From: Bacteroidales bacterium
GTDB lineage: Bacteria; Bacteroidota; Bacteroidia; Bacteroidales; Salinivirgaceae
Length of the DNA stretch: 64,000 nucleotides
Assembly (NCBI GenBank): GCA_012519055.1
Contig: JAAYQU010000049.1
Location: 1 to 64,000 of the forward strand
Direction: 5' to 3'
Made by a program: the position numbers and the translations under genes. Under the pieces are notes generated by a model. It saw nothing but the letters and a program-made list of their open reading frames with translations. It was not told the DNA's origin and made no database searches. Of this stretch, positions 1 through 64,000 are shown one piece after another; position 1 is the stretch's first letter; each line of letters begins with the position of its first letter.

Positions 1-48
1 AGTTATGTCAGATTCATGTTGATTTGGGAAACTTTTTTGATTTGTCAT
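1..48 (-). CDS. 5' end of an unidentified gene leaving the left edge
   Basis: On the minus strand an ATG at 48..46 opens a frame with no stop up to the window edge, giving 16 codons (MTNQKSFPNQHESDIT). A well-formed Bacteroidota promoter (-7 box at 73-80) lies about 25 nt upstream, which is the main reason to believe this is a real gene start. The fragment is too short and too polar to identify; it shows no signal peptide. The gene starts about 70 nt after the stop of the shortened MscS gene on the same strand, so that shortening may be linked to the junction with this gene. Confidence 0.5.
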   Translation of the reverse strand, partial: MTNQKSFPNQHESDIT

Positions 49-72
49 ATTCAATTTATTGATTAAGTGTGG

Positions 73-102
73 CAAATATAAGTTATTTTACATTTATACC
101 AA
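73..102 (-). promoter_or_regulatory. Promoter, Bacteroidota -33/-7 type, reading leftward
   Basis: Read on the minus strand, TTG (102-100), 19 nt, then TATATTTG (80-73). Both boxes and the spacing fit the Bacteroidota consensus TTTG-N19-21-TAnnTTTG. Transcription would start near position 66 and serve the gene opening at 48. Confidence 0.65.
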
Positions 103-119
103 TGGTTTAGTCCTAATGT

Positions 120-1685
120 TCAAGCTGCTTTTATCAATAATTCGTGGGCAACTTGCCATGGTACTTCGTAACCGACAGCTACGTTTGCATGTACTATCAA
201 GCCGTAATCGCTTGCAGAAAGAGTTAGGTTGGTTACCTGTGACGACAGAATTGAGGAGTTAGGCATGGTTATTATCTCATTTCGTGGTGTTTTTAAGCGT
301 GTTACAAATGGCGTTTTTTCAATTACATCGCCAATTACCTCACCAAGCTTGATTCTGTCGCCAATTCTGAATGGTCGCATATATGTGATTACTAGTCCAG
401 CGATGATATTGCCAATTGCGCTGCCAGAACCTAATGAAACTATTAGACCTACAAATACTGAAACTCCTTGAAAAACGCCTGAACTTGAACCTGGAAGGTA
501 TGGATATATCATTGCAATCATAAATGCAATTAACAAAAACCTGACAATGTTGAATGTAGGCATTGCCCAGTCGGGATAAAATCCTGGGATTTTAAGACGT
601 TCTCCTTCGATTTCACTTGCCAAAAATTTCACTCCCCTGATCAAAAATTTTATCAAGTAATAGATTATGATAATCGTGAAAAGGTTTGGTATATAGCCTA
701 TTACAGATGCAAAGATTGATTTAAGGGGCGTAAGAATATATCCAAACAGAGTCATTGCCAGATGCTTTGTCTGCGGAAAAATAGAAAAAAGTATGGGTAT
801 AGATATAATTAACTGTATTAGAATAATTATATAACGAAATATGGAGAATAAAAACATAATGATCTGAGTTAATCTTTTAACAGTCAGCAACTCATAATCT
901 CTAATAGAGATTGGTTTAAGTTTTTTCTCTGCATATCTGGCTACTCTATACCGAACTTTTCTGTATAGCCAATTTGTTCCGTAAATAAGTGCCACTTGGA
1001 TAGCAATAACTAACAGAAAAAGCCCTATCCGTTTTAATATGTGTATAAAACTGTTTTTTTCATGTAGTTGTTTAACGACATTGACTATGGCATCTCTATC
1101 TTTTTTGGCAAGGGAATCTAACGACATGCCTAACCACATAGCATCTTCTTTTAAGACAGATGTTATTACCTTGTTGGCATACATAATTTCGATTTGTTCG
1201 CCATCATCAACCTCTAAAAGGTAGATTGAGTCGGGTTTAACACTACGAGTATCACCCAAGAGAAGAATATTGTGAGTGGTGTTAGCTACTCTGACAGGTA
1301 CTGTAAAACCACCATAAGAGGTGTAAAAAATGCGTATCGTGTCATCTTCAATAACTACCGGCGTACCTTGAACAAATTGCTTTAAAGAGTCGATAATATC
1401 CTTTTTTCGTTGTTCGTGTAGAGAATCTGCGAAAAGCATACCTTTAGTTTTCTCTAACTCAAGCAGATAGCTGGCTTCATTTTGTTTAAGCTGTTGTATT
1501 TGTTCGGTTAGCTCAGCTATAATTTGGGAGTCGGATTTTTCGATATTTTCTTCTTTTATCCCTTCCAAAGCATCTTGCTCGGTTCCGAGTATTGCATCTG
1601 TGATTTTTGAAAGCTGCCCGTATGCAGGTGTTATAGCCGTAATGACGGCTATCTGTAATGCGAAAAGTAGTTTATATATCTTCAT
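120..1685 (-). CDS. MscS-family mechanosensitive channel, C-terminally shortened
   Basis: Putative small-conductance mechanosensitive channel of the inner membrane, 521 aa. A signal peptide (about residues 1-23, ending AYGQ) is followed by a periplasmic/coiled region and a run of hydrophobic helices from about residue 215. The MscS pore helix and beta domain come next, with Gly/Ala-rich SGSAIGNIIAGL and the motif RPFRIGDRIKLGEVIGDV, then MPNSSILSSQVTNLT. Family members normally continue roughly 90-110 residues past this point to finish the alpha/beta vestibule domain. Here the frame stops right after YEVPWQVAHELLIKAA. The other two frames do not restore the missing domain, so a 3' deletion is likelier than a simple frameshift. 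It may be a non-functional remnant. Confidence 0.8.
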   Translation of the reverse strand: MKIYKLLFALQIAVITAITPAYGQLSKITDAILGTEQDALEGIKEENIEKSDSQIIAELTEQIQQLKQNEASYLLELEKTKGMLFADSLHEQRKKDIIDSLKQFVQGTPVVIEDDTIRIFYTSYGGFTVPVRVANTTHNILLLGDTRSVKPDSIYLLEVDDGEQIEIMYANKVITSVLKEDAMWLGMSLDSLAKKDRDAIVNVVKQLHEKNSFIHILKRIGLFLLVIAIQVALIYGTNWLYRKVRYRVARYAEKKLKPISIRDYELLTVKRLTQIIMFLFSIFRYIIILIQLIISIPILFSIFPQTKHLAMTLFGYILTPLKSIFASVIGYIPNLFTIIIIYYLIKFLIRGVKFLASEIEGERLKIPGFYPDWAMPTFNIVRFLLIAFMIAMIYPYLPGSSSGVFQGVSVFVGLIVSLGSGSAIGNIIAGLVITYMRPFRIGDRIKLGEVIGDVIEKTPFVTRLKTPRNEIITMPNSSILSSQVTNLTLSASDYGLIVHANVAVGYEVPWQVAHELLIKAA

Positions 1686-1696
1686 AAGTTTATATT

Positions 1697-1744
1697 AGTT
1701 AAAAGTTAAAAGTTAAAAGTTAAAAGTTTATAAAGTTAAAAGTA
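1697..1744. repeat. Short tandem repeat, four AAAAGTT units plus a degenerate tail
   Basis: Four exact 7-nt units (AAAAGTT) run from 1701 to 1728, then TATAAAGTT and AAAAGT. On the minus strand this reads as (AACTTTT)n directly in front of the MscS start codon. It is the same AACTTTTAACTTTTAAC motif that precedes lacZ at 11121-11138. Confidence 0.85.
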
Positions 1745-1769
1745 GAGACAGAGCATGCCCTGTTTTTAC
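1742..1769. repeat. Dispersed 28-nt palindrome, copy 1 (diverged)
   Basis: Reads GTAGAGACAGAGCA followed by TGCCCTGTTTTTAC. Compared with the perfect copy at 14326-14353, position 9 (G to A) and its partner position 20 (C to T) have both changed, which keeps the pair. Positions 23 and 25 become G-U pairs; position 18 creates one mismatch. It lies in the 177-nt gap between the PorU2-like gene and the MscS gene. Confidence 0.75.
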
Positions 1770-1785
1770 AAAAGTTGAAAGTGTT

Positions 1786-1862
1786 TGTTGCGACTTCCCT
1801 TCACTTCGATTACGCCCAGTGCACTACTTTTACCTTTCTCCTTGCACCTTTTACCTTTATAT
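1786..1862. repeat. Degenerate intergenic repeat module
   Basis: Contains CACTTCGATTACGCCCAGTG followed by CACTACTTTTACC and the module CCTTGCACCTTTTACCTT (about 1841-1858). The same modules, in the same order and with the same CAGTGCAC join, recur at 17352-17512. No coding frame is seen. Confidence 0.6.
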
Positions 1863-4800
1863 TTATTTCATTAGGAACATTTTTCCGAACTCTTTGTTGA
1901 AAAATTTGTCGATATTTGATGATCGATGTTCAATATTTGTGCCATCAATTGTTGATATAACCCTAAAAAAATAGACACCATTTGCCAATCTGTCACCGTA
2001 CTGGTCTGTGCCGTCCCATGCAAATTGTGTTAGGTTTTGACCGATTCGTAATGGTCCAAGCTCCGACATCTCAATTTCGCGGACAACTCTGCCCGATACG
2101 GTAAAAATCTGTATCCTTAATTCATCGGGCAACCTGTGTCCTGTGATTGTAAAGGCAAAACGTGTGCTTGTGGTAAATGGATTTGGATAATTAAGCAAAT
2201 GCGTTATGGTACTGCGATTTACAACCTCAAAGCGGATTGCGTAACTGTTGTCGCCAGCCGTGTTGCCGGTTATATCTTTTGCTTTAACTTGCAGTTCGTA
2301 AAATCCGTCTGTATCGAAAATGGGATTCCATATTACCTTACACTCGTTTAATGTTCCTGTTGAGGGATACCAATGCAGGCGATTTGCAGCCATTTCGATA
2401 TCGAACCATATACGTTCGGCTGTTTCGGTATCGGGCTTGAGTAGCCAAATTTCAAATACCGATGTGTCGTTCAATGGTATATACGGATTTTGGTCGTTAA
2501 GCGTTATTGTGATATCGGGGCGCGAGCTTACGATTTCGTTATTCATAACGTGTCTGCCGTCGAACATAACGGTTAAAATTGGTTGCCTATCGTCAGGGGT
2601 AACTCTGAAGGGCTTCCAGCCGATATTGTTAAATGTAAAAGGTTCGGGAAAGCTTTGCAGTTTAGTGTTCGGGTAGTTTGCTTCAATTTGTAAGAAGTTG
2701 TTGCCACTGTTTTGCAAAGTACTAAACTTAATGGTGTCAATATATGAGCTAAAAGGCTGAAGTGAATCTATTGTAACTATACTCTCTTCAAACGCCTTTG
2801 TATCAGACTTTAAGTACTTGTAGTTTACCTGAAATTGGTCGGCTTTCTGTTCTGTAACATTTGTAATCGCAACAGCTAAGGCGAGAGAGTCGCCCTCTAT
2901 CAGCTTGTCGGCGTGAAATGAGTAGCCTCTGTTTGGATTTATCGCCAACTCGGGATACTGTACATATTCGATCATAAACTTTTCAGGTGGAACGGGTGTC
3001 TTTTGCTGCAAATCGTAAGTGAAATACTCGAATTTTAAATAATTGATTTCCAGATTGTTAATAAACGAAATATCATAAACGCTATCTTTTACAGTTAGCG
3101 AAGCTATTAGCGAGTCGGCTGATGTGGCTGATTTTGCATAAATGTTTAACAAAACGCTGTCACTGCTTTGATAATCAGATATTTTAGGACTCCAGTTTAA
3201 GGTGCCCCACTCCCTTGCAGGTCCAATCCAAGGGGTTGTCATAAAACCGTAATAGAAATTTCCCGTCAAAGTTTTTTCTATTGAAATAATTGCGTTTTCG
3301 TTGTCGCCAACGACCTCTTCGGCAAAATCGGGGAACCCTTTTTTGCCAACAAATATATAGGGATAATTATTTGGGATAGTGCGTATTGCCGTTGCTCCCA
3401 TTGTTTCAAACGCCAGATAATCATTGTTTGTCCAGGTCTCGAATTGAGCATTACCAACAGAATATGCCAGAACATAATTGCCATGTTCAACCACATTATT
3501 CAAGAAGTTTACCATATTGCTGCGACCTGTTTCGTTTGCCTGAAATGTGAAATAGTTGTTTGGTCGCGTTCGTGGAAAACATATTGGATAATCGATGTGT
3601 CCGTAATCACCTCTGTCCGATTTCCACGGTGTTATGGTTATAGAATCAATAACTACTAATACTATTGAAGCACTACCTGCACATGAGCCGTAATCTTGGT
3701 TTCCGTCAATATCGAAATTTATGTAGTTGACCATGCTGCCAGTTGCCGAGCCAATATTGTTGCATCTTAGTTTGCGTGGTGTTGACACAAATTGTAATTC
3801 GTTGTCGTGGTTGTATTCCATAAATTTAAGCTCATTGCTACTAAACTGACTTTGATTTATTTGTGCCCAACCTGTTTTAGTCCCCGATTTCACAAACGTT
3901 GATGAGTGCCACACCATCTGTTCAGTATCCGCCAATTTTTTAGCAACACGCCAAAAATATGGCTTAGCAAAGAGTAACTCTTGCTCTACCTCATATTCAA
4001 CAACACCGCCACCAGATTGTATTGTTTTAGAAACGGTGTTTGATGGCTCAAAATCGGGCTGCGTAGAGAATTGAAATTCATACGATTGTACTTGCTCGAA
4101 AGGATTGCCAGTAGAGGCTTTTAATACCGTCTCAGTTTGACTATGCAGTGCAAAATTGAGCGGATAAATAGGATATATATCGGTCGAAGCAATTGAAAAA
4201 CTTATGGTTTGTTGATTATTTGTTTCCGAAAGCTCCTCAATTTCGTTTAAATAATCTAACATAACATTTATTCGATTAATTCCCACAGCATTAGACCTGT
4301 CAATCGGGAAGTAAATCATAACTGTATCACTGTAATAAAGTTTATCTAAATAAACAATTTTTGTTTGCGTTTGTCCATTTGGTAACAACCGCTCGGCATA
4401 AATACTTAAACTATCAGACAGTGCTCTTCCAACGTTTGCTGCGATAATATTCACAGCAAAAGAATCAATCTCGGTTGTAACATTTTGAGGAAAAAGTTTT
4501 ACGGAATTCTCTCCTAACATAGGGTCGGGCAAGGACCACGTAACAGGTACTACCGCAGGGTCGCCATGAAATATAAACTCTAAACAGTTGCTAATCATGT
4601 ATGGCGTCGGTGTCTCGTTGAGTAAATCTCTATTTGCTTGCAGAATGCTTTTACCAAAACTTTCGCCGTAGAGTTTCCAAGCAATATTTTTGTAAAACTC
4701 TTGTGCGTAACGATTTAAATAGCTGGGATAACCCAAATGTACACTAGCAAGAAACACTATTGCGCCACGATTTGGTGTTAATATCCAATTTTCGCTTACT

Positions 4801-6752
4801 GTCCTAACTCCCGAATTGAAAAGATCTCCTGAGTAGCACGAGTTTGCTATTATCAATGGGTATTTTCCTTGATTGTTGAACGATTCGGGTTCATCTATAT
4901 TCTGGTCGAAACCACCTGTCCAGCCGTGACCAAAGAAAGTCATCAAAAGTGGGCCGTTTTCTATTATTGAGCGAATACTGTCTGATTGTGAGCCAATAAT
5001 AGGTAAAGAACTGTTTTTTAGGAAAGTGCTTACAAATCCTCCAAAAAGAGTATCGGTTATGATTGTTTCGTAGCCTCTCAGATAACCGGCAAATAGCTGT
5101 TGCTCCTGTGCATTGTTGCCACCGCCCATATGCAAAACATTTTTCGCCCCCAACGATGGTTCACGTTCAGCATGTTCTCTTACTTTATTAAGATAGGCGT
5201 TAACATCTTCATTTGTGAGGGCAGCCAATCGTCCAACCATTACTTCAGGAATTTTGTCATTTTTTGTCAGTCGGGTGGTTAAAAGCATATCCGAAGGCGG
5301 TGCTCCACAAACGGGAACTAAGTTTAAATTCCCCAATTGCGGGTTTGCTCGTAATCTTCCCAAGGCAATGCCTTTACCAATTAGAAACAGATATGTTGGT
5401 TTTGGGTGTCCACTTTCAATATAACTTTTAAGGAAGTATCTGATAGCCAAAGGGTGTCCGTTTATTCCGTAGGCGTAGCGATTGTATAAAACATCAACGT
5501 CAACGGCAAATCCCCCGCGATATGAGGCGTATTGTTGTGCGCTTGACATTAACGATGAGTGTGTTACTACTATAAAGTCAGCGGAGATTTGACTATAAAC
5601 CATTTGTGCTGGTTTTATTTTTGAAGCCAATATTGTATTTGGCGTCAATCCCACATTAATAACCAGTTCGCTATCTGAGGCTGGTATAGTTACAGCCCAA
5701 CCTACTGTTGTGTAAGTTGGGATTAGTCGCCAATTTTTGTTAGGAATATAAATTGTAGGTTGTTGATTTTCAGTTAGCCCTGTGAAGATAATTTTTCTCG
5801 GTTCATTTGAACCCTCAATTTTGTATCGTGTTTGCTTATCCGGAGAAATATTAAACAGTGCAGGATAATCAACTTCTATCACCGCAACAGCCATTCGGTC
5901 AACCGATAGCGACAAATCGTTTATACTTTTAAACTCCAATATCAGCGATTGTCCAACGTCAGAGGCATTGGTAAAAAACTCTCTGCTAATTTTTTTTCTT
6001 CCACTAAATGTTGTGTCTAAAAGAACTGTTGTGCCATGTTTTATTTGCAGGTGATGGTTATATCCTGTTGGTGCGGGAGCATCGCTTATGCCAACAACTG
6101 TGGGCTTAAATCTAATAACCCCCTCGTTTGCTTTATTTTCAAGAGCAACTGTACGCGAAGTTGTACCTCCAAGGCTAATCTCGGGCAACGAAAACCAACC
6201 GTCAGATGTGCCAAATTCGGGACCTATCTCGTCGCTGTAAAATCTGCCTTGTTGTTGGTAAATAATATCTCTATATCCGACTGTTATTTGTGGTGCGCTA
6301 CTGTTGCCGGAATAGCTTATTGGCTGATATCGTAAGTTTGAAAAACTGTTGTTCCATGTTAAAAAATAGGCTGAAGTATCGGTAACCTGCGAGAAGTGCG
6401 GATTTGTTTGCGACAGCGGTGTGACGTACATTCCCGTATCAAGCCAGCCATCGTTTTTTTGACTGATAAATTCGATATACTCAATGCTTCCTTGCGTTTC
6501 TCCCTTAATGTAAATGGGTATCTCCTCTCCGCGGAAAAAAATCTGCACATTTTGCGGAGCAAAGGCACTAACGGGAATACCCGCCTGAGTCAGAGCAGCA
6601 ACAGGTACTTGCACTATTCCATCTGTGGCGCTGAATATTTTAAAATAGCTCTGGGAGTCGTTTATCCAACTATCGGTCTGCTGCGCTTTTAGTGAAAAAA
6701 CAACAAGAAAACTAACTAGTAAAAAAGATATTCTGCGGAATATTCTTACCAT
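1863..6752 (-). CDS. C25-family cysteine peptidase, PorU2-like type IX secretion sortase
   Basis: Very large exported peptidase, about 1629 aa. The start at 6752 is preferred over 6809 because it opens directly on a signal peptide (MVRIFRRISFLLVSFLVVFS, ending LKAQ). The gingipain-fold C25 domain occupies about residues 390-760, with the catalytic His in TFFGHGWTGGFDQN and the catalytic Cys in IIANSCYSGDLFN. Long beta-rich regions follow (CARDB-like, then fibronectin-like). The C-terminal domain begins LNYPNPFTTSTRF and ends with DGTDQYGDRLANGVYFFRV, a FlgD/Ig-like fold. PorU is the sortase that removes the sorting tail from type IX cargo. Known PorU proteins are about 1150-1300 aa, so the length and tail point to the PorU2 relative. 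Which substrates it processes is unknown. Confidence 0.82.
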   Translation of the reverse strand: MVRIFRRISFLLVSFLVVFSLKAQQTDSWINDSQSYFKIFSATDGIVQVPVAALTQAGIPVSAFAPQNVQIFFRGEEIPIYIKGETQGSIEYIEFISQKNDGWLDTGMYVTPLSQTNPHFSQVTDTSAYFLTWNNSFSNLRYQPISYSGNSSAPQITVGYRDIIYQQQGRFYSDEIGPEFGTSDGWFSLPEISLGGTTSRTVALENKANEGVIRFKPTVVGISDAPAPTGYNHHLQIKHGTTVLLDTTFSGRKKISREFFTNASDVGQSLILEFKSINDLSLSVDRMAVAVIEVDYPALFNISPDKQTRYKIEGSNEPRKIIFTGLTENQQPTIYIPNKNWRLIPTYTTVGWAVTIPASDSELVINVGLTPNTILASKIKPAQMVYSQISADFIVVTHSSLMSSAQQYASYRGGFAVDVDVLYNRYAYGINGHPLAIRYFLKSYIESGHPKPTYLFLIGKGIALGRLRANPQLGNLNLVPVCGAPPSDMLLTTRLTKNDKIPEVMVGRLAALTNEDVNAYLNKVREHAEREPSLGAKNVLHMGGGNNAQEQQLFAGYLRGYETIITDTLFGGFVSTFLKNSSLPIIGSQSDSIRSIIENGPLLMTFFGHGWTGGFDQNIDEPESFNNQGKYPLIIANSCYSGDLFNSGVRTVSENWILTPNRGAIVFLASVHLGYPSYLNRYAQEFYKNIAWKLYGESFGKSILQANRDLLNETPTPYMISNCLEFIFHGDPAVVPVTWSLPDPMLGENSVKLFPQNVTTEIDSFAVNIIAANVGRALSDSLSIYAERLLPNGQTQTKIVYLDKLYYSDTVMIYFPIDRSNAVGINRINVMLDYLNEIEELSETNNQQTISFSIASTDIYPIYPLNFALHSQTETVLKASTGNPFEQVQSYEFQFSTQPDFEPSNTVSKTIQSGGGVVEYEVEQELLFAKPYFWRVAKKLADTEQMVWHSSTFVKSGTKTGWAQINQSQFSSNELKFMEYNHDNELQFVSTPRKLRCNNIGSATGSMVNYINFDIDGNQDYGSCAGSASIVLVVIDSITITPWKSDRGDYGHIDYPICFPRTRPNNYFTFQANETGRSNMVNFLNNVVEHGNYVLAYSVGNAQFETWTNNDYLAFETMGATAIRTIPNNYPYIFVGKKGFPDFAEEVVGDNENAIISIEKTLTGNFYYGFMTTPWIGPAREWGTLNWSPKISDYQSSDSVLLNIYAKSATSADSLIASLTVKDSVYDISFINNLEINYLKFEYFTYDLQQKTPVPPEKFMIEYVQYPELAINPNRGYSFHADKLIEGDSLALAVAITNVTEQKADQFQVNYKYLKSDTKAFEESIVTIDSLQPFSSYIDTIKFSTLQNSGNNFLQIEANYPNTKLQSFPEPFTFNNIGWKPFRVTPDDRQPILTVMFDGRHVMNNEIVSSRPDITITLNDQNPYIPLNDTSVFEIWLLKPDTETAERIWFDIEMAANRLHWYPSTGTLNECKVIWNPIFDTDGFYELQVKAKDITGNTAGDNSYAIRFEVVNRSTITHLLNYPNPFTTSTRFAFTITGHRLPDELRIQIFTVSGRVVREIEMSELGPLRIGQNLTQFAWDGTDQYGDRLANGVYFFRVISTIDGTNIEHRSSNIDKFFNKEFGKMFLMK

Positions 6753-6941
6753 AAAGGGTATATTTATTGTCGAATTAACCAATAAATTCTTGAAACAAAA
6801 CAAGCTCAAAAATAGTGTTTTTTCGGTATATTCGACATTTCAAACTTAATTTAAAATCAATATGTTAAATTATGTAACAAAAAACATTTCAAATAAAATT
6901 ACGTTTATATTTACCTTTGTCTAAACTAAAACAATGAAAGT

Positions 6942-9143
6942 ATGAAAGCTATAGAAAAATATTTACATGGAGATGTAAAAAAAACGATTAGGACCGATGG
7001 CTTTTGCTCCGACGTAAAAGGAAGTTATGTTATAAAATCACAATCACGTATAATTTTGTTTTTTGTATTATTCTTTGCGCAGATAACCAATCTTGTAACA
7101 GCGCAAGATAACAAATACGTTTGGTTTTTTGAAAAAGGATACACCGAGAGTGATATCCTCTACAAGCCACAGGATTACATAGAACAAGAAAAGATTTTTG
7201 ATGATTTGATAATAACCGCACCATTAGAAACCAATGTACTATCGCCTGTAAACGGAACTATTTCGCGTTTCCAATATACGTATTTTAATAGTCTGAGTTC
7301 AAACGTTGTATTTGGAGAGAAACCAACAAATTATAAGGCTGATTCACTGCTTTTTGCCAAGCAATCAACCTATGATGTTAAATTTATTTCAGTATCAATT
7401 TCAATAAAAACCAATGACGGTAAGGTTATACATATCAGCGGAATAAGACCAGTCAGAAGTTTCAAAACTGGCGAAAGAGTTAAAGCAGGAGATATTATTG
7501 GTAAAATTGGTTACTTCTACAACAAGATTAGTAAACCTGCTATTCGTTTTAGCATTACTGAAAAAGAGAAGCCAATCGATCCGATGTCTCCCTTTGGTTT
7601 AAAGAGTAGTTTTGTTGATTTTAAAGCAAAAGAGGTAACCTTTTTATCGAAAGAGGAAGCGAATTACGACTTCGATCTGTTTATCGGTGCGCTGAAAGAG
7701 ATTATGCCCGATATTTATGACTATGTTTCTGAATCGGATTTTGAAAAGTTTGTAACCTCGAAAAAAGAGGAGTTAAACACACAGGTTCACATTCGTGATT
7801 TTGAGAGAGTTATTGTAAACACAATTAATATAATTCGCGACAGCCATTTAAGTATACTTTCGCAGTCTTATTCAAATAAAGACCCATACAGAGCGACTAT
7901 CTCTTTTGGTTGGCTTAATGATTCTTTATTTGTAACACGAACAACGCTTGATAATTCAAAGTATTATAAAAGGAAGATATCTGAAGTTGATGGGATAAGT
8001 GCAGATTCTCTAAAAAAATTAATAAAAACCTATACTAGATCTGCAGGCGGATATGTTGTCAGTGTTCCGGAATTTGCTTTGCTGACAGTTGGTCATCTAG
8101 ATTATTTCCTATATGGTCAAAATGCGGCAAGCGACCATAGTCTGAATATTAAATTTGATAACGGCGAAATCAAATATTTTGAAGGCATAAAAACCTCTCC
8201 GGGTTCATGCGTACCTTTATTTCCAGACTGGAAAGAATTTTACCTTACAAACCGTTATCGTGAAAAATATTTAGTCGATAGTTTAGATAAGCAAACTGCA
8301 TATATCGGGTTGAGTACGTTTGAATTAAATGAAGTTGAAACTGATAATATAGAAAGTTTTATAAGAGAGATTTCACAAAAAGAGATTCCAAATCTAATTA
8401 TAGATTTGCGAAATAATCCGGGGGGATATGCATCGGTACTTTCCAAACTCTTCTCTTTTATTGCTCAAGAGCCATTTTATCTTGGCTGCTATACGAAAGT
8501 TAATAAGAGAGGCGGATATGAGTATTTTAGCCATTCCTTGAATGATAAAGACAATACTTCTATATTGTTTCCCGATTATCACAAAATGCCCGATAGAAAC
8601 GGTTTTTACAAATATTACAGAAACGAAATTCAGCCCGATACAACAACTAATTACAAAGGCAGAGTATATGTTTTAACAGATGAAAGATCATTTTCTGCAT
8701 CAACAGACTTTGCAGGATTATTAAAAAAATATCGGCGTGGTGTAACTGTAGGTCGGGAAACAGGCTCAACGTATCATCAACTAAAAGCAATAAGATTTAC
8801 CAATTTAAGATTGCCAAACTCAAATATTGATATCAGAATTCCAATGGTTAAGACTGTATTTGACACTGTTGTTAATAATACTTTCCCTTGGGGGCGCGGT
8901 GTACTGCCTAATTACGAAGTGAAATTAACTTTAGAGGAGTTGGCTTATGAAAATGGAGACACCATATTAAACTACACCAAAACCTTAATATCTGAAAACA
9001 AATACATTATAGAACAGGAAGAGACAAGTTCTGAAACCGTCTCAGAAACCACCAATAAAACAAAACAGGCAATTGCTGTGGCAACTTTGTTGCTTGTGGT
9101 TGTGTTGATAGTGATTTTTAAAACACGACGTGGGAAAAAATGA
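6942..9143 (+). CDS. M23-like domain fused to an S41 (C-terminal processing) peptidase, membrane-anchored
   Basis: 733 aa. An unusually long N-terminal segment (about 35 residues) precedes a signal-type hydrophobic stretch ending NLVTAQ; no later Met would keep that stretch, so the first ATG is used. Residues about 80-210 look like a LytM/M23 beta-barrel (APLETNVLSPVNGTISRF, GEKVKAGD-like GERVKAGDIIGKIG). I do not see the HxH zinc motif, so this part may only bind. Residues about 430-680 are S41 peptidase: LIIDLRNNPGG, then DERSFSASTDFAGLLKKY with the probable nucleophile Ser and GRETGSTYHQL. A C-terminal helix (AIAVATLLLVVVLIVIF) followed by KTRRGKK would anchor it in the membrane. Substrate unknown. 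Confidence 0.72.
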   Translation: MKAIEKYLHGDVKKTIRTDGFCSDVKGSYVIKSQSRIILFFVLFFAQITNLVTAQDNKYVWFFEKGYTESDILYKPQDYIEQEKIFDDLIITAPLETNVLSPVNGTISRFQYTYFNSLSSNVVFGEKPTNYKADSLLFAKQSTYDVKFISVSISIKTNDGKVIHISGIRPVRSFKTGERVKAGDIIGKIGYFYNKISKPAIRFSITEKEKPIDPMSPFGLKSSFVDFKAKEVTFLSKEEANYDFDLFIGALKEIMPDIYDYVSESDFEKFVTSKKEELNTQVHIRDFERVIVNTINIIRDSHLSILSQSYSNKDPYRATISFGWLNDSLFVTRTTLDNSKYYKRKISEVDGISADSLKKLIKTYTRSAGGYVVSVPEFALLTVGHLDYFLYGQNAASDHSLNIKFDNGEIKYFEGIKTSPGSCVPLFPDWKEFYLTNRYREKYLVDSLDKQTAYIGLSTFELNEVETDNIESFIREISQKEIPNLIIDLRNNPGGYASVLSKLFSFIAQEPFYLGCYTKVNKRGGYEYFSHSLNDKDNTSILFPDYHKMPDRNGFYKYYRNEIQPDTTTNYKGRVYVLTDERSFSASTDFAGLLKKYRRGVTVGRETGSTYHQLKAIRFTNLRLPNSNIDIRIPMVKTVFDTVVNNTFPWGRGVLPNYEVKLTLEELAYENGDTILNYTKTLISENKYIIEQEETSSETVSETTNKTKQAIAVATLLLVVVLIVIFKTRRGKK

Positions 9144-9292
9144 AAATTGTTTTTTATGTTTGTGGGAAGCCAATCCAAATTTTAATTATACCGAATTAGG
9201 TACAATTAAAAGAAAACGACTGATAGCAATAACTTTGTTGTTTTGATCAAAATAGTAGCTGTTGATGTGATAGCCTCTTTTATTGCTTTCAA

Positions 9293-9335
9293 CACTTCGA
9301 CTACGCTCAACGCAACGCTTTACAAACTTTTAACT
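9293..9335. repeat. Dispersed module pair upstream of a start codon
   Basis: CACTTCGACTACGCTCAAC (9293-9311) is followed by TTTACAAACTTTTAACT (9319-9335), which ends 8 nt before the ATG at 9344. The first module recurs near 42430 (ACTTCGACTTCGCTCAAC). The second recurs at 11116-11132 upstream of lacZ and, in shorter form, at about 20188-20202 and 42412-42427. The rest of the 200-nt gap (9144-9292) shows nothing I can name. Confidence 0.65.
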
Positions 9336-9343
9336 CAATTAAT

Positions 9344-11080
9344 ATGAGAGCATTTGGAAATATTTACAGGTCGGTGAAATATGTGATAATAACTATTATT
9401 GCTTTTTTTGTTTTTCAGTCATGTACTTCGGAAAAGAAACTGCCAAATAGGAACAATCAGATTTTTAAAGAGAATTATACATATTTCGCAAATGATGAGT
9501 TAAAGATTTCATTAAAATATTTTGCTGATTACGATTTTCAAGAAGTTTATGACCGTAACATAAAACGTTCTTATGACAGCCGTGTTATGAGAAAATATTT
9601 CAAAAAGAAATATTTTGTCTATGCTAACAAAACATTTATAGAGCCTTTATTTGAAAGTGCTCTTTTTATCGTACCTGAAGCTAAGTTTAACAAATCAGAT
9701 TTAAGGTCGTTTACTGAACACAAATTGGAAAATCAAAATATTTTTTATCAACACGTTGATAGCTTGGATTATACAAAGTATAGAATATATCCGTATGCCG
9801 AGCAGAACAGTTTTCTGCTTTTTGCATATAAAGCAAAAAACAGGTCGCATTTTTTTAATATTAAAGAGTTTGAAAATTATATTTTTCCTTCGTTAACAAT
9901 GGGTGCGAACTATAAAAAACATGTTCTGCAATCTCCATTCGATGCGGCTAATCAATCATTTTTTGCAATTGACAGCTCACTGAACTATCTTGCTCCTGTT
10001 GCAATGTTGGAAATGTATAAAAAGCAGTTTGAAGAGCAGTACCATGTGTATATTCAGGCATTAGCAACATATACCTCTTTTGTCGAAAATCACGACTCTT
10101 TACAAAATTATTTAAAATTCTGGATTGATAATACAAAATATCGGCTAAATAGAGATATTTATTTCGATACCTCAAAAATGGCTTTTGATGAGAGTTTTAT
10201 CGAGCAGTTGAAAGTTATTGCCGATACAAATCGGGTAATTATGCTTAACGAAAATCACTTTGTTCCGAAAGACAGATTGATGATGTATAACTTGCTGGAT
10301 TTATTTGCAAAGAGGGGATATAAGTATCTTGCGATCGAAGCTATTTGGGAAGATGGAGACACCTTAACTCAAAGAGGTTATCCTATTTTATCGTCAGGAT
10401 TTTATACCCGTGAACCGACCATGTCAAATATGATTAGAAAAGCTATCTCTTTGGGATTTAAGATAGTAAATTACGATGCGTGGAAGGGAAATAGAGATTC
10501 TTTGCAGGCGAGAAACATCTTTGAAAAAACAATACAACAAGATAGTAGCGCGAAAGTTTTAGTACATGCCGGTATTGGGCATATTAACGAAACAAGAGAA
10601 CATGGTAAGAGAAAAAACATGGCAGGCTATTTTTACGATATTTCCGGAATCAATCCATTTACAATAGATCAATTAGAGTTTATGCCTCTATTGCATTTGT
10701 TTGAAAATCACTACGTAGGGATTATACAAAAAAATGATTTCCCACAAAATGGAAAAGTTATTAATGTAGATGCCTATCTTTTGAACAATCTTGATTTCGA
10801 GAATGATTATTTCGGCAATTCAAGAGAGACCTTTGTCGTAAAAATAGACTCGCTCGATAATCCCTATGAAGATGAAACTTTTGTTGCATATTTGTACATA
10901 AAAAGTGAATATGAGCAACATGCCAATAAAGCAATTCCAATATCTGTAAAATTAATTAACTATCGACAAGAAAAGGTAATATATAAAATAGACTTATGTG
11001 ACAAAAACGAACTGCTGTTCATAGTTCGCGACAGATTTAACCAAATTGTATTTGTAAAACCAGTTTCGTTAATAAGATAA
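9344..11080 (+). CDS. Lipoprotein with a Tiki/ChaN-like C-terminal domain
   Basis: 578 aa. The N terminus is a lipoprotein signal (IIAFFVFQSC, lipidated Cys at about residue 27). The first ~280 residues are alpha-helical-looking and not recognised. From about residue 295 the sequence reads VIMLNENHFVPKDR, then KYLAIEAIWEDGD, and later VLVHAGIGHINE. This spacing of Asn-Glu-x-His, Ile-Glu-Ala and a late Gly-His resembles the ChaN/Tiki/EreA-like fold that binds metal or haem or acts as a metalloprotease. The assignment is by motif pattern only and is tentative. It is surface- or periplasm-facing and sits between two exported enzymes, but nothing ties it to them functionally. Confidence 0.55.
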   Translation: MRAFGNIYRSVKYVIITIIAFFVFQSCTSEKKLPNRNNQIFKENYTYFANDELKISLKYFADYDFQEVYDRNIKRSYDSRVMRKYFKKKYFVYANKTFIEPLFESALFIVPEAKFNKSDLRSFTEHKLENQNIFYQHVDSLDYTKYRIYPYAEQNSFLLFAYKAKNRSHFFNIKEFENYIFPSLTMGANYKKHVLQSPFDAANQSFFAIDSSLNYLAPVAMLEMYKKQFEEQYHVYIQALATYTSFVENHDSLQNYLKFWIDNTKYRLNRDIYFDTSKMAFDESFIEQLKVIADTNRVIMLNENHFVPKDRLMMYNLLDLFAKRGYKYLAIEAIWEDGDTLTQRGYPILSSGFYTREPTMSNMIRKAISLGFKIVNYDAWKGNRDSLQARNIFEKTIQQDSSAKVLVHAGIGHINETREHGKRKNMAGYFYDISGINPFTIDQLEFMPLLHLFENHYVGIIQKNDFPQNGKVINVDAYLLNNLDFENDYFGNSRETFVVKIDSLDNPYEDETFVAYLYIKSEYEQHANKAIPISVKLINYRQEKVIYKIDLCDKNELLFIVRDRFNQIVFVKPVSLIR

Positions 11081-11082
11081 TA

Positions 11083-11110
11083 GTAAAGACGGAGCATGCT
11101 CCGTCTCTAC
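11083..11110. repeat. Dispersed 28-nt palindrome, copy 2
   Basis: GTAAAGACGGAGCA followed by TGCTCCGTCTCTAC, starting 2 nt after the stop of the lipoprotein gene. Only one arm position (A at position 4) fails to pair. It could act as a terminator-like hairpin for the upstream gene, but no T-run follows. Confidence 0.85.
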
Positions 11111-11130
11111 GATACTTTACAAACTTTTAA

Positions 11131-14280
<3,150 letters not shown>

Positions 14281-14325
14281 AAGCAATGAGTAATTTTTTA
14301 TTTATCAGTTGAATGTCAGGATAAT

Positions 14326-14353
14326 GTAGAGACGGAGCATGCTCCGTCTCTAC
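14326..14353. repeat. Dispersed 28-nt palindrome, copy 3 (perfect)
   Basis: GTAGAGACGGAGCA followed by its exact reverse complement TGCTCCGTCTCTAC, 45 nt after the lacZ stop. All 14 pairs are Watson-Crick. Confidence 0.9.
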
Positions 14354-14376
14354 TTCTTAATATTCCTTAACTCCTT

Positions 14377-14504
14377 ATACCGATTGGACATACACGATAG
14401 TCCAAACTTCACTATTGTTCGTTTGAACAATGTGTCTGTAACATCGGTATTTACAATTGTAAAATTTTAAAAAGATTAGGCTATTTTAAAATTACAATTG
14501 GTAT
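14377..14504. repeat. Structured intergenic region between lacZ and the GH20 gene
   Basis: Outer arms ATACCGAT (14377-14384) and ATCGGTAT (14443-14450) enclose two hairpins: TTGGAC...GTCCAA (14384-14405, 10-nt loop) and ATTGTTC-GTTT-GAACAAT (14414-14431). The set can be drawn as a three-way junction. Immediately after it, 14481-14504 is the reverse complement of 47681-47704 with 23 of 24 bases matching. No coding frame is seen in the 366-nt gap. A possible -7 box, TACTTTTG, lies at 14605-14612. Confidence 0.5.
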
Positions 14505-14646
14505 TAATGGTTCAGAAACAAAAAAAATCAGTATAAATCCGTCTAAACTGTGTTTTCTGTGCTCCTAAAAAGGGCATTTGTAGCAAAATAATTTTGAACT
14601 GAATTACTTTTGTGCTTACTTTGTATATACCAAAATCATAAGAAAC

Positions 14647-16977
14647 ATGGAAAGTGAAAAACAAGTCAATTCAGGATATTACAACAAATCCGATTATATC
14701 TGGATATCGGTTGCCTCAATATTTTTGATAGTTCTTATAATCATAGGTTTAACCCGGGAAAGTGTTCAGGAGCCATATAATCAAGGGATAAATATTATTC
14801 CGAAACCCAACAGTATTATTATGGGAGAGGGTGTTTTTGAAATAAACAGAAAAACGGTTTTTGTTGTTGCAGAGAGTTTGCAAACAGTGAAAACTATAGT
14901 AAATCTGAAAAACAAGATAAAAACAGCCACTGGATTGAATTTAAAAACGGTCACTGTAAAGCCCAAATCAAATTTTATTGAGATATTTTTGGATCATGCA
15001 GACACTAATGGAACAGAGGGTTATACATTAGTAGTTAAACCAAATTTCGTAAAAGTTAGCTCTTCGGCATTAGCGGGAATTCATAATGGATTACAAAGTC
15101 TTTTGCATCTTTTACCTGCAGAAATAGAGTGTCTTAGAAAAAAGGCTACAGTTGATTGGCTTATACCTTCGGTAACAATAAACGATTCTCCCCGTTTTCG
15201 CTGGAGGGGCATGCACTTAGATGTTTGCCGTCATTTTTTACCTGTCGAGGAAATTAAAAAGCATATAGACATGATTTCCAGATATAAGCTAAATACGTTG
15301 CATTTGCACTTAACAGATGATCAGGCGTGGCGTATCGAGATAAAGAAATATCCTTTGTTGACTCAAATTGGCTCGAAAAGAATTGAGGGCGAGGGGTTTG
15401 AGCATAGTGGATATTACACACAGGAGCAGATTAAAGATATCGTTCAGTACGCAGCCGACCGATTTGTAAATATTGTTCCCGAAATAGAGATGCCGGGACA
15501 CGCTTTAGCTGCATTGTCGGGATATCCGAACCTATCGTGTACAGGAGGACCATTCACTCCGCGTATTATTTGGGGAGTGGAAGAAGATGTTTTTTGTGCA
15601 GGAAAAGAGGAGACCTTTCAGTTTTTGGAAGATGTTATTAACGAGGTGGTTACGCTGTTTCCATACGAATATTTTCATATCGGAGGCGATGAATGTCCAA
15701 AAGACCGATGGAAAGAGTGTGAACTATGCCAAGAACGTATTAAAAATGAGAACCTTAAAGATGAGCATGAATTGCAAAGCTACTTTGTAAAGCGAATTGA
15801 AAAGGTTTTGCTATCGCATAATAAAAAGATGGTTGGTTGGGATGAAATTCTTGAAGGAGGGTTGGCTTCATCTGCAACCGTAATGTCGTGGCGTGGAGAG
15901 CAGGGAGGAATAGAAGCAGCCAATATGGGACACGATGTTGTTATGACACCCGGAAGTCACTGTTACTTAGACCATTATCAAGGCTCGCCTAAGGTCGAAC
16001 CCGTTGCGATTGGTGGTATGACAACCTTAGAGAAAGTTTATAGCTACGAACCGATACCAGATAAAATAAATCCCGAAAATACTCACCATATACTCGGAGC
16101 TCAGGGAAACAATTGGTCTGAATATCTTTATAAGCCTGAGAGAGTCGATTATATCGTATATCCACGCATTTTTGCATTAGCAGAAGTTAATTGGACAACA
16201 CCAGAATTGAAAGACTTTAATTATTTTCTCATGCGACTTGATAATCATCATGTTCGTATGGATTTGAAGAAAATTAATTATCATATTCCGTTACCAGAAG
16301 GTCCTGCAAATGTAGAAGCATTTGTAGATTCTATCATTATTGCATTTACAACGTCACGAGATATAGATATTGTTTATACAACTGATGAAAGTGAACCTCA
16401 CCATAAGTCTGAGCGCTATGAAAGACCGTTGGTTTTTAAGGAAAGTGCTATTTTAAAAGTGGCAACCGTGTTAAAAACCGGTAAAACAAGTCCGGTAAGG
16501 ACAATAAATATCATTAAGCAAGAGTACGCGCCATCAGTAAAATCGGAGGAAATTACAAATGGGATAAAAGTTTCTCTAACCAATGGAATATTCCGCAAAG
16601 TAAGCGATATTGACAAAGTCAAAGAGTGGGCAGATACAACTATTGAAAATATGAACCGTTTTCATAGACTTTTTAATATAAAAAAACCTTCTGCCGCTAT
16701 TGCTACAGGATTTATTAAGATTCCTGAAAATGGTGTTTATCGGTTCTCCACAAATGCCGATCACTTTTATATAAATGATAATCTGCTGATTAACAATGAG
16801 GGAGAGGTGAAAAAATATTCCCGTAACGACGCAACAATTGCTCTTGAAGCAGGACTACATCGTGTAAAATTTATTGTTATTAATGGTATAACTGGAGGCT
16901 GGCCCCAAGCCTGGAATGGTCGCTGGTTAGATATATCAACTGACGGAAAGAATTTTACGGCTGCGGAGTTTTATTAG
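14647..16977 (+). CDS. Beta-N-acetylhexosaminidase, glycoside hydrolase family 20
   Basis: 776 aa. Removes terminal N-acetylglucosamine or N-acetylgalactosamine from glycans. A single N-terminal helix (YIWISVASIFLIVLIIIG, residues about 18-35) follows a short polar start, so it is membrane-anchored or weakly signal-like, facing the periplasm. The GH20b-type alpha/beta domain spans about 50-175. The catalytic barrel begins RFRWRGMHLDVCRHFLP, continues with LHLHLTDDQAWRIEIKKYP, and carries the catalytic pair Asp348-Glu349 in HIGGDECPKDRW. A chitobiase-type C-terminal segment (IDIVYTTDESEPHHKS) and a PA14-like tail (PENGVYRFSTNADHFYIN) follow. All key residues are present. Confidence 0.93.
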   Translation: MESEKQVNSGYYNKSDYIWISVASIFLIVLIIIGLTRESVQEPYNQGINIIPKPNSIIMGEGVFEINRKTVFVVAESLQTVKTIVNLKNKIKTATGLNLKTVTVKPKSNFIEIFLDHADTNGTEGYTLVVKPNFVKVSSSALAGIHNGLQSLLHLLPAEIECLRKKATVDWLIPSVTINDSPRFRWRGMHLDVCRHFLPVEEIKKHIDMISRYKLNTLHLHLTDDQAWRIEIKKYPLLTQIGSKRIEGEGFEHSGYYTQEQIKDIVQYAADRFVNIVPEIEMPGHALAALSGYPNLSCTGGPFTPRIIWGVEEDVFCAGKEETFQFLEDVINEVVTLFPYEYFHIGGDECPKDRWKECELCQERIKNENLKDEHELQSYFVKRIEKVLLSHNKKMVGWDEILEGGLASSATVMSWRGEQGGIEAANMGHDVVMTPGSHCYLDHYQGSPKVEPVAIGGMTTLEKVYSYEPIPDKINPENTHHILGAQGNNWSEYLYKPERVDYIVYPRIFALAEVNWTTPELKDFNYFLMRLDNHHVRMDLKKINYHIPLPEGPANVEAFVDSIIIAFTTSRDIDIVYTTDESEPHHKSERYERPLVFKESAILKVATVLKTGKTSPVRTINIIKQEYAPSVKSEEITNGIKVSLTNGIFRKVSDIDKVKEWADTTIENMNRFHRLFNIKKPSAAIATGFIKIPENGVYRFSTNADHFYINDNLLINNEGEVKKYSRNDATIALEAGLHRVKFIVINGITGGWPQAWNGRWLDISTDGKNFTAAEFY

Positions 16978-17034
16978 AGTTTATAATGTGCTAAATATCA
17001 AATACATGTAGGAAAATGTATCCGCATTCTTTAA

Positions 17035-17057
17035 TTGTGCAAGTGCCACTTGCACAA
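17035..17057. repeat. Palindrome with 11-bp arms, possible terminator
   Basis: TTGTGCAAGTG, one C, then CACTTGCACAA, 58 nt after the GH20 stop. The arms match perfectly. AAATTATTTGG follows rather than a clean T-run, so it could be a dispersed repeat instead of a terminator. Confidence 0.6.
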
Positions 17058-17158
17058 ATTATTTGGTATCATTGTATCAGTTAAAAATTAAGCAAGCCAA
17101 ATTTTTTCTCTAAAGACTTAGAGTTTTGGTCTTTTTGGGATAGAATCGTACCTTTGTT

Positions 17159-17344
17159 TGTCCGTAGGACAACATATGATTAACCATAGGCGCAAGCCTA
17201 TGGGTGTGCTACAGCACACAACCCCACCCGTAGGGTGGCACATTGCTTTATCGCATAGTGTCGCCCTACGGGCGAAAGTCGAGGGGGGGACACCGTTTCC
17301 GTAAGATAAATCTTACGGTTAATCACATATTGTCCTACGGACAA
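17159..17344. repeat. Seven-hairpin element bounded by a long inverted repeat
   Basis: Outer arms 17159-17185 and 17317-17343 are inverted copies of each other (25 of 27 positions). Each arm end also folds on itself. In order the hairpins are: TGTCC-GTA-GGACA (17159-17171); CCATAGGC-GCAA-GCCTATGG (17184-17203); GTGTGC-TACA-GCACAC (17204-17219); CCACCC-GTA-GGGTGG (17224-17238); TCGCCC-TAC-GGGCGA (17261-17275); CCGTAAG-ATAAAT-CTTACGG (17299-17318); TTGTCC-TAC-GGACAA (17330-17344). Four of them share a GTA/TAC triloop. There is no coding frame. It could be a non-coding RNA, a MITE-like unit or a nest of REP-like repeats. Confidence 0.85.
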
Positions 17345-17351
17345 TTCCTAA

Positions 17352-17512
17352 TTCCGACCTCACTTCGATGGTTTTTGAGCCTGTGTTTCGGTGGTTATTG
17401 AGCCTGTCAAAATATAAAATCAGTGACCGTTTCCCAGTGCACCGCTCGGCTCCCACTTGTACCTTGCACCTTTTACCTTGTACCTTTCTTGCACCTTCTA
17501 CTTGTCTATCAC
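17352..17512. repeat. Degenerate intergenic repeat modules
   Basis: Carries CACTTCGATGG, GTTATTGAGCCTGTCAAAAT, CCCAGTGCACC, and the module CCTTGCACCTTTTACCTT with further degenerate copies (TACCTTTCTTGCACC, TTCTACTTGT). The same modules in the same order occur at 1786-1862. There is no credible protein here; the open frame crossing it is of repeat composition. Confidence 0.55.
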
Positions 17513-18478
17513 CTAAGATAAGTTCTCAAACTTCTCAAGCATCTGATTATTCAAACCATTTAAAAAGTCGACAACGCTCATTCGCTTTTTCCCTGCTTGT
17601 TGTAGTTCAGTGATATGATACCAACCATCTGATACTGCAACTTTTATGCTGTCTTTGTTGCTTACTACTGTACCTATTCCTTTATTGTTGTTTGAATTTT
17701 CATAAAAGCCGTCGTATATTTTTATTCCAACTGTTTTGTCAGCCAAAACCGTCTCTGTATAAGCACCCGGATATGGGTTTAATCCTCTAATGAAATTGTG
17801 AATTACCTCGCCCTTAGCGTTCCAATTAATACGACAAAATTCTTTGTCTAATTTCGGCGCGTTTTTTAATTTTTCGTTCTCCAAAACATTTTGCGGAGTC
17901 TCCTTATAGCTACCCTTAACAATTGATTCGACCGTGTGATGTAGAACCTTAGCGCCCTCAATCATCAATTTATCGTGCAGTGTTCCAGCGTTGTCGGTGG
18001 GGAGTATAGGAATCTCTTTTGAGTCGATAATGTTTCCTGTATCTATTTCGTGTTTCAGGAAAAAAGTTGTTACACCTGTTTTTGTTTCACCGTTGATAAT
18101 AGCGTGGTTTATAGGCGCAGCTCCACGGTATTGCGGTAACAAGCTCGCATGCAGATTGATAGAGCCTAAGCGTGGCAGACTCCAAACTGATTCAGGCAAC
18201 ATTCTGAATGCCACAATTACCGCCAAATCAGGGTTTAAGAGCGCCAAAGCTTCTATAAAATCGCTACTTTTCAGATTTGTTGGTTGCAAAACCGGAAGAC
18301 CTACCGATTGAGCAAACTCCTTAACCGGAGTGGGAGTGAGCTTCTGTCCGCGTCCGCGAGGTTTATCGGGAGCTGTAACAACAGCAACTATATTAAAATG
18401 TTGGTGCAATATTTTAAGTGACTCCACAGCAAAGTCGGGTGTTCCCATGAACACTATCTTAAAATTATCAGCTGTCAT
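17513..18478 (-). CDS. fmt: Methionyl-tRNA formyltransferase
   Basis: 321 aa, the usual length. Transfers the formyl group from 10-formyltetrahydrofolate to Met-tRNA(fMet) for initiation. The N-terminal formyltransferase fold opens KIVFMGTPDFAVESL. The signature with the catalytic residues is present as INLHASLLPQYRGAAPINHAIING, read in two parts (HASLLPQYRGAAP and NHAIING), and the folate-site Asp lies in HEIDTGNI. The C-terminal OB-like tRNA-binding domain starts around residue 205 (CRINWNAKGEVIHNFIRGLNP). It lies 7 nt downstream of the GH16-like gene on the same strand and is probably cotranscribed with it. Confidence 0.96.
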   Translation of the reverse strand: MTADNFKIVFMGTPDFAVESLKILHQHFNIVAVVTAPDKPRGRGQKLTPTPVKEFAQSVGLPVLQPTNLKSSDFIEALALLNPDLAVIVAFRMLPESVWSLPRLGSINLHASLLPQYRGAAPINHAIINGETKTGVTTFFLKHEIDTGNIIDSKEIPILPTDNAGTLHDKLMIEGAKVLHHTVESIVKGSYKETPQNVLENEKLKNAPKLDKEFCRINWNAKGEVIHNFIRGLNPYPGAYTETVLADKTVGIKIYDGFYENSNNNKGIGTVVSNKDSIKVAVSDGWYHITELQQAGKKRMSVVDFLNGLNNQMLEKFENLS

Positions 18479-18485
18479 CGACGAT

Positions 18486-19886
18486 TTATTTTTGCTTTTC
18501 GTAAACCCTTATTGTATCAACTATTAAGTTTGCGGGCAAATTTTCGGTTTTTTCAAGCAATACGCTCGACAAACCCAAGTATAATGGATGTCTTGGAAGT
18601 ATTCCAGAATATTCGGCTACGGTATATCCGTTTATTTGCCACCTTAAAAAATTATGACCCCATTCAAGTGAATACAAAAAGTTTGATGCCAGATTTATTC
18701 CGGTTATTGTTTCCTCAAAATCGGGTTTATTTTGGTTTTTAAAAAAGAGTCTGACTTTTAATCCTTTTTTCGAGCCAGAGCAAAAAACTTCGATATGTGG
18801 AGTAATTGTTTCTGATCTTAAAAACATAGCATGAATGACCTCTTTTGATGATGTCATTCGGGCAAGAACCTCTATTTTGCCCTCTTGGAACCTAAAGCTG
18901 TGACCAGTATTTATCATTCCCGAAGTGTATTCAAAATCGCGCATTTTAAATCCAGAAGAGACCTGCCAACGTAAACCTCTAACATTCTCTTTTCTGGTTT
19001 CGATATTTATGCAACCGTCCTCAAATTTTAAATTTTTACCGTCTGTGTGAAACTGCAAATTTCCTTCTGGGACATAGCTTCTGCCTTGCAAATTTAGCAT
19101 CCCTTGGAAAGGAATAGGTATCCACTTACTGTCATCAAAACCTTCAAAAGTATCTTCGAATATTGGATTCCACTCTCTTGTAGCATCAAACTTGTTAGAT
19201 TTTAGGAGTTTGAAATACCAATTAATTTCTTTGTCTGATTTAAGCTCTTTCAGCTCTTGTTCGTTCCTATAACCTTCTGACTTTTCAAATTTTTTGGGAT
19301 CTAACAAATATTCTTTTCTATCTTTAAATTCGTCTGAGTTAATATACGATTTTAGCTCGTTATAACGATTTAAAGCAGAGCCGTTAAGAACCTTTTGATA
19401 TGTTTTGTACTCTTTTGAGTTTTTATATTTATTGTAAAACTTAATATCCTCGTTTCGCTTTAATTCTTTGAAAGCTTTAATTTGTTCTTTATCTTTTTCA
19501 ATCCCTTTCGAATTAATCAAGCTCTCCATTTCGGTATATTTGGATAGAAAATCAGAATCTTCTATCCTTTTGAATCGAGACAACGCCTCTTCATCTTTAA
19601 CTTTAAAAAATAATTTTAGCTCTTTGTTTTTGCAAAGATTTTTAAACTCAAGTTCATTTTTATGCTCCTCGCTTCCTTCATACTTGAGCTCTTGCAACTT
19701 TTTCTTAGTGTCGTAATGCTCTCGACTTTGCACAATTCTTTCTAATTCGTAGTACCGATTTAGTTTTTCGCCTTTAGCAAATGCGTCAAATTCGTTCATC
19801 TCTTTACGAAGCATCTCATTTTGCTTCACATATTTTTCAGTAGCAGGTAGCTGTCCGAAAAGTTTTTTAAAAAACAGGTTTACCAT
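18486..19886 (-). CDS. Repeat-rich helical protein with a GH16-like lectin domain, catalytic motif degenerate
   Basis: 466 aa, no signal peptide. Residues about 15-230 are charged and helical, with a loosely repeated unit of about 35-40 residues built on patterns such as S-x-E-x3-Y-x2-L (EYKTYQKVLNGSALNRYNEL, and DEFKDRKEYLLDPKKF). Residues about 236-466 have a concanavalin/GH16 pattern: FEDTFEGFDDSKWIP, GNLQFHTDGKNLKF, FRFQEGKIEVLARM. GH16 enzymes carry ExDxxE at the next strand. Here the equivalent is HIEVFC, so both catalytic Glu positions appear lost and the domain is probably a binding module. It sits directly upstream of fmt. Function not known. Confidence 0.6.
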   Translation of the reverse strand: MVNLFFKKLFGQLPATEKYVKQNEMLRKEMNEFDAFAKGEKLNRYYELERIVQSREHYDTKKKLQELKYEGSEEHKNELEFKNLCKNKELKLFFKVKDEEALSRFKRIEDSDFLSKYTEMESLINSKGIEKDKEQIKAFKELKRNEDIKFYNKYKNSKEYKTYQKVLNGSALNRYNELKSYINSDEFKDRKEYLLDPKKFEKSEGYRNEQELKELKSDKEINWYFKLLKSNKFDATREWNPIFEDTFEGFDDSKWIPIPFQGMLNLQGRSYVPEGNLQFHTDGKNLKFEDGCINIETRKENVRGLRWQVSSGFKMRDFEYTSGMINTGHSFRFQEGKIEVLARMTSSKEVIHAMFLRSETITPHIEVFCSGSKKGLKVRLFFKNQNKPDFEETITGINLASNFLYSLEWGHNFLRWQINGYTVAEYSGILPRHPLYLGLSSVLLEKTENLPANLIVDTIRVYEKQK

Positions 19887-20292
19887 ATCTTGTGTCGATA
19901 AATTGTTGTTTACTTAATTTTGGTTAGTTTGTTCAACTACTTATTACTCTGATTTCTAACAATATGTTTATTTTTATAAACAATTCGTAGAATTGAGTTT
20001 TAGGGGTTAAAGATACAAAACCGTATCGAAAAAACATTATGAAAGTAAAAATTTCTTAATTATTTTGATTTTTATGGACTAAATTAAACTACAAATTTAT
20101 AAAAAAATTGTGCAAAAATCGAAAATAGAATGCTTATGACACAAATGAAAGGATAAAGTAAAAGTTGTTGTATTTTACAACTTTTACTTTACAAACTTTT
20201 AGCTCGATAATTGTTATATTTGCCACTTGTTTAATTGAGAGCTTATCAAAATAAAAAATTACTTTTAAAATCACAGATAAACACCTGTATCT
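19887..20292. other. Divergent intergenic region upstream of mutL
   Basis: 406 nt, AT-rich, without a coding frame. A perfect 12-bp inverted repeat, AGTAAAAGTTGT (20157-20168) and ACAACTTTTACT (20077+100 to 20188, i.e. 20177-20188), has an 8-nt loop. It is followed by CTTTACAAACTTTTAGCT, related to the leader module seen before lacZ. A -7-like TATATTTG lies at 20215-20222, 71 nt before the mutL start, without a clear -33 box. On the other strand TAAATTTG (20099-20092) may serve the GH16-like gene. Confidence 0.5.
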
Positions 20293-22116
20293 ATGAATGT
20301 TATATTTCAGCTTCCCGATTCAATAGCGAATCAAATAGCAGCCGGTGAGGTAGTACAACGTCCTGCTTCGGTTGTGAAGGAGTTGATGGAAAATTCTGTC
20401 GATGCAGGTGCAACAGCAATAAATGTGGTTATTTACGATGCCGGTAAAACGTTAATTCAAGTGTCGGACAACGGTGTAGGTATGACCGATATTGATGCAC
20501 GAATGGCTTTCGAGCGGCACGCTACAAGCAAAATACGTACAGCTGCAGATCTATTTAAAATCAACACATTAGGGTTTAGAGGTGAAGCATTGGCATCTAT
20601 AGCAGCCATATCAAATGTTACACTTCGTACCAGACATAAAAGCTCGGAATTGGGAGTCTCTATTGATGTAAGCGCGTCAACGGTGAAAGCGCAGGAAGTG
20701 GCTCAGTGTCAGCAGGGTTGCGTTATTTCGGTTAAGAATTTGTTTTTTAATATTCCTGCAAGACGCAAGTTTTTAAAATCTGACCAAACCGAGTTTCGCC
20801 ATATAACTGACGAATTTATTAGGGTTGCGATTATAAATCCAGACATTGCGTTTACGCTAACTCACAACGACCAAGCAATTTTCAACCTACCGACTGCTAC
20901 CTTGAAACAGCGAATCGTAGCTATTTTAGGTCGCAATTACAGTGAAAATTTAATAAGTGTCGATTGTTCAACATCTTTGGTGAATATTTCGGGATTTATT
21001 GGCAATCCCAAGTTAGCAAAGAAAAGCACAGGTGACCAATATTTTTTTGCAAACAACAGATATATGCGACATCCCTATTTTCATAGAGCAATTATGAACG
21101 CCTATGAGAAAATTATCCCTCAAGGAACCTATCCTGCATATTTTGTTGTTATGGAGGTAGATCCTGAGTGTATTGATGTTAACATACATCCAACAAAAAC
21201 TGAGATTAAGTTTGAAAACGAAACCGATATTTTTCCATTGCTCCATGCTGCAGTAAAGGAGTCGTTGGGGAAATTTAATTTTGTTCCGTCAATAGATTTT
21301 GATAATCAGATAGATATACCAATCTCGTTTGCACGTCCGCCGGCAGACACTCCAATACGTATGCCTGAAATAAAAGTAAACCCTTCGTATAATCCTTTTG
21401 ACAAAACGCCAATTTATTCACGGCAAGATGGTTGGGCAAAGTACAGCAACAAAAAGAGCGCAAACGATTGGCATAAAATTCTTTCCGATTTTGAAAATCA
21501 GTCGAAGAAACAGCCAGATACCGTCGAATTTCCTGACGATACAGATATTATCGAACGCTCATTTATTCAAATTAAAAAGCGGTTTATTTTGACTACGGTT
21601 AAATCAGGCTTAATGCTTATTGACCAGCATCGTGCTCATTTTCAGATAATATACGAGGAGTTGAAGCGTAGTTACGATATAGGAAAAATTCCATCGCAAC
21701 CGATGATGTTTCCTCATACGGTCGAGGTTAGCTTTAAGCAAGGCATGATTATTGACGAAATACTTCCCGAATTGTCCTCAATCGGGTTTGTTTTGAAAAA
21801 AGATGAGCAAAACAATTATCAAGTAACGTCTGTACCAGTGGTTTTGCCAATATCATCGATAAATGCCTTTTTCGAAACAGTGATTGAAAAGACGCAAAAC
21901 ACAGGCGAAGATATCGAAGAAAAACTGAAAACCAAAGTGCTACAAGACCTTGCAAGAATATCGTCTATACAGTATGGTAAAGATTTAAGCATCGAAGAGA
22001 TGAACCATATTACCGATAAATTGTTTGCTTGTCAATCGCCCAATTACACTGTCGATGGAAGGTCGATAGTTCAAATAATATCAATAAACGACATTATACA
22101 ACGATTTAATAATTAA
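20293..22116 (+). CDS. mutL: DNA mismatch repair protein MutL
   Basis: 607 aa. Links MutS mismatch recognition to strand removal. The GHKL ATPase N terminus is intact: IANQIAAGEVVQRPASVVKE, NSVDAGA, VSDNGVGM, RHATSKI and TLGFRGEALASI. The C-terminal dimerisation domain begins near residue 425. Where endonuclease-type MutL proteins carry DQHAxxExxxxE, this one reads DQHRAHFQIIYE, so the first metal-binding Glu is Phe. Bacteroidota MutL proteins commonly vary here. It heads a likely operon: the first rhomboid gene starts 9 nt after its stop. Confidence 0.97.
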   Translation: MNVIFQLPDSIANQIAAGEVVQRPASVVKELMENSVDAGATAINVVIYDAGKTLIQVSDNGVGMTDIDARMAFERHATSKIRTAADLFKINTLGFRGEALASIAAISNVTLRTRHKSSELGVSIDVSASTVKAQEVAQCQQGCVISVKNLFFNIPARRKFLKSDQTEFRHITDEFIRVAIINPDIAFTLTHNDQAIFNLPTATLKQRIVAILGRNYSENLISVDCSTSLVNISGFIGNPKLAKKSTGDQYFFANNRYMRHPYFHRAIMNAYEKIIPQGTYPAYFVVMEVDPECIDVNIHPTKTEIKFENETDIFPLLHAAVKESLGKFNFVPSIDFDNQIDIPISFARPPADTPIRMPEIKVNPSYNPFDKTPIYSRQDGWAKYSNKKSANDWHKILSDFENQSKKQPDTVEFPDDTDIIERSFIQIKKRFILTTVKSGLMLIDQHRAHFQIIYEELKRSYDIGKIPSQPMMFPHTVEVSFKQGMIIDEILPELSSIGFVLKKDEQNNYQVTSVPVVLPISSINAFFETVIEKTQNTGEDIEEKLKTKVLQDLARISSIQYGKDLSIEEMNHITDKLFACQSPNYTVDGRSIVQIISINDIIQRFNN

Positions 22117-22125
22117 ACAGTTACT

Positions 22126-22938
22126 ATGAGAGGATATCGTCCACCTATACTTGGCTCGGTGCCACCAGTTGTCAAGAATATACTCATTATTAATGTATTA
22201 ATGCTTCTCGGCTCAGTAATAACAAATTATGAGAAGTCTGTAGAGCTATTTGGACTATTTTATCCAGAATCTGAGTTTTTTAGACCACATCAGATTATTA
22301 CCCACATGTTTATGCATGGTGGCATTACACACCTGTTTTTCAACATGTTTGCTCTTTATATGTTTGGAAAAGTTCTTGAAATGGTGTGGGGAAGCAAGCG
22401 ATTTTTGATATACTATTTTGTTACTGGTTTGGGTGCTATGTTGATGCATATGCTTGTGACTTGGATTGATATTGAGAGCATTAAAACCTCTATTGCAGTT
22501 TTTAATAATACTCCCACGCCCGAACTATTTAGCCAAATTGTGAGGGATAATATTTCACGTCCAACGGCTATGCTTACAGATTTTATTAACCGTTTTCACG
22601 AATATCCCGATAATAAGTTTTTGATAAGCGAGGCAACAGTCTATGCCAATAAAATTCTCGAACTTAGGATGAATGTACCTGTTATAGGGGCTTCGGGAGC
22701 AGTATTTGGTGTTTTGCTTGCTTTTGGAATGATGTTCCCTAACACGCAACTTATGTTGTTGTTTCCCCCAATCCCAATAAAAGCAAAATGGTTTGTTTTA
22801 GGATATGGAGTTTTAGAGCTTTGGTTAGGTGTTGCAAACAGAAGCGGAGACAATGTCGCACACTTTGCACATTTAGGTGGCATGATATTTGGATTTTTCC
22901 TTATCAGATACTGGAGCAAAAAGTTTAAAAGATTCTAA
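22126..22938 (+). CDS. Rhomboid-family intramembrane serine protease (first of a pair)
   Basis: 270 aa polytopic inner-membrane protease. The characteristic HMFMHGGITHLFFNMFALYMFG segment appears (HMFMHGGITHL and NMFALYMFG). The nucleophile Ser190 is in GASGAVFG and the catalytic His is in AHFAHLGGM near residue 246. The loop between the second and third helices (about residues 115-180) is longer than in minimal rhomboids. Second gene of mutL-rhomboid-rhomboid-EEP, with 9 nt before it and 18 nt after. Confidence 0.93.
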   Translation: MRGYRPPILGSVPPVVKNILIINVLMLLGSVITNYEKSVELFGLFYPESEFFRPHQIITHMFMHGGITHLFFNMFALYMFGKVLEMVWGSKRFLIYYFVTGLGAMLMHMLVTWIDIESIKTSIAVFNNTPTPELFSQIVRDNISRPTAMLTDFINRFHEYPDNKFLISEATVYANKILELRMNVPVIGASGAVFGVLLAFGMMFPNTQLMLLFPPIPIKAKWFVLGYGVLELWLGVANRSGDNVAHFAHLGGMIFGFFLIRYWSKKFKRF

Positions 22939-22956
22939 ACCATTATTTTTTAAGCG

Positions 22957-23853
22957 ATGAACTTAGTTGACGAAATAAAGACAATTGTTAAGTCTGGTGG
23001 TATATTAACCAAGTTGATAGCTATAAACTTAGCTGTTTTTCTTGCTGTAAATATTATTGGAGTTATATTTTTCCTTTCAGCCTCTCAATGGAGTACAGGA
23101 ACAGTCGTAAGACTATTTGCTGTACCAGCAAGTCTCTCTGCATTAGCTGTTAAGCCTTGGACACTCTTTACATATATGTTTTTGCACGAAGGGTTTTTGC
23201 ATATATTGTTCAATATTTTGTGGTTATATTGGTTTGGAATTATTTTTTTACGCTACTTTTCACAAAATCAGTTACTTGGGCTTTATATTATAGGTGGCTT
23301 GTTTGGTGGTATCTTTTATATTTTATCATTTAACCTCTTCCCTGTATTTAAGCCTTATGTTGAAAGTAGCGTTGCTCTGGGGGCATCAGCTTCGGTAATT
23401 GCGATTGTTATTGCAACTGCCTTGTATATACCAAATTATAGTGTAAACATAATATTTTTGGGTCCGGTTAAATTAAAATGGATTGCATTGGTTATGATAC
23501 TGTTAGATATAATAGGTATAACCTCAAGCAATAGTGGCGGGCATTTAGCACACCTTGGAGGAGCCATAATGGGCTGGATTTTTATCTCCGCATATAAAAA
23601 GAGGGTTGACTTAACAAAATTTGTTGGCTGGTTTAAAAATATTTCCAAATTTAAGCTTAGACGCAAGAAAAAGAGTCATTTACGCGTTACTTATAGAAGA
23701 GGTGAAACAGAATACGATTATAATGCACGGAAACGTGAAAATCAGAAACAGCTTGACGCAATACTCGAGAAGATTAAGAAAAGTGGATATAGCAATCTAA
23801 CAGCCGAAGAAAAACAAATATTGTTTGATAGTAGTAAGAAAAGAGACCTATAG
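22957..23853 (+). CDS. Rhomboid-family intramembrane serine protease (second of a pair)
   Basis: 298 aa. Five or six membrane helices up to about residue 215, then a basic cytoplasmic tail of about 80 residues (KLRRKKKSHLRVTYRRG and onward). MFLHEGFLHILFNILWLYWFG matches the rhomboid loop region (FLHEGFLHILFN). The Ser is in GASASVIAI, where the usual Gly after Ser is Ala. The His is in HLAHLGGA. The charged tail is typical of this second Bacteroidota rhomboid; its partner is unknown. Starts 18 nt after the first rhomboid gene. Confidence 0.9.
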   Translation: MNLVDEIKTIVKSGGILTKLIAINLAVFLAVNIIGVIFFLSASQWSTGTVVRLFAVPASLSALAVKPWTLFTYMFLHEGFLHILFNILWLYWFGIIFLRYFSQNQLLGLYIIGGLFGGIFYILSFNLFPVFKPYVESSVALGASASVIAIVIATALYIPNYSVNIIFLGPVKLKWIALVMILLDIIGITSSNSGGHLAHLGGAIMGWIFISAYKKRVDLTKFVGWFKNISKFKLRRKKKSHLRVTYRRGETEYDYNARKRENQKQLDAILEKIKKSGYSNLTAEEKQILFDSSKKRDL

Positions 23854-23870
23854 ACAAATTGACAAAGTAG

Positions 23871-24977
23871 ATGAAATCATTTTTCACAAATATTGCTCTT
23901 TTGGTTACAGCATTTTTTGCTCTAATTTTGCTGATAGCAAATTTGGCACCTTTTATATCGCCAAACCTTTTTGCGCTTCCGCAAATATTGGGGATTATAT
24001 ATCCATATATATTGATTATAAATATCTTAATTACAGTTATTTGGATAGTAAAACGCAAATGGGTTTTTCTGCTACCTTTTGTTATTATTGCTTTGGGATT
24101 TCAACATATACTGACATTATTAAGCCTAAATTTTTCAAAAAGCGGAAATGAGATTATCCCCAAAGCTCAAACACTGAAAGTTGCCTCGTTTAATGTCAGA
24201 CTGTTTGATTTATATAATTGGTCACACAATAAGAATACTCGCGATAACATTATGGATTACCTTAAAACCATTGACGCAGACGTTATCTGTTTTCAAGAGT
24301 ATTACGACGATAAAACAAACAGTTTTGAAACAACAAGCAGGATTAATAAGCTACAGGGAATAAAATCTCACAAAATCGCGCCAACCTATATTGCAAAGGA
24401 TTTGTATAGATTTGGGATAGCTACTTTTAGCAAATATCCCATAATAAATTCAGGTGAAATACAGTTTGAAAATTCCCAAAACAATGCCTTGTGGACCGAT
24501 TTGTTGGTGTCTGGCGATACGATAAGAGTTTACAACGTTCATCTTCAAAGTAATCATTTCGATACCGATGATTATAAATTTATCCATAAAATTAACACAA
24601 GCCCTACAAGCATAGAAATGAGGCAAATAAAAGGAATTTTTAGCCGATTGAATACTGCATATAAAAAACGTGCTGACCAGGCTGCTAAAGTCAGAGAGCA
24701 TATTCAGGAAACAAAATTACCGACAATTGTTTGTGCCGACTTAAACGATACTCACTTATCGTACGCATATCGTAAAGTCAAAGGGAAACTGAGCGATGCT
24801 TTTCAAAAATCGGGGTTAGGCTTTGGACATACTTTTGGTAGTGCACCAGTCTCTGTTAGAATTGATTATATATTCTTCGACAAAAATTTTGTTGCAAAAT
24901 CATTTCAAACAGGTGAAGGTAAATTAAGCGATCATAATCCTATTATTTGCACTTTGGAGAGAGTTGTAGGCAACTAA
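23871..24977 (+). CDS. Endonuclease/exonuclease/phosphatase (EEP) family protein, membrane-attached
   Basis: 368 aa. Three hydrophobic helices at the N terminus (about residues 5-25, 38-58 and 62-85) are followed by an EEP fold: VASFNVRLFDLY, DADVICFQEYYDD with the metal-binding Glu, VYNVHLQSNHF, VCADLNDTHLSY, RIDYIFFD and the terminal LSDHNPIICTLE. All catalytic landmarks are present, so it is likely an active metal-dependent phosphodiesterase. The substrate cannot be told and could be a lipid head group or a nucleotide. Last gene of the mutL group, 17 nt after the second rhomboid gene. Confidence 0.87.
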   Translation: MKSFFTNIALLVTAFFALILLIANLAPFISPNLFALPQILGIIYPYILIINILITVIWIVKRKWVFLLPFVIIALGFQHILTLLSLNFSKSGNEIIPKAQTLKVASFNVRLFDLYNWSHNKNTRDNIMDYLKTIDADVICFQEYYDDKTNSFETTSRINKLQGIKSHKIAPTYIAKDLYRFGIATFSKYPIINSGEIQFENSQNNALWTDLLVSGDTIRVYNVHLQSNHFDTDDYKFIHKINTSPTSIEMRQIKGIFSRLNTAYKKRADQAAKVREHIQETKLPTIVCADLNDTHLSYAYRKVKGKLSDAFQKSGLGFGHTFGSAPVSVRIDYIFFDKNFVAKSFQTGEGKLSDHNPIICTLERVVGN

Positions 24978-25000
24978 AATAGTGGCTGAGCTCTTCTAAG

Positions 25001-26908
25001 TTAAGGTTCAACCCAATCATTATTTTCCTTAATAAGTTCAATAAGCTGTTCTACAGCTATATCGGCGGATATATTTTTCTTAACCGCAACTTTACCCTTG
25101 TATAAAGCAACTCTGTTTGGTGCAGCTCCAACATAGCCATAATCGGCATCTGCCATTTCGCCGGGACCGTTTACTATGCAGCCCATAACGGCAATTTTTA
25201 AATGTGTTAGGTGATTAGTTTTGCTGCGAACTTCGGCTAAAACCGATTCAATATCAAACTGCGTCCGACCGCACGAGGGACACGCAATATATTCGGTTTG
25301 ACTTATCCTGACCCTTGAAGCTTGAAGTATCTCAAACGTTAGCCTGCGATTATCCTCCACATCGGTTAAGAAAGGATTGGTAAGCCAAACGCCGTTGCCC
25401 ATTCCGCTAACCAACAGGCTTCCTGTGTCGGCAGATGACTCTATTACAAATGTTTCCCAATCGTCAGAGACATAATTTCGCTTAACTATTACGGGATTGT
25501 TTATTTGTGCCGATTTTAGTTTAAGAAAAGCCGACATCTGGTCTGCATATCCGTTTTGAGACATGGTTTCTAAAACTATTACGGTTTTGGGGCTGTTTCT
25601 TAATTGCTCAATAATCGCAGGTTTAGATAAATCGCTATTTGTTAACGATACCCATTTTGTAAACTCTTTTGATTTGTCGGCTATATATATAAATTCCAGA
25701 TTGTTAAATAAAGGAGTGGCGTTTTCGCATGGCATTTTGGTTGTGCCTGCTTCATAAATAATGGACAGGTTTTCGGGCAGTTCGGTTATAATTTCAATAT
25801 CTTTAACATAAACAGCATCAGCGGCTTGACTTGTTGCAATCCATTTTTTACCGTTAAACTTATATCCTAATTTTTCGAGCATTATATTGTCAAGAACACG
25901 ATAATTTCTAATATCGCACACAGCAATAACAGGTTTTTTGCCACCAATATTTCCAACTTCGTGTGACTTATAAAAGCTAAAGTCAAGTGGATTGTACTCT
26001 TTCCAGTTGTTATTTGTGTCTGTCAGTGGTTTTCTGTGTTTAAAGTGTTTAGCGAGTTTTTGCGCCGCAGGTATCTCTTTTACAGGGTTTTCGGTTAATG
26101 ATATTCGTATAGTATCGCCAATTCCATGACCGAGCAATCTTCCTATACCTATAGCCGAGCGCACACGCCCAGACAAATCGTTTCCCGCTTCGGTAACGCC
26201 CAAATGAAGTGGGTAGTGCATATCTTCTGTCTGCATTTGTTTTGCTAACATAAAATATGCGCTGTTCATTATCCTTATATTGCTCGATTTAAGCGAGATA
26301 ACTACGTTTTGAAAGACCCTTTTCTTGCAAATTCTAAGAAACTCCATTGCCGACTCGACCATTCCCTCGGTGGTATTGCCATATTTTGACATAATGCGGT
26401 CGCTTAGCGAACCGTGATTAACTCCAATTCTTAACGCAGTATCGTGTGCAACACAAATATCAATTAGTTCATTTAGAGAGAGTTCTATTTTGTTTAGCTC
26501 TTCTTTCCACTCCAATTCGGTGTAAGTTTTTGTGTCGAAAGTGGCTCGTTTGTCGATAAAGTTTCCGGGATTAATTCGCACCTTATCAACCAACTTAGCT
26601 GCAACAAAGGCTGCTTGCGAACTAAAGTGCACATCGGCAACCAAAGGGGTGTTAATATTATCTTTAAGTAGCAGTTCTTTTATTTTGCCAATAGACTCGG
26701 CGTCAGCTCTGTTTCTGACAGCAAAACGCACCATCTGCGCACCTGCTGATATAACCTCTTTTGATTGTTTGTATCCCGCTTCAATATTGCCTGCAGGCGT
26801 ATTGCACATGGTTTGGATTACAATATCGGAGTCTACGCCTATGGTTATATTTCCAACTCTTACTTCGTGGGTTGGGAAACGTTTGATTGAGAAAGGTGTG
26901 AATATCAT
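25001..26908 (-). CDS. ispG: 4-hydroxy-3-methylbut-2-enyl diphosphate synthase (IspG/GcpE), long form
   Basis: 635 aa. Catalyses the penultimate step of the MEP isoprenoid pathway, reducing MEcPP to HMBPP. An N-terminal TIM barrel (DIVIQTMCNTPAGN, ADVHFSSQAAF, RIGVNHGSLSDRI) is followed by the ~230-residue insert typical of Bacteroidota, Chlamydiota and plants. The C-terminal [4Fe-4S] domain follows, with its cysteines in ACPSCGRTQFDIES and MGCIVNGPGEMADADYGYVG. The length matches the long form. It is 42 nt downstream of mnmE on the same strand and may be cotranscribed. Confidence 0.97.
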   Translation of the reverse strand: MIFTPFSIKRFPTHEVRVGNITIGVDSDIVIQTMCNTPAGNIEAGYKQSKEVISAGAQMVRFAVRNRADAESIGKIKELLLKDNINTPLVADVHFSSQAAFVAAKLVDKVRINPGNFIDKRATFDTKTYTELEWKEELNKIELSLNELIDICVAHDTALRIGVNHGSLSDRIMSKYGNTTEGMVESAMEFLRICKKRVFQNVVISLKSSNIRIMNSAYFMLAKQMQTEDMHYPLHLGVTEAGNDLSGRVRSAIGIGRLLGHGIGDTIRISLTENPVKEIPAAQKLAKHFKHRKPLTDTNNNWKEYNPLDFSFYKSHEVGNIGGKKPVIAVCDIRNYRVLDNIMLEKLGYKFNGKKWIATSQAADAVYVKDIEIITELPENLSIIYEAGTTKMPCENATPLFNNLEFIYIADKSKEFTKWVSLTNSDLSKPAIIEQLRNSPKTVIVLETMSQNGYADQMSAFLKLKSAQINNPVIVKRNYVSDDWETFVIESSADTGSLLVSGMGNGVWLTNPFLTDVEDNRRLTFEILQASRVRISQTEYIACPSCGRTQFDIESVLAEVRSKTNHLTHLKIAVMGCIVNGPGEMADADYGYVGAAPNRVALYKGKVAVKKNISADIAVEQLIELIKENNDWVEP

Positions 26909-26950
26909 TGGTTGTGTTGATTAGTATCTGAAAATGAGTGCTTTATTTTT

Positions 26951-28366
26951 TTATTTCCCGATGCAAAAATTTTTAAAAATATTTCCCAATATCATATCCG
27001 GAGTAATAGCAGTTCCCGTTAATTCGCCTATAAGCGACAAAACTTTTCTAAGTTCAAAGGCTAACAAATCGCCTGTTAAGTTTTTTTCAATTGCTTCAAT
27101 GGTGCTGCCAATGGCAACCAATATTTTCATTAATAGCTCGTACTGTCGGGTGTTGTGAATTATTATGGAGTCCTCAGATGGCAACATGCTCTGTGCCAAT
27201 AGAGTCAATCGGTTTATCAGAGAGTCTAAGTTTTGCTCTTTTTTTGCTGAAATCAGTAGAATGTCGAGCGGTTGTATGTTGATTGAATTGGATATTTGTT
27301 CTATCTTGCTATGATATTCATTCTCAGGCAACAAGTCAATTTTGTTTGCCACGAAAATTATCTGCGAGGTGTTGTCAATATTTGCCATAACCAAATCGCA
27401 GGCGTGTTTAATATCCTCAATTTTGCTTGTTGCATCGAACAGGAAAATAATAATCCACGCTTTGGTGATTTTGTCGATAGAACGTTCTATGCCGAGCTTC
27501 TCAATGTTATCGGTGCTTCTGCGCAAGCCCGCCGTGTCAATAAAACGGTACTCAATGGAATTGAGAGTTATTGTGTCTTCGATGGCATCGCGGGTTGTTC
27601 CGGGAATATCGCTAACGATGGATCTCTCTTCTTGCAGAATTTTGTTTAACAGGGTCGATTTTCCTGCATTCGGCTGTCCAACAATGGCTACAGGGATTCC
27701 CTCTTTAATCGCTTGACCAGATTCATACGAGTCGTGTAGTTTTTTTACCTCATCTTGAACATCGTTAATCAGTGAACGTAGCGTGTTGCGGTCGGCAAAT
27801 TCGACATCCTCTTCGCTGAAATCTAACTCCAATTCAACTAACGATATAAGGTTCAGCAGCTTGTCCGATAACTGCATAAGTCGCTTTGAAAATGAGCCTT
27901 TGACTTGCGACATAGCCATTTTATGTGACATACTATTGCGAGCGTGAATTAAATCGTTAATAGCCTCAGCCTGAGTTAAATCCATCTTTCCGCTCAAAAA
28001 AGCCCGCATGGTAAACTCGCCAGGTTTTGCGGTGCGACAGCCGTTCTCAATTAACAGTTGCATTAGCTGCCGTTGAATATATTGCGAACCGTGACAGCCT
28101 ATCTCAATAACATCATCGCCCGTGTATGATTCAGGAGCTTTAAACCATGTCACAACTACCTCATCGACAATGTTGCCGTGGCTGATTATCTGTCCGTAAT
28201 AAGCCTTGCGAGGCTCAATTGAAGATATATCTATTTTGGTGACAGGAAAAAATAGGTTTTCAAGAACTTTTTTGGCTTCCTTTCCCGAAATACGAACAAT
28301 AGCTATAGCCCCAACGCCATGTGGTGTTGAGATTGAGCATATAAGGTCATCGAAGTCAAAATTCAT
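26951..28366 (-). CDS. mnmE: tRNA uridine-5-carboxymethylaminomethyl modification GTPase MnmE
   Basis: 471 aa. With MnmG it modifies the wobble uridine of several tRNAs. The N-terminal folate-binding domain has CSISTPHGVGAIAIVRISG. The helical domain then encloses a G domain with G1 GQPNAGKSTLLN, G2/G3 SDIPGTTRDAIED and DTAGLR, and G4 NKID. The C-terminal CIGK motif needed for modification is present at the end of the protein. A -7-like TAATTTTG lies at 28393-28386 on this strand. Confidence 0.97.
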   Translation of the reverse strand: MNFDFDDLICSISTPHGVGAIAIVRISGKEAKKVLENLFFPVTKIDISSIEPRKAYYGQIISHGNIVDEVVVTWFKAPESYTGDDVIEIGCHGSQYIQRQLMQLLIENGCRTAKPGEFTMRAFLSGKMDLTQAEAINDLIHARNSMSHKMAMSQVKGSFSKRLMQLSDKLLNLISLVELELDFSEEDVEFADRNTLRSLINDVQDEVKKLHDSYESGQAIKEGIPVAIVGQPNAGKSTLLNKILQEERSIVSDIPGTTRDAIEDTITLNSIEYRFIDTAGLRRSTDNIEKLGIERSIDKITKAWIIIFLFDATSKIEDIKHACDLVMANIDNTSQIIFVANKIDLLPENEYHSKIEQISNSINIQPLDILLISAKKEQNLDSLINRLTLLAQSMLPSEDSIIIHNTRQYELLMKILVAIGSTIEAIEKNLTGDLLAFELRKVLSLIGELTGTAITPDMILGNIFKNFCIGK

Positions 28367-28505
28367 TTTAGCTCATTTTTGGTCTCAAAATTACTGATTT
28401 AAGCGAAATGTAGGAATTATATTCAAAAAAATGACAAAAATCAATCAAATCAATAGCTTTAATTTTTATTTTAACTAATATTGCAAAACCGAAAATTATA
28501 TAAAC

Positions 28506-28760
28506 ATGCTCGATAAAAAAGAGATTACAATATGTTTGGGAGGTTCTTGTTTTATCCGCGGAAATAAAAGGGTATTGCAAGTAATAAACAATTTTATAAA
28601 AGAACATAATCTTGCACAATATGTACAACTCAAAGGAGATCATTGTTTTGGACATTGTGTAAACGGTCCTGTTTTGAAAATCGACAATAATATCTACGAG
28701 AACGTTGATTCAATGAATGTTATCGATATTTTAAACGATGTTTTTGACGGATATTATTAG
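28506..28760 (+). CDS. Thioredoxin-like [2Fe-2S] ferredoxin (24-kDa/HydC-like)
   Basis: 84 aa. Four cysteines are spaced as in the thioredoxin-fold [2Fe-2S] ferredoxins related to the NuoE C-terminal domain: Cys10 and Cys15 (ICLGGSC), then Cys47 and Cys51 (DHCFGHCVNGP). The helical NuoE N-terminal part is missing, so it is a stand-alone electron carrier. It lies 127 nt upstream of the sensory-type hydrogenase gene on the same strand. That neighbour has its own promoter, so the two are linked by position and likely by function rather than by a single transcript. Electron donor or acceptor to the hydrogenase is inference. Confidence 0.8.
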   Translation: MLDKKEITICLGGSCFIRGNKRVLQVINNFIKEHNLAQYVQLKGDHCFGHCVNGPVLKIDNNIYENVDSMNVIDILNDVFDGYY

Positions 28761-28784
28761 GCTTACGAAATTTGAGCGTACAGC

Positions 28785-28814
28785 TTGATTAAAAACATCT
28801 ATGACATAAATTTG
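28785..28814 (+). promoter_or_regulatory. Promoter of the hydrogenase-phosphatase pair
   Basis: TTG (28785-28787), 19 nt, TAAATTTG (28807-28814), a close Bacteroidota match. The implied start near 28821 leaves a 5' leader of about 67 nt before the ATG at 28888. Confidence 0.7.
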
Positions 28815-28887
28815 TTATGTTTAACAAAAGGGTCTATAATTAAGAACCATAGCGCAATCAACATTAACAACTCTCAAATTAACTAAT

Positions 28888-30750
28888 ATGCAAGTAATAA
28901 AAATAAACCCCGATAAATGTAAGCTCTGCTTTGCATGCGTGAGAGTATGTCCTGCAAATGCCATCAAAACAAAGGAAGATAGTTGTGAGATTGTTCCCGA
29001 ACGCTGCATTGGTTGTGGTAGCTGTTTGCGTATTTGTCCATACGACGCAATTAGAGATTTGGATGCTAAAAAAGAGGTCAGGGCACTAATTCGTTCTGGA
29101 GAAAATGTTGTGGCGATATGTGACCCAAGTATTTCAGGAGAGTTTGATGATATTACAGATTACACAAACTTTGTGGGAATGATAAAAGCTCTTGGGTTCA
29201 AATATGTGTGCGAGGTGTCTTTCGGAGCCGACCTAGTTGCATTAAAATATCGCGAGCTTTTTGAAAATTTTAAGGGAAAATATTTTATTACAGCCAATTG
29301 TCCCGCAATAGTAGGTTATATTGAAAAATATCACCCATCGCTAATTGACAATATGGCACCGCTTGTATCGCCAATGATTGCTACTGCGCAGGTAGTTAGA
29401 GAAAAATATGGTCAGGATATAAAAGTGGTTTATATAGGACCGTGTACTGCAGCAAAAGGAGAAGCTCACCATTTATCAGACAACAAACGTGTTGATATTG
29501 TTCTTACATTTAAAGAATTGCGTGAGATGTTTGCCGAAGCTGGAATAACAGAAAACAATGTTGAGTTTTCTGATTTTGATCCGCCAATTGGAGGTAAAGG
29601 TAGTCTGTTCCCTATTAGTCGAGGAATGTTCCAAAGCGTTGATATAAACGAGGATTTATTGAGCGGACAACTAATTTGCACTGATGGTAAAACCAATGTT
29701 TTAAGAGCGTTACAAGAGTTTGAACACTTTAGTCAACTAAAACAGCATTTGGATCTGTTTTACTGTGACGGAAATTGCATAATGGGACCAGGTACCAGTA
29801 AAGGAGGAAAAAAGTTTGTAAGACGTTCGTTGGTAATCACATACGTCAAAAAACGATTGAGTAGATACAATAAAGAGCAATGGGAAAAAGATCTTAAGAA
29901 ATACTTAAATTTAGATTTTACGAGAACATATCAAAACCGTGATATGCGCCTTCCCGAGCCAACCGAAGAAGAGGTAAAGAAGGTTATGGCTCAACTAGGT
30001 CGCGATAATTCAGAAAACAAATCGGGCTGTGGCACTTGCGGATACGAATCATGTCGTGATTTAGCTGCTGCCGTAGGTAATGGGCTTGCACGTGTAGATA
30101 TGTGTCCCACATATGTTATTCAAAGTAATATCAGATATAAAAAACGTCTTAGATCTGCCAACGAAAAACTCAGTAATGCTCAAAAAGCACTTGTAGAGAG
30201 CAAAAAATCAACCAAACAGGAACAAGAGGCATTTCAAGAGGCTTCAAAAATTAATTTGGGACTGTTGAACAAACTTCCGACAGGTGTTGTAGTCGTAGAT
30301 GAAAAAATTAAAATTTTGCTTTCAAATCAAAGTTTCATAAACCTACTTGGCTCTGATGCCGTGGAAGTAGCTGAAGTTATACCTGGATTAGTAGGCGCAG
30401 ATCTTAAAACTTTGGTTGCACCACATATTTATAACTATTTCAGTTTCGTATTAGAAACAAATGAAAGTGTGGAAAATAAGGATATTCATCTTGGAGAAAG
30501 CTTTCTAAACTTGTCAATTTTTCCAATTAAACCAAACAAAATTGTTGGCGCAATAATCCGTGACATGCATGCCCCAGAGGTTCATAAAGAGGAAGTTATT
30601 AATAGAATCAACGAAGTTATTGACAAAAATCTGAAATTAATTCAACAAATAGCCTTTTTATTAGGAGAGGGAGCTTCAGAGACAGAACATATGCTCAATT
30701 CAATCATAGAGTCATATAAAGATATAAAATCCAATAGTGATTCACATTAA
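28888..30750 (+). CDS. Sensory-type [FeFe]-hydrogenase with PAS domain (group C/HydS-like)
   Basis: 620 aa. Two N-terminal [4Fe-4S] clusters (Cys11/14/17/21 and Cys40/43/46/50) lead to a shortened hydrogenase domain. H-cluster ligands are visible as Cys138 (ITANCPAIV), Cys186 with Lys190 (GPCTAAKGEA) and Cys293/Cys297 (FYCDGNCIMGPG). In catalytic enzymes the first motif is TSCCP; here the proton-relay Cys before the ligand is Asn137. A further [4Fe-4S] motif follows (Cys381/384/389/406), then a coiled linker, a PAS domain (LNKLPTGVVVVDEK, about 455-545) and a short helical end. Loss of the relay Cys, the PAS domain and a downstream SpoIIE phosphatase fit the putative H2- or redox-sensing group C hydrogenases. 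Catalysis is not expected to be its main role, which is inference. Confidence 0.85.
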   Translation: MQVIKINPDKCKLCFACVRVCPANAIKTKEDSCEIVPERCIGCGSCLRICPYDAIRDLDAKKEVRALIRSGENVVAICDPSISGEFDDITDYTNFVGMIKALGFKYVCEVSFGADLVALKYRELFENFKGKYFITANCPAIVGYIEKYHPSLIDNMAPLVSPMIATAQVVREKYGQDIKVVYIGPCTAAKGEAHHLSDNKRVDIVLTFKELREMFAEAGITENNVEFSDFDPPIGGKGSLFPISRGMFQSVDINEDLLSGQLICTDGKTNVLRALQEFEHFSQLKQHLDLFYCDGNCIMGPGTSKGGKKFVRRSLVITYVKKRLSRYNKEQWEKDLKKYLNLDFTRTYQNRDMRLPEPTEEEVKKVMAQLGRDNSENKSGCGTCGYESCRDLAAAVGNGLARVDMCPTYVIQSNIRYKKRLRSANEKLSNAQKALVESKKSTKQEQEAFQEASKINLGLLNKLPTGVVVVDEKIKILLSNQSFINLLGSDAVEVAEVIPGLVGADLKTLVAPHIYNYFSFVLETNESVENKDIHLGESFLNLSIFPIKPNKIVGAIIRDMHAPEVHKEEVINRINEVIDKNLKLIQQIAFLLGEGASETEHMLNSIIESYKDIKSNSDSH

Positions 30751-30839
30751 AAAGCAGGTGTGTTATTAAACAAACATTTCAACTCAAACTTATACGCAGC
30801 GGGATGGTTATAAGATGTGTAAATTCCATACGACCATAG

Positions 30840-32045
30840 ATGAAAAAATATAATCATATGAAAGGATCATTCTATGTAGAAGTAAATTGCCAGCAAGACA
30901 ACTACGAGGACGAACGTATTTGTGGAGATGTGTTTGTAACCAAACGAGTTAAAGAGGAAGGACGCATTATTGCTGTTCTTAGTGATGGTATGGGACACGG
31001 AGTTAAAGCCAATATTTTGGCTACATTAACTTCAACTTTAGCTGCCAATTTCACAGCCGAGCATAAAGATTTTAAGACAACAGCTGAAATGATAATGAAT
31101 ACTTTGCCAGTATGTAGCATTAAAAAAATAAGTTATTCTACATTTACAATTGTTGACATTAATACTTACACCGGTGAAGTTGAGATATTGGAGTACGACA
31201 ATCCCGAATGTTTTGTAATTAGAGGCAAAGTACCGCTAAAACTTACGTGGGAAAAACTAATATTAGATAGTGAAAACAACAAAGGGAAAGAGTTGCGCTC
31301 GACAAAATTTACAGCTCAAAAAGAGGATAGAATTCTGTTCTGGTCCGATGGTATATCACAATCGGGTTTAGGTACTCGTAAATATCCATTAGGATGGGGA
31401 ATTGATGAGGCTAAGGTTTTTGCGTTGTCAATTGTAGAACAAACACCATTTATTTCAGCACGGAAATTAGCACGTAGAATCGTTAATATGGCTGTTATGA
31501 ATGACAGCTATCATCCCAAAGACGACATAAGTTGTGCAGCAATTTATTTTAGAGAACCTCGTAAACTGCTTCTTTGTTCTGGTCCGCCATATGAAAAAGA
31601 ACGCGATGTTGAATTGGGAGATATTGTACGTCAATTTGAAGGGAAGAAAATTTTGTGTGGAGCTACTACGGCTGATATTGTTTCACGAGAATTGGGAGAA
31701 ACAATCGTTGATAACTTTGAATTTGAAGATCCTGACTTGCCTCCAACCAGTAACATGAAAGGGGTTGATTTAATAACAGAAGGCATTTTAACATTAAGTA
31801 AAGTCTCAAACATTCTGCTTAATTTTGATAACAACACCAATTTAGGCAGAGGACCTGCCGATCAGATTGTTCAGTTACTTTTAAAAAGTGATAAAATAAC
31901 AATGGTTATAGGGACACGTATAAACATCGCGCACCAGGATCCAAACTTGCCTGTTGAGCTGGAAATTAGGCGAACCGTTATGAAGAGAATCGCAAAACTT
32001 TTGGAAGAGAAGTTTTTAAAAGAGGTAACGATTAAATATCTGTAA
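30840..32045 (+). CDS. SpoIIE/PP2C-family serine phosphatase, partner of the hydrogenase-like sensor
   Basis: 401 aa. The PP2C fold carries the metal-binding Asp residues: Asp30 (ERICGDVFV), Asp49 (VLSDGMGHGVKAN), FWSDGISQSG and the late DDISCAAIYF. No receiver or PAS domain is attached. After about residue 240 a C-terminal extension of roughly 160 residues (GKKILCGATTADIVSREL, PADQIVQLLLKSDKI) occurs that I do not recognise; it may dock the sensor. The start could be the ATG at 30858 (MKGSFYVEV) instead. It follows the hydrogenase gene by 89 nt with no promoter seen between, so cotranscription is likely. Its phosphoprotein target is not in evidence, though a SiaC-like protein lies 3 kb away. 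Confidence 0.85.
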   Translation: MKKYNHMKGSFYVEVNCQQDNYEDERICGDVFVTKRVKEEGRIIAVLSDGMGHGVKANILATLTSTLAANFTAEHKDFKTTAEMIMNTLPVCSIKKISYSTFTIVDINTYTGEVEILEYDNPECFVIRGKVPLKLTWEKLILDSENNKGKELRSTKFTAQKEDRILFWSDGISQSGLGTRKYPLGWGIDEAKVFALSIVEQTPFISARKLARRIVNMAVMNDSYHPKDDISCAAIYFREPRKLLLCSGPPYEKERDVELGDIVRQFEGKKILCGATTADIVSRELGETIVDNFEFEDPDLPPTSNMKGVDLITEGILTLSKVSNILLNFDNNTNLGRGPADQIVQLLLKSDKITMVIGTRINIAHQDPNLPVELEIRRTVMKRIAKLLEEKFLKEVTIKYL

Positions 32046-32088
32046 TCTATTAAGATACAATTGTTAAAAACAACTTATACATTAATTT

Positions 32089-32119
32089 TTTGTCAATTAA
32101 AACCATTTTTCTAAATTTG
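32089..32119 (+). promoter_or_regulatory. Promoter, two-box Bacteroidota type
   Basis: TTTG (32089-32092), 19 nt, TAAATTTG (32112-32119), 26 nt before the ATG at 32146. Separates the following gene from the phosphatase gene. Confidence 0.75.
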
Positions 32120-32145
32120 TAGGATACAAATTAAAACCAAAAGCA

Positions 32146-32691
32146 ATGTCTAAAATATTATCGTTTAGTTTTCTGGCAGTTTTTTTTATAAATATTATTA
32201 TTCCAAGCTATGCACAAAAAGGCAATTATGAGTTAGTCGCAGAGTTTCAACCTCCTCACATTGATTTCTCAAAAAATAAAAACAATAGAAGGTACCAGTT
32301 AAATGACTTAAAGCTTAGTGAAAGCGGCAAAATGTTGCTCGCTGAGTACGGAAATAGAAACTCGTTAATAGCAATATATAATCTTGATTCGATGAAGTGT
32401 GTTGGAGCCTATTGGATTGATAATATTGTGGAGTTAGGGGAGTGCTATCTTACAGAAAATGACACCAAACTATATGTTCGTGTTAGCAGATATTCGTCCG
32501 ATTACAAAATAATACTTGTAGGACAGAGATATATTCGCGACGTAACTTGCGACAAAACACCCAAAGGATGCTATATGGCCAAACCGACTCAAGAAACGGT
32601 TCAGTTTTATAGTCCCGATCAGAAATATTACTTTGCTCGGAATGCTAACAATAAGCGTACATTACATATATATAAAAGGGCAGGTGATTAA
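32146..32691 (+). CDS. Secreted protein of unknown function
   Basis: 181 aa with a signal peptide (LSFSFLAVFFINIIIPSYAQ). The mature part is beta-rich, with short blocks that resemble beta-propeller blades (LNDLKLSESGKMLLAEY, SLIAIYNLDSMKCVGAYW, YFARNANNKRTLHIYK). It is too short for a full propeller. Four Cys may form disulphides. It has its own promoter and ends tail-to-tail with the LiaF-like gene, sharing the four bases TTAA. Function unknown. Confidence 0.7.
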   Translation: MSKILSFSFLAVFFINIIIPSYAQKGNYELVAEFQPPHIDFSKNKNNRRYQLNDLKLSESGKMLLAEYGNRNSLIAIYNLDSMKCVGAYWIDNIVELGECYLTENDTKLYVRVSRYSSDYKIILVGQRYIRDVTCDKTPKGCYMAKPTQETVQFYSPDQKYYFARNANNKRTLHIYKRAGD

Positions 32692-33377
32692 ACATATACA
32701 ACCTCTACATTTCCCAAGACAACTCTACCAGTAATTACTAAAACATTTTCTTCTCTGTCTGTATTGGCATCTTTATTTTTAATTAAGATACCTCCAAGCA
32801 CATTGGATAAATCGTTTTTTATTGTCCAGCCAGTGGGCACAAACAGTTTAACACTACCCAAAATGGAAGTAACATCTAATGTGGTGATCGTGTTATCAAG
32901 TTTAACTCCTTTAAAGTCAACATTTACCCCTGCAAGAATAGATGATATTCGCCCACCTTTAAAAGTTGGACTTTGATGAGTATAGTTCTTACTACTTAAA
33001 ATATTAAACTCATCAATGTAGTCACTAAAAGCTAAAGTTTTGTCACCTTTCTTATTTTTAGATCTCCACTGAGATAAAATTGCTAAGCCTGTAAAAATTA
33101 TTATTATGGGCCAAAATTGCTTAAGCTTAACTTCAATGTCAATAATTCTAGGTACAAGGAAAAAACAACCTGTAAAAATTATGATTGAGGCTGCAGTGTA
33201 ATTCCTCCCTGCTAAACTTACCAATCCTACGGCAATCAAAAGCATAGGCCAGCTTAGAAAGATATCCTCAATTTTTGGTGGTAGCAGATAAAAATTGCGT
33301 AAAAGCAGTAGTATTCCGAAAATTACAAAAAGAATACCCGTTACAACTCTTTTTGCATTAGATGAATTTGTTTTCAT
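32688..33377 (-). CDS. LiaF-like membrane protein (DUF5668 plus cell-wall-stress C-terminal domain)
   Basis: 229 aa. Four N-terminal membrane helices (about residues 10-103: VTGILFVIFGILLLLRNF, SWPMLLIAVGLVSL and so on) precede a C-terminal beta-helical domain (GGRISSILAGVNVDFKGVKL, LDVTSILGSVKLFVPTGW, VLVITGRVVLGNVEVV) of the LiaF/YvqF kind. In Bacillota LiaF restrains an envelope-stress histidine kinase. In Bacteroidota such proteins are common and of unknown role, and no two-component pair is next to it here. Confidence 0.75.
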   Translation of the reverse strand: MKTNSSNAKRVVTGILFVIFGILLLLRNFYLLPPKIEDIFLSWPMLLIAVGLVSLAGRNYTAASIIIFTGCFFLVPRIIDIEVKLKQFWPIIIIFTGLAILSQWRSKNKKGDKTLAFSDYIDEFNILSSKNYTHQSPTFKGGRISSILAGVNVDFKGVKLDNTITTLDVTSILGSVKLFVPTGWTIKNDLSNVLGGILIKNKDANTDREENVLVITGRVVLGNVEVVYV

Positions 33378-33668
33378 AGGTTTAATTTTCAGTTTATGGT
33401 TATATTGAATTTACATGCTAACCAATGTATGAAAACTCATACAATAGCGTCATAATAATATTTATTAAAATGTAAAGGTCAAAGTTATAAAAACTCCTGA
33501 GTTTACGAACTATTAATATAAAATTGTTTATAAGTTGTTGACAACATTTTCCGCACGCGTTATATCTCGTGTTACAGAGCTTAATAACTAATTTATAGGT
33601 TAATTACTAAGCTAAATAACTATTTTGAAAATTATTTTTTTTATGCAAATACGAAATAATGGATTAAA
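33378..33668. other. Divergent intergenic region, no gene seen
   Basis: AT-rich stretch between the LiaF-like gene and DUF4407. Short inverted repeats only (for example GTATGAAAACTCATAC near 33427-33442: GTATGA / TCATAC). No frame with convincing coding character. Confidence 0.4.
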
Positions 33669-33697
33669 TTTGTAGTATTACCTTTTTGTTAAATTTG
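33669..33697 (+). promoter_or_regulatory. Promoter upstream of the DUF4407 gene
   Basis: TTTG (33669-33672), 17 nt, TAAATTTG (33690-33697), 8 nt before the ATG at 33706. The spacing is slightly short and the leader would be nearly absent. The first box is itself within a TAAATTTG, so an upstream start is possible. Confidence 0.5.
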
Positions 33698-33705
33698 TTA
33701 TATTA

Positions 33706-34995
33706 ATGCAGCAAAATAACCACAATCATAATACTGAGCGCGACATTTCGAAAGGCAATTATTTATCACGATTTTTTGCATGGTGTAGTGGAGCAAGACT
33801 CTATTTGTTAAAGCATTGCCCAACAGAAATTAATGTTTATTTAGGAATAGGGATAATAGTTTTCTTTACAGGGGCTTTAGCAGCAATATCGGGAGGTTAT
33901 GCAGTATGGATGATATTTGAAACAACGTGGGCTGCAGTTGTATTCGGAGTGTTTTGGGGTATGATAATATTTTTTCTTGATTGGTATTTAGTCGCTTCAC
34001 TACGCAAAGAAAAAATGTTTGGAAAGGAGCTTGTTATGGCTTTTCCACGATTAATACTATCAGTACTTATTGCTATTGTTGTTTCAAAACCAATTGAGAT
34101 GCGATTATTTGAAAAAGAGATTGAAGCAAGAATGGCTCTCTCACAACTAGAACAGCGTCAAGAAGCTGACAGTATACTTAATGCTCAATTTTCGGAAATT
34201 GAAAAGTTAGTCAATGCAAATAATTCTCTGCAGAGTAAAATAGATGAACTTAGCCAAAGACGCGACCAATTGTTCTCAATGTATATAGCAGAAGCAGAAG
34301 GCACTGGTGGTACTGGTGTAGCTGGGAAAGGTTCTGTATTTAGAGAAAAGAAAGAAGAATATGATAAAGCCGAATCAGAACTTCAGGATGCCAAACTGCG
34401 TTTCTTTCCACAAATTGAACAAAACAATGAACGAATAAAATTTTTACAGAGAGAAAGGGACCAACTGTTAACCACCAACCAGATGATTATAACTCGCACA
34501 AAAGGTTTCCTTGCGAGGTTTCGCAGTATGAGCTTATTACAGGCAGAAGATCAAAAAGTAGCTGTTGTATCTTATTTTATTCTGTTGTTATTTATATTAA
34601 TTGAGATATCACCAATATTCGTAAAACTAATATCAAATCGTGGCCCGTATGATGATTTGCTGGCGCTTGAGCAACTTAGAACGAGTGCAGAGGCAAAAAA
34701 ATCATACACCAGTATCAGGAACCATTTGCTTAGAGAGTTAGATTTAGAGCATGAAATGGTGCAAGCTGAAATGTCTATTCATCAAGCAGCAAGTAAAGAA
34801 TCTGTTGAAATGTTAGCTGATGCGCAAAGGGAAATTAATGCTGTAAGGATACAGAAGTGGAAAGAGTATCAGTTAGGTTTAAATAGTAATACAACAATGG
34901 GAGATAGACCCATTCTTATAGATTTTTTGCGTAAAATAAATGTGGAAGATAGTGAAGATAATACAGATGATTCTAAATTAGAAGAAAAAAACTGA
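33706..34995 (+). CDS. DUF4407 membrane protein with coiled coil
   Basis: 429 aa. Three membrane helices lie at about residues 45-68, 70-92 and 108-126 (VYLGIGIIVFFTGALAAISG, VVFGVFWGMIIFFLDWYLVA, LILSVLIAIVVSKPIEMRLF). A large charged coiled-coil domain follows (about 130-275), then a fourth helix (VVSYFILLLFILIEISPIF). This is the DUF4407 layout, with the FFLDWYLV and SKPIEMRLFEKEI signatures. The coiled coil would sit on one side of the membrane as a loop between helices 3 and 4. Role unknown. Confidence 0.85.
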   Translation: MQQNNHNHNTERDISKGNYLSRFFAWCSGARLYLLKHCPTEINVYLGIGIIVFFTGALAAISGGYAVWMIFETTWAAVVFGVFWGMIIFFLDWYLVASLRKEKMFGKELVMAFPRLILSVLIAIVVSKPIEMRLFEKEIEARMALSQLEQRQEADSILNAQFSEIEKLVNANNSLQSKIDELSQRRDQLFSMYIAEAEGTGGTGVAGKGSVFREKKEEYDKAESELQDAKLRFFPQIEQNNERIKFLQRERDQLLTTNQMIITRTKGFLARFRSMSLLQAEDQKVAVVSYFILLLFILIEISPIFVKLISNRGPYDDLLALEQLRTSAEAKKSYTSIRNHLLRELDLEHEMVQAEMSIHQAASKESVEMLADAQREINAVRIQKWKEYQLGLNSNTTMGDRPILIDFLRKINVEDSEDNTDDSKLEEKN

Positions 34996-35054
34996 TATAG
35001 AACGCATATAAGTGTGTTTGTTAACTAATTTTTAATATTTTGTATTAGAAAAAT

Positions 35055-35453
35055 TTACACTTCTACAAATTTCAATTGAAAATTGATCATTTCTGCTAAT
35101 TCCTTACCAACTTCTAACATATCCTCATCGCCTTTTTCATATAGCCATTCTAAAGACACATTCAATCCATTTTTATGCATCATATTTAATAATAGCATTA
35201 TATCTAGAATAAATTTTGCAGAAGAGGAGTTAAAGTATGATAATTTAATTTTAAAAACTGCGGCATCTTTTTTAAACCTTTCTATATAATTGACACTATT
35301 GGCATTGAGAGTCATTAACCAGTCAACTATAGGCATATAAAAACTTCTGACATCTTCTGGTCTTGAGCAACCAGTAATTTCAAATTGGTTTTTATTAATG
35401 TCAAAAACTACCCGTGGAGTGGATGCCGTTTCTTCTAGTACAATGGGTTTCAT
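35055..35453 (-). CDS. SiaC-like regulatory phosphoprotein (DUF1987)
   Basis: 132 aa from the preferred start at 35453 (MKPIVLEETASTPRVVFD); the longer frame to 35519 would add a hydrophobic stretch not found in the family. The pattern PRVVFDINKNQFEITGCSRPED, given here as PRVVFDINKN then FEITGCSRPED, and FNSSSAKFILDIMLLLN fits the DUF1987/SiaC fold. In Pseudomonas SiaC is switched by the SiaB kinase and the SiaA PP2C phosphatase. Neither a SiaB homologue nor a SiaA-type membrane phosphatase is adjacent. The SpoIIE phosphatase at 30840-32045 is the nearest candidate partner, on the opposite strand. Confidence 0.8.
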   Translation of the reverse strand: MKPIVLEETASTPRVVFDINKNQFEITGCSRPEDVRSFYMPIVDWLMTLNANSVNYIERFKKDAAVFKIKLSYFNSSSAKFILDIMLLLNMMHKNGLNVSLEWLYEKGDEDMLEVGKELAEMINFQLKFVEV

Positions 35454-35843
35454 TATGTTCTTCATTTGTTTTTTCAAGATTACTACAAAAATAATAAAAA
35501 TATATGTTTTATGTATCATGCTTATCTAGATAAAGTAAAAATATATGTCTTACTTTTTTATTTTTTCAGTTTTACAATATTTAATTGTGGAAGTAGCTTA
35601 AACACATAAATAAACATTTAATATCTTTTGTTCAACTAATTTTTCATATTGCAAAACTTATCAATTAAGTTAGAGCGTATTAGAAATACTCTAAAATTAA
35701 GTACATTTTTCCAATAATATTTTTATGCTTATATTTACGTGCAATTTTAAATTTGATGTTATTTTTGGAAAATATCGTATAGACAGTGCTGTTACCACAA
35801 TAACCTATTTTGGTTGTCGTTATTTATATTTTGTAAAATAGTG
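35454..35843. other. Intergenic region, no gene seen
   Basis: About 390 nt between the SiaC-like gene and the lipoprotein promoter. Strongly AT-rich, with TAAATTTG-like sequence near 35747 and no coding frame of note. Confidence 0.4.
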
Positions 35844-35874
35844 TTGTCTATTTAACTTTAATGTTATAATTTTG
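35844..35874 (+). promoter_or_regulatory. Promoter of the lipoprotein/outer-membrane pair
   Basis: TTG (35844-35846), 20 nt, TAATTTTG (35867-35874), 45 nt before the ATG at 35920. Confidence 0.7.
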
Positions 35875-35919
35875 TAACCACTAATTTTAAATGTTTAACA
35901 ATTAAAAAAAATCAAAACT

Positions 35920-36735
35920 ATGAAAAGAACACAACAGTTATTAGCTTTGTTAGTTGCTTCATTTGTGATGTTTAGCAGCTGTTCAAAAAAAGTTGAGACA
36001 TCAGCTTTAACTTTAGACCAAACTAAAAGTGCAACTCTAGTTGTTCATTTTTATGCAGAATTGGATCAAACTATTAACGGCTTAGAAAAAGCACCCGATG
36101 GTACAAAAGCAATTATTCGAATTGACAACAGTGAGTTTAACCCCGTTGCTAATGGATTCTGGTCAAAGCTCGTTACCATACAAGACGGTAAAATAGAACA
36201 AAAAATTCCTGTTACCGATCAAGGAGTTACAGTTGAAATTTTCCCGGTTGAATTTACTTACGAACAAGTACAGCCTTATGGAAGCGTTTCTGAAAAAATT
36301 AACAAAACTTACAGATTTTCAGGCAACGCTGCTGAAAATGGTGTTAAACCCAATGAAATCAGAACTCACGAAATTAATTATGATTTTATAACTAGTTTCG
36401 ACGATTTTGTTGAGACTGTTAATCAGAAATTTGAATTACGTGCAGACATTGATGCTACTAACCCAGGTTTAGAATATATTCCAAATGGTTCTTCTGTAAC
36501 ATTCTTCACCGACGAATGGTCAAAAACAGTTACAGTTGGTGCTGCTGGACGTGTTGATATCAGCGTACCTACTAATGTAAATATTTCGGCACTATATATT
36601 GGTCCCAAAACATACAATGACGGAAGTGGCGTGGTTACCAAAACTTTCAGATTTGAAGCTATGATTGGAGCTTATAATATGTCGATGCCGATGGTTCAAC
36701 AAGTTAGTTTAGGCAACGGTATTATATGGGAATAA
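35920..36735 (+). CDS. Lipoprotein of unknown function
   Basis: 271 aa. The lipobox is VMFSSCSKK with the lipidated Cys at about residue 21. The mature protein is beta-rich with repeated Thr/Ser-containing strands (GTKAIIRIDNSEFNP, VTVGAAGRVDISVPTNV), suggesting a beta-sandwich exposed at the outer membrane. It has a Bacteroidota promoter 45 nt upstream and precedes an outer-membrane-type protein by 40 nt, so the two probably act together. I do not recognise the family; fimbrillin-like proteins were considered, but no diagnostic motif is visible. Confidence 0.7.
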   Translation: MKRTQQLLALLVASFVMFSSCSKKVETSALTLDQTKSATLVVHFYAELDQTINGLEKAPDGTKAIIRIDNSEFNPVANGFWSKLVTIQDGKIEQKIPVTDQGVTVEIFPVEFTYEQVQPYGSVSEKINKTYRFSGNAAENGVKPNEIRTHEINYDFITSFDDFVETVNQKFELRADIDATNPGLEYIPNGSSVTFFTDEWSKTVTVGAAGRVDISVPTNVNISALYIGPKTYNDGSGVVTKTFRFEAMIGAYNMSMPMVQQVSLGNGIIWE

Positions 36736-36775
36736 TTTAGTAAATAATAAATATAACGACTTATAAATTATAAAT

Positions 36776-37597
36776 ATGAGAATATTAGCTTTAGTATTTA
36801 CGATAGCTTTTGGCGCTGTGTCTCTATTCGCACAGAATAACGAGACCAAAGAAGAAAAGATATATACACCAGAGGCTGGCGATATCAGTATTGGTATTGA
36901 CGGAACTCCTGTTTTCAATTATATTGGAAATATGTTTAACGGAAATATGGGCAACGCTTTTAATCCCGGAGACAATAGGCTTTATTTCAGATATTTTCTA
37001 ACCGATAACTCAGCTGCACGTATTGTTTTAGGAGTTACCAACGGTACGACTATTGACAGGTTTTATGTTCCTGATCAAGCAGCATTGCTCTTAGACCCTA
37101 ACAGCAATGCACAATTGGAAGATGTTATGAAAGTGAAAACCAGAGATATGGAAATTCGTTTTGGTTATCAACAATTCCGAGGATATAAACGACTGTTAGG
37201 TTTTTATGGTGCAGACATTGGATATAGATACCAAAAAATACACAGAAGCTTTCAGTATGGAAACGAAATGAACGAACTAAATCCAGCTCCAATAACTAAT
37301 TGGGGAAATATGGCTATTCGTCCATTAGAAGTCAACAATGGAGCTATAAATAGTATTTTTGCCGGAGCATTTACAGGTGCAGAATACTATCTGCTACCCA
37401 AAATTTGTGTTGGTATGGAATTAGGTCTTGCTTATGGTGTTAACTTTGAAAAACAATCTTGGACCAAACAAGAAAGAATGGTTTTAACTCAACATGTTGA
37501 GGAAGAGGTTGCTACCGATCCAGGTTCACGTTGGAGAGGCACAGTTACACTATTCCCATATACTTATGGAAACTTTTATTTTGCAGTACATTTCTAG
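36776..37597 (+). CDS. Outer-membrane beta-barrel protein of unknown function
   Basis: 273 aa. A signal peptide (ILALVFTIAFGAVSLFAQ) is followed by alternating amphipathic strands with aromatic ends (RLYFRYFLTD, MEIRFGYQQFRGYKRLLGF, ADIGYRYQKI, CVGMELGLAYGVNFEKQ). It ends in a strand finishing with Phe (YTYGNFYFAVHF), the usual signal for barrel insertion. About 8-10 strands are plausible. It forms a pair with the lipoprotein upstream and is closed by a strong terminator. Confidence 0.75.
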   Translation: MRILALVFTIAFGAVSLFAQNNETKEEKIYTPEAGDISIGIDGTPVFNYIGNMFNGNMGNAFNPGDNRLYFRYFLTDNSAARIVLGVTNGTTIDRFYVPDQAALLLDPNSNAQLEDVMKVKTRDMEIRFGYQQFRGYKRLLGFYGADIGYRYQKIHRSFQYGNEMNELNPAPITNWGNMAIRPLEVNNGAINSIFAGAFTGAEYYLLPKICVGMELGLAYGVNFEKQSWTKQERMVLTQHVEEEVATDPGSRWRGTVTLFPYTYGNFYFAVHF

Positions 37598-37606
37598 AAA
37601 CTCAAT

Positions 37607-37638
37607 AAAAAAATAGCGGCTACAGCCGCTATTTTTTT
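37607..37638. terminator. Bidirectional intrinsic terminator
   Basis: AAAAAAATAGCGGC, loop TACA, GCCGCTATTTTTTT. A perfect 14-bp stem with A-run and T-run serves both the outer-membrane gene (plus) and the HAD gene (minus), which converge here. Confidence 0.92.
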
Positions 37639-37663
37639 ATCTAATTTTCTATTTTCTATTTGA

Positions 37664-38263
37664 TTATACAATTGATGTTTTTTTGTATAACTCCTTAATT
37701 TCCTTCCAATTAAACACTCTAATAATATTTTTGTTTATATAGCCATTCCGGTTCCACGGTCTATCCATTAAAGCAACTTTAATATTTAAGTGTTCAGCTA
37801 AATAGTTTGCCGTTGATAAGGAATCTTCAATTGCAAAATCTATTTTTAAAGAACGCAAATACTCTAGGGGTTTAGCTATAGTTTTGTCCATACTGGGACG
37901 ATTATACTTGTCGACAATTATAAAATCATTGTATGGCACTTTGTTATTTGCCAACCATTCTATTGTAGAATCATATGCAGTAGTTAATCGTCCTGTAACA
38001 ATGCCTATTTTGTTGCCCTTTTTTGCCCATTCGTTCATTGTTTCTATTGCCCCTTCTACAGGTTTAAACTTTATAAGTTCTTCGTGTGAATGTATAATTT
38101 CAAAAAAATGATCATACTGCTCCTGCGTTAAACCGAATGACTCTTTTAAATCAAACGATTTAATGTCTTCAAAGCATCGGTCAATACCAAATTCTCTTTT
38201 AATAATCTCAATATACGATGATGTACTCTCTGATATTACATCGTCGCAATCAACATAAATCAT
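37664..38263 (-). CDS. HAD-superfamily 5'-nucleotidase-like phosphatase
   Basis: 199 aa. Opens with the HAD nucleophile motif DCDDVISES (Asp5 and Asp7), then IGIVTGRL for the Thr/Ser motif, and IDFAIEDSLSTANYLAEH as the acidic motif. The cap region and the C-terminal PWNRNGY motif match the NT5C/YorS-like group of deoxyribonucleotidase-type enzymes. Cytoplasmic; the substrate is probably a nucleoside monophosphate. Single gene between a terminator and a divergent GtrA gene. Confidence 0.8.
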   Translation of the reverse strand: MIYVDCDDVISESTSSYIEIIKREFGIDRCFEDIKSFDLKESFGLTQEQYDHFFEIIHSHEELIKFKPVEGAIETMNEWAKKGNKIGIVTGRLTTAYDSTIEWLANNKVPYNDFIIVDKYNRPSMDKTIAKPLEYLRSLKIDFAIEDSLSTANYLAEHLNIKVALMDRPWNRNGYINKNIIRVFNWKEIKELYKKTSIV

Positions 38264-38392
38264 ATTTAAAATTGTTTTCGTTTGCGAATATACGTACTTT
38301 AATTAAATGGTTAATACATAAAGCAATCTATGCGCGTTAATATAACATATTAGAGCGAATTTTATTATTTTTGGCCAAATTTTATGTAGCAG

Positions 38393-38905
38393 ATGTCATT
38401 GTTAAAATTAGTACAGAATAGAATAATACACTTAATTGGTTATTTTCATAAACCTTTTAAAAAGATAATTCCTTTAGAGACCTTTACTTATGCTGTCTGT
38501 GGAGCTTCTAATACAGCGTTTGATATATTTTTGTATTTTATTAGTTATAATTTTATTTTAAAAAAAGAGGTGGTTGATCTGGGATTTGTAGCTATTTCTC
38601 CACATATAGCGGCGTTTATTATGTCATTTTGCATCTCCTTCCCAACAGGATTCGCCTTAAATAAATATATAACTTTTAATAAATCGAAGTTAAAAGGCAC
38701 TAAACAGTTATTTCGGTATGGGCTTGTAGTATCGACATGTATTCTCCTGAACTATTTGTTCTTAAAGCTGTTTGTCGAAGTGTTTTTTTGGTATCCAACA
38801 CCATCAAAAATTGTCACAACTATAATTGTAACTATTTTTAGCTATTTCTCACAAAAATATTATACCTTTAAAACTCTTAAAGAAACTGAACACGAGAATA
38901 TATAA
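38393..38905 (+). CDS. GtrA-family membrane protein
   Basis: 170 aa with four membrane helices and the GtrA signature (TYAVCGASNTAFDIFLYF, then FALNKYITF and FSQKYYTFK at the end). GtrA-like proteins are thought to flip polyprenyl-linked sugars for cell-surface polysaccharides. No glycosyltransferase lies beside it. A -7-like TATTTTTG at 38366-38373 lies 19 nt upstream. Confidence 0.87.
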   Translation: MSLLKLVQNRIIHLIGYFHKPFKKIIPLETFTYAVCGASNTAFDIFLYFISYNFILKKEVVDLGFVAISPHIAAFIMSFCISFPTGFALNKYITFNKSKLKGTKQLFRYGLVVSTCILLNYLFLKLFVEVFFWYPTPSKIVTTIIVTIFSYFSQKYYTFKTLKETEHENI

Positions 38906-39175
38906 AAAAACAGATGAATACAGAACAATGCTTATATAATCATGTGTCATATATGTTTTACTTTTAATGAATATTATTAATAAATTAACAATTCAATAAG
39001 AAAAACTTGATATGAAGTTATCAATAAATGTTGTAGTTTTGTGGATGTTGTTTTATGCAACAAATAAAACACCTAAAATATGAAACGAACATGTAAAACA
39101 AAACTTAATACTAGAGAGCGTAATTATTAAGCATGTGAGTTCTATATTACCTTAAATCGATAAAATTAGAAACAA
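38906..39175. other. Intergenic region with a possible promoter
   Basis: 270 nt, AT-rich. TAGTTTTG at 39034-39041 fits the -7 box, with a TTG 24 nt further up (spacing long). A possible 22-codon frame from 39012 (MKLSINVVVLWMLFYATNKT) overlaps that box and is probably chance. Confidence 0.35.
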
Positions 39176-40213
39176 ATGAAAAGATTAGTTATATTTTTTA
39201 TTGTCAGTCTCTTTGCTTTCAACGTATCAAATGCTCAGGAACAAGACGATTTAACCTTAGCCATAAAAAATATTGCTAAAGACTTGGAAAGCAAACACTC
39301 GGGTGCAAATAAAATAAAAGTTGCAATTCTACAGTTTCGTACAAAAGATAACAAACTTACCAAATTCAACGATTTTATACAAGACGAACTGTCTTTGGCA
39401 TATAAAAACAGTACACGTTTTGAAGTGATTGATCAGAATGCTATAAATGATTTGATTCAATCATATGGTTGGACAAATGATAAGGCCCGAAGTTTTGAAC
39501 ACAATGAAGATTTTGGCAAATTCATTTTTGATCAATTGGGCTATGTGGCAAATGCATTAATTTACGGACAAATTGCTGATAACGAGGAAACAATTACACT
39601 TACAGCCTATCTGATTCCAAATGGAATTAATAGAAACATTGTATCTATAGAGAAGTTTAAAAGCAGTGCTCTTACAGACAAACTATTAGGCAAGCCTGTT
39701 CGTGAAGATAAAGTAGAGCCAAAAGTTGTATATGTTGAAAAAGAAGTTATTGTTGAGAAGCCTGTAATTGTTGAAAAAGAGGTTATTGTTGAAAAAGTAG
39801 TGGAAAAAGAAGTAATAGTTGAAAGACCTGTTACGGTAACTAAGCCCGTGACAACAACTTTTAAATCAAAAATAGGAGACTATAATTTTGAAATAGTATC
39901 TGTTATGTTTACAGGAAATAAAATTGCAATAAATATAATTGTGCAAAACGACGTTGAGGACGGGTACATATATGGCGTGGATGCTCGCTTCTTCGATCCT
40001 GAAGGCAATGAATTTAACAGCGGTCTGTCATTTAACACATTACGAGATCGTAAGCTTATAAAAGGTATTCCCCTCAGAGGAGTTATTAATTTTGAAAACA
40101 AAGAAGTTGCACGAGTAACAGAAATGCAAGCACTCGAAATCAATGTATATAAATCATTTGGGTCTGAGATGCTTGGAACAATGCGCTTTTACGATATTCC
40201 TGTTACAAAATAA
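39176..40213 (+). CDS. Exported CsgG/FlgO-like protein with a Val-Glu-Lys repeat
   Basis: 345 aa. A signal peptide (LVIFFIVSLFAFNVSNAQ) is followed by an alpha/beta domain of CsgG/FlgO type, about residues 25-170 (KIKVAILQFRTKDN, FIQDELSLAYKNSTRFEVID, NALIYGQIADNEETITL). Residues about 185-225 are a low-complexity linker repeating VEKEVIVEKPV. The last 120 residues form a beta domain (YNFEIVSVMFTGNKIAINI, DARFFDPEGNEF). The N-terminal Cys for lipidation seen in true CsgG is absent. It is probably periplasmic, with the two domains separated by the stiff repeat. Function unknown. Confidence 0.65.
   Translation: MKRLVIFFIVSLFAFNVSNAQEQDDLTLAIKNIAKDLESKHSGANKIKVAILQFRTKDNKLTKFNDFIQDELSLAYKNSTRFEVIDQNAINDLIQSYGWTNDKARSFEHNEDFGKFIFDQLGYVANALIYGQIADNEETITLTAYLIPNGINRNIVSIEKFKSSALTDKLLGKPVREDKVEPKVVYVEKEVIVEKPVIVEKEVIVEKVVEKEVIVERPVTVTKPVTTTFKSKIGDYNFEIVSVMFTGNKIAINIIVQNDVEDGYIYGVDARFFDPEGNEFNSGLSFNTLRDRKLIKGIPLRGVINFENKEVARVTEMQALEINVYKSFGSEMLGTMRFYDIPVTK
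39722..39850 (+). repeat. In-frame repeat encoding VEKEVIVEKP-type units
   Basis: Imperfect direct repeats of about 30 nt (GTTGAAAAAGAAGTTATTGT and variants) encode the Val-Glu-Lys linker of the CsgG-like protein. Copy number may vary between strains. Confidence 0.75.
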
Positions 40214-40246
40214 GATTATATATCAACAAATAGTTACTATATAAAG

Positions 40247-40277
40247 GAGCTGTCTCAAAACGAGACGGCTCTTTTTT
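40247..40277. terminator. Intrinsic terminator between convergent genes
   Basis: GAGCTGTCTC, loop AAAAC, GAGACGGCTC, then six T. One G-U pair in a 10-bp stem. Stops the CsgG-like gene; it may also stop purS transcription from the other side. Confidence 0.88.
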
Positions 40278-40288
40278 GAAAATAGCTT

Positions 40289-40540
40289 TTATAAAGCTTT
40301 AAGTCTAAATTCGTAATTCTCCATTATTGGATTTGACAAGATTTTTTTGCATGCTTCGTCAATTAATTGACGCGCTTGCTTTTCATCTTTAGCTTCAATT
40401 TCTAATGAAATATGTTTGCCAACTCTAACGTTGTCAACACCTTTGTAACCCATGTTTTGCAATGTTGTTGTTACCAGTTTCCCTTGTGGGTCAAGTAGTG
40501 CCTTTAAAGGCATTACGTCAATTTCTGCTTGGAATTTCAT
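40289..40540 (-). CDS. purS: Phosphoribosylformylglycinamidine synthase, PurS subunit
   Basis: 83 aa, normal length. PurS bridges PurL and PurQ in the FGAR amidotransferase of purine synthesis. The typical opening (KFQAEIDVMPLKALLDPQG) and VDNVRVGKHISLEIEA are clear. Neither purL nor purQ is in the window. Large single-chain FGAR synthases are usual in many Bacteroidales, so the presence of PurS suggests the three-part enzyme here. Last gene of an adenosine-kinase/pssA/purS group on the minus strand. Confidence 0.92.
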   Translation of the reverse strand: MKFQAEIDVMPLKALLDPQGKLVTTTLQNMGYKGVDNVRVGKHISLEIEAKDEKQARQLIDEACKKILSNPIMENYEFRLKAL

Positions 40541-40603
40541 ATGTATATATTTTTTCAGTTTAAGATTAATACAATTAAAGTTAAAAATCTGTGTTTGTTG
40601 TTG

Positions 40604-41311
40604 TTATCCTTGAGGTAAATTTTTATTGTTTACTCCTGCAAATATTGTCGCAATTCCAGAGAACAACAAATAAAAAGGTATAATAACTACTCCTGCAAAA
40701 AGTTTGAAATAAACAACAGCAATAATGCTGACAATTGCTAACAATATTGCATTAACAAGTTTTAATTTATTAGCTGAAAGTTTTTTCAGTGAAAATACTT
40801 TTATCTCCGAAACTAATAATAGCGAAAATAAAACAGTTATAGCTCCTATTAACACCTGACTCATAATAAATTCTGAATAGTATATTAAATTAGCAAAAGA
40901 AACAAAAAATAATGCATTTGCGGGTGTTGGCAATCCAATAAAATCAGTTTCTTGTCTTGTGTCTATATTAAATTTCGCTAATCTAATTGCTGAGAATATA
41001 ACTATTAAAAACGGCAAATATTTAAAAAAAGCAAAGCTCCAAATATCTTCGCATGCAACGTATAACATTGTCGCTGGTGCCATTCCAAAACTGATCAAAT
41101 CGGCAAGTGAATCAAGCTCTTTCCCAATAGCTGAATAGGCTTTTAAAAGTCTTGCTGCAAAACCATCAAGAAAATCAAAAACTGCTGAGAGTAAAACAAA
41201 ATAAAGCGCAATATCAAGTTTGCCTTCAAACGCAAACACAACAGCTAAACAGCCGCAGAAAAGATTGGCTGAAGTAAGCAAATTCGGGACAAACTTGAAA
41301 AATTTAATCAC
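40604..41311 (-). CDS. pssA: CDP-diacylglycerol-serine O-phosphatidyltransferase
   Basis: 235 aa. Makes phosphatidylserine, the precursor of phosphatidylethanolamine. The CDP-alcohol phosphotransferase motif DG-x2-AR-x8-G-x3-D-x3-D reads DGFAARLLKAYSAIGKELD followed by SLAD. Six or seven helices are seen. The start codon is GTG, and it shares one base with the TAG of the upstream kinase gene (TAGTG), so the two are translationally coupled. Confidence 0.94.
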   Translation of the reverse strand: MIKFFKFVPNLLTSANLFCGCLAVVFAFEGKLDIALYFVLLSAVFDFLDGFAARLLKAYSAIGKELDSLADLISFGMAPATMLYVACEDIWSFAFFKYLPFLIVIFSAIRLAKFNIDTRQETDFIGLPTPANALFFVSFANLIYYSEFIMSQVLIGAITVLFSLLLVSEIKVFSLKKLSANKLKLVNAILLAIVSIIAVVYFKLFAGVVIIPFYLLFSGIATIFAGVNNKNLPQG

Positions 41312-42285
41312 TATTTATGGTTTTTAATTTGTTTTAAAACATTTTCCCATCTCGAGTCACTCATTTTTGCACCCACCTCCTCAATAACATTTCCACTTAA
41401 GATGGCTCCATACCAACCGCATTCGCTTGGTGCTTTCTTTTTTATGTATCCATATAGGAATCCTGCAGCATATAGGTCTCCCGCACCAGTTGTATCAACA
41501 GGTTCGGCGTTAATAACTCCAACTTTAACTATTTCGTTATTTGCCCAAATCAGCGAACCCTCTTTTCCTATTTTAACAACTGCAACTTTGCATACTTTTG
41601 AAAGCTCTTTTATAGCCTCTTCAGGCATTTTTTTAGTGAATGATTTGGCTTCCTCTTCGTTGGCAAACACAATATCTACATAGTTGCCAACTATACTTTT
41701 CAGAAACTCTAAATTTTCCTCAACAACATTGAAACTTGCTAAGTCAAGAGATACTTCTAATCCACACTCTTTGGCAAGTTTAACCGCATTTAGTATTAAA
41801 TCGTGATTTTGGACTAAATAGCCTTCAATGTGTAAAATGTTGTATCCTTTAAAATTATCTGCTTTGATATCGTTTGCACTTAGCTCAACTGCTGCACCTA
41901 AATAGGTTGCAAAGGTGCGCTCACTATCGGGACTTATTAAAGTAATAGCACGACCCGATTCTGTTTTTGAATTATTTAGATGGTTTTTTATATTGGCAGC
42001 TTTTAAGTCGTCAGCAAAAAAATTACCAAGCTCGTCATTGCCCACTTTACCTATAAAGCCAGTAGTTATTCCAAGTTTAGCTAATCCGTGTATTGTGTTT
42101 GCAGCTGAGCCTCCAGATGATTGGCTAACATCAAGACCTGAAACTTTTGCAAGAACTTCATTAGAACGTTTTTTATCAACCAATTGCATGCTACCACGAG
42201 GGAATCCTAATTCGTGTAAAGTATTATCGCTTTTAAGTTTGATTAAAATATCAACAAGGGCGTTGCCCATTCCTATAACCTTCAT
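41311..42285 (-). CDS. PfkB-family carbohydrate kinase, adenosine-kinase-like
   Basis: 324 aa from the preferred start at 42285 (MKVIGMGNALVDILIKL); the frame extends to 42318, but the added residues do not fit the family. Ribokinase fold: SGGSAANTIHGLAKLG for substrate binding and PVDTTGAGDLYAAGFLYGY for the anion hole and catalytic Asp. The adenosine kinase/inosine-type subfamily is the best fit. It overlaps pssA by one base. A -7-like TATTTTTG lies at 42330-42323 on this strand, 38 nt upstream. Confidence 0.88.
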   Translation of the reverse strand: MKVIGMGNALVDILIKLKSDNTLHELGFPRGSMQLVDKKRSNEVLAKVSGLDVSQSSGGSAANTIHGLAKLGITTGFIGKVGNDELGNFFADDLKAANIKNHLNNSKTESGRAITLISPDSERTFATYLGAAVELSANDIKADNFKGYNILHIEGYLVQNHDLILNAVKLAKECGLEVSLDLASFNVVEENLEFLKSIVGNYVDIVFANEEEAKSFTKKMPEEAIKELSKVCKVAVVKIGKEGSLIWANNEIVKVGVINAEPVDTTGAGDLYAAGFLYGYIKKKAPSECGWYGAILSGNVIEEVGAKMSDSRWENVLKQIKNHK

Positions 42286-42381
42286 TTTTTGGAACCATTT
42301 AGCTTTAATGAAAAACAAAACTCAAAAATACTCAATAAAAATTGAAAATTAAGTATCAATTGAAAAATTGGTTAAAATAAA

Positions 42382-42405
42382 AGAGACAGCGCATGCGCTG
42401 TCTCT
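42382..42405. repeat. Dispersed palindrome, copy 4 (24-nt perfect core)
   Basis: AGAGACAGCGCA followed by its exact complement TGCGCTGTCTCT. Relative to copy 3, two base pairs are swapped on both arms at once (G-C to A-T, and A-T to C-G), so pairing is fully kept. It is followed by TTTACTTTATAAACTTTT and ACTTCGACTTCGCTCAAC, the same company kept by the other copies. Confidence 0.88.
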
Positions 42406-42466
42406 ACTTTTACTTTATAAACTTTTATACTTCGACTTCGCTCAACACACCGCCTTTCAACTCAAA

Positions 42467-44677
42467 TTATATCAGATGGAATGACACGGTTACACCAGCT
42501 GTAACGATAGCAACCATGCTCATAAGTTTAATCAAAATATTTAAACTTGGTCCAGCTGTATCTTTAAATGGGTCACCAACCGTATCTCCAATAATAGCGG
42601 CTTTATGTGCTTCTGAACCTTTACCGCCGTAGTTACCCTCTTCGATATATTTTTTTGCATTATCCCAAGCCCCACCAGAGTTGGCCATGAATATAGCAAG
42701 AACAAAACCGGAACCTAATCCGCCAACTAATACCCCCATTACCCCGGGAACACCGAATATAATTCCAGTAACAACCGGGATTATTATTGCTAATAGTGAT
42801 GGTAACATCATTTCTCGTTGGGCTCCTTTAGTTGATATTTGAACGCATGTAGCATAATCAGGATCGTCTTTACCTTCAAGAATACCGGGCTTAACACGGA
42901 ATTGTCTTCTAACTTCATCAACCATTTTTTGTGCTGCACGGCCAACGGCATTCATTGTCAAGCCGCAAAATACAAATGCCATCATAGAACCAATAAAAAC
43001 ACCTACAAGAACAGTTGGGTTCATTAGATTGATTTTGTAATAGCCAATTAAGTCAACGATATTTAGTTCACCAATATTCTTAATTACTCCGTCTGCAAGT
43101 TCAAGAACTGTTTCTCCAGCATTAATTAGTGCAATTTTAATTTCTTCCATATAAGATGCTAACAGTGCAAGAGCGGTTAAAGCAGCCGAACCTATTGCAA
43201 ATCCCTTGCCTGTAGCTGCTGTTGTGTTACCAAGTGAATCTAAAGCATCTGTACGTTTACGTACTTCTTCTCCAAGTCCACTCATTTCAGCATTTCCTCC
43301 TGCATTGTCGGCTATTGGTCCGTAAGCGTCAGTTGCTAAGGTAATACCAAGTGTCGAAAGCATACCAACAGCTGCAATTCCAATACCATATAGTCCTAAC
43401 TGTAAATTTTGTGGTTCGAGCATACCTCGAACATTAAAATTGGTTGCACATAAGAATGCAATAATAATTGCTGCACATATTGTTATTACAGGAATGGCTG
43501 TTGAAATCATTCCTAATCCCATACCAGATATAATTACAGTGGCAGGACCTGTTTGAGTGCTTTCTGCAACTCTTTTTGTAGGCTTATATGATTGCGAAGT
43601 AAAGTACTCGGTAGATTGCCCGATAATAATACCGGCTATTAAACCTGTAATTACAGAGAACGATAATCCTACCCAATTGTGAAGTCCTAATAGATAAAGA
43701 ATTACAAATGTTGATATTGCAATTAAAATTGAACTAACATTTACCCCAAGTCCTAAAGAACCAAGTAGTTGTTTAATTGTGGCATTCTCTTTTGTTCGTA
43801 CTAAAAATATACCAAAAATTGAAAGAAATATACCTACAGCAGCTACCAACATTGGAGCAAGTACGGCTTTTAATTGCATATCACCTTCGAAGGAGTAGAA
43901 GGCAGCGGCACCTAACGAAGCAGTTGCAAGAATTGAACCAGCGTACGATTCATAAAGGTCGGCACCCATACCCGCAACGTCTCCTACGTTATCACCAACG
44001 TTATCGGCAATTGTAGCTGGGTTACGTGGGTCATCTTCGGGGATACCGGCTTCAATTTTTCCTACAAGGTCGGCACCTACGTCAGCAGCTTTTGTATATA
44101 TACCGCCTCCAACACGAGCAAACAGTGCTTGAGTTGATGCACCCATACCAAACGTAAGCATGGTTGTAGTTATAACCACAAGTTTTTGGGCGGATGTTGC
44201 TTCAACAATAAATCTGTCTAATATGATATACCATAAAGATATGTCAAGTAATGCTAACCCAACAACAACTAAACCCATTACAGCACCCGAGCGAAAAGCC
44301 ACTTTAAGACCATTGTTTAAAGAGTTTCGGGCTGCATTTGCGGTTCTAGCTGATGCGTAAGTAGCTGTTTTCATTCCAAAAAATCCGGCTAAACCTGAGA
44401 AAAACCCTCCTGTAATAAATGCAAAAGGCACCCAGGGATTTTGGATTTTCAAACCATAGGCAAGAAATGCGAAGATTAATGTAATAACAACAAAAACAAT
44501 GGCTACAACTTTATATTGCTGTCTTAGATAAGCCATTGCTCCTTGACGAACATGAAGGGCTATTTTTTTCATCATATCTGTCCCTTCATCAAGGCTTAGT
44601 GTTTTTTTGTAAAAATAGTAAGCAAAACCTAAAGCTACTATCGAACTGATTGGTACTAACCAAAAAATAATTGGCAT
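42467..44677 (-). CDS. hppA: Membrane-bound pyrophosphatase, K+-dependent type
   Basis: 736 aa with about 16 membrane helices. Couples PPi hydrolysis to Na+ or H+ export. The PPi-binding acidic motifs are present ([22 protein letters not shown] as [41 protein letters not shown], and [13 protein letters not shown]). The sequence [10 protein letters not shown] has Ala where K+-independent enzymes have Lys, so K+ dependence is expected. [13 protein letters not shown] also fits that class, many of which pump Na+. Which ion is moved cannot be settled by eye. Monocistronic. Confidence 0.95.
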
Positions 44678-45024
44678 GACGTGTTCTCCTTTTTTTTAAT
44701 TAACAATTCGAATTATTTTTCTCAGAAATTTTATTCGTGTTTTGTAAACGAAAATAATTAATCGGCGAAAATCGTAAAAAAATCTTAAATTATTATTATA
44801 AGTTTCTAAAATTTGTAAAACGTTTTTGTAACATAGACTTAAATTTTATAAGTCTAAAACTGTTAGTTGCTGAATAACAGTCATATACGCAAGGATAATA
44901 ATTTGAGATTTAACGAGAAGATTATTTTTGTTTTCTCATAATGATTAAAAGTTTTTTTTGAAAAATTTGATTTTTTTAATCATACGTGGAACAATAATAA
45001 ACTAAATTAGGTAATATTTACAAC
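44678..45024. other. Intergenic region upstream of hppA
   Basis: 347 nt without a gene. Two small inverted repeats: AGACTTA...TAAGTCT (about 44836-44856) and CTGTTA...TAACAG (about 44860-44880). They are placed where an operator or leader structure for hppA could be, but I cannot support more. Confidence 0.4.
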
Positions 45025-45057
45025 AAAACAGGTCACTACATAGAAGCGACCTGTTTT
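45025..45057 (-). terminator. Intrinsic terminator after tRNA-Arg
   Basis: AAAACAGGTC (45025-45034) pairs with GACCTGTTTT (45048-45057), so the minus-strand transcript leaving tRNA-Arg forms a 10-bp stem ending in U residues, 7 nt after the tRNA. Confidence 0.82.
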
Positions 45058-45063
45058 ATTTTG

Positions 45064-45137
45064 CGACCTCGAAGGGATTCGAACCCCTGACCGTCTGATC
45101 CGAAGTCAGATGCTCTATCCAGCTGAGCTACGAGGCC
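45064..45137 (-). tRNA. tRNA-Arg, anticodon TCG
   Basis: 74 nt. Acceptor GGCCTCG pairs with CGAGGTC (one G-U), the D arm is AGCTCAGCTGGATAGAGC, the anticodon stem TCTGA/TCAGA has loop CTTCGGA (anticodon TCG), and the T loop is GGTTCGAATCC. CCA is not encoded. Confidence 0.95.
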
Positions 45138-45156
45138 CTTATATGTTGCTTAAATC

Positions 45157-45195
45157 AAAAAGAGGTCAACAACTAAAACTGTTAGACCTCTTTTT
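45157..45195 (-). terminator. Intrinsic terminator between tRNA-Pro and tRNA-Arg
   Basis: AAAAAGAGGTC (45157-45167) and GACCTCTTTTT (45185-45195) form a perfect 11-bp stem with a 17-nt loop. It stands 4 nt after tRNA-Pro on the minus strand and should cut tRNA-Arg off from the Ser-Pro transcript at least in part. Confidence 0.8.
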
Positions 45196-45198
45196 CCG

Positions 45199-45273
45199 TC
45201 GGGGCAGCAGGATTCGAACCTGCGACCCCCTGCTCCCAAAGCAGGTGCGCTAGCCGGACTGCGCTATGCCCCG
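45199..45273 (-). tRNA. tRNA-Pro, anticodon TGG
   Basis: 75 nt. Acceptor CGGGGCA/TGCCCCG, anticodon stem CCTGC/GCAGG with loop TTTGGGA (anticodon TGG), T loop GGTTCGAATCC, discriminator A. CCA not encoded. Confidence 0.95.
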
Positions 45274-45305
45274 TAAAATTAATTTTATTTCTTAGACCGT
45301 CCTCG

Positions 45306-45392
<87 letters not shown>

Positions 45393-45403
45393 GAATGAGA
45401 GCG

Positions 45404-45433
45404 CAAAGATAAACAATCTTTTTATCTATCAAA
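45404..45433 (-). promoter_or_regulatory. Promoter of the tRNA array
   Basis: On the minus strand TTTG (45433-45430), 18 nt, TATCTTTG (45411-45404), 11 nt before tRNA-Ser. Confidence 0.8.
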
Positions 45434-45508
45434 AAAATATTAGCTTTTTATATCGGATTTTTTTCTTTATTGTCCTCGAATCGTGCTGAATATAAAGATA
45501 TAGGATTA

Positions 45509-47638
45509 CTATTCAACGTTTTTCATTGTCAATTGTATTCGTTCTCTATCACGGTCAATCAAAAGCACTTTAACTTTCACGGTCTGGTGCAATTTAACAA
45601 CATCTGCAGGACTTTTAATATAGGTGTTGCTAATTTGTGAAATATGAACCAATCCGTTTTGTTTGATACCGATATCAACAAAAACTCCAAAATTTGTAAT
45701 GTTGGTAACAATTCCTGTAAGTATCATTCCCTCTGATAGTTGGTCAATAGAAGATATTCTGTCGTCGAACTGAAACGATGTTATTTTTCCACGTGGGTCT
45801 CTTCCGGGTTTTTTAAGTTCTTCAATTATGTCATTAAGAGTGTATTCTCCGCATTCTTCATCAACCAACTCGGCTATATTTACTTTCTTTAGCAGTGCCG
45901 AATTACCAATTAGCTCCGAAACAGTGGTGTCGAGCTTTTCCGCCATTAAATGTACGGTGTCGTAATTTTCGGGATGTACCGCCGAGTTGTCTAAAGGGTT
46001 TAAGCCACCTGGTATTCTCAAGAATCCTGCACATTGCTGAAATGCTTTTGCGCCTAATCTGGGAACATCGTTTAACTCAGTTCGCTCTTTAAAAGCCCCA
46101 TTCTCTTTACGGTATTGTACAATATTTTGTGCCAATGCAGGTCCAAGTCCAGAGACATACGACAATAGTTGTATCGATGCAGTATTGAGATTTACTCCCA
46201 CTTTGTTAACGCTACTTACAACCACTTGGTCGAGTTCTGTTTTCAGTTTCGTCTGGTTTACATCGTGTTGATACTGACCAACTCCAATCGATTTTGGGTC
46301 AATTTTTATAAGTTCGGCTAATGGGTCTGAAAGTCTTCTCCCTATTGATACGGCTCCGCGCACGGTTACGTCATAATCGGGGAACTCGTCCCGAGCGATT
46401 TTTGAGGCTGAATAAATTGACGCTCCGCTTTCATCGACAACGTACACCTTAATGTCTCTACGAAATCTGAGTGATGAGATAAACCGTTCGGTTTCTCGGC
46501 TTGCTGTGCCATTTCCAATAGCAATCAGCTCAACGTTGTAAGCTTCGATAAGCGTGTGCATTTTTCTTGCTGCTGCAATCTCTTCGGATTTTGGAGGGTG
46601 CGGATAAATGGTTTCATGGTGTAGCAAGTTCCCGTGTTCATCGAGGCATACAACCTTGCAACCTGTTCTGAAACCAGGGTCAATTCCCATAATGCGTTTC
46701 TCTCCGGCGGGAGGCATCATTAATAGTTGTCGTAAATTTGATGCAAACACTTTAATAGCCTCATCATCAGCGAGTTCTTTATAGTAATTTAATGTTTCGG
46801 TCTCCATCGACGGAGCCAAAAGACGTTTGCAAGAATCTTTTAAAGCAATTGTAACCTGCTCGGCTGCCTTGTTTCGTGATTTTACAAAGCGTTTTGCCAC
46901 AATATCTTCCATCTCTTCAGTTTCGACTGTTACGCGTACACGCAATAACCCATCTTTATCGCCGCGCATCATAGCCATTAAGCGGTGTGGTTTACACTTT
47001 TTAATCTGTTCCGAAAAATCGAAGTAATCGCGATAAGTAGCGGCTTCTTCTTCCTTTCCTTTTACAACTTGCGAGCTAATAAATGCCTTTCTGATAAAGT
47101 GTTGTCGTAAGTTGTCACGTACTGCAGCATTTTCGCTAATTGTTTCAGCAATAATATCTCTGGCACCAGAGAGAGCCTCTTCGGTGGTTAGCACATCTTT
47201 GTTAATGTAGGCTTTTGCAAGAAATTCGGGATCGTCGTTTTTCTGAGCCAATATCATTTGCGCCAAGGGTTCAAGTCCTTTTTCGCGTGCTATTATTGCT
47301 TTGGTACGTCTTTTAGGTCTAAACGGTAAATATAAATCTTCAAGTTTAGTGGGTTCAACCTCATTTTCAATGCTTTTCCTTAAATCATCTGTCAGCAAAC
47401 CTTGATCTTCTATCGTTCGTAATATCGTATCTTTTCGCTCTTCTAACTCATAATAACGCTTTAACGATGCTTCGATTTCAAACAGAGCTATCTCGTCGAG
47501 ATTTCCGGTTTTCTCTTTTCTATATCTGCTAATAAAAGGAACAGAGTTTCCGTCTTCAAGTAACGAAATAGCCGCATTTAGGTTTTTAATGGGAATATTT
47601 AATTTTTGGCTTACAAAATCGAGATAATAATTTTTCAC
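45509..47638 (-). CDS. tex: Tex-family RNA-binding transcription accessory protein
   Basis: 709 aa. The helical N-terminal Tex domain has SFISRYRKE-like SVPFISRYRKEKTGNLDE. A YqgF-like nuclease fold follows (IMGIDPGFRTGCKVVCLDE), then tandem HhH motifs (LLSYVSGLGPALAQNIVQYR and LNDVPRLGAKAFQQCAGFLR), and a C-terminal S1 domain (ILTGIVTNITNFGVFVDIG, GLVHISQIS). It is an RNA-binding accessory factor of transcription and possibly ribosome rescue. Length and order are normal. Monocistronic, facing away from the PASTA operon. Confidence 0.95.
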   Translation of the reverse strand: MKNYYLDFVSQKLNIPIKNLNAAISLLEDGNSVPFISRYRKEKTGNLDEIALFEIEASLKRYYELEERKDTILRTIEDQGLLTDDLRKSIENEVEPTKLEDLYLPFRPKRRTKAIIAREKGLEPLAQMILAQKNDDPEFLAKAYINKDVLTTEEALSGARDIIAETISENAAVRDNLRQHFIRKAFISSQVVKGKEEEAATYRDYFDFSEQIKKCKPHRLMAMMRGDKDGLLRVRVTVETEEMEDIVAKRFVKSRNKAAEQVTIALKDSCKRLLAPSMETETLNYYKELADDEAIKVFASNLRQLLMMPPAGEKRIMGIDPGFRTGCKVVCLDEHGNLLHHETIYPHPPKSEEIAAARKMHTLIEAYNVELIAIGNGTASRETERFISSLRFRRDIKVYVVDESGASIYSASKIARDEFPDYDVTVRGAVSIGRRLSDPLAELIKIDPKSIGVGQYQHDVNQTKLKTELDQVVVSSVNKVGVNLNTASIQLLSYVSGLGPALAQNIVQYRKENGAFKERTELNDVPRLGAKAFQQCAGFLRIPGGLNPLDNSAVHPENYDTVHLMAEKLDTTVSELIGNSALLKKVNIAELVDEECGEYTLNDIIEELKKPGRDPRGKITSFQFDDRISSIDQLSEGMILTGIVTNITNFGVFVDIGIKQNGLVHISQISNTYIKSPADVVKLHQTVKVKVLLIDRDRERIQLTMKNVE

Positions 47639-47680
47639 TTTGTCGATATTTTTTGATGTGAGACAAAAATAAACAATTTT

Positions 47681-47704
47681 ATACCAATTGTAATTTTATA
47701 ATAG
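47681..47704. repeat. Dispersed 24-mer, inverted partner at 14481-14504
   Basis: ATACCAATTGTAATTTT followed by ATAATAG matches the reverse complement of 14481-14504 at 23 of 24 bases. Both copies are intergenic, 33 kb apart. Confidence 0.7.
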
Positions 47705-47797
47705 ATTGAACTTTTATAAAATCACAGTTATTGAACTATGTCAAATATTTATGAATTATGCTAACTTTGCAGATGTTTTACTATTCAATCGATATTT

Positions 47798-48568
47798 ATG
47801 AGCAAAATACCGTTTTTTAAGCAAAAGGTTTTTTGGAAACACCTTGGCATAGCTGCTGCAAGTGCATTTGTATTTCTTTGGTTAGTGTTTTTCTCATTAA
47901 AGATTTTTACTCGTCACGGTCGTTCGCAAATTGTTCCTGATTTTACAGGGTTAACAATAGATGAAGCGAAACAAGTTGCAAAAAGACATGGATTAGTTCT
48001 TCAAATATCTGATTCAACGTTTGTTAGAGGAAGGCAAAAGGGAACTATCGTCTCACATGTTCCGCGTTCAGATGATAGAGTAAAAAAAGGTCGTAGAATT
48101 TTTGCCACAATCAATGCTTTTACAGTTCCTCGTATTCCAATGCCTAATGTTACAGGTGTTTCGTACCGGCAAGCGAAAGTAACGCTCGAAAGCTCAGGTT
48201 TAAAAGTTGGACAACTTAAATATGTACCCGATCCAATGAAAAATTATGTTTTAGGACAACAATATGAAAACAGAGCAATTGCCCCCGGAACCCCCATAGC
48301 TACAGGAGAGCCTATAGATCTGGTATTAGGTCAGGGTGGTTCGTGGCAAACAACCTCAGTAATTGATGTTATAGGAATGACACTCGATGAAGCCTGTAGT
48401 GCCATTAACAATGAATATTTAAACGTTGGTTCGGTTTTATATGACTCATCAGTACAAACTTATACCGATTCGCTAAAATCTCGTATTTACAAACAAAGCC
48501 CTCAAAGTGGTTACAGTGCACGATTAGGTACTTATGTCGATTTATGGCTTACTATTGATGATGAATAA
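47798..48568 (+). CDS. Membrane-anchored PASTA-domain protein
   Basis: 256 aa. A short cytoplasmic start and one helix (LGIAAASAFVFLWLVFFSLK) are followed by three PASTA domains at about residues 45-115, 118-186 and 190-256 (VPDFTGLTIDEAKQVAKRHG, MPNVTGVSYRQAKVTLESSG, VIDVIGMTLDEACSAINNEY). PASTA domains bind peptidoglycan fragments or beta-lactams, usually on kinases or PBPs. Here there is no kinase. In Bacteroidota this gene commonly sits next to rluD, as it nearly does here. TAACTTTG at 47762-47769 is a likely -7 box. Confidence 0.92.
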   Translation: MSKIPFFKQKVFWKHLGIAAASAFVFLWLVFFSLKIFTRHGRSQIVPDFTGLTIDEAKQVAKRHGLVLQISDSTFVRGRQKGTIVSHVPRSDDRVKKGRRIFATINAFTVPRIPMPNVTGVSYRQAKVTLESSGLKVGQLKYVPDPMKNYVLGQQYENRAIAPGTPIATGEPIDLVLGQGGSWQTTSVIDVIGMTLDEACSAINNEYLNVGSVLYDSSVQTYTDSLKSRIYKQSPQSGYSARLGTYVDLWLTIDDE

Positions 48569-48661
48569 TATATTCAGCAAAAAAATACAATTATATGTTT
48601 TGGATAACGTTTCAATTGTTTTGGTGTGTAATTGTGAATAAAATTTAAAAAACAAAAATCG

Positions 48662-50497
48662 ATGAATAAACTTCCCAATATCACAAAACATATATTTTTC
48701 TCTGTTTTTGTAGTATTTCTGACAGCTTCAATCTGTTTAGGTCAGGAGGAGCTTACAGGGCTATTTTCGAATCCGGCACTGCGTAAACAATCGCCATCAT
48801 TTAGCAAACGAATAACGACATTACCATTAGAACTGCCGTTTTTTGATGATTTTTCAACCACCACGGGATATCCAAATCAAGACTTATGGAGTGATTCTAC
48901 TGCATATATCAACCAACACATGTCGTTATACAGCATAAGTGTCGGTGTTGCTACGTTAGACGGTGCAGATTCGAAAGGTGATTTATATCCGTTGGGCTTT
49001 GGTCAAAGTCATAGGAAAGGTGATTCACTTACATCGCATTCTATTAATCTTGGCGGACTACAAATGTCCGATTCTATATATCTTAGTTTCTTTTACCAGT
49101 CTGGTGGGTTAGGAGCCAAACCGGGGAAAGGCGACAGTCTAATTGTAGAGTTTTACGATACTGCAAAATGGGTAAAAATGTGGGCTACAGATGGAGGAAT
49201 ACAAGATGACGAATGGCGACAAGTGTTAATTCCTGTAAAAAAAGTAGAATTTTTACATGACCAATTTCGTTTTCGTTTTCGTAATTTAATCAGCCCAAGC
49301 GGTGGTGGAGTTATTGCAACCAACTGTGATATGTGGAATATCGACTATGTTAGATTGGATAAAAACAGACATAGAAATGATACAGTTGTTAAAGATGTTG
49401 CCTTTACCCGCCCTCCAAATTCGGTTTTAAAGCAATATTCGTCAGTACCGTGGAAGCATTATATTCTGAACTCGGCTAATGAACGTGGAAACATAGATTT
49501 TTATTTCGCTAATCACGACAACATTGATAACCAGAATATTACCATTTATTATAAAGTCAGTCGTTTAGGAAGTACCTATAGTGACAGTGTTTTTATTGGA
49601 GCTATGAATTATGCAGCTTTTGAGCATGTGAGCCATTCAGAACCAGTTACGCAAAATCTGTTTCCATTAGCTACAGTGGATTCGATTGAATTTTTGGTTG
49701 AAACAAAGTTAATTACATCGGCAATGTATCCAAAGTCGAACGATGTAGCTTCGAGAGTACACCATTTTTCGAATTATTATGCTTATGACGATGGTTCAGC
49801 AGAAAATGGTTACAACCTTAATCAAGCCGGGAATATGGCTGCAATAAGGTACGAGACAAGTCAAGGCGACTCGCTCAGAGGGGTATATATGTTTTTTAAC
49901 ACAACGCGCGACACGATGTACAGCACCAATTATTTTGACCTGTGTGTGTGGGCAAACGACGGAGGAATGCCGGGTAGGTTATTATACTCAAAGCCCGGAT
50001 TTACACCATCATTCAGCAACGATAATAGTTTTGCAAAACTATTGTTCGACTCTGCCATTTACGTTTCAGGATATTTTTTTGTAGGTTGGCGAAAAACAAC
50101 CGATAGAATTATGAGCGTCGGTATCGACAAAAATACAACTGTATCGCAACGAAATTTTTATAATACTGGTCAAAATTGGCAAGCATCGCAATTTAACTAT
50201 GCAATAATGATAAGACCAATTTTATCGCGCAGTAGTATTGTAGGGATTGATTTACCGCAGGCTGAGACAGAGAGCATTAACGTTTATCCTGTGCCGGCAA
50301 GTAGCTCAATATCAATATCGTATCCGGACATAAAACGCCCTTGGATAGTTACAATTACCGATTTGTCGGGAAGATGTATCTACCAGTCGCAAAGACCTGA
50401 CAATATCGACTGTTCGCATTTTGATAATGGTATCTACATAATCTCATTCTTCGACTGCCGAGAGAGACATCATCAGCGAATTATTATCCAAAAATAG
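48662..50497 (+). CDS. Secreted T9SS cargo protein (type A sorting domain)
   Basis: 611 aa. The signal peptide is IFFSVFVVFLTASICLG. The body has jellyroll/MAM-like blocks (LPFFDDFSTTTGYPNQDLW, SLIVEFYDTAKWVKMWATDG, NCDMWNIDYVRLDKN). The C-terminal sorting domain is of type A: INVYPVPASSSISISYP, VTITDLSGRCIYQSQ and FDNGIYIISF, ending IIIQK. It should be exported by the type IX system and its tail removed by a PorU-type sortase. The function of the body is unknown. It lies between the PASTA gene and rluD (9 nt before rluD). Confidence 0.9.
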   Translation: MNKLPNITKHIFFSVFVVFLTASICLGQEELTGLFSNPALRKQSPSFSKRITTLPLELPFFDDFSTTTGYPNQDLWSDSTAYINQHMSLYSISVGVATLDGADSKGDLYPLGFGQSHRKGDSLTSHSINLGGLQMSDSIYLSFFYQSGGLGAKPGKGDSLIVEFYDTAKWVKMWATDGGIQDDEWRQVLIPVKKVEFLHDQFRFRFRNLISPSGGGVIATNCDMWNIDYVRLDKNRHRNDTVVKDVAFTRPPNSVLKQYSSVPWKHYILNSANERGNIDFYFANHDNIDNQNITIYYKVSRLGSTYSDSVFIGAMNYAAFEHVSHSEPVTQNLFPLATVDSIEFLVETKLITSAMYPKSNDVASRVHHFSNYYAYDDGSAENGYNLNQAGNMAAIRYETSQGDSLRGVYMFFNTTRDTMYSTNYFDLCVWANDGGMPGRLLYSKPGFTPSFSNDNSFAKLLFDSAIYVSGYFFVGWRKTTDRIMSVGIDKNTTVSQRNFYNTGQNWQASQFNYAIMIRPILSRSSIVGIDLPQAETESINVYPVPASSSISISYPDIKRPWIVTITDLSGRCIYQSQRPDNIDCSHFDNGIYIISFFDCRERHHQRIIIQK

Positions 50498-50506
50498 TGT
50501 GTCGGC

Positions 50507-51568
50507 ATGACTCAAGACGACTTACAAGAGAATTTTCAGGGCGAGTTTCAAGATGATAATCTCGAAATGTTCGAACACTTTAGGATTGTAGTCGATTCGG
50601 GTCAGGGGATAATGCGTATTGATAAATTTTTAAATGACCGTATTACCAATGCAAGCCGAACGAAAATACAAGCGGCTTCGGAGGCTGGTAATATTCTTGT
50701 TAACGACCAATCTGTAAGGTCGAACTATAGAGTGAAGCCCGGCGATATCATTCAGGTAATGATGACATATCCGCCACGCGAAATAGAGATTATCCCTGAA
50801 GATATCCCTCTGAACATTGTTTTTGAAGACGACCATTTAATTGTTGTGAATAAGCCCGCGGGAATGGTGGTTCATCCAAGTTATGGACACTATCAGGGCA
50901 CACTTGTTAATGCTTTGGCATATTATCTTAAAGATAATGAGATGTTTAAAGGCAACGATCCGCGTCCGGGATTGGTTCATCGTATTGACAAAGACACATC
51001 GGGTCTTTTGATGATTGCCAAAACCGAACAAGCCAAAGTTAACCTGTCGAAACAATTTGAGGAGCGAACCACACGTCGTACATACAACGCATTGGTTTGG
51101 GGAACTTTCCCAGAGATGCACGGCACCGTGATTGGAAATATCGGAAGAAATCCTAGAAACAGAAAAGTAATGTATGTTTATGAAGATGAAAATATTGGTA
51201 AACACGCAGTTACACATTATTCGGTTCTTGAAGATTATGGATATGTAACTTTAGTAGAGTGTCGTTTGGAGACCGGAAGAACACACCAAATAAGGGTTCA
51301 TATGCAATATATCAAACATCCTATATTTAACGATCCGGAGTATGGTGGAGATAAAATACTGAAAGGAACAACGTTTTCAAAGTACAAACAGTTCGTTCAA
51401 AACTGTTTCGATATATGTCCACGTCAAGCTTTGCATGCGAAAACGTTGGGGTTTGAACATCCAGTCACAGGCAAATCAATGGACTTCGATTCAGAGTTGC
51501 CCGATGATTTTCAACTTTTAGTTGAAAAATGGCGCGGATACGTTGAGAATAGAGATATAGAGAATTAG
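50507..51568 (+). CDS. rluD: RluD-type 23S rRNA pseudouridine synthase
   Basis: 353 aa. The N-terminal S4 domain (RIDKFLNDRITNASRTKIQ, then AGNILVNDQSVRSNYRVKPGD) precedes the RluA-family catalytic domain. The catalytic Asp is in GLVHRIDKDTSGLLMIAKTE, and ECRLETGRTHQIRVHM completes the family pattern. RluD modifies helix 69 of 23S rRNA; assignment to RluD rather than RluC rests on the S4 domain and gene context. It starts 9 nt after the T9SS cargo gene. Confidence 0.93.
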   Translation: MTQDDLQENFQGEFQDDNLEMFEHFRIVVDSGQGIMRIDKFLNDRITNASRTKIQAASEAGNILVNDQSVRSNYRVKPGDIIQVMMTYPPREIEIIPEDIPLNIVFEDDHLIVVNKPAGMVVHPSYGHYQGTLVNALAYYLKDNEMFKGNDPRPGLVHRIDKDTSGLLMIAKTEQAKVNLSKQFEERTTRRTYNALVWGTFPEMHGTVIGNIGRNPRNRKVMYVYEDENIGKHAVTHYSVLEDYGYVTLVECRLETGRTHQIRVHMQYIKHPIFNDPEYGGDKILKGTTFSKYKQFVQNCFDICPRQALHAKTLGFEHPVTGKSMDFDSELPDDFQLLVEKWRGYVENRDIEN

Positions 51569-51596
51569 TAACAAAATGTCATAAAATCTGAATAGA

Positions 51597-51899
51597 ATGA
51601 AGTTTAATAAATTTATACACGGATTTTTAAGTGGAATAATTATCACAACTCTTGTGTTTTCGCTGTTTGTATATAGAAATTGGGATAGTTTTGGTTCGTG
51701 GGAGGGATTGTATAGGTTTATAAGATATGGAAAAATGATGTCACCACTGATAAGTTTGTGTGCTCTTCCAAATCTAATATTATTTCTATATTTCATGCGC
51801 ACAGACCGCTATAAAGCAGGTAAGGGGCTTATAGCTATAACCGTGGTATTTACGATAATAGTGTTTATACTGAAATTCAATACAGGTGTTGAAAACTAA
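51597..51899 (+). CDS. Small three-helix membrane protein of unknown function
   Basis: 100 aa with three hydrophobic helices (FLSGIIITTLVFSLFVY, LISLCALPNLILFLYF, GLIAITVVFTIIVFILKF). Placed 28 nt after rluD and 26 nt before lpxB in the same direction, so it is likely part of the operon. The WDSFGSWEGLYRFIRYGKM loop is the most distinctive part. I do not recognise a named family. Confidence 0.75.
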   Translation: MKFNKFIHGFLSGIIITTLVFSLFVYRNWDSFGSWEGLYRFIRYGKMMSPLISLCALPNLILFLYFMRTDRYKAGKGLIAITVVFTIIVFILKFNTGVEN

Positions 51900-51925
51900 A
51901 TTAAAGTGCTTTAAACTCAATTGTT

Positions 51926-53062
51926 ATGAGATATTACATTATAGCCGGCGAGGCATCAGGCGATTTACACGCAGCCAATTTAATCCACTCTTTAAAAAAA
52001 GTTGATAAAGAGGCTCAAATACGTGGAATGGGAGGCGATAAGATGGTAGCAGAAGGTGCCGATATCTGGAATAATTATAAGAACACAGCTTATATGGGTT
52101 ATGTGAATGTAATAATGAACCTCAGAAGCATTCTTAACCTAATGGAACAGTGCAAACAAGATATTCAGCAGTGGAACCCCGATGTAGTTATTTTGGTCGA
52201 TTATCCCGGATTTAATCTCAAAATTGCAGAGTTCGCTCATAACGCAGGAATTAAAGTTTACTACTATATTGCTCCCAAAATTTGGGCTTGGAAAGGGTAT
52301 AGAATCAAGGAAATAAAGAAATATGTACACAAACTTTACTCTATATTGCCTTTTGAAGTTGATTTTTATAAAAAACACAATTATCCTATAAACTATGTTG
52401 GAAATCCTGTGTTAGACAACATCGCACGTACTTTAGACAGAAACCAACAACGCAACGATTTTATCACCAAACATAAGTTAAGCGGAAAACCAATAATTGC
52501 AGTATTGCCAGGAAGTCGCAAGCAAGAGATAAAATCTTTATTGCCAACCATGTGCGCCATAGCCGGGCAATATCCAAATTATGAGTTTGTTATTTCGGGC
52601 GCACCTGGGATTGAAACAGAATATTATAACAAATTCACAAAACTACAGAAACATAAAGTTGTTTTTAATGATACTTATCAACTTGTATATCATTCTGAAG
52701 CAGCGTTAGTGGCAAGTGGAACAGCAACATTAGAGACTGCTTTGATTGGAACACCGCAGGTCGTATGTTATAAAATTGGCGGAGGCATATTTACTTACGC
52801 TATCGGCAAAATAGTTTTTCGAAAAATCGGCTTTGTTTCGTTAGTCAATTTAATATTAGGAAAACTTTGCGTAACAGAACTTCTACAACATCAATTCAAC
52901 AAACGAAGATTAAACAGTGACTTACAAAAAATAGTTAAGGGAGGAGAAAATCGCCAAAACATGTTGGCGCAGTACAAACAGCTGAGAGAGATAATGGGAG
53001 AACCCGGTGCATCAGACCGGGCAGCCCAAAATATTGTCGGATCATTGACCCAAAAACAATAA
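51926..53062 (+). CDS. lpxB: Lipid-A-disaccharide synthase
   Basis: 378 aa. Joins UDP-2,3-diacylglucosamine and lipid X to form the lipid A disaccharide. The GT-B fold shows YIIAGEASGDLHAANL, IRGMGGDKM, the membrane-face segment YYIAPKIWAWKGYRIKEIKK, LPFEVDFYKKHNYPINYVGNP, AVLPGSRKQEI, and the nucleotide-binding ASGTATLETALIGTPQVVCYK. Length is typical. SpoIID-like gene follows after 2 nt. Confidence 0.96.
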   Translation: MRYYIIAGEASGDLHAANLIHSLKKVDKEAQIRGMGGDKMVAEGADIWNNYKNTAYMGYVNVIMNLRSILNLMEQCKQDIQQWNPDVVILVDYPGFNLKIAEFAHNAGIKVYYYIAPKIWAWKGYRIKEIKKYVHKLYSILPFEVDFYKKHNYPINYVGNPVLDNIARTLDRNQQRNDFITKHKLSGKPIIAVLPGSRKQEIKSLLPTMCAIAGQYPNYEFVISGAPGIETEYYNKFTKLQKHKVVFNDTYQLVYHSEAALVASGTATLETALIGTPQVVCYKIGGGIFTYAIGKIVFRKIGFVSLVNLILGKLCVTELLQHQFNKRRLNSDLQKIVKGGENRQNMLAQYKQLREIMGEPGASDRAAQNIVGSLTQKQ

Positions 53063-53064
53063 AA

Positions 53065-54324
53065 ATGCTTATTTTCACGCCCTTAATCTTATCACGACAA
53101 AGGAAAAACGTTTTGCCAATGACCTTAAATTACTTATTAAAAAGCAGATATCTTTTTAATATTAACTATAGATTTTTAATATTTTTTACCATTGCCATCT
53201 CGCTGTTTTCAAGTGTTACAGGTCAAAATATTAGAGTTGGGTTATATCGTGATTTTGAAATTAGAACTGTAATTTTTAAAGTATTAGAAGGTTCTTATAC
53301 TCTTACAACCCAAGACTCGCTTAAAGTAGAGATGGAAACGTCAGACATTCTATTCATAACGTCAGTCGGAGATCGTATAAGCCTGTGGAATACTGAGAAA
53401 CATTTGGGAGTACATTCAAAAATACAAATAACCTCAAAAAATCCACAGTACAAAATGATGCTTGACCCTGTTTATCCAACTCTTCCCGCACGAAAATATT
53501 ATGGCGATTTTGCTATATGGACAGACAGCACCTCACGCATGACGTTAGTTAATATTGTTTCTTTTCGAGAGTATTTGGCAGGAGTTGTAGAAGCTGAGTC
53601 GGGAGTTAGGTCAAAGCCTGAATATTACAAGGCTCAGGCAATTATTTGTAGGACCTATGCGCTTAATCATATCGACAGACACCAAGCAGAAGGCTTTCAT
53701 ATGTGTGATGAGGTTCATTGCCAAGTTTACAAAGGATTTGGAACAGAACACGGTCCAATTTTGAAAGCAGTTGACGACACTAAAGGATTAGTAATTGTTG
53801 ATAATCAAGGTATGTTAATAACAGCTGCGTTTCACTCAAACAGTGGAGGGCAAACCGCCAACAGCGAAGATGTTTGGAGTACAACAGTGCCATATTTGAG
53901 AAGCAAGCCCGATATCTATTACGACAAACAGAGAAATAGCAATTGGGAAAAATCGGTTCCCATCGACGAATGGGTCGGATTTCTTAAAACAATGAATATT
54001 CAAGCATCAGAAAATACTGACTACAGATTTTCGCAACCAAAACGCCAACGATTTGCACTAATTGAAAATCAACCAGTTTTACTTAGCGATATAAGAAACG
54101 CTTTTAAACTTAAATCAACTTTTTTCTCTTTTGAAAACAACGGCAATAAAATAGTATTTAAGGGGAAAGGATACGGTCATGGTGTTGGACTTTCGCAAGA
54201 GAGTGCTATGGAAATGGCGCGCAAAGGGAAAACCTACAGCTCAATAATAGAATATTTTTATACCGATGTCAAGATAATAGATTTATACGAAACCACTTAT
54301 TTGATGTCGCTACTACCAGAATAG
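53065..54324 (+). CDS. SpoIID/LytB-domain protein, exported
   Basis: 419 aa. An ATG 3 nt after the lpxB stop is used; the ATG at 53119 is also possible. A signal or anchor helix (FLIFFTIAISLFSSVTG, about residues 37-53) precedes a SpoIID domain: REYLAGVVEAESGVRSKPEYYKAQ (in parts, GVVEAESG and PEYYKAQAIICRTYAL), HMCDEVHCQVYKG, AAFHSNSGGQTANSEDVW and GYGHGVGLSQESAMEMA. SpoIID of Bacillus is a peptidoglycan glycan-strand lyase, with the catalytic Glu in the first motif. In Bacteroidota the role is probably cell-wall turnover. No sporulation is implied. Confidence 0.9.
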   Translation: MLIFTPLILSRQRKNVLPMTLNYLLKSRYLFNINYRFLIFFTIAISLFSSVTGQNIRVGLYRDFEIRTVIFKVLEGSYTLTTQDSLKVEMETSDILFITSVGDRISLWNTEKHLGVHSKIQITSKNPQYKMMLDPVYPTLPARKYYGDFAIWTDSTSRMTLVNIVSFREYLAGVVEAESGVRSKPEYYKAQAIICRTYALNHIDRHQAEGFHMCDEVHCQVYKGFGTEHGPILKAVDDTKGLVIVDNQGMLITAAFHSNSGGQTANSEDVWSTTVPYLRSKPDIYYDKQRNSNWEKSVPIDEWVGFLKTMNIQASENTDYRFSQPKRQRFALIENQPVLLSDIRNAFKLKSTFFSFENNGNKIVFKGKGYGHGVGLSQESAMEMARKGKTYSSIIEYFYTDVKIIDLYETTYLMSLLPE

Positions 54325-54395
54325 CCTATCTGAAAGTTTTATGGCAGTAAGCTAAAAAAAGGAGAAAACCTATATCAGATTGTCTCCTAAACTTC

Positions 54396-55223
54396 TTACA
54401 GTTCCTTATTAAACTCTCTTTTAGAGAAAGATAGCCCATAAACAAATTCAAAGCCAATGTAGTTTATATTCTGTTCAACAGTACCATAACTATCATATCC
54501 AAGATTATAAAACTCATACCATCCTTTACCTATTATAGTGGGAGAATAGTTTGCTACAATATTGAAATGTAGAGAGTTATGCTTTTTTGTACACTTTATT
54601 ATTCCTAGTTTCAAAAAATAACTAACTATATGCTTTTTTCCAGCGTCATCTATTTGAAAGTTAAATAGATCTACATTTGTGTTGTTATCATCAATGTAGT
54701 AGCTACTTCCTATTATAGTAGTAAAGTCTTTGCTCATAAGTGTCTGATACTTTGCTCCTATATCAATAGAGAAGATAGAGTTCTTAATTGGTAAAACCTT
54801 GTTAACTGATATTGGAAAAACGTACATTACTGAAGGATAGTCGTAATCCCGTAAATCTAAGTATTCATATTTATTATTATTAGTGAGATAAATACTATTT
54901 TCGGGTGCTTTAAAGTTGTAATTCAAATTGTAAGGAGCAACATTTAATCCAACACCAATATTAATGCCATACCCCTTATATATATGATTGTAATATGATA
55001 TTAAAGCTTCGCCACTAATTGTTGGACTTGATTTTAAATGTTTTTTACCTTGGTGCTTTATCTTTAAGTTATCATACACAACCGGCGACAAAGAAAATCT
55101 AATTTGCTTATCGAAAATAAGATTTTCGTTTTGTTCTGTCTCTTGCGCATAACCTGTGGTTAACCCTGCTGATAGCAGTAGCACAATTGTTTGTAATAAT
55201 ACGATTGATTTTTTCATGGTCAA
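54396..55223 (-). CDS. Predicted outer-membrane or exported beta-rich protein
   Basis: 275 aa; the start could be the ATG at 55217 (MKKSIVLLQTIVLLL). Signal peptide IVLLLSAGLTTGYAQ. The mature part has many amphipathic strands with Tyr/Phe (SGEALISYYNHIYKGYGINI, VGLNVAPYNLNYNFKAP, IGFEFVYGLSFSKREF), fitting a small barrel. No family recognised. Single gene, converging with the SpoIID-like gene. Confidence 0.7.
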   Translation of the reverse strand: MTMKKSIVLLQTIVLLLSAGLTTGYAQETEQNENLIFDKQIRFSLSPVVYDNLKIKHQGKKHLKSSPTISGEALISYYNHIYKGYGINIGVGLNVAPYNLNYNFKAPENSIYLTNNNKYEYLDLRDYDYPSVMYVFPISVNKVLPIKNSIFSIDIGAKYQTLMSKDFTTIIGSSYYIDDNNTNVDLFNFQIDDAGKKHIVSYFLKLGIIKCTKKHNSLHFNIVANYSPTIIGKGWYEFYNLGYDSYGTVEQNINYIGFEFVYGLSFSKREFNKEL

Positions 55224-55540
55224 TAAGTTTGATTTTTATTTACCTTTTAACAGTATTAATTTTGTTAGTCGTTTTAGTTGTTTAAAAAGGGATTTGTAAG
55301 TACAAGTTCAAATAGTAAACGCTTTTTTCGAAAATAAAGTATAAACACATTATTTAAAATAGGTTATCATTATTGACAACTTTAATTAAGTAAGTTAAAC
55401 AGAATTGTTTTACAGCAGTTAGCTTTACATAAAGAGTGGCGTCAGTAAAAGGAAGCTAACTCATAAAAAACAGATTGACAAAAAATAATTATATTTGCTG
55501 ATTACAGAGAGCTTTTAATTAGTTCGCAAAACCACACATC
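55224..55540. other. Divergent intergenic region, no gene seen
   Basis: 317 nt. An 8-bp inverted repeat GTTAGCTT (55428-55435) / AAGCTAAC (55453-55460) stands 80 nt before the next start. TATATTTG at 55490-55497 is a possible -7 box for the small gene at 55541. Confidence 0.45.
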
Positions 55541-55801
55541 ATGCTTAGAATCAAATTCGTACATACTCCAAAACCCAAACAGTTCAAATACAATCCACGG
55601 TATTACGATCCTGAAAAAGAGGAATTCGAAAAACGTAAAGCCGAATTAAGAAAGCAAAAGGGTTATGATACTGGCAGTAGCATTCGCGGGGCTTTCACAA
55701 ATCGTTCATTAGCAAGACGTAAGGCTCAACGGTCATCCAATATACGGCTACTGATTATTCTTGCAGTTTTATTAATTATAGGCTGGTGGCTACTACAGTA
55801 A
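55541..55801 (+). CDS. Small basic protein with a C-terminal membrane anchor
   Basis: 86 aa. A highly charged first half (PRYYDPEKEEFEKRKAELRK) and a basic middle precede one C-terminal helix (IRLLIILAVLLIIGWWLL). Tail-anchored topology is expected, with the body in the cytoplasm. The opening LRIKFVHTPKPKQFKYNPRY looks conserved-type rather than random, and a -7 box lies upstream. Function unknown. Confidence 0.75.
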   Translation: MLRIKFVHTPKPKQFKYNPRYYDPEKEEFEKRKAELRKQKGYDTGSSIRGAFTNRSLARRKAQRSSNIRLLIILAVLLIIGWWLLQ

Positions 55802-55839
55802 AACCATTATCAGTCCCAATTTAATGAAAGCCAAAGTCA

Positions 55840-55886
55840 TAATTCGTAATTCATGACTCGTAATTTGTAATTCGTAACTCGCAATT
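55840..55886. repeat. Short degenerate tandem repeat (AATTCGT-type)
   Basis: Units AATTCGT, AATTCATGACTCGT, AATTTGT, AATTCGT, AACTCGC follow one another, downstream of the small tail-anchored gene and just before the yebC promoter. Confidence 0.7.
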
Positions 55887-55904
55887 GAAAAAAAAGTACG
55901 TTAC

Positions 55905-55936
55905 TTTGTCCACCCAACATTAAAATTGTAAATTTG
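55905..55936 (+). promoter_or_regulatory. Promoter of yebC
   Basis: TTTG (55905-55908), 20 nt, TAAATTTG (55929-55936), 38 nt before the ATG at 55975. Confidence 0.75.
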
Positions 55937-55974
55937 TGACATCAAACAAAAAAATATAAGAAAACTCCATTATC

Positions 55975-56685
55975 ATGGGAAGAGCATTTGAATATAGACG
56001 CGCAGCCAAAGAGAAACGTTGGGACAAAATGTCGAAAATATTCCCTAAATTGGCGAAATCCATTACAATAGCAGCGAAAGAGGGCGGACCAGACCCCGAC
56101 CTAAACGCAAAACTAAGAACGGCAATCTTGAACGCCAAAGCTCAAAATATGCCCAAAGATAATATCGATGCAGCTATAAAACGAGCCGCGGGCAAAGATT
56201 GCGAGGACTACAGCGAAGTTCTGTACGAAGGGAAAGGTCCTCATGGAGTTATGGTCGTGGTGGAATGTGCTACTGATAACCCAACGAGAACCGTTGCCAA
56301 CGTAAAATCGTACTTCAATAAAGCCGGTGGTAGCTTAGTGCCAACAGGCTCATTCGAGTTTATGTTTACGCGTAAAGCAGTTTTTGAAATCACAAAGACA
56401 GATGACATTGATATTGAGGCGATTGAGCTAGAGTTGATAGATGCAGGATTAAGTGAACTTGAAGAACACGAAGATACAATATATCTATATGCCGATTACG
56501 TAAATTTTGGAACAATGTCCAAAGCTCTGGAAGATCTGAATATAGAGCCTGAAAAATCGTCATTGCAACGAATACCAAACACAACGGTTGAGTTTACCGA
56601 AGAGCAGTTAGTCGATATAGAAAAAATGCTCGACAAAATTGAAGATGATGATGATATTCAAGCTGTTTATACAAATATTGAATAG
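55975..56685 (+). CDS. YebC/PmpR-family regulator (TACO1-like)
   Basis: 236 aa. The opening [20 protein letters not shown], then [37 protein letters not shown] and [21 protein letters not shown] are family hallmarks. Members act as transcriptional regulators or as translation factors that relieve ribosome stalling; the choice cannot be made from sequence. The acidic C-terminal end ([17 protein letters not shown]) is typical of Bacteroidota. Transketolase follows after 25 nt. Confidence 0.93.
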
Positions 56686-56710
56686 TTATTAATTTGTAAA
56701 ACCATTAGTA

Positions 56711-57556
56711 ATGAGCAATATAAAAAGATTAGAAGATATAGCAACTCAAGTACGTCGCGATATTATTAGAATGGTACATGGAGCAAAATCAGGGCACCCT
56801 GGAGGCTCTTTGGGTTGTGCCGATTTTGTGACAGCCCTCTATTTCGAAATTATGGATCACAATCCAAAAAAATTCGATATGAACGGAAAGAACCAAGACC
56901 TCTTCTTTCTCTCAATCGGACACACTTCACCCTTGTTTTACAGTGTGTTGGCACGTTCGGGCTATTTTGATGTAAAAGAACTGGCAACATTCCGTAAATT
57001 AAATACAAGGCTTCAGGGTCACCCAACTACACATGACAACCTGCCGGGAGTGAGAATAGCGTCAGGATCATTAGGACAGGGGCTTTCTGTAGCATGTGGA
57101 GCAGCACTATCCAAAAAACTTAACGGGGATAAAAAGTTGGTTTACGCGCTACTCGGCGATGGCGAGATACAAGAGGGGCAGATTTGGGAAGCTGCTATGT
57201 TCGCTTCTGCAAGAAAAATTGACAATCTAATCGCAACCGTTGATTATAACGGCAAGCAGATTGACGGACCAGTTAAAGATGTTCTCGATTTAGGAAATCT
57301 ACGAGCCAAGTGGGAAGCATTCGGCTGGACAGTTGTAGAAATGAATGGCAACAATATGGCTGATGTTGTTAAAAACATTAATCACGCTAAAACGTTGACA
57401 GGCAAAGGGAAACCCGTCTGTATTATTATGAAAACCGAAATGGGTTGCGGAGTAGATTTTATGATGGGAACTCACAAATGGCACGGAGTAGCGCCAAATG
57501 ACGAACAAACCCAAAAAGCTCTTGCACAACTACCAGAAACGTTAGGCGATTATTAA
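56711..57556 (+). CDS. Transketolase, N-terminal (thiamine-diphosphate-binding) subunit only
   Basis: 281 aa. The PP domain is complete: HGAKSGHPGGSLGCADFVTA, SIGHTSPLFYSVLARSGYF, GSLGQGLSVACGAALSKKL and the ThDP motif GDGEIQEGQIWEAAMFA. It ends naturally at THKWHGVAPNDEQTQKAL with LAQLPETLGDY. A functional split transketolase also needs the Pyr/C-terminal subunit. It usually follows directly, but here the next gene is a glycerophosphotransferase and no such subunit occurs in the remaining 6.4 kb or elsewhere in the window. The partner must be elsewhere, or this copy is specialised. Confidence 0.92.
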   Translation: MSNIKRLEDIATQVRRDIIRMVHGAKSGHPGGSLGCADFVTALYFEIMDHNPKKFDMNGKNQDLFFLSIGHTSPLFYSVLARSGYFDVKELATFRKLNTRLQGHPTTHDNLPGVRIASGSLGQGLSVACGAALSKKLNGDKKLVYALLGDGEIQEGQIWEAAMFASARKIDNLIATVDYNGKQIDGPVKDVLDLGNLRAKWEAFGWTVVEMNGNNMADVVKNINHAKTLTGKGKPVCIIMKTEMGCGVDFMMGTHKWHGVAPNDEQTQKALAQLPETLGDY

Positions 57557-57605
57557 TTTTTTAAAGGCGAGATAAGCAAACTATTCCGCACTTTTTTATA
57601 ACTAA

Positions 57606-58952
57606 ATGAAGTTTTTACTATTAATAGAGTCGATATTGCAAAAGCTACTACCCAAAAAGTGGAGACTTGCATTATCGAAACTAAGGATAAAAGTTTATTG
57701 GTTTATAAGTTGGTGTGGAAAACCATATTTCTATTATCGGCAAGCCAAATACAAAAAGATTGTCGCAAAAACAGGTAAAAAAGAGAGACTTAAGGTTGCT
57801 TTTTTCGCTTTTCAAGACTCTATTTGGAAGTATGATTCGCTCTACAGAAACTTAGAAAATCACCCAAAATTCGACCCAATAGTAGTGGTAATCCCTTACG
57901 TCACGTACGGAGATGAAGCTATGCTGGCAGAGATGAATAAAACAGCTGAAGCTTTTGTAAATAAGGGATATAAAGTAGTTAAATCATATAACGAAGAGAC
58001 AAAACAATTTATTTCGGTAAAAAAGGAGATAGACCCTAACATAATATTTTTCACCACCCCATTTCGTTTAACATCGCCTAAGTTTCAAATATCCAACTAT
58101 TTAGACCGACTAACAGCATACGTTCCGTATGGTATTATGGCTGTAAAAATGGAGGAGGATCAATATAACCAAATGTTTCACAATCTAGCGTGGCGTTGCT
58201 ATTACGAAACGTCCATTCACAAAGATATGGCTAAAAACGTATCTCACATAAAGGCAAAAAATGTAGTTGTAACAGGGTATCCGTTGGCTGATAAATATTT
58301 AGATACATCTTACAAACCAAAAGAGGTTTGGAAAAATGCAGATCCTTCAGTAAAACGAATAATATGGGCGCCACATCACACATTGGAAGCAAACGCGACC
58401 CTTAGTAGTTATTCAAATTTTTTAACATATAGCGAGTACTTTTTTAAACTAATAGAAAAATTAAATCACAAAATTCAAATAGCATTTAAACCGCACCCAA
58501 TACTAAAACTCAAGCTATATAATCACACTGAATGGGGGAAAGAGCGAACCGACCAATACTATTTACGTTGGGCAACAATGCAGAATTGTCAACTGGAAGA
58601 AGGTGACTATGACGATCTGTTCTTAACATCAGATGCTTTGATACACGATAGTATCTCGTTTATATCGGAGTACTGTTTTACAGGAAAGCCGGCACTTTTT
58701 ACTGTAAGCGATAAGAAAATAGCTGATAGGTTCAATGTTTTTGGAACTAAAGCATTCCAATTGTCGTATATGGCTTATAGTGAGTCAGATATATGTCAAT
58801 TTATTGAAAATGTAGTTTTAAATGGCAATGACAGTCGAAAAAATGAAAGACAAACATTTGTAAATGATATATTAAAACCACCGCATAATCAAACCGCTGT
58901 AAGTAATATTATTAACGATTTAGTCGAAAATATTTGGCAAAAAGAGCAGTAG
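57606..58952 (+). CDS. CDP-glycerol-type glycerophosphotransferase family protein
   Basis: 448 aa, no signal peptide, basic N terminus that could lie on the membrane. GT-B-like fold: RLKVAFFAFQDSIWKYDSLY, PNIIFFTTPFRLTSPKF, VVTGYPLADKYL, IIWAPHHTLEANATLS, IAFKPHPILKLKLYNH, and LFLTSDALIHDSISFISEY followed by FTGKPALFTV. The last two carry the CDP-binding pattern of TagF/TarF-like enzymes. These add polyol-phosphate units to capsules or teichoic-acid-like polymers. In a Gram-negative species the acceptor is probably a capsule or O-antigen. It lies 49 nt after the transketolase subunit. Confidence 0.8.
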   Translation: MKFLLLIESILQKLLPKKWRLALSKLRIKVYWFISWCGKPYFYYRQAKYKKIVAKTGKKERLKVAFFAFQDSIWKYDSLYRNLENHPKFDPIVVVIPYVTYGDEAMLAEMNKTAEAFVNKGYKVVKSYNEETKQFISVKKEIDPNIIFFTTPFRLTSPKFQISNYLDRLTAYVPYGIMAVKMEEDQYNQMFHNLAWRCYYETSIHKDMAKNVSHIKAKNVVVTGYPLADKYLDTSYKPKEVWKNADPSVKRIIWAPHHTLEANATLSSYSNFLTYSEYFFKLIEKLNHKIQIAFKPHPILKLKLYNHTEWGKERTDQYYLRWATMQNCQLEEGDYDDLFLTSDALIHDSISFISEYCFTGKPALFTVSDKKIADRFNVFGTKAFQLSYMAYSESDICQFIENVVLNGNDSRKNERQTFVNDILKPPHNQTAVSNIINDLVENIWQKEQ

Positions 58953-59009
58953 CGATGTCTGGGCTGTAGTATTTGTACAATCGGTGTTAATTTGTTTCTA
59001 AAAAAAATG

Positions 59010-59017
59010 TAACTTTG
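59010..59017 (+). promoter_or_regulatory. Possible promoter (-7 box) of the HAD/nucleotidyltransferase/methyltransferase group
   Basis: TAACTTTG followed by CAC, 32 nt before the ATG at 59050. A TTTG lies 15 nt upstream, which is shorter than the usual spacing, so the -33 box is uncertain. Confidence 0.5.
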
Positions 59018-59049
59018 CACATTTTGTATTAACTGAAAACATAAACCCT

Positions 59050-59646
59050 ATGAAGTTCGTTTTCGATTTAGACGGTACTATAACATCACAGGAAACACTT
59101 CCGCTAATAGCCTCGCATTTTAAAATTGAAGCTGAGATTTCGGAGCTGACGCGTGAAACTATTCAAGGAAATATCCCATTTGTAGAAAGCTTTATTCGTA
59201 GAGTTCATATTCTGGGTGATTTACCTGTAGATCAAATAGATAGATTGTTAGGAGAAGTTGAACTATATCCAAATCTTCTTAAATTTATAAAAGAGAATAT
59301 TAACAGTTGTGTTATTGCAACCGGAAACCTTGACTGTTGGGTAAAAACATTAGTAGAAAAGGTTGGATGTGAGGCATTTACATCAACGGCAAAAGTAAAA
59401 AACAATAAAGTAGAAAAAATTGAAAAAATCTTAAAAAAGGAAGATGTTGTAAAACATTATCAAAAAATGGGAGAGACAGTTGTGTTTGTTGGCGACGGGA
59501 ACAACGATGTTGAGGCAATGCGTATTGCCGATATTTCTATAGCAGTTGGCACAACGCATCATCCGGCTAACAGCATACTTCCATTTACTGATTATCTGAT
59601 ATTTAACGAAAAATCGCTATGTCTGCAGCTAAATCAATTATTATAA
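59050..59646 (+). CDS. HAD-IB phosphatase, phosphoserine-phosphatase-like
   Basis: 198 aa. The HAD motifs are intact: KFVFDLDGTITSQETLP, CVIATGNLDCWV, the Lys in the middle region, and VVFVGDGNNDVEAMRIADIS. The short helical cap fits the SerB-like group, but the context (nucleotidyltransferase overlapping by 28 nt, methyltransferase, glycerophosphotransferase) suggests it acts on a phosphorylated sugar, polyol or amino-alcohol in a surface pathway. Substrate is inference. Confidence 0.8.
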   Translation: MKFVFDLDGTITSQETLPLIASHFKIEAEISELTRETIQGNIPFVESFIRRVHILGDLPVDQIDRLLGEVELYPNLLKFIKENINSCVIATGNLDCWVKTLVEKVGCEAFTSTAKVKNNKVEKIEKILKKEDVVKHYQKMGETVVFVGDGNNDVEAMRIADISIAVGTTHHPANSILPFTDYLIFNEKSLCLQLNQLL

Positions 59647-60251
59647 GTTGTGCCGGAGTAGGCTCACGCTTAGGACTTGGACAAACAAAAGCTTTGGTAA
59701 AAATCAATGACCGAACAATTATTTCTTGGCAACTTGAACTATTTAAAGATATTGAGGATGTAAGAATTGTGATAGGTTATCAGGCAAAAGAGGTTGTAAA
59801 AGAGGTACTTAAGCATCGCAAAGATGTGATTTTTGTGTACAACCACGAGTATTACAGTACTAAAACCGGGGCAAGTTTTTATTTGGGTTGTCGTCACGGA
59901 AATGAGTATGCAATAGAGTGGGACGGTGACCTATTGGTTCATCCCGACGATGTTAAAAAGCTACTACAGGAGCCCGGCGAATTTATTGGTTACTCCGAAA
60001 TTACGTCAGATGAAGCCGTTTATGTTCAAACTGACAAACAGGGTAATGTTTTAGCATTCTCTTGGGAATCTGGACAATATGAGTGGACAGGACCAGCATG
60101 CATAAAACGCGACAAGGTAGTTTTTACAAAAGGTAATGTCTTTGAACAAATTGAACCTCATTTGCCAATTAAAGGCGTAAAAATAAGAGCATACGATATT
60201 GATACTTACGATGATTATAAACGTGTATCCGAATTTGTAAAATCTTGGTAG
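59619..60251 (+). CDS. Sugar- or polyol-phosphate nucleotidyltransferase (LicC/GlmU-N-like)
   Basis: 210 aa. The N-terminal NTP-binding signature SCAGVGSRLGLGQTKALVKI is followed by VRIVIGYQAKEVVKE, VYNHEYYSTKTGASFYLG, EWDGDLLVHPDDV (metal-binding Asp), and late DTYDDYKRV. Compact size and YNHEYYSTKTGASF point to the LicC-like CTP:phosphocholine or related cytidylyltransferases rather than hexose-1-phosphate enzymes. The 28-nt overlap with the HAD gene implies coupled translation. It probably makes the CDP-activated donor for a surface group. Confidence 0.8.
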   Translation: MSAAKSIIISCAGVGSRLGLGQTKALVKINDRTIISWQLELFKDIEDVRIVIGYQAKEVVKEVLKHRKDVIFVYNHEYYSTKTGASFYLGCRHGNEYAIEWDGDLLVHPDDVKKLLQEPGEFIGYSEITSDEAVYVQTDKQGNVLAFSWESGQYEWTGPACIKRDKVVFTKGNVFEQIEPHLPIKGVKIRAYDIDTYDDYKRVSEFVKSW

Positions 60252-60254
60252 AAT

Positions 60255-60893
60255 ATGGACAACACCCTTTCAAAAGCGTTTTTTGCAAATATGGCAAAAA
60301 ATCAGCCTGACCAAAAAAGTGTTAAAATCAACTCATTCAATGATTACACACAATACGATGTTGATTTTATTCTTAAGTATGCCAGTCAGAATACATCAGT
60401 TTTAGATGTAGCGTCAGGAACAGGACTGATTATAAATAAGTTATACGATAAGGTGAAAGACATTACAGCAGTTGAACTTTTCACTGATTTTTCTAAATTT
60501 ATTGTCGAAGCACCGAATGTTATAGTTGTCAATCAAGATGTTGCAAAATTTGACACAAAAAAAACATTCGATTTAGTAACAATGTTTGGCATAATGCAAT
60601 ATTTCAACGAAGAAGAGAGCCGTGAGATTTATAAAAAGTATTTTAATTTTGTAAAAAAAGGCGGAACCATTATAGTTAAAGGACAGCTTGGTGTTAAAGA
60701 AGATGTTACTGTATCGGGCTTTTCTGAGGAGCTTAAAACTAACTACTATTCACAATACAGATTCAAAGAAAAAGAGATTGAGATGATTGAAAGTGCAGGT
60801 TTTAATAACTCGCAACTTTTTGATATCTATCCAAAGGAGTGCAATAGGTGGGAGAATACTCATTTTTATGCAATTGTGGCAAATAAGCCTTAA
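60255..60893 (+). CDS. Class I SAM-dependent methyltransferase
   Basis: 212 aa. The SAM-binding motif I reads SVLDVASGTGLIINKLYD, with motif II acidic end AVELFTDFS, then NQDVAKFDTKKTFDLVTMFG and KKGGTIIVKGQLG. Starts 3 nt after the nucleotidyltransferase stop, so the two are cotranscribed. Target unknown; methylation of the CDP-linked intermediate or of the finished surface group would fit. Confidence 0.85.
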   Translation: MDNTLSKAFFANMAKNQPDQKSVKINSFNDYTQYDVDFILKYASQNTSVLDVASGTGLIINKLYDKVKDITAVELFTDFSKFIVEAPNVIVVNQDVAKFDTKKTFDLVTMFGIMQYFNEEESREIYKKYFNFVKKGGTIIVKGQLGVKEDVTVSGFSEELKTNYYSQYRFKEKEIEMIESAGFNNSQLFDIYPKECNRWENTHFYAIVANKP

Positions 60894-60972
60894 TTAGAAT
60901 TGTTTGAGGTTTAAAACATCAGTTTTTTTAAAAATAATCTTTTTTAGAACACTCTTATTTCAAAAAAGTAAT

Positions 60973-60980
60973 TACCTTTG
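60973..60980 (+). promoter_or_regulatory. -7 box of the tRNA-Leu promoter
   Basis: TACCTTTG, 11 nt before the tRNA 5' end, the same spacing as at the tRNA-Ser promoter. No clear -33 TTTG. Confidence 0.6.
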
Positions 60981-60991
60981 CAACGCAATTT

Positions 60992-61073
60992 GCGGATGTG
61001 GCGTAATTGGTAGCCGCGCTAGACTTAGGATCTAGTGTCGAAAGACGTGGGGGTTCGAGTCCCTTCATCCGCA
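60992..61073 (+). tRNA. tRNA-Leu, anticodon TAG
   Basis: 82 nt with the long variable arm of leucine tRNAs (TGTCGAAAGACGT). Acceptor GCGGATG/CATCCGC, anticodon stem CTAGA/TCTAG with loop CTTAGGA (anticodon TAG), discriminator A. CCA not encoded. Confidence 0.95.
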
Positions 61074-61090
61074 CAGCAAATATGAAAAAG

Positions 61091-61124
61091 AACCGTCAAC
61101 GGAAACGCTTGGCGGTTTTTTTTA
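61091..61124 (+). terminator. Intrinsic terminator after tRNA-Leu
   Basis: AACCGTCAACG, loop GAAA, CGCTTGGCGGTT with one bulge, then a T-run of eight, 18 nt after the tRNA. Confidence 0.8.
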
Positions 61125-61291
61125 GTTTATGTCAATTTTATTGTAAATTTGTCGGTTTAAAAAACCTAAACTTTAAGAAATTAGAAAATAAAATAACAGA
61201 ACAGCAGTTTAGCATAGGCAAGATATGAACAAAAATACCAAACCTTGAACTTAAATTGTTGATTGCTAATGACCTTAAAAATAATAAAAAA

Positions 61292-62638
61292 ATGAAAGTC
61301 GAATTAAATAAAATCGATGACTTAAATGCTGAGTTAACTGTACAAATCAGCGCTGAGGACTATAATCCAAGAATTGAAAAAACACTCAAAGAGTATCGTA
61401 AAAACGCGCAGATGCCGGGTTTTCGCAAAGGAATGGTGCCCTATGGACACATCAAGCGAATTTACGGAAACGGCGTTAAAGCGCAAGAAATTCAGGGACT
61501 TGTCTCTGAATCAGTTTCAGAATATTTAAAAACTGGAGAAGTTGATATTTTAGGTGATCCTCTAATGAATATAGATAAAACTGATAAAATCAAGGGTTTA
61601 GATAATTCCGACGATATTAACTTTGTATTTGACTTAGGCTTACGACCCCAATTTGAAGTTAAACTTTCAAAGAGAAACAAAATACCATACTACAAAATCG
61701 ACATCACAAAAGAGTATATCAATGATACAGTCAATAATATAGCAATGCGAAACGGCACATTGGACGATGTTGATGAGATTGCTGAAAGTGACATGATTAT
61801 GTGTAGTGTAAGGCAACTAGACAGTGAAGGGAAAATTTTAGAGGACGGGATTGTTAATGAGTCAACATATATAAGAATTGAAAGTATAGAGGATGCTAAA
61901 TCGAAGAAAAAATTTATCGGCAAGAAAAAGGACGAAAAGGTAATATTTAACCCAAAGAAAGCAGTAAAAAATGCAACCGAAATTGCAGCAATGCTCAAAA
62001 TAGAAAAAGAAGACGCAGAGGCACTCGACTGTAATTTTGAAGCTACTATAATAGAAATCAAAAGATTGAAAAAAGCTGAGATAAATACCGAGCTATTTGA
62101 TAAAGTTTATCCGGGAAAAGAGATAAAAACCGAAGAGCAATTCAAAGAAGCTATTTTTTCTGAAATAGAAAAATCTAACCATTATAGTCACGAATCGAAG
62201 TTCTTAGAGACAGCAACTAAATACTTAACCGAAAAAATCGACCCCAAACTGCCCGAAGAATTTTTAAAACGCTGGTTAGTTGATACAGAAAAAGTTGCAG
62301 AAGATAAGATAGATGAAGTGTGGGATAATTACCGAAAAATATTCCAATGGAGAATTATTGTTGATAAAATTGCTAGCGATAACGATGTTAAGATTGAAGA
62401 AAACGATGTAATGGAGAGAGTTAAAGAAGATCAAAGAATGGCATTTTTACGTTACAATATAACTGATATTCCAGATGAAACTCTAACGCAAATGGCTATA
62501 AAGAGACTTAGTGAGGAAGAAAACGCATATGGTCATTACTTCTCTTTAGCTGCCGAAAACAAGGTTCTTGAGTTGCTTAAAGAGATAGTAAATGTTGAAG
62601 AAACCGTTGTTCCTGTAGATGATTTTTTTAATAAATAA
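61292..62638 (+). CDS. tig: Trigger factor (ribosome-associated chaperone and prolyl isomerase)
   Basis: 448 aa from the ATG at 61292 (MKVELNKIDDLNAELTVQIS); the frame extends to 61256, but the extra residues are not family-like. The ribosome-binding signature GFRKGMVPYGHIKRIYG is present (GFRxGKxP in E. coli; here GFRKGMVP). The PPIase domain around residues 150-240 is degenerate, as usual in Bacteroidota, and the C-terminal helical arms follow. TAAATTTG at 61144-61151 is a possible -7 box. First gene of tig-clpP-clpX. Confidence 0.95.
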   Translation: MKVELNKIDDLNAELTVQISAEDYNPRIEKTLKEYRKNAQMPGFRKGMVPYGHIKRIYGNGVKAQEIQGLVSESVSEYLKTGEVDILGDPLMNIDKTDKIKGLDNSDDINFVFDLGLRPQFEVKLSKRNKIPYYKIDITKEYINDTVNNIAMRNGTLDDVDEIAESDMIMCSVRQLDSEGKILEDGIVNESTYIRIESIEDAKSKKKFIGKKKDEKVIFNPKKAVKNATEIAAMLKIEKEDAEALDCNFEATIIEIKRLKKAEINTELFDKVYPGKEIKTEEQFKEAIFSEIEKSNHYSHESKFLETATKYLTEKIDPKLPEEFLKRWLVDTEKVAEDKIDEVWDNYRKIFQWRIIVDKIASDNDVKIEENDVMERVKEDQRMAFLRYNITDIPDETLTQMAIKRLSEEENAYGHYFSLAAENKVLELLKEIVNVEETVVPVDDFFNK

Positions 62639-62650
62639 AACCAAAAAGAC

Positions 62651-63340
62651 ATGTTTCCACAAAATGAATTTAAAAAATATGCTGTTAAACACCACGGAAT
62701 AAACAGCATGACTTATGATCGCTATACTTCAATCGTAAGTAATTACATATCACCAACAATTATCGAGGAGCGTCAGTTAAACGTTGCCAGTATGGACGTT
62801 TTTTCACGTCTGATGATGGATAGAATTATATTTCTGGGGCTTCCAATAGACGATTATGTAGCAAATATCGTTCAAGCTCAATTACTGTTTTTAGAATCAA
62901 CCGATCCTGCAAAAGACATCCAAATTTATTTTAACACACCGGGTGGCAGTGTACACGCTGGACTTGCCATTTATGACACAATGCAATTTATTTCTGCAGA
63001 CGTTGCAACCATTTGCACAGGAATGGCTGCAAGCATGGGAGCAGTTCTTCTATGTGCAGGAGCAAAAGGAAAACGTTCAGCATTACTACATAGTCGTGTA
63101 ATGATACACCAACCCATGGGAGGAGCGTCAGGTCAGGCTGATGATATGGAAATTACTGTTAAAGAGATACAAAAGCTTAAGCGCGAGCTGTACGAAATAA
63201 TTGCAAATCACAGTGGAAACGAATACGAAAAAGTTGCAAAAGACAGCGAACGCGACTACTGGATGACAGCCAAAGAAGCATTGGATTATGGTATGATTGA
63301 CGAAGTCTTAGAAAGAAATAAAAACAAGGAACAGAAATAA
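62651..63340 (+). CDS. clpP: ATP-dependent Clp protease, proteolytic subunit
   Basis: 229 aa. The catalytic triad is present: Ser128 in [14 protein letters not shown], His153 in [11 protein letters not shown], and Asp in the SERDYWM region. [20 protein letters not shown] and [20 protein letters not shown] match the family. The N-terminal propeptide-like stretch of about 20 residues ([16 protein letters not shown]) is longer than in E. coli. Starts 12 nt after tig; its TAA shares one base with the clpX ATG. Confidence 0.97.
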
Positions 63341-64000
63341 TGGGACGATGTTCGTTTTGTGGACGAAAAGAGGGAGAGGTAAGTTTACTTTTATCTGGTA
63401 TAGACAGCTATATTTGCAATTATTGTATTGAGCAGGCACATACCATACTAACGGAAGAAAACAAAAAAAACAGCACCTTTAGTGTTGAAAATGTCAAACT
63501 CCTCAAACCCAAGGAAATCAAAGAGTTTCTTGATCAATATGTTATAGGCCAGCATGATGCAAAAAAATTTCTTTCTGTAGCAGTATATAATCATTATAAA
63601 CGTCTTGTGCAGCAGGGTACTGATGATGGTATCGAAATTGAAAAATCGAATATCATAATGGTAGGCCCAACAGGGACGGGAAAAACGTTGTTGGCAAAAG
63701 CGATAGCCAAAATGTTAGAAGTTCCGTTTGCTATTGTTGATGCAACTGTATTGACTGAAGCGGGATACGTTGGGGAGGATATTGAAAGTCTTATTACCCG
63801 GTTGTTGCAAGCTGCAGACTATGATGTTGCTGCTGCCGAACGTGGAATAGTGTTTATAGATGAAATAGACAAAATAGCACGTAAAAGCGATAACCCTTCA
63901 ATCACACGTGATGTGAGTGGTGAGGGTGTTCAACAAGGATTGCTAAAACTGTTGGAAGGCTCAATAGTAAATGTTCCCCCACAAGGTGGACGTAAACATC
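63340..64000 (+). CDS. clpX: ATP-dependent Clp protease ATP-binding subunit ClpX, 5' part
   Basis: The first 220 codons are in the window; the gene runs off the right edge. The start ATG overlaps the clpP stop (TAATG). A zinc-binding domain ([11 protein letters not shown], then [11 protein letters not shown]) is followed by [16 protein letters not shown], Walker [17 protein letters not shown], the pore loop region [12 protein letters not shown], Walker [13 protein letters not shown] and the [18 protein letters not shown] motif. All features of an active unfoldase seen so far are present. Confidence 0.97.

Follow-up and report, generated by a model that had tools for sequence, protein, structure and literature searches.

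The TnpA-Y1 proteins have been split into subclasses (Quentin et al., 2018; PMC6006769), and in the open-access literature class 2 RAYTs are described with REPs, TIRYTs with TIRs and subclass 1.1 with IS200 ends. The TIRYTs mostly fall in subclass 2.1 (20 of 26 examples; PMC6006769). Subclass 1.2 is described as having the motifs [D]H[IV]H and Y---Q--HH, a length of about 148 aa, a low copy number and a distribution in Bacteroidetes and Cyanobacteria, with no REPs and 'generally' no IS200-type terminal structures (PMC6006769). We found no ends described for this subclass in the open-access literature, ISfinder and subscription papers being outside the scope of the search.

The element studied here lies in a 64,000-nt stretch of DNA from a Bacteroidales bacterium (the window), in a 535-nt gap between two convergent genes, a GH20 beta-hexosaminidase gene (14647-16977, + strand) and fmt (17513-18478, – strand). 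An initial annotation of the sequence had reported seven perfect-stem hairpins in this non-coding gap, with the outer two in arms that are inverted copies of each other. A script scan of the window bore this out. Seven perfect, non-overlapping hairpins are found within 17158-17345, and the remaining 190-nt bins of the window hold 0.9 perfect hairpins on average and in no case seven. The outer arms are inverted copies over 31 nt (17158-17188 and 17314-17344) with 90% complementarity. The element is non-coding, and it folds much more stably than dinucleotide shuffles on both strands, with z = –11.4 on the + strand and –9.6 on the – strand. The palindrome that had also been pointed out nearby is real (GTGCAAGTG-C-CACTTGCAC, 17037-17055, 9-bp arms and a 1-nt centre); it lies between the GH20 gene and the element and occurs once in the genome. 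Degenerate repeats are present around the element at 17364-17407 and 17463-17501.

The whole element is 187 nt long (17158-17344) and contains no gene. Its inverted arms have the order A-B-C-D//D'-B'-A'. In the left arm, read on the + strand, the outer hairpin A (17158-17172, TTGTCC-GTA-GGACAA) has a 6-bp stem and a GTA loop, which is of the GNA class. It is followed by a linker, CATATGATTAA (17173-17183), that leads into the CC foot of hairpin B. The family consensus of this linker ends in TGAATAACC, and it is a candidate recognition or guide sequence. Hairpin B (17184-17203, CCATAGGC-GCAA-GCCTATGG) has an 8-bp stem and a GCAA loop. Hairpin C (17204-17219, GTGTGC-TACA-GCACAC) is found in the left arm only, and the inner hairpin D (17224-17238, CCACCC-GTA-GGGTGG) again has a GTA loop. 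After a short centre (17239-17260), the right arm, read on the – strand, begins with its inner hairpin D' (17261-17275, TCGCCC-TAC-GGGCGA), whose loop reads GTA from the arm's own 5' side. A variable spacer (17276-17298), hairpin B' (17299-17318, CCGTAAGA-TAAA-TCTTACGG) and the outer hairpin A' (17329-17345, ATTGTCC-TAC-GGACAAT), an inverted copy of A, complete the arm.

The element is not a one-off. A search for other copies, as the initial annotation had proposed, found five full copies in the host genome (2.7 Mb, 53 contigs), namely the window copy and those on contigs C14, C1, C6 and C26, with identities of 87-93%, as well as truncated copies and fragments. At this level of identity, recent mobility is not supported. 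The order A-B-C-D//D'-B'-A' is common to all five and to the transposase unit described below. The suggestion that REP-like hairpins had inserted into each other was dropped, since the whole order behaves as one unit.

All five full copies are intergenic. The window and C1 copies lie between convergent genes, the C6 and C26 copies lie in co-directional gaps, and the C14 copy lies 320 nt upstream of an inorganic pyrophosphatase-like gene. Variation among the five falls mainly in the spacers, with 24 of 50 columns variable, versus 4 of 91 columns in the stems (Fisher p ~1e-9). Intergenic placement, the window copy's position between convergent genes, and conserved stems with drifting spacers are what a host-maintained bidirectional terminator or mRNA-stabilising repeat would show, the arms having once been mobile and now serving gene expression in the manner of REP-like domestication. 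However, there are only five copies, they occupy co-directional as well as convergent contexts, and the conservation of linker and loop between species tracks tnpA and not the downstream genes, so that we regard such a role as the main explanation as quite unlikely.

Several copies sit close to other repeats. Degenerate intergenic repeats of the ACCTTGCACCTTTTACC type, also present in the window at 17463-17501, are fused to or found next to the truncated copies at C16:26796, C6:30147, C35:36014, C47:1198 and C13:10419. The C14 and C1 copies sit within a larger repeat of ~515 nt (C14:13771-14285, L026; C1:33813-34349, L027) with terminal inverted repeats of ~25 nt (TTAATTAGGGTTCACTGAAAAAG), and this larger repeat resembles a MITE in its own right, with the element as its cargo. 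The C6 copy (C6:58372-58740, L028) shares the left part of the larger repeat and diverges in its right flank. The longer flanks shared by the C14, C1 and C6 copies are thus explained by their location inside the larger repeat, and these three may have been carried along instead of moving independently.

We also compared the junctions of the copies. The left junctions share a T-run/TTGTC, and no consistent target-site duplication was found in the flanks of the five copies. When set against the C6 copy, the locus C36:26263-26377 (L203) looks like a paralogous empty site. It reads TTTTTTGTC and then ATATACTAAG, and the C6 copy has TTTTTTGTC at its left junction and TTTTTGTCATGTACTAAG at its right, perhaps a short duplication. 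This single case, which includes the T-run, hints at insertion at or near TTTTTGTC, which is seen on both sides. In a congener (G002), a GH20 fragment is followed by a 342-nt gap and fmt, and this gap, compared with 535 nt in the window, contains no arm. Alignment of the flanks of the G002 gap with those of the window was no better than with shuffles and yielded no base-exact empty site. This syntenic comparison therefore supports the absence of the element from this gap and says nothing of the exact junction.

The host genome contains a single Y1 (HuH) transposase gene (Y1_Tnp, PF01797), on contig C21, and one half of the element lies on either side of it, in like order and orientation. One half lies at C21:69902-69990 (positions 156-246 of a 301-nt query), tnpA, encoding 150 aa, at C21:69999-70448, and the other half at C21:70456-70543 (positions 59-147 of the query). 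From hairpin A to A' the C21 unit is 641 nt. The 187-nt window element aligns to both of its ends, with a few bases in place of ~450 nt of gene, and in the alignment of the copies with this unit the place of the short centre is taken by tnpA. Hairpin C is also found in the C21 unit, in the arm past the tnpA stop codon. Because the element matches both ends of the unit and the gene is missing, it corresponds to the transposase unit without its gene. Together, these data make it very probable that the element is a non-autonomous, REPIN/MITE-like derivative of a Y1/HuH single-strand transposase unit of TnpA-Y1 subclass 1.2. Of the three candidates offered by the initial annotation, a MITE-like unit and REP-like hairpins were both close, the element being a gene-less Y1 derivative with REP/REPIN-like arms, and a structured RNA was not the best reading.

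The C21 tnpA is intact, and its HuH pair and catalytic Tyr are conserved. It contains DHIH at residues 52-55 and Y114-Q118-H121-H122, and both the HuH and the Y-x3-Q-x2-HH motif are invariant in 22 homologues. The Y-motif reads YIKNQREHH and not the Y[IV]xxNP of RAYTs. With NCBIfam models, the protein scored 49 bits against the IS200 equivalog (cut-off 55) and 24.6 bits against the RAYT model REP_Tyr_transpos (cut-off 80). Among solved structures, those nearest to an AlphaFold model of C21 TnpA (pLDDT 91) were TnpA-DNA complexes of ISDra2 and IS608; the complex of E. coli RAYT with REP (4er8) matched too. By signature, size and phylum the predicted protein fits subclass 1.2: the HuH motif, the Y-motif, the length of 150 aa and the low copy number, with one Y1 gene in the genome, all agree with the published description. 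The published statement that REPs and terminal structures are lacking does not agree, given the arms around these loci. Since membership in the subclass rests on protein sequence, the arms correct a description and do not exclude membership.

A DNA search of 59 relatives showed that none carries the element sequence. By sequence search alone the family would therefore appear to be a one-off, and a structural model was needed. In relatives from the same order, the arms that flank subclass-1.2 genes have unrelated letters and a common design consisting of hairpin A with a 3-nt loop, ~11 nt ending in TGAATAACC and a GC-rich hairpin B. After a spacer comes another short hairpin, D, that adjoins the gene, and the other flank is an inverted copy. 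In an alignment of 23 such arms (A2), 92.9% of cells were paired and there were 100 double changes versus 30 in shuffles. The rows of A2 had been picked for having hairpins, so independent tests were needed.

For this we used a covariance model (R1) of one arm, comprising hairpin A, the TGAATAACC linker and hairpin B, that was trained without the host genome. In 140 kb searched, R1 found both arms of the window element, the left (A, linker and B; 17159-17203, + strand) with 33.1 bits and an E-value of 1.9e-7 and the right (B', linker and A'; 17299-17343, – strand) with 26.4 bits and an E-value of 1.7e-5. A chance arrangement or a decayed repeat without function, a reading that could draw on the degenerate repeats around the element, is hardly credible in view of this independent match by a cross-species model, the five full copies, the identity to the ends of the tnpA unit and the covariation reported next.

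We then collected 80 subclass-1.2 genes from GTDB genomes, which gave 75 independent loci with full flanks; one R1 training arm alone recurs in this set. A forward arm was present within 250 nt upstream of the gene in 57 of the 75 loci and a reverse arm within 250 nt downstream in 56, the median distance of the downstream arms from the gene end being 54 nt. Inverted arms were found on both sides in 49 loci and at least one arm in 71. An alignment of 150 arms, which was fitted to the model and hence leans towards its structure, had 96% of cells paired, 561 double changes versus 156 when shuffled and a score of 0.812 versus 0.239 when shuffled, and every slid structure failed on it. The initial annotation had taken stems that vary under a fixed loop as a sign of selection on structure, and the arms of other species uphold this view. 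Hairpin D is outside the model and had a stem of at least 6 bp in 42% of arms versus 2.2% when shuffled, mostly 18-26 nt after B. In the linker columns of alignment A4, T34 was present in 149 of 150 arms and the two C residues of CC in 149 and 147.

Arms also tend to occur where the gene does. In a survey of 247 genomes of the order, in which 25 candidates per genome were scored, arms were present in 80 of 113 genomes with the gene versus 30 of 134 without it (odds ratio 8.4, uncorrected for phylogeny). Two Bacteroidetes MAGs whose tnpA is 81% identical to that of C21 keep the upstream arm, and their D hairpin is altered and still paired. In four Actinobacillus loci (L123, L141, L178 and L180) the arms around a subclass-1.2 gene are reversed, with A adjoining the gene and B outside, and their loops are mostly not GNA.

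These loci bear on whether the element could have nothing to do with Y1 transposition, its association with tnpA being incidental, and be an ordinary MITE of an insertion sequence of the DDE type. It is short, its inverted ends are imperfect, it has no ORF and a moderate copy number, and three copies share flanks of the larger repeat with its ~25-nt terminal inverted repeats, all as such a MITE might. A DDE-transposon MITE is recognised by short TIRs, target-site duplications and a match to a DDE element, but here the ends match a Y1 unit and no consistent duplication was found among the copies. The two halves flank the only Y1 gene of the genome, and arms of unrelated sequence do likewise in the 49 doubly flanked loci from other species. 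We consider the DDE reading very improbable and retain that of a gene-less derivative of the Y1 unit.

The hairpin loops have a polarity. In a model-free count of loops read towards the gene, hairpins near tnpA had 127 GNA versus 8 TNC loops, and those farther out had 6 versus 10. Hairpin A loops were GNA in 71% of the 150 cross-species arms, and G-U pairs made up ~3% of paired cells in the alignment. In DNA, mini-hairpins whose GNA loop is closed by a G-C pair are exceptionally stable (PMC4686876 and references therein). The recurring GTA and TAC loops of the window hairpins are this GNA motif seen from two strands. The GNA loops and the scarcity of G-U pairs favour selection on single-stranded DNA and give a prediction of the strand that is read in each arm. 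We infer from this that the arms are single-stranded-DNA recognition ends.

Could the hairpins instead be selected as RNA, with the element transcribed as a regulatory or stable non-coding RNA? Its extreme folding energy, its strong stem covariation and its position at the 3' ends of two genes would suit such a role. However, both strands are equally foldable, the contexts of the copies differ in their genes and the design follows tnpA on both sides in inverted form. Neither the window nor six relative loci matched Rfam above gathering scores; at a permissive threshold there was nothing for the window, and there were sub-threshold chance matches in the six relative loci. DNA rather than RNA is indicated by the GNA mini-hairpin loops, known for their stability in DNA, by G-U pairs in so few cells, by the inverted symmetry and by the position around a HuH transposase gene. 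A structured RNA is accordingly a very unlikely reading, and single-stranded DNA ends of a transposase unit remain the one that we prefer.

Gene-less inverted pairs of ~190-225 nt were present in all four other genomes examined (G199, G232, G241 and G222). In one of these (G199), which contains two tnpA units, the left arms of two short inverted pairs match these units. In two others (G232 and G241) the short inverted pairs match the arms of a tnpA unit in their own genome. Other arrangements of arms were observed as well. Tandem arrays with a period of ~70 nt are found at L145:2144-3019, with about a dozen arms, and at contig C17:6-265 of G040. G199 also contains six back-to-back arm pairs of ~161 nt (L097-L102) whose A hairpins face each other across ~70 nt, a further dispersed layout distinct from that of the gene-less unit. 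Such tandem and back-to-back sets resemble REPs forming BIMEs or REP clusters.

We propose the following mode of action. Each arm would fold into DNA hairpins on the strand that reads GNA once the locus becomes single-stranded, for instance as the template of the lagging strand. A TnpA dimer supplied in trans would bind the arm hairpins and pick the cut position by means of the conserved linker beside the foot of hairpin B. The TnpA Tyr would then cleave, and rejoining of the ends would allow the intervening DNA to be copied or moved. Because the gene would not be needed in cis, the 187-nt copies could spread to sites between genes, as RAYT-dependent REPINs do. Once settled between convergent genes, a copy may in addition play a passive role, as a terminator or as a structure at the ends of mRNAs.

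Taken by itself, the window copy is a modest member of this family; what is of interest is the architecture around an orphan transposase subclass. By assigning ends to a subclass described as lacking them, the arms also give it a mode of action that can be tested. They identify one origin of the GC-rich intergenic palindromes in many Bacteroidota that are easily taken for terminators or RNAs, and the recurring GNA loop opens strand-specific recognition of single-stranded DNA to a cheap biochemical test.

Of the known systems, the REPtron/REPIN system, in which a RAYT (TnpA-REP) gene has REPs on its flanks and REP doublets form hairpins, is alike in that a single-copy Y1 transposase gene is flanked by inverted palindromes and that the same palindromes are found at dispersed intergenic sites, both in tandem arrays and as inverted pairs lacking the gene. 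By analogy, mobilisation in trans is the natural reading here also, and REPIN-like hitch-hiking would then not be confined to class 2 RAYTs. The two differ in that the transposase here is of class 1 (subclass 1.2) and not a class 2 RAYT (TnpA-REP), and in that no GT[AG]G foot lies beside the palindrome, the family linker before hairpin B being TGAATAACC. GTAG does occur in hairpin A of the window copy, but only through the G that follows its GTA loop, and the loop in other members is GAA, GCA or GGA. With at least two hairpins per arm, the TGAATAACC linker and GNA loops, the unit is, at 187 nt, longer than a REPIN.

The IS200/IS605 elements of subclass 1.1, such as IS608 and ISDra2, have the nearest relatives of the transposase by sequence and fold. 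They have DNA hairpins near both ends, and PATE-like gene-less derivatives are conceivable. The ends of IS608 and ISDra2 are directly oriented subterminal hairpins; IS200/IS605 elements insert 3' of a fixed tetra- or pentanucleotide with no target duplication and transpose through single-stranded circles. By contrast, each end here is an inverted arm of several hairpins, and the geometry of the cleavage chemistry would have to be different; the copy number is low and the protein scores under the IS200 equivalog cut-off. TIRYTs/TIRtrons are Y1 genes flanked by long inverted repeats, some of which are dispersed repeat families (Di Nocera et al., 2013; PMC3733652). They are mostly of subclass 2.1 with a GGGGWSAS motif, and the arms here have neither. 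In the published account of subclass 1.2 itself (PMC6006769) no paired arms are described, whereas most members tested here have them. On balance we lean towards the idea that subclass 1.2 is a third single-strand palindrome replicator beside IS200/IS605 and REPIN/RAYT, one whose inverted multi-hairpin arms, with GNA DNA mini-hairpins and the TGAATAACC linker, co-diversify with the transposase across Bacteroidota, occur in reversed orientation in Pasteurellaceae and give rise to dispersed elements without the gene in many genomes.
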